Assembly: GCA_027717875.1 (NCBI GenBank)
Contig: JALLOL010000098.1
Coordinates: 1-8,669, forward strand
DNA: 8,669 nt
Source of the DNA: Acidobacteria bacterium AH-259-L09
GTDB lineage: Bacteria; Acidobacteriota; UBA6911; RPQK01
Direction: 5' to 3'
Shown: piece by piece, positions 1 through 8,669 of the stretch
Layout of the letters: every line of letters starts with the position of its first letter
Position numbering within the stretch: position 1 is the first letter of the stretch
The notes under the pieces: model-generated
The model's database searches: none
Told to the model about the DNA's origin: nothing
Seen by the model: the letters and a program-made list of their open reading frames with translations, nothing else
Position numbers and translations under genes: made by a program

Positions 1-14
1 ACCGAAGACAAAAA

Positions 15-950
15 TTGGCCCGAGCCGGCTTTCAATCCTTGCCGGTTACGATTGCTGACGCCGGCGCAAACGCGCGACGGCGCTTCATTGAATTTTTTAC
101 AGCCAATATCCGAAACAAGAACACCCGGGCTGCCTACGCACGAGCTGTCGGGCAATTTTTTGAGTGGTGCGAAGCTCAGGGCTTCCAGCTTGAGCATATC
201 CAACCCGTCATCGTGGCGGCTTATATCGAACAGCACCCCGGCTCAAAGCGCACCATCAAGCAGCACCTGGCTGCGATTCGGATGCTCTTTGACTACCTGG
301 TCACGGGCCAGGTGGTGCCCTTCAACCCGGCAGCCGCTGTGCGCGGACCCAAGTATGTGGTCAGGCGCGGAAAGACGCCAGTGCTCAAAGCCGAGCAGGC
401 CCGTGACCTGCTGGATTCCATTGATACCGGTACGGTCGTGGGCTTAAGAGACCGTGCTCTCCTGGGTGTCATGTGCTACACCTTTGCGCGCGTCGGAGCG
501 ATCGTCACCATGCGCGTCGAAGACTACTACGTAAACGGCAAGCGCTGGTGGTTCCGCTTGCACGAGAAGGGCGGCAAGCGCCACGAGGTCCCAGCACACC
601 ACAATGCCGAGGCTTACATGGATGCTTACTTGGCAACAGCCGGCATTACCCAGCAGAAAAAAGGTCCCCTGTTTCGCAGCGTGGATAAGCACCGGAAGCT
701 GACCGACAACCCTATGACCCGAACGGACGTGCTGCGCATGATCAAACGCCGCGCCCAAGCAGCAGGACTTCCCTACTCCACGTGTTGCCACACAGTCCGC
801 GCCACCGGGATTACCGCTTATCTGGAGAATGGCGGGACCATCGAGAATGCCCAGGCGATCGCCGCGCATGAGTCTCCAAGAACCACCAAGCTCTACGACC
901 GGACAGGTGATGAAATCACCCTGGATGAGGTGGAGAGGATTGCGATTTGA
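15..950 (+). CDS. Tyrosine recombinase / phage-type integrase (XerC/D-like)
   Basis: Site-specific DNA recombinase of the tyrosine recombinase family, which cuts and rejoins DNA through a covalent 3'-phosphotyrosine. An N-terminal SAM-like core-binding domain (about residues 20-105, containing NKNTRAAYARAV) is followed by the catalytic domain (about 120-311). The catalytic set looks complete: R159 (TFARVGAI), K185 (HEKGGKRHE), H259 and R262 (HTVRATG), H285 (AAHESPRTT) and nucleophile Y294 (KLYDRT). The length of 311 residues is normal for XerC/D-like integrases. The start given is a TTG, and the frame stays open to the left edge of the window, so the true start may lie outside. No tRNA or attachment site is visible beside it. 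It probably belongs to an integron-like, plasmid or genomic-island module rather than being the housekeeping Xer, because the AAHES box and context are atypical; that is inference. Confidence 0.93.
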   Translation: MARAGFQSLPVTIADAGANARRRFIEFFTANIRNKNTRAAYARAVGQFFEWCEAQGFQLEHIQPVIVAAYIEQHPGSKRTIKQHLAAIRMLFDYLVTGQVVPFNPAAAVRGPKYVVRRGKTPVLKAEQARDLLDSIDTGTVVGLRDRALLGVMCYTFARVGAIVTMRVEDYYVNGKRWWFRLHEKGGKRHEVPAHHNAEAYMDAYLATAGITQQKKGPLFRSVDKHRKLTDNPMTRTDVLRMIKRRAQAAGLPYSTCCHTVRATGITAYLENGGTIENAQAIAAHESPRTTKLYDRTGDEITLDEVERIAI

Positions 951-1026
951 GCCAGTCCCAAGGACGTGGTGAGGCAGTTTCAGCAGAAATGGTGAGCGAG
1001 GGGAGTGAGTTTCAGAGGAAGTGGTG

Positions 1027-1932
1027 ATGAAGAAACAAGCGCAGATAAGCACGATATGCGCCACACTAGCTATTTACTTGTCGATTCCCGGGCTTTTAAT
1101 GGCTGAGGCTGTAGCCTCTGAGACCTCCAGCCAAGAAGCCTTACAGGAGAAACGAAGCATGGCAATAACCGATCTAGTAGCACTGGTAGCGCCAGTCAGC
1201 ATACGTAGGAGAGGCAAACAGATCGCTTCGGCTTCTGGGTTCTTTTACAGCAGAGCGGAAGACCTTTTCTTCGTGACGAATCGCCACGTTGTAATCAAAG
1301 AGGGCAAAAACTTCTACCCCGACGAGCTATCTTTGCGCCTTCACACCGACCCTAATAACATTCGGAAAAATGACAATCTTACAGTTCCTCTTTATAAAAA
1401 TCGGAAACCCCTCTGGTTGGAGCACCCAAAACATGGCCCCAAGGTAGATGTAGTGGCTATACCAATCCCGCGTGAGCGAACACAGAAGCGCTTTTTTATA
1501 CGGGCTTTTTCAGCCCAGAACCATATCCCTAACGATGTTGTCGTTTCTATTGGCGAAGACGTCCTAGTGCTCGGATTTCCACTCGGTTTTCATGACCTGG
1601 TCCACAATCTGCCTATCGTCCGAAACGCCACCCTAGCGAGTGTTTATCCTGTTCCCTTCCAAGGCCAACCATTTGTTCTGATTGATTCCCGCCTTCATAG
1701 CGGTACCAGCGGTAGCCCCGTTATAACTAAGGAGACCGCCATTTTGAGAAAAACTGATGGAAGCACCGCTTTGTTGAGCGGAGGCGGAGCGACGTTCTTC
1801 CTCGGCGTTCATTCTGCTTCTATCGACGTAATCAACCGTGATCCAACTCAGGACGAGCCACTAGGATTAAACGTGGTGTGGTTTGCTTCTCTTGTCGAGG
1901 AGATAGTGAGTGGCTTAAGAGAACCGCATTAA
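1027..1932 (+). CDS. Secreted trypsin-like serine protease (S1 fold, Deg/HtrA-like catalytic domain without PDZ)
   Basis: Predicted exported endopeptidase of 301 residues. Residues 1-30 form a Sec signal peptide: MKK, a hydrophobic stretch, then a region around LLMAEAVA. The chymotrypsin-fold triad is visible: H87 in TNRHVV, D141 in PKVDVVAI and S228 in SGTSGSPV. No PDZ domain follows, so it is shorter than HtrA/DegP. I chose the ATG at 1027 over the two GTG codons just before it, because the purine-rich AGAGGAA at 1013-1019 is well placed for 1027 and too close for 1021. It follows the recombinase by 76 bases in the same direction, so it may be cargo of the same accessory module. Its target is unknown. 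A hairpin-forming run of C and G at 1981-1999 follows the gene. Confidence 0.85.
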   Translation: MKKQAQISTICATLAIYLSIPGLLMAEAVASETSSQEALQEKRSMAITDLVALVAPVSIRRRGKQIASASGFFYSRAEDLFFVTNRHVVIKEGKNFYPDELSLRLHTDPNNIRKNDNLTVPLYKNRKPLWLEHPKHGPKVDVVAIPIPRERTQKRFFIRAFSAQNHIPNDVVVSIGEDVLVLGFPLGFHDLVHNLPIVRNATLASVYPVPFQGQPFVLIDSRLHSGTSGSPVITKETAILRKTDGSTALLSGGGATFFLGVHSASIDVINRDPTQDEPLGLNVVWFASLVEEIVSGLREPH

Positions 1933-2005
1933 GCCCCACCAACCGCCTCAGAATCGCCCGTCGGGAGGTGGGCAAGGACTCCCCCCTACCCTGCGGGGGA
2001 TATAA

Positions 2006-2239
2006 TTGGCGTGTGGTCTTGAAATAAATTCGATTACCTCAGAGCGAGCTTCCGTGAATGATGAAGTTTTGGCTGACACCGGCGGAACGACGGTTTTTTT
2101 AACACCTGGGATCCAGTGGGTGCTCACACCCCGTTTGCTGGTTGAAGCTGCCTTTCAAATCCCGATCATTCAGGAACTCAACGGCACCCAGCTGGTCTTC
2201 GCTCCCACGGCCAATGCAGGAATCCCCCTGCTATTTTAG
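2006..2239 (+). pseudogene. C-terminal remnant of an outer-membrane beta-barrel protein
   Basis: A 77-codon open frame that starts directly after an in-frame TAA (2003-2005). It begins with GLEINSITSERASVND and ends in IPLLF. Its final segment PIIQELNGTQLVF closely matches PVVQDLNGTQLGL in the intact barrel at 6264-7220. The preceding residues also align: FLTPGIQWVLTPRLLVEAAFQIP against the FTGLFILFDPKPDWLFNFNVEFP region. Only the last three or so beta strands remain, with no signal peptide and no credible ribosome-binding site. I therefore read it as the 3' end of a gene whose front was lost by insertion or deletion near 1935-2005. An intact small protein is less likely. It ends 48 bases before the sigma factor gene. 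Confidence 0.72.
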
Positions 2240-2287
2240 GGGCCGAAGACCCTGAGGGCGAGCCCGCAGGACATCGAGCCGAAAAAA

Positions 2288-2911
2288 ATGGAAGGATTTT
2301 CCCTTCAAGTGCATCCAATAGATAACGGACAGCAAAGTGCATCTCTCACACAGGAAAGCAAACCTCTGTTGGAGAAAGAAATCATTGAGCGTTGTCAGTC
2401 CGGGGATGAAGAGGCTTTTCGCGCAATCTTTGACCGCTATCAGAGGAAGATTTTTGGGCTTTGCTATCACTTTACCGGGAACGGCTCTGACGCGGAGGAG
2501 CTCACACAGGAGATCTTTTTGAAAACGTATCTTTCCATAGGGCAGTTCGACTTTCGCTCCAGCTTTTACACTTGGCTTTTCAGAATTACAGTGAACGAGT
2601 GCCTCCAGCATCGAAGAAAAAAGAGACCCCGAAGAGTACCCTTGGAGGAGCGGACGTTCTCGCTTTCGCCGTCGGAGAGTCTTCCACTTGATTCGGTCTT
2701 AAGTCATGAAAAGCAAGAGCAGGTTCGACAGGCGCTGAAAAAGCTACCCGGAAGATACCGGTTGGTCCTGCTCTTCAAGGAGATTGATGGACTTTCGTAC
2801 GGGGAGATGGCGCGGATTTTCGGGGTATCGGAAGGGACCATCGCATCGAGGCTGAATCGGGCGCGTGAACGATTCCGCAAAGCCTATGAAAAGGAGGTGA
2901 GCGAGTCTTGA
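2288..2911 (+). CDS. ECF (sigma-70 family, RpoE-like) RNA polymerase sigma factor
   Basis: Extracytoplasmic-function sigma factor of 207 residues, which directs RNA polymerase to a small stress regulon. Sigma region 2 spans about residues 42-111 and includes DAEELTQEIFLKTY and FYTWLFRITVNECLQHRRK. Region 4 spans about 143-197 and includes LPGRYRLVLLFKEIDGLSYGE (given here only to LSYGE) and the helix-turn-helix GVSEGTIASRLNRARERFR. A basic linker lies between them and region 3 is absent, as in all ECF factors. The start is uncertain: ATG 2288 has only a weak purine tract upstream, and a start nearer residue 28 would give a more usual N-terminus. The stop overlaps the anti-sigma start (TTGA), showing translational coupling. 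The pair sits directly upstream of exported metal-binding genes and may control them. No clear ECF promoter was seen. Confidence 0.93.
   Translation: MEGFSLQVHPIDNGQQSASLTQESKPLLEKEIIERCQSGDEEAFRAIFDRYQRKIFGLCYHFTGNGSDAEELTQEIFLKTYLSIGQFDFRSSFYTWLFRITVNECLQHRRKKRPRRVPLEERTFSLSPSESLPLDSVLSHEKQEQVRQALKKLPGRYRLVLLFKEIDGLSYGEMARIFGVSEGTIASRLNRARERFRKAYEKEVSES
2891..2900 (+). promoter_or_regulatory. Strong ribosome-binding site that fixes the TTG start of the anti-sigma gene
   Basis: AAGGAGGTGA is an almost perfect Shine-Dalgarno sequence inside the end of the sigma factor gene, seven bases before the TTG at 2908. It supports the non-ATG start and the four-base overlap between the two genes. Confidence 0.8.
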
Positions 2912-3792
2912 AATTGGCCTGTTTTTGGCTGCGCCGGGAATTATCGCCTTACCTGGACGGGGAAATCCCACCCCTCGTGGCGGAAAAAATCGGGAATCAT
3001 CTGGAGCGCTGTCCAGAGTGTGAAAAAGAGCTGGAGGCACTGCAGGGTCCAGGTCGCCTCCTTCGTCAAATGGAGACTCCTCCTGCTCCACCCCATCTTT
3101 GGGAAACGGTTCTAAAGCGCCACCAAGGACGCGTGCTCAGCAAAGATCGAGAGGCAGATCGACGGCTGCTGCCACCTTTTCGTCCGCGATGGGCGCTGAC
3201 CCTGCTGATTGTGGGAGCCTTTGTTGTCCTAACGGTGTTGCTGGTCCCCGAGCTCACCTTTTTGCGTCATTCCTCTCTGATTATCAACCAAGCCCAGGCC
3301 ATTGATCTCGGTCTCTATCTTGATGAATTAAACAAAGGCTCTTCCTTGCGGACTTTCGATCAAAAACATCAGGCTGCTAGGGTGTCGGCGGACGAAGCCA
3401 GACAACAATGTCACTTCAGGGTTGTGATCCCTCAGTCTCTCCCCGGCGGTTACCGCCTGGTTCAAACAAAACTGCTGAAAAGCATATGCTGTTTTGCTAC
3501 CCAAAACGATTATCGCGCCAATGGGACTGTCATTTACATTTTCGAACTTCCTCCTCAGCACCCCATTGACTTCGGCCGTCGAGAACTGATCCGCAAGATG
3601 GTGAATGGGCTGCAATACAACGGGGTCAAAGCGGAGAACTTCCAGGTGATGAACTGGGAAGGTTCCGATCTCAACCTCACGCTACTCGGAAACCTGCCCG
3701 AGGAGGAGCTAGTAAGAATTTTGAAATACCTGACGACCCAGGGAGAACAGGGTCAGCTTCACAGCTATTCTCAACAGAAAGGAGGTGCATAG
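2908..3792 (+). CDS. Membrane-anchored anti-sigma factor with N-terminal zinc finger (zf-HC2/ZAS)
   Basis: Partner and inhibitor of the overlapping ECF sigma factor; 294 residues. The cytoplasmic N-terminus carries the ZAS zinc-binding motif HLERCPEC (H31, C35, C38) plus C5, after the typical LSPYLDGEIP segment. A single transmembrane helix lies at about residues 95-113 (WALTLLIVGAFVV region). The periplasmic part (about 114-294) contains VVIPQSLPGGYRLV and a terminal LNLTLLGNLPEEELVRI block. This resembles the DUF4367 or MucB/RseB C-terminal type of periplasmic sensor domain; the assignment is tentative. Three periplasmic cysteines (C168, C194, C195) are unusual and could bind metal or sense thiol state. 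The start is TTG with an excellent ribosome-binding site. The microprotein gene begins three bases after this gene ends. Confidence 0.88.
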   Translation: MKLACFWLRRELSPYLDGEIPPLVAEKIGNHLERCPECEKELEALQGPGRLLRQMETPPAPPHLWETVLKRHQGRVLSKDREADRRLLPPFRPRWALTLLIVGAFVVLTVLLVPELTFLRHSSLIINQAQAIDLGLYLDELNKGSSLRTFDQKHQAARVSADEARQQCHFRVVIPQSLPGGYRLVQTKLLKSICCFATQNDYRANGTVIYIFELPPQHPIDFGRRELIRKMVNGLQYNGVKAENFQVMNWEGSDLNLTLLGNLPEEELVRILKYLTTQGEQGQLHSYSQQKGGA

Positions 3793-3795
3793 CCA

Positions 3796-3921
3796 ATGCG
3801 AAAGAAAGTTCTGATTGTCGTCTTGTTTTCGCTTCTGGCGCTGGGCGGTGCCACATTGGTGGCGGCGAACAGCATCATGGGCTGGGGCGCGAACTGCTGT
3901 GGTTCATGTGAAGTGAAGTGA
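3796..3921 (+). CDS. 41-residue exported cysteine-rich microprotein
   Basis: Short open frame starting three bases after the anti-sigma stop, with a near-perfect ribosome-binding site (AAAGGAGGTG, 3778-3787) eight bases before the ATG. The product begins MRKKVLIVVLFSLLALGG, a signal peptide or single membrane helix. After a likely cleavage near LVAA it ends in a short tail, NSIMGWGANCCGSCEVK. The three cysteines (C34, C35, C38) in 41 residues make a CCxxC cluster suited to soft-metal binding or thiol redox. I do not recognise a family. Its place as third gene of the sigma/anti-sigma operon suggests it is made with, or acts on, the stress response. It could be a metal-binding peptide or a small regulator of the anti-sigma factor; both are inference. 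Confidence 0.72.
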   Translation: MRKKVLIVVLFSLLALGGATLVAANSIMGWGANCCGSCEVK

Positions 3922-3935
3922 CTTCACTCCCGCCC

Positions 3936-3977
3936 ATAGAGGTGCAGGTCTGGGCTAGCCCAGACCTGCACCTCTAT
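3936..3977 (+). terminator. Perfect 42-bp palindrome, probable terminator or attenuator
   Basis: A perfect inverted repeat with 21-base arms centred between 3956 and 3957. The left arm begins ATAGAGGTGCAGGTC and the centre is GGGCTAGCCC. As RNA it would form a very long GC-rich hairpin, followed by the weakly U-rich TTTCTAAAA. It lies 14 bases after the microprotein stop and 30 bases before the HMA gene. It could therefore end the sigma operon, attenuate readthrough, or protect the transcript end. It could also be a palindromic protein-binding site or a miniature repeat element. A smaller palindrome, AGTGAAGT-G-ACTTCACT (3912-3928), overlaps the microprotein stop. Confidence 0.6.
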
Positions 3978-4007
3978 TTCTAAAAAGCAGTATAGATGGA
4001 GAAGGAA

Positions 4008-4340
4008 ATGAAGCATTTGAGTGTTTTTCTCATTCCTATTTTGGCTTGTCTCCTGGTTTTTTCCTTCGCCTTGCCACGGGATCCGGGCAAGGTGGTTCTT
4101 ACCATCGAGGGTAAAGGGGAAATAAAGGGGATGGTTTGCGCGGGCTGTAAGCGCACGGTGGAAAACGCCCTCAAGAAGGTGGAAGGGGTGCATCAAGTGG
4201 CGGTGGATCTCAAAGAGCAGGAAGCAAGAGTAGAGTTTGACCCGGAAAGGGTGAAAGAAAAAAATCTGATCAAGGCTGTAGAAGAAACAAAGATATTTAC
4301 CGCCAAGGTGAAAAAAAGAATAAAACAGAAAGGGTCATGA
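4008..4340 (+). CDS. Exported heavy-metal-associated (HMA, MerP-like) metal-binding protein
   Basis: Periplasmic metal-binding protein of 110 residues. A Sec signal peptide (about 1-22, MKHLSVFLIPILACLLVFSF) is followed by one HMA domain of ferredoxin-like fold. The metal-binding loop is GMVCAGC (C44 and C47), followed by RTVENALKKVEGVHQVAVDL and VEFDPERV, the usual HMA pattern. The fold and size match MerP and CopZ-like chaperones, which bind Hg(II) or Cu(I) with the two cysteines; the metal here is unknown. I prefer ATG 4008 because GGAG at 3998-4001 is suitably placed. An in-frame ATG at 3996 would add four residues (MEKE) but has no ribosome-binding site. It is the cysteine counterpart of the Sec-containing HMA protein two genes downstream. 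Confidence 0.85.
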   Translation: MKHLSVFLIPILACLLVFSFALPRDPGKVVLTIEGKGEIKGMVCAGCKRTVENALKKVEGVHQVAVDLKEQEARVEFDPERVKEKNLIKAVEETKIFTAKVKKRIKQKGS

Positions 4341-4446
4341 CGGTTCGGTGGAGCTCCTTTCTCTTCATTCCTTCCAGCCGTTGAGAGGGCCGAAAATCCT
4401 ATAGGACGGGTCCACAGCGAGAAGAGCTGCATTGGGTTTGTGAGTC

Positions 4447-5037
4447 ATGAAAGTAAGAAGTACGACGAAGCGCCTTCTTTTAATTTGTATGGTGTCTCTT
4501 TTGCTGCTGTGCTTCGCCTTGAGCGAAAATGCGCGAGCTCAGACTGCCGGATCCGTGGAAACCATCCCAGTTGACAATACGGAAGCGAAGAACGATGGTC
4601 TGGGGTTTATGCCCACCTTTGAACTCAAGGACCTCAAGGGCAACGTCGTTTCGTCTGCCCAGTTTAAGGGAAAAGTTCTGATGATTGATTTTTGGGCCAG
4701 TTGGTGCGCTCCGTGCCTGAAAGAGATGCCTCATTTTCAGAAACTTTACGAGCAGTACCAGAGGCAGGGATTTGAGATGGTGGGTATAACCTTGGACGTG
4801 GATCCGGCGGATGTGCAGAAGGTGTTGGCGGAAACTGGGGCTCGCTACACGATGCTCTTTGCCGACGAAGAAGACCGGATTCAGGCGGCTTTTGGAGTTC
4901 AAGGGATCCCCAGCACCTTCATCATTGATCGGGAGGGGAAGCTCCGAGAAAAAATCGTGGGCTTTGCCTACAAAGAAGAATTCGAGGAGATACTAAAAGG
5001 GTCACTTGCAGATTCAATCAGTATGAGGAGCAGGTAA
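4447..5037 (+). CDS. Periplasmic thioredoxin-like protein, TlpA/ResA family
   Basis: Thiol-disulfide oxidoreductase of 196 residues, usually membrane-tethered or secreted and acting in the periplasm. Residues about 8-32 are a signal peptide or anchor (RLLLICMVSLLLLCFALS). The thioredoxin fold (about 53-185) carries the active site WCAPC (C87, C90) in DFWASWCAPCLKEMPHF, and the cis-proline P155 in GIPSTF. Members of the family reduce disulfides during cytochrome c maturation or keep metal-binding thiols reduced. Between two HMA proteins, a plausible job is to reduce their CxxC or UxxU sites; that is inference. There is no strong ribosome-binding site before the ATG, and 106 bases separate it from the HMA gene. 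That spacer shows no other feature I can support. Confidence 0.92.
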   Translation: MKVRSTTKRLLLICMVSLLLLCFALSENARAQTAGSVETIPVDNTEAKNDGLGFMPTFELKDLKGNVVSSAQFKGKVLMIDFWASWCAPCLKEMPHFQKLYEQYQRQGFEMVGITLDVDPADVQKVLAETGARYTMLFADEEDRIQAAFGVQGIPSTFIIDREGKLREKIVGFAYKEEFEEILKGSLADSISMRSR

Positions 5038-5065
5038 GAAGCCCACAGAGAAGGAGAGAGAAAGT

Positions 5066-5581
5066 ATGAAGAGTTTCAAGACCTTTCTTGGATTGTTATT
5101 AGGGTGGCTGTGGATGACATCGGCGTATGGGGCCATTGAGTCGGTGGAGCTAACGGTCCATGGCATGACCTGAAATGCTTGAGCATTCGGGGTCCAAAAG
5201 ACCCTGGAACGCCTGGATGGCGTTCGAAAAATCGAAGTCAACCTGCTGAAGGGATGGATCAAGATCCTACCCAAGGAAAATTTCCAACTGGATCCTCTGA
5301 AAATCTGGAAACGTGTGGATGACAGCGGCATCACCACGGACCGGATCGCCATAACTGCGCAAGGCATACTGGTGGAGGGAAAGGAAGGCGAACTTACCCT
5401 GCAGATTCCGGAGACGGAGCAGACGTACAGGCTCTCTGGGGAGCAAGCAGAAAAGTTGAAAGTGGAAGCTCAGGCTGGGCAAAGCGTCTGGACTTCAGGA
5501 GTGATTTTTCAGGCCCAGGAAAAGAAAGAGAAGCCTTCAAGGAGCCGTGTGCTTGAAGTGACTGAATACCAGATCCCTTAA
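5066..5581 (+). CDS. Predicted selenoprotein: HMA metal-binding domain with Sec-x-x-Sec (two in-frame UGA) plus an uncharacterised C-terminal domain
   Basis: One frame runs from ATG 5066 to TAA 5579-5581 (171 residues), interrupted only by TGA at codons 36 and 39. The product has a signal peptide (MKSFKTFLGLLLGWLWMTSAYG), then the HMA start ESVELTVHGMT-U-N-A-U-AFGV, continuing QKTLERLDGVRKIEVNLL. The two UGAs sit exactly where the HMA motif GMTCxxC has its metal-binding cysteines. Coding character continues through both UGAs, the ribosome-binding site AAGGAG (5051-5056) is good, and hairpins suited to a SECIS element follow at once. About residues 88-171 form a second beta-rich region (ITAQGILVEGKEGELTLQIP) with no cysteine, family unknown. 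Likely role: periplasmic binding of a soft metal with selenolates instead of thiols. It lies 28 bases after the TlpA gene, probably in one operon. A double sequencing error or pseudogene is possible but would have to hit both ligands. selA, selB, selC and selD are not in this window. Confidence 0.85.
5171..5182 (+). other. Two recoded UGA codons forming the Sec-x-x-Sec metal site
   Basis: TGA-AAT-GCT-TGA, codons 36 and 39 of the gene at 5066-5581, read as U-N-A-U. They replace both cysteines of the HMA loop, which is preceded by the intact HGMT. No other in-frame stop occurs before the TAA at 5579. Confidence 0.82.
5174..5225 (+). promoter_or_regulatory. Candidate bacterial SECIS region: three consecutive hairpins after the UGA codons
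   Basis: Three small stem-loops can be drawn by eye. The first is AATGC-TTGA-GCATT (5174-5187), which puts the second UGA in its loop. The second is GGGTC-CAAAA-GACCC (5190-5204). The third is GAACGCC-TGGAT-GGCGTTC (5207-5225), with a 7-bp stem. Bacterial SECIS elements lie inside the coding region just after the UGA and usually have a G in the first two bases of the apical loop. The third hairpin meets this (loop UGGAU) and its loop begins 32 bases after the second UGA. Which hairpin serves the first UGA is unclear. The role is inferred from position and shape; no folding program was run. Confidence 0.6.
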
Positions 5582-5664
5582 GAGTGCGGGGTACTCCGGA
5601 AGATCAAGGCAGGGCAAAATCTGGTAAGGAGGAAACGTCTTCGAGTTCCGCTTAACTTAATTTT

Positions 5665-5670
5665 GGAGGA
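5665..5670 (+). promoter_or_regulatory. Ribosome-binding site that decides the YHS protein start
   Basis: GGAGGA lies seven bases before ATG 5678. It overlaps the longer candidate start TTG at 5663, which therefore cannot be the true start. Confidence 0.75.
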
Positions 5671-5677
5671 ATTAGCC

Positions 5678-6085
5678 ATGAGAAAAAGAAAGGCGCTAAC
5701 TTTAATGTTTGTTTGCCTGGGATTGCTGGTTCCGGCGACTTACTGGGTTGCGCAGTCGGCGCAGGAGACTAAGACGGAAAAAGCAGAAGCGGAGGAAGAA
5801 GTCGTCATCTGCTTTCTGTGTGATGCGGCCGGAATGCCCATGTACCTGAAGGACACCATCAAGGTGACGTACAAAGACCGGGCGTACTATGTGTGCAACA
5901 AGCGTGAGGAGATGCAATTCAAGAAAAACCCGGGAAAGTGGATCTTTGCTATTGATCCCATATCCGGGAATAAGATCAACAAGCACGACGCGGTCATTTA
6001 CAAACACAACGAGGTGGCTTACTTTTTCGAAACGGTCGCGAACCGGGACAAATTCAAGGCCAAGCCGGACAAGTATGTTGAGTGA
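5678..6085 (+). CDS. Exported protein with two YHS/TRASH-like repeats
   Basis: Secreted or membrane-tethered protein of 135 residues. A signal peptide (about 1-28) is followed by a charged linker rich in Glu and Lys. Repeat one (about 44-89) has CFLC (C45, C48), then YKDRAYYVCNKREEMQFKKNPGKW with C73, giving a C-x2-C...C pattern as in metal-binding YHS/TRASH modules. Repeat two (about 91-135) has the YHS layout DPISG ... VIYKHNEVAYFFET ... FKAKPDKYVE. However, S96 replaces the usual Cys of DPVCG, and the later Cys is missing too. Repeat two thus keeps the fold but probably not the metal site. YHS domains are common in copper, silver and mercury handling proteins. The gene follows the selenoprotein by 96 bases and likely belongs to the same system. 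The metal is unknown. Confidence 0.78.
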   Translation: MRKRKALTLMFVCLGLLVPATYWVAQSAQETKTEKAEAEEEVVICFLCDAAGMPMYLKDTIKVTYKDRAYYVCNKREEMQFKKNPGKWIFAIDPISGNKINKHDAVIYKHNEVAYFFETVANRDKFKAKPDKYVE

Positions 6086-6263
6086 CTTCTGGAGCTGAAA
6101 CATGCCGGAGGAAATCGTGAAGGATCATAACTGGCCTCATCCGTTGAGCGTGCATCTGTAGGGAGGGACTGTCGAACCGTTTAGGATGCGTCCCCTGGTT
6201 CCATGAGGGAGTGACATCCTCTTGACGTACAGGGGAAGTGATAGTGAAGGAAGTTGAGGAATT

Positions 6264-7220
6264 ATGAAATCGAGAGGACGATCGAGCTTTTTTCTGCTTG
6301 GGTTCGTGATCCTGAGCACTCTGTTTTGGTTTTCGCGCTTTGCGGTGGCACAAGGGGTGAGTCCACAGACTGGGACCACCCTTTTTCAAGGGGGCAGCTT
6401 CCTGAACTTCAACTCGGTTTTTTTGGGTCGGGACAAGCTGCGGATCGATGGCCGGGAGGCAGAGGATCCACAGGATAGAGATGTTTTTGTCAATGTGTTC
6501 CCCATTAACTGGGGATGGGGGTTTTGGCACGATAACCAGATATTGGTTTCAGTTCCTTTTGTGAGGAAAGACCTCGACTTTACCGGACCCGCTGGGGATC
6601 GGATCACCGGGCTCGGGGGTAGTGGTGTGGGGGATATTTTGCTCTTATACAAGCATCGATTTCTTCGTCTTGACCGTGCGGGGGGAACAACTCAGGTAGC
6701 CTTCACCGTCGGGCCGAAACTTCCCACCGGCTCCAACGAGGAGCGTGATCAAGAGGGCAAACTGCTCCCGCCGTCGCTTCAACCGGGATCCGGTTCCACC
6801 GACGTGCTCTTCGCGGTGGCTGGCTCCCACGTCGTCCAAAAGTTCACAGTGAACGTAAGCGCCACCTACAAGCTCAACACAGAGGGGACTCAGGACGTCA
6901 AGCGAGGGAATCTGTTTGAGCTGCGCTCATTGATCAACTACCGATTCTGGCAGGCGCCGTATCCAGGACCGGAGCTGTGGTTGGGGCCGATCTTCTCCTA
7001 TGAAGTCTTGCAGCGCGATCGCGTAAACGGCGTGCCGGCGCTCAACAGCGGGGGACGGCAATTTTTCACGGGTCTGTTCATCCTGTTTGACCCGAAACCC
7101 GATTGGCTCTTCAACTTCAATGTCGAATTCCCAGTCGTCCAGGATTTAAACGGGACCCAGTTGGGTCTCAAACCTCGCATCAGTTTCGGGGTCATCAAGC
7201 AGTTATTTTTCGGGAGTTAG
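6264..7220 (+). CDS. Outer-membrane beta-barrel protein (transporter / Phenol_MetA_deg-like)
   Basis: Predicted outer-membrane protein of 318 residues. The signal peptide covers about 1-30 and ends FAVAQ. The rest alternates short polar turns with amphipathic strands (for example DVFVNVFPINWGWGFW, QILVSVPFVRKDLDF, TQVAFTVGPKLPTGSNEE and QFFTGLFILFDPKPDWLFN), typical of the 'transporter' barrel family often annotated as putative phenol/meta-pathway outer-membrane proteins. The C-terminal block PVVQDLNGTQLGL is shared with the gene remnant at 2006-2239. It could provide an outer-membrane route for the substrate handled by the periplasmic proteins upstream, but the sequence does not show the substrate. 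The 178-base spacer before it contains an imperfect inverted repeat (AGGGAC near 6164 and GTCCC near 6190) and no promoter I would defend. Confidence 0.8.
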   Translation: MKSRGRSSFFLLGFVILSTLFWFSRFAVAQGVSPQTGTTLFQGGSFLNFNSVFLGRDKLRIDGREAEDPQDRDVFVNVFPINWGWGFWHDNQILVSVPFVRKDLDFTGPAGDRITGLGGSGVGDILLLYKHRFLRLDRAGGTTQVAFTVGPKLPTGSNEERDQEGKLLPPSLQPGSGSTDVLFAVAGSHVVQKFTVNVSATYKLNTEGTQDVKRGNLFELRSLINYRFWQAPYPGPELWLGPIFSYEVLQRDRVNGVPALNSGGRQFFTGLFILFDPKPDWLFNFNVEFPVVQDLNGTQLGLKPRISFGVIKQLFFGS

Positions 7221-7241
7221 TAAAACAGAGGTATTTATTTT

Positions 7242-7715
7242 ATGGGCTACAAAGGCCATTTCGTTGGAGTGTTCGTGTTGGGTATCAGCCTCGCTGTCGG
7301 TTTGCCGTCGCTTTTTTCCCAATCCGAGAAATCGGAAGGCTCGCTTGAGGGAGTTTGGGCGGGATCCTGGAGGGCGCGAAAAATGGGGATGGGCAACCCG
7401 ATCAAAATCGAATTCAAACGCCGGAACGGAAAGCTAATCGGGATAGCCCACGTCAGGGGTGAGTCTTACGAGCTTGAGAGTCTTAAGTTTTCGCCGGCAG
7501 CGAAAAAGCTATCTTTTGAACTTCCTTACAGCAATCCTGATTTGGGTAAAGACGTTCGTTACAAAGCACAAGTCAAGTGGGAGGGTAATACAATCACCGG
7601 GACGTGGGAACACGAACAAAGTGAAGGGACGTTTAAGTTGACTCGGCTGGCGGATACTAAACGAGAAGGAAGCGGCCCTTCTCCAGCAACTCAGTCGATT
7701 TCTGAACCGAGTTGA
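7242..7715 (+). CDS. Small secreted beta-rich protein of unknown function
   Basis: 157 residues, ATG start with a modest AGAGG ribosome-binding site, 21 bases after the outer-membrane gene and so probably co-transcribed with it. A signal peptide covers about 1-26 (FVLGISLAVGLPSLFSQ). The mature part begins LEGVWAGSWRARKMGMG, continues with alternating strands (KIEFKRRNGKLIGIAHV, LSFELPYSNPD, YKAQVKWEGNTITGTWEH) and ends with EGTFKLTRL. The opening GVWAGSW and the closing GTWEHEQSEGTFKLTR resemble a lipocalin-like or calycin-like secreted domain seen in environmental bacteria, but I do not recognise a named family. It has no cysteine, so cysteine metal binding is excluded. The last 20 or so residues are Ser/Pro-rich and probably disordered. 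Confidence 0.75.
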   Translation: MGYKGHFVGVFVLGISLAVGLPSLFSQSEKSEGSLEGVWAGSWRARKMGMGNPIKIEFKRRNGKLIGIAHVRGESYELESLKFSPAAKKLSFELPYSNPDLGKDVRYKAQVKWEGNTITGTWEHEQSEGTFKLTRLADTKREGSGPSPATQSISEPS

Positions 7716-7922
7716 AGGTTCGCGAAACATTTGTGGCAGTACTATTCCAGGAGAAGATCTGCTTCCACGGATTGTTTTTCCGCTTTCACAACCGATTTCC
7801 GGTAGTCCGGCACTTAACCTTGCCTGTCCTTCTCGACTTTGTAACTGCCGACGAGCTATCCGGCCTTTCTTGGCGGAGGCGTTGAAAAGGACCACTCTTC
7901 ACAGCGTATGCGAGGCCACTAA
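7716..7922 (+). other. Stretch without a recognisable gene
   Basis: All frames on both strands are broken by stops or carry only low-complexity shadow translations. I saw no tRNA, repeat, promoter or terminator that I can support. It forms the left part of a gene-poor interval reaching to 8514. Confidence 0.6.
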
Positions 7923-8386
7923 CACACTCCTTCCGCTCGGTGGGAGAGGGGAAAGGGGCAGCCCAGCAGAAAATTCTTGGAAGTCATTGAGACCTTCTTT
8001 CGTGGTCTCGAGAATCGCGACAGACTCACTGGTCGAAGCATCAGGCACGTTTACACCGAGGACTTCCGGGGTTTTTCCATTCGCGTCGTCCCAGAAATAG
8101 GAGCAGCTGATATAGTGGCTGATGAAGTGATCAGGGTTGAGTCTGACCTGCTGGTTTCTATTCCCCTCCCCAGAAGGGTTAGAAGGCGCCTCCTCCAGGT
8201 AAGGGGCCTGGAAATGGTGGCGGAGATGACGGTACTCAACCTAGTCGGGTAGTTCCCATGGGTGTGGACAGAATCGGTGCTGATCTGAGCACCACCGCAA
8301 ACATCGATGGAAGCCATAAAAGAGTGGATGTGGATATAGCTGTCCTGGAACAGGATCCTCGATATTATTACGGGATTGGTGGCTGA
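7923..8386 (+). pseudogene. Frameshifted, truncated S8 (subtilisin-family) serine protease remnant
   Basis: Two frames together spell the front of an extracellular subtilase. Frame one (open 7923-8252) contains the inhibitor-like prodomain: SIRHVYTEDFRGFSIRV, then VIRVESDLLVSIPLP. Within about 8150-8182 the match moves to the next frame, reading KAPPPGKGPGNGGGDDGTQP, then VVPMGVDRIGADLSTTANID and HKRVDVDIAVL. The linker and the VDRIGA...DVDIAV block are typical of the start of a subtilase catalytic domain. Where the catalytic Asp motif (DTG or DSG) should follow, the sequence diverges to EQDPRYYYGIGG and stops at TGA 8384-8386. The catalytic Asp, His and Ser regions are all absent, so the gene is dead. 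No convincing signal peptide is visible upstream. Confidence 0.68.
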
Positions 8387-8434
8387 TTTACAACGAGGAC
8401 ACCTGAACAATGCTCTTGAAAAAGCAAATTCCTA

Positions 8435-8460
8435 GTCGCGCAAGTCGCGCAAAATTTTTT
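8435..8460 (+). repeat. Tandem 9-bp repeat followed by an A/T run
   Basis: GTCGCGCAA occurs twice in a row (8435-8452) and is followed by AAAATTTTTT-type sequence up to 8460. CGCG-CAAGT-CGCG can form a weak 4-bp hairpin before the T run, so it might act as a poor terminator. Alternatively the A/T run is an UP-like element just before the -35 of the MerR gene promoter. Confidence 0.45.
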
Positions 8461-8461
8461 C

Positions 8462-8492
8462 TTGGCCCTCCAGTAACGGGAAGCTTTAAACT
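8462..8492 (+). promoter_or_regulatory. MerR-type promoter and operator upstream of the regulator gene
   Basis: A -35-like TTGGCC (8462-8467) and a -10-like TAAACT (8487-8492) are separated by 19 bases, the long spacing typical of promoters activated by MerR-family proteins. The spacer holds CCCTCCAGTAACGGGAAGC, an imperfect dyad closely resembling the CCTTCCAGTAACTGGAAGG-type operators of metal-sensing MerR proteins. It lies 22 bases before the GTG start, so it probably gives autoregulation of the regulator and of any genes transcribed after it. Confidence 0.65.
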
Positions 8493-8514
8493 CCGACAGA
8501 AAGGAGTAGTTAAA

Positions 8515-8669
8515 GTGTCGAATAAGGACTTGCTCATAGGGGAGGTGGCAGCCAAAACAGGCCTCAACCCCAAGACCATTCGATACTACGAGGAAGTGGG
8601 CTTGATCCCCAAGCCCAGAAGGAGGCACACGGGCTATGCTTCTGCGGGCTACAGGCGCTATTCGGGGCA
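8515..8669 (+). CDS. MerR-family transcriptional regulator (N-terminal part, runs off the window)
   Basis: Fifty-one codons of a MerR-family activator are visible. The GTG start has a good AAGGAG ribosome-binding site (8501-8506) eight bases upstream. The product reads MSNKDLLIGEVAAKTGLNPK, then TIRYYEEVGLIPKPRRR, the classic MerR winged helix-turn-helix. The wing (HTGYASAGYRRYS) is a few residues longer than the usual xxGYRxY form. The effector-binding C-terminus is outside the window, so the inducer cannot be read. The promoter and operator just upstream resemble those of metal-sensing members such as CueR, ZntR and CadR types. It points away from the selenoprotein cluster and probably heads another transcription unit to the right, perhaps for metal resistance. 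Confidence 0.88.
   Translation, partial: MSNKDLLIGEVAAKTGLNPKTIRYYEEVGLIPKPRRRHTGYASAGYRRYSG

Follow-up and report, generated by a model that had tools for sequence, protein, structure and literature searches.

Putative periplasmic diselenolate metallochaperones of the Acidobacteriota occur in mer-like and other metal clusters and may decode two UGAs, six nucleotides apart, with one tandem-hairpin SECIS

CopZ/Atx1 copper chaperones and CCS are cytosolic proteins that use a CxxC motif without selenocysteine (Sec), and CCS has an SOD-like second domain. Selenium chemistry is known chiefly from redox enzymes. A putative mercuric reductase with a UxxU motif was reportedly first found in an Olavius symbiont. 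In the portion of PMC13188914 available to us, a UxxU metal-binding protein (NF041115) is listed with two Sec residues, and a UxxU "putative mercuric reductase" is listed both there and in the available portion of PMC9312934. MerP is included among the selenoproteins of a 2008 ocean survey (PMC2398784, available portion). Based on these partial listings, UxxU metal-binding selenoproteins are a known kind (PMC13188914, PMC9312934, PMC2398784).

Here, we describe a predicted UxxU HMA selenoprotein gene on an 8,669-nucleotide contig of Acidobacteria bacterium AH-259-L09, the whole of which is referred to as the window (+ denotes its forward strand). The gene (5066..5581, +) comprises 171 codons from the ATG at 5066 to the TAA ending at 5581, with Sec predicted at positions 36 and 39. 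As the first-pass annotation had claimed, the frame is interrupted solely by two TGA codons at the ligand cysteines of the HMA domain. By frame and alignment, codon 36 (5171..5173, +) and codon 39 (5180..5182, +) occupy the first and second ligand Cys positions within the motif GMT-U-NA-U, and with Cys placed at both sites the protein scores 34.1 bits against Pfam HMA PF00403 (gathering cut-off, 24.8). A good ribosome-binding site had also been proposed, and an AAGGAG is indeed visible by eye at 5051-5056, 9 nt upstream of the ATG. Residues 1 to 22 (5066..5131, +) form a likely signal peptide, judged by eye from the hydrophobic N terminus and from a helix at residues 5 to 17; export of the protein is therefore predicted. 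The HMA domain spans residues 24 to 92 approximately (5135..5341, +) by Pfam and fold comparison, with structural alignment rows covering residues 22 to 100. A beta-rich C-terminal domain common to the family follows at about residues 96 to 171 (5351..5578, +) and has no Pfam match in this protein.

Searches of the protein database returned pieces of the UxxU gene and no full-length copy. Standard gene calling yields an 88-amino-acid C-terminal open reading frame (5315..5581, +), which is the same as database protein P0117 (88 residues, on two contigs), and the only other piece is P0002 (105 residues, named partial), so the expectation that gene callers would miss or shorten the gene held. P0002 is named as AH-259-G07 but resembles the copy in genome G267 (locus L019) more closely than the one carried by the 11-kb AH-259-G07 contig (locus L001), reflecting either two gene copies or a mixed assembly. 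Because standard gene calling truncates such genes, the metal-handling clusters of these bacteria are likely under-annotated.

We consider it very probable that the two UGAs are read through as Sec and that the product is a likely exported carrier that would bind soft metals (Hg, Cu) via Sec-x-x-Sec. At the level of sequence, this prediction is carried by a position-exact exchange of UGA and Cys among relatives, a covarying tandem hairpin, and Sec genes in the carrier genomes.

The UxxU gene sits in a cluster with the order sigma factor, anti-sigma factor, CCGSC peptide, Cys-type HMA protein, TlpA-like protein, UxxU gene, YHS-like protein, and barrel. Profile matches identify the Cys-type HMA paralogue (GMVCAGC; 3996..4340, +), a likely exported TlpA/ResA-like thioredoxin (WCAPC; 4447..5037, +), a protein with weak, below-cut-off YHS/TRASH matches (5678..6085, +), and the first part of a MerR-family regulator that runs off the end of the window (8515..8667, +). 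The outer-membrane beta-barrel (6264..7220, +) is a prediction; it has no Pfam match itself, and two of three of its relatives matched Phenol_MetA_deg (PF13557) when tested. The CCGSC peptide (3796-3921) is a likely exported 41-residue product ending in NCCGSCEVK that is kept in loci L048 and L049, and it is followed, ahead of the metal genes, by a long palindrome seen by eye at about 3936-3976. At 2041-2239 there is an isolated fragment similar to the C-terminal part of the barrel protein (17 bits), and L048 contains a similar piece at 5295-5477. Positions 1-2033 hold an integrase-like gene (15-950, by eye) and a trypsin-like gene (1021-1932); this region is outside the stretch colinear with AH-259-G07, and the border of a rearrangement or insertion may therefore be near 2034.

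Across the 12 UxxU contexts (counting the window and L048 once), a relative of the barrel is found on the same stretch in all 12, with matches from 16 bits up. A TlpA-like gene is present in four (the window, L049, L058, and L059), and a MerT-like gene also in four. Neither MerT nor MerA was found within the window. The clearest of these contexts is L053, which encodes a barrel, a CsoR-like regulator (below cut-off), the UxxU protein, MerT, an FeS CopZ-type protein, MerC, and a flavoprotein. MerT (67.8 bits, Pfam), the FeS CopZ-type protein (115 bits), and MerC (45.2 bits) all exceed their cut-offs, and the flavoprotein matches both glutathione reductase (297.1 bits) and MerA (290.3 bits) below cut-off. 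An NHL-repeat-like protein, recognized by eye, is a frequent neighbor of HMA genes elsewhere (L051 at 2372-3331, L052, L054, L055, L056, L062, and L063) and is absent from the window.

Soft-metal trafficking (Hg or Cu) is the best reading of the predicted protein, ahead of an exclusively redox role, given that the motif lies within an HMA domain and that some relatives have mer-type neighbors. The UxxU protein would reside in the periplasm, where Hg(II) or Cu(I) entering near the outer-membrane barrel would be taken up between the two selenolates and then passed to a transporter of the MerT type or of another kind. The TlpA/ResA-like thioredoxin encoded next to it (4447..5037) is a possible reductant partner and could keep the diselenide reduced. 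The strongest competitor is that the double-Sec protein is instead a diselenide/selenol redox protein or a redox sensor with TlpA as its partner. The TlpA-like genes in 4 of the 12 contexts would fit such a role, as would database protein P0049, in which HMA and TlpA-type domains are fused in a single chain, and the available portion of PMC9312934 describes known selenoproteins as mostly thiol-type redox proteins. However, the fold that carries the motif is that of an HMA domain rather than of a thioredoxin, and some relatives are clustered with MerT, MerC, and MerR. We regard the redox role as unlikely, although it retains more weight than any other alternative, and prefer a metal carrier.

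The read-through protein was matched in 113 of 396 genomes of the phylum (Acidobacteria). Among the matches listed, 22 are interrupted by TGA stops only. Both ligand sites are TGA in 12 of these, and the other 10 have one TGA, at the first site in six, at the second in one, and outside the motif in three. TGAs thus fall on ligand positions in 19 of the 22 TGA-only matches listed, a placement that is not due to chance. Two further listed matches contain TAG outside the motif. Candidates with a TGA (L069, L071, and L077) or TAG (L135 and L136) outside the motif were dropped as members, as was SAR324 locus L002, in which both sites are Cys codons and two HMA motifs follow one another; by eye it is a P-type ATPase. 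The counts exclude four rows: L018, which is the L001 gene and matches the window exactly around the UGAs; L040 and L043, which are different HMA proteins; and L044, which is the L076 gene again. Members counted for folding, alignment, tree, and SECIS analyses were chosen by the motif G..[UC]..[UC].

The first-pass annotation had staked its reading on homologues, and the relatives bear it out by having Cys or UGA at both of the same sites, with the exception of P0113 (counted on 14 contigs), which retains neither ligand cysteine (GLVSPLGTRGV) and is perhaps a non-binding form of the family. An alignment of 34 relatives (of 36 sequences; L072 and L075 were left out as having a cut frame or being over-long) has only three invariant columns, G33 and the two Cys/Sec sites, and the invariance of the ligand sites is partly by construction because members were picked by motif. 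A separate protein alignment comprised P0001 and 39 of 118 proteins. On a 37-row tree with the ligand sites masked and with weak support on deep branches, at least 8 changes occurred among UxxU, UxxC, CxxU, and CxxC, compared to a mean of 16.4 when shuffled. Genome G377 encodes a UxxC copy and a CxxC copy about 1 kb apart. A search of 38 genomes of the class listed no new UxxU members; its rows included two additional ones with a single TGA. Shorter HMA genes of the UxxC type in other genomes, L092 (GMTUTGC) and L104 (GMTUSGC), also have TGA at the first ligand site.

Two hairpins lie back to back downstream of the UGAs, with a folding energy of -27.2 kcal/mol over 5171-5230 from the first UGA (z = -4.59). 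Hairpin A (CGGGGUC-CAAAA-GACCCUG; 5188..5206, +) covaries, and its loop in the window is without the G of the bSECIS rule. Hairpin B (GAACGCC-UGGAU-GGCGUUC; 5207..5225, +) is a predicted bSECIS with a 7-bp stem and a loop, UGGAU, that starts 31 nt past the second UGA (-11.0 kcal/mol). The bSECIS rules, as given in the available portion of PMC13188914, call for a loop of 3 to 9 nt, a stem of 4 to 16 bp, a G in loop positions 1 to 2, a distance of 16 to 37 nt from the UGA, and at most -7.5 kcal/mol, and the same portion notes that certain selenoprotein genes lie beyond them. The second UGA of the window satisfies these rules through hairpin B. No rule-compliant hairpin was found for the first UGA of the window, for which hairpin A has the loop CAAAA and the loop of hairpin B starts at 40 nt, beyond the 37-nt limit. 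A SECIS hairpin after the UGAs had been expected, and its presence, covariation, and fit to the second UGA stand, whereas a strict fit to the first UGA of the window does not. Hairpin B, the 3' element with GG in its loop, would serve the second UGA and perhaps also the first, together with the 5' hairpin A.

Across the family, hairpin B is rule-compliant at the second UGA in 13 of 13 UxxU genes versus 5 of 17 CxxC genes at the same site; at the first, the rules hold in 7 of 13 (the window not among them) versus 1 of 17. The compliant CxxC genes have no UGA that would call for such a hairpin. Only two of seven single-Sec members are compliant at their own site. In the initial alignment of 12 UxxU sequences, 11 of them distinct, hairpins A and B are in register, with 86.7% of cells paired. 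For these 12, the covariation score is 0.326, compared to 0.169 +/- 0.024 when shuffled (0 of 500 reaching it); sliding the pairing gives no more than 0.137. Hairpin B closes its loop with U-A, A-U, or U-G or, as in the window, with U-U. Mean z-scores against synonymous shuffles are -2.36 for UxxU (n = 12), -0.46 for single-U (n = 7), and -0.88 for CxxC members (n = 17), and the folding excess of all UGA members over CxxC is marginal (P = 0.0497).

A 60-nt covariance model, R1, separated UxxU genes (at least 56.9 bits) from everything else (at most 19.9 bits) among 57 sources. Applied to the 396 genomes, with at most 13 candidates scored per genome under strict filters that can miss weak members, R1 gave 13 hits of at least 56.9 bits, all of them UxxU HMA genes. 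Twelve of the 13 are model-building sequences or identical to one, and the hit in genome G020 (L126) is new. Weaker R1 hits (L131 to L134; 27 to 37 bits) were rejected as not HMA, having broken frames and a best E value of 0.21 with the query protein.

Decoding of both UGAs would fall to SelB and Sec-tRNA. The genome of AH-259-G07 (G001), the nearest to the window, encodes selA (575.6 bits) and selD (369.5 bits, with one TGA). A SelB-like frame, truncated where its contig ends, scores 219.8 bits over positions 78 to 578 of 581, below the curated cut-off of 242.25, and the SelB family model also gives hits in every one of the 14 control genomes. A tRNA-Sec was not found in G001; ARAGORN classifies the Rfam hits there as ordinary tRNAs. 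The check for Sec machinery that had been proposed for the source genome, made in this nearest genome instead, gave selA and selD, a SelB-like frame below cut-off, and no tRNA-Sec. Across the 12 UxxU genomes, selA is present in 10 (not in G267 or G307), which is no strong enrichment because selA exceeds its cut-off in 249 of the 396 genomes of the phylum. selD is over cut-off in 11 (not in G111), and tRNA-Sec with anticodon TCA is present in 8; it was not found in G001, G267, G027, or G111. Although 11 of the 12 genomes have RF01852 hits over cut-off, the best hits of G027, G111, and G267 are tRNA-Ser and were not counted. None of the 12 lacks all three of selA, selD, and tRNA-Sec. Of the 11 selD genes over cut-off, 10 contain one in-frame TGA, and SelD is therefore likely a selenoprotein too.

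UGA-reading tRNA-Cys and mischarged tRNA-Sec are known from the literature, and by either route the UGAs could be decoded as Cys to give an ordinary CxxC metallochaperone. Such decoding would suit the Cys found at these sites in other relatives. However, selA, selD, and tRNA-Sec (anticodon TCA), which occur in most UxxU genomes, are unneeded for Cys, and plain Cys decoding needs no SECIS-type hairpin, which is nevertheless maintained. We therefore hold Cys decoding to be very improbable, and insertion of Sec at both UGAs remains the preferred reading.

The UGAs recur in independent genomes. Locus L001 of AH-259-G07 is colinear with 2034-7241 of the window at 98.4% identity, and its version of the gene has TGA at both sites, the only differences being two synonymous codon changes. 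An 88%-identical copy in G267 (L019) also has both TGAs; between it and the window, 0 of 60 nt around the UGAs have changed, compared to 46 differences in the remaining 453 nt of the gene. An assembly error, which the first-pass annotation had named as a possible refutation, is therefore unlikely, as an independent contig and a diverged copy both retain the TGAs. The standard code does interrupt the frame, as it would in a pseudogene with two nonsense mutations or in a 35-residue product followed by an unrelated downstream open reading frame. We give this explanation almost no credence, because all differences to the 98.4% relative are synonymous, the stretch around the UGAs is unchanged in L019, UGA occupies the same two sites in 12 genomes among the matches listed, and the other 12 UxxU genes are also open beyond the UGAs (L046 reaching its contig end). 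The least credible account, that UGA is a sense codon throughout the organism, would cover a single gene with two in-frame UGAs, but TGA terminates 6 of the 11 predicted genes of the window, serving as the normal stop it had been taken for, and the in-frame UGAs of relatives fall at Cys sites. Judged by its sequence, the UxxU gene is a real selenoprotein gene.

On balance, we lean toward a broader reading in which Acidobacteriota carry periplasmic diselenolate metallochaperones in UxxU, UxxC, CxxU, and CxxC forms, placed in mer-like and other metal clusters, with one tandem-hairpin SECIS decoding both UGAs six nucleotides apart. A metal site with two ligands that occurs in every combination of Cys and Sec would form a natural series for studying what selenium contributes to soft-metal binding and transfer. 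The double-Sec form would be expected to bind soft metals such as mercury or copper more tightly. The tandem hairpin also provides a small natural example in which two Sec residues would be inserted with two codons between them, a situation that is difficult for the known SECIS rules.

Among described systems, NF041115 (UxxU_metal_bind) is likewise an HMA-type metal-binding protein with UxxU. However, it is a single-domain model of 74 positions, whereas most members of the window family have 158 to 199 residues and a second, beta-rich domain. The window protein scores 39.6 bits against it (curated cut-off, 95), and the best E value among 34 family members is 3.4e-14. MerP shares an HMA domain with GMTCxxC and likely export, and MerT and MerC genes adjoin some of the window gene's relatives, but the window protein has an extra C-terminal domain, the window has no MerT, and the score against TIGR02052 is 39.7 bits (curated cut-off, 92.55). 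NF045683, a MerT/CopZ fusion-like heavy metal transport selenoprotein, similarly has a metal-transport HMA part but differs in that the window protein lacks the MerT part and scores 21.8 bits (cut-off, 375). Residues 22 to 100 share their fold with the CopZ/Atx1 copper chaperones and with the CCS HMA domain, and over two domains CCS is a weak match (TM, 0.38). A literature search covering few subscription papers did not find a two-domain UxxU subfamily. What is novel in the predicted system is the longer two-domain subfamily, the tandem SECIS, and the occurrence of all four ligand states, outside the curated NF041115 model.
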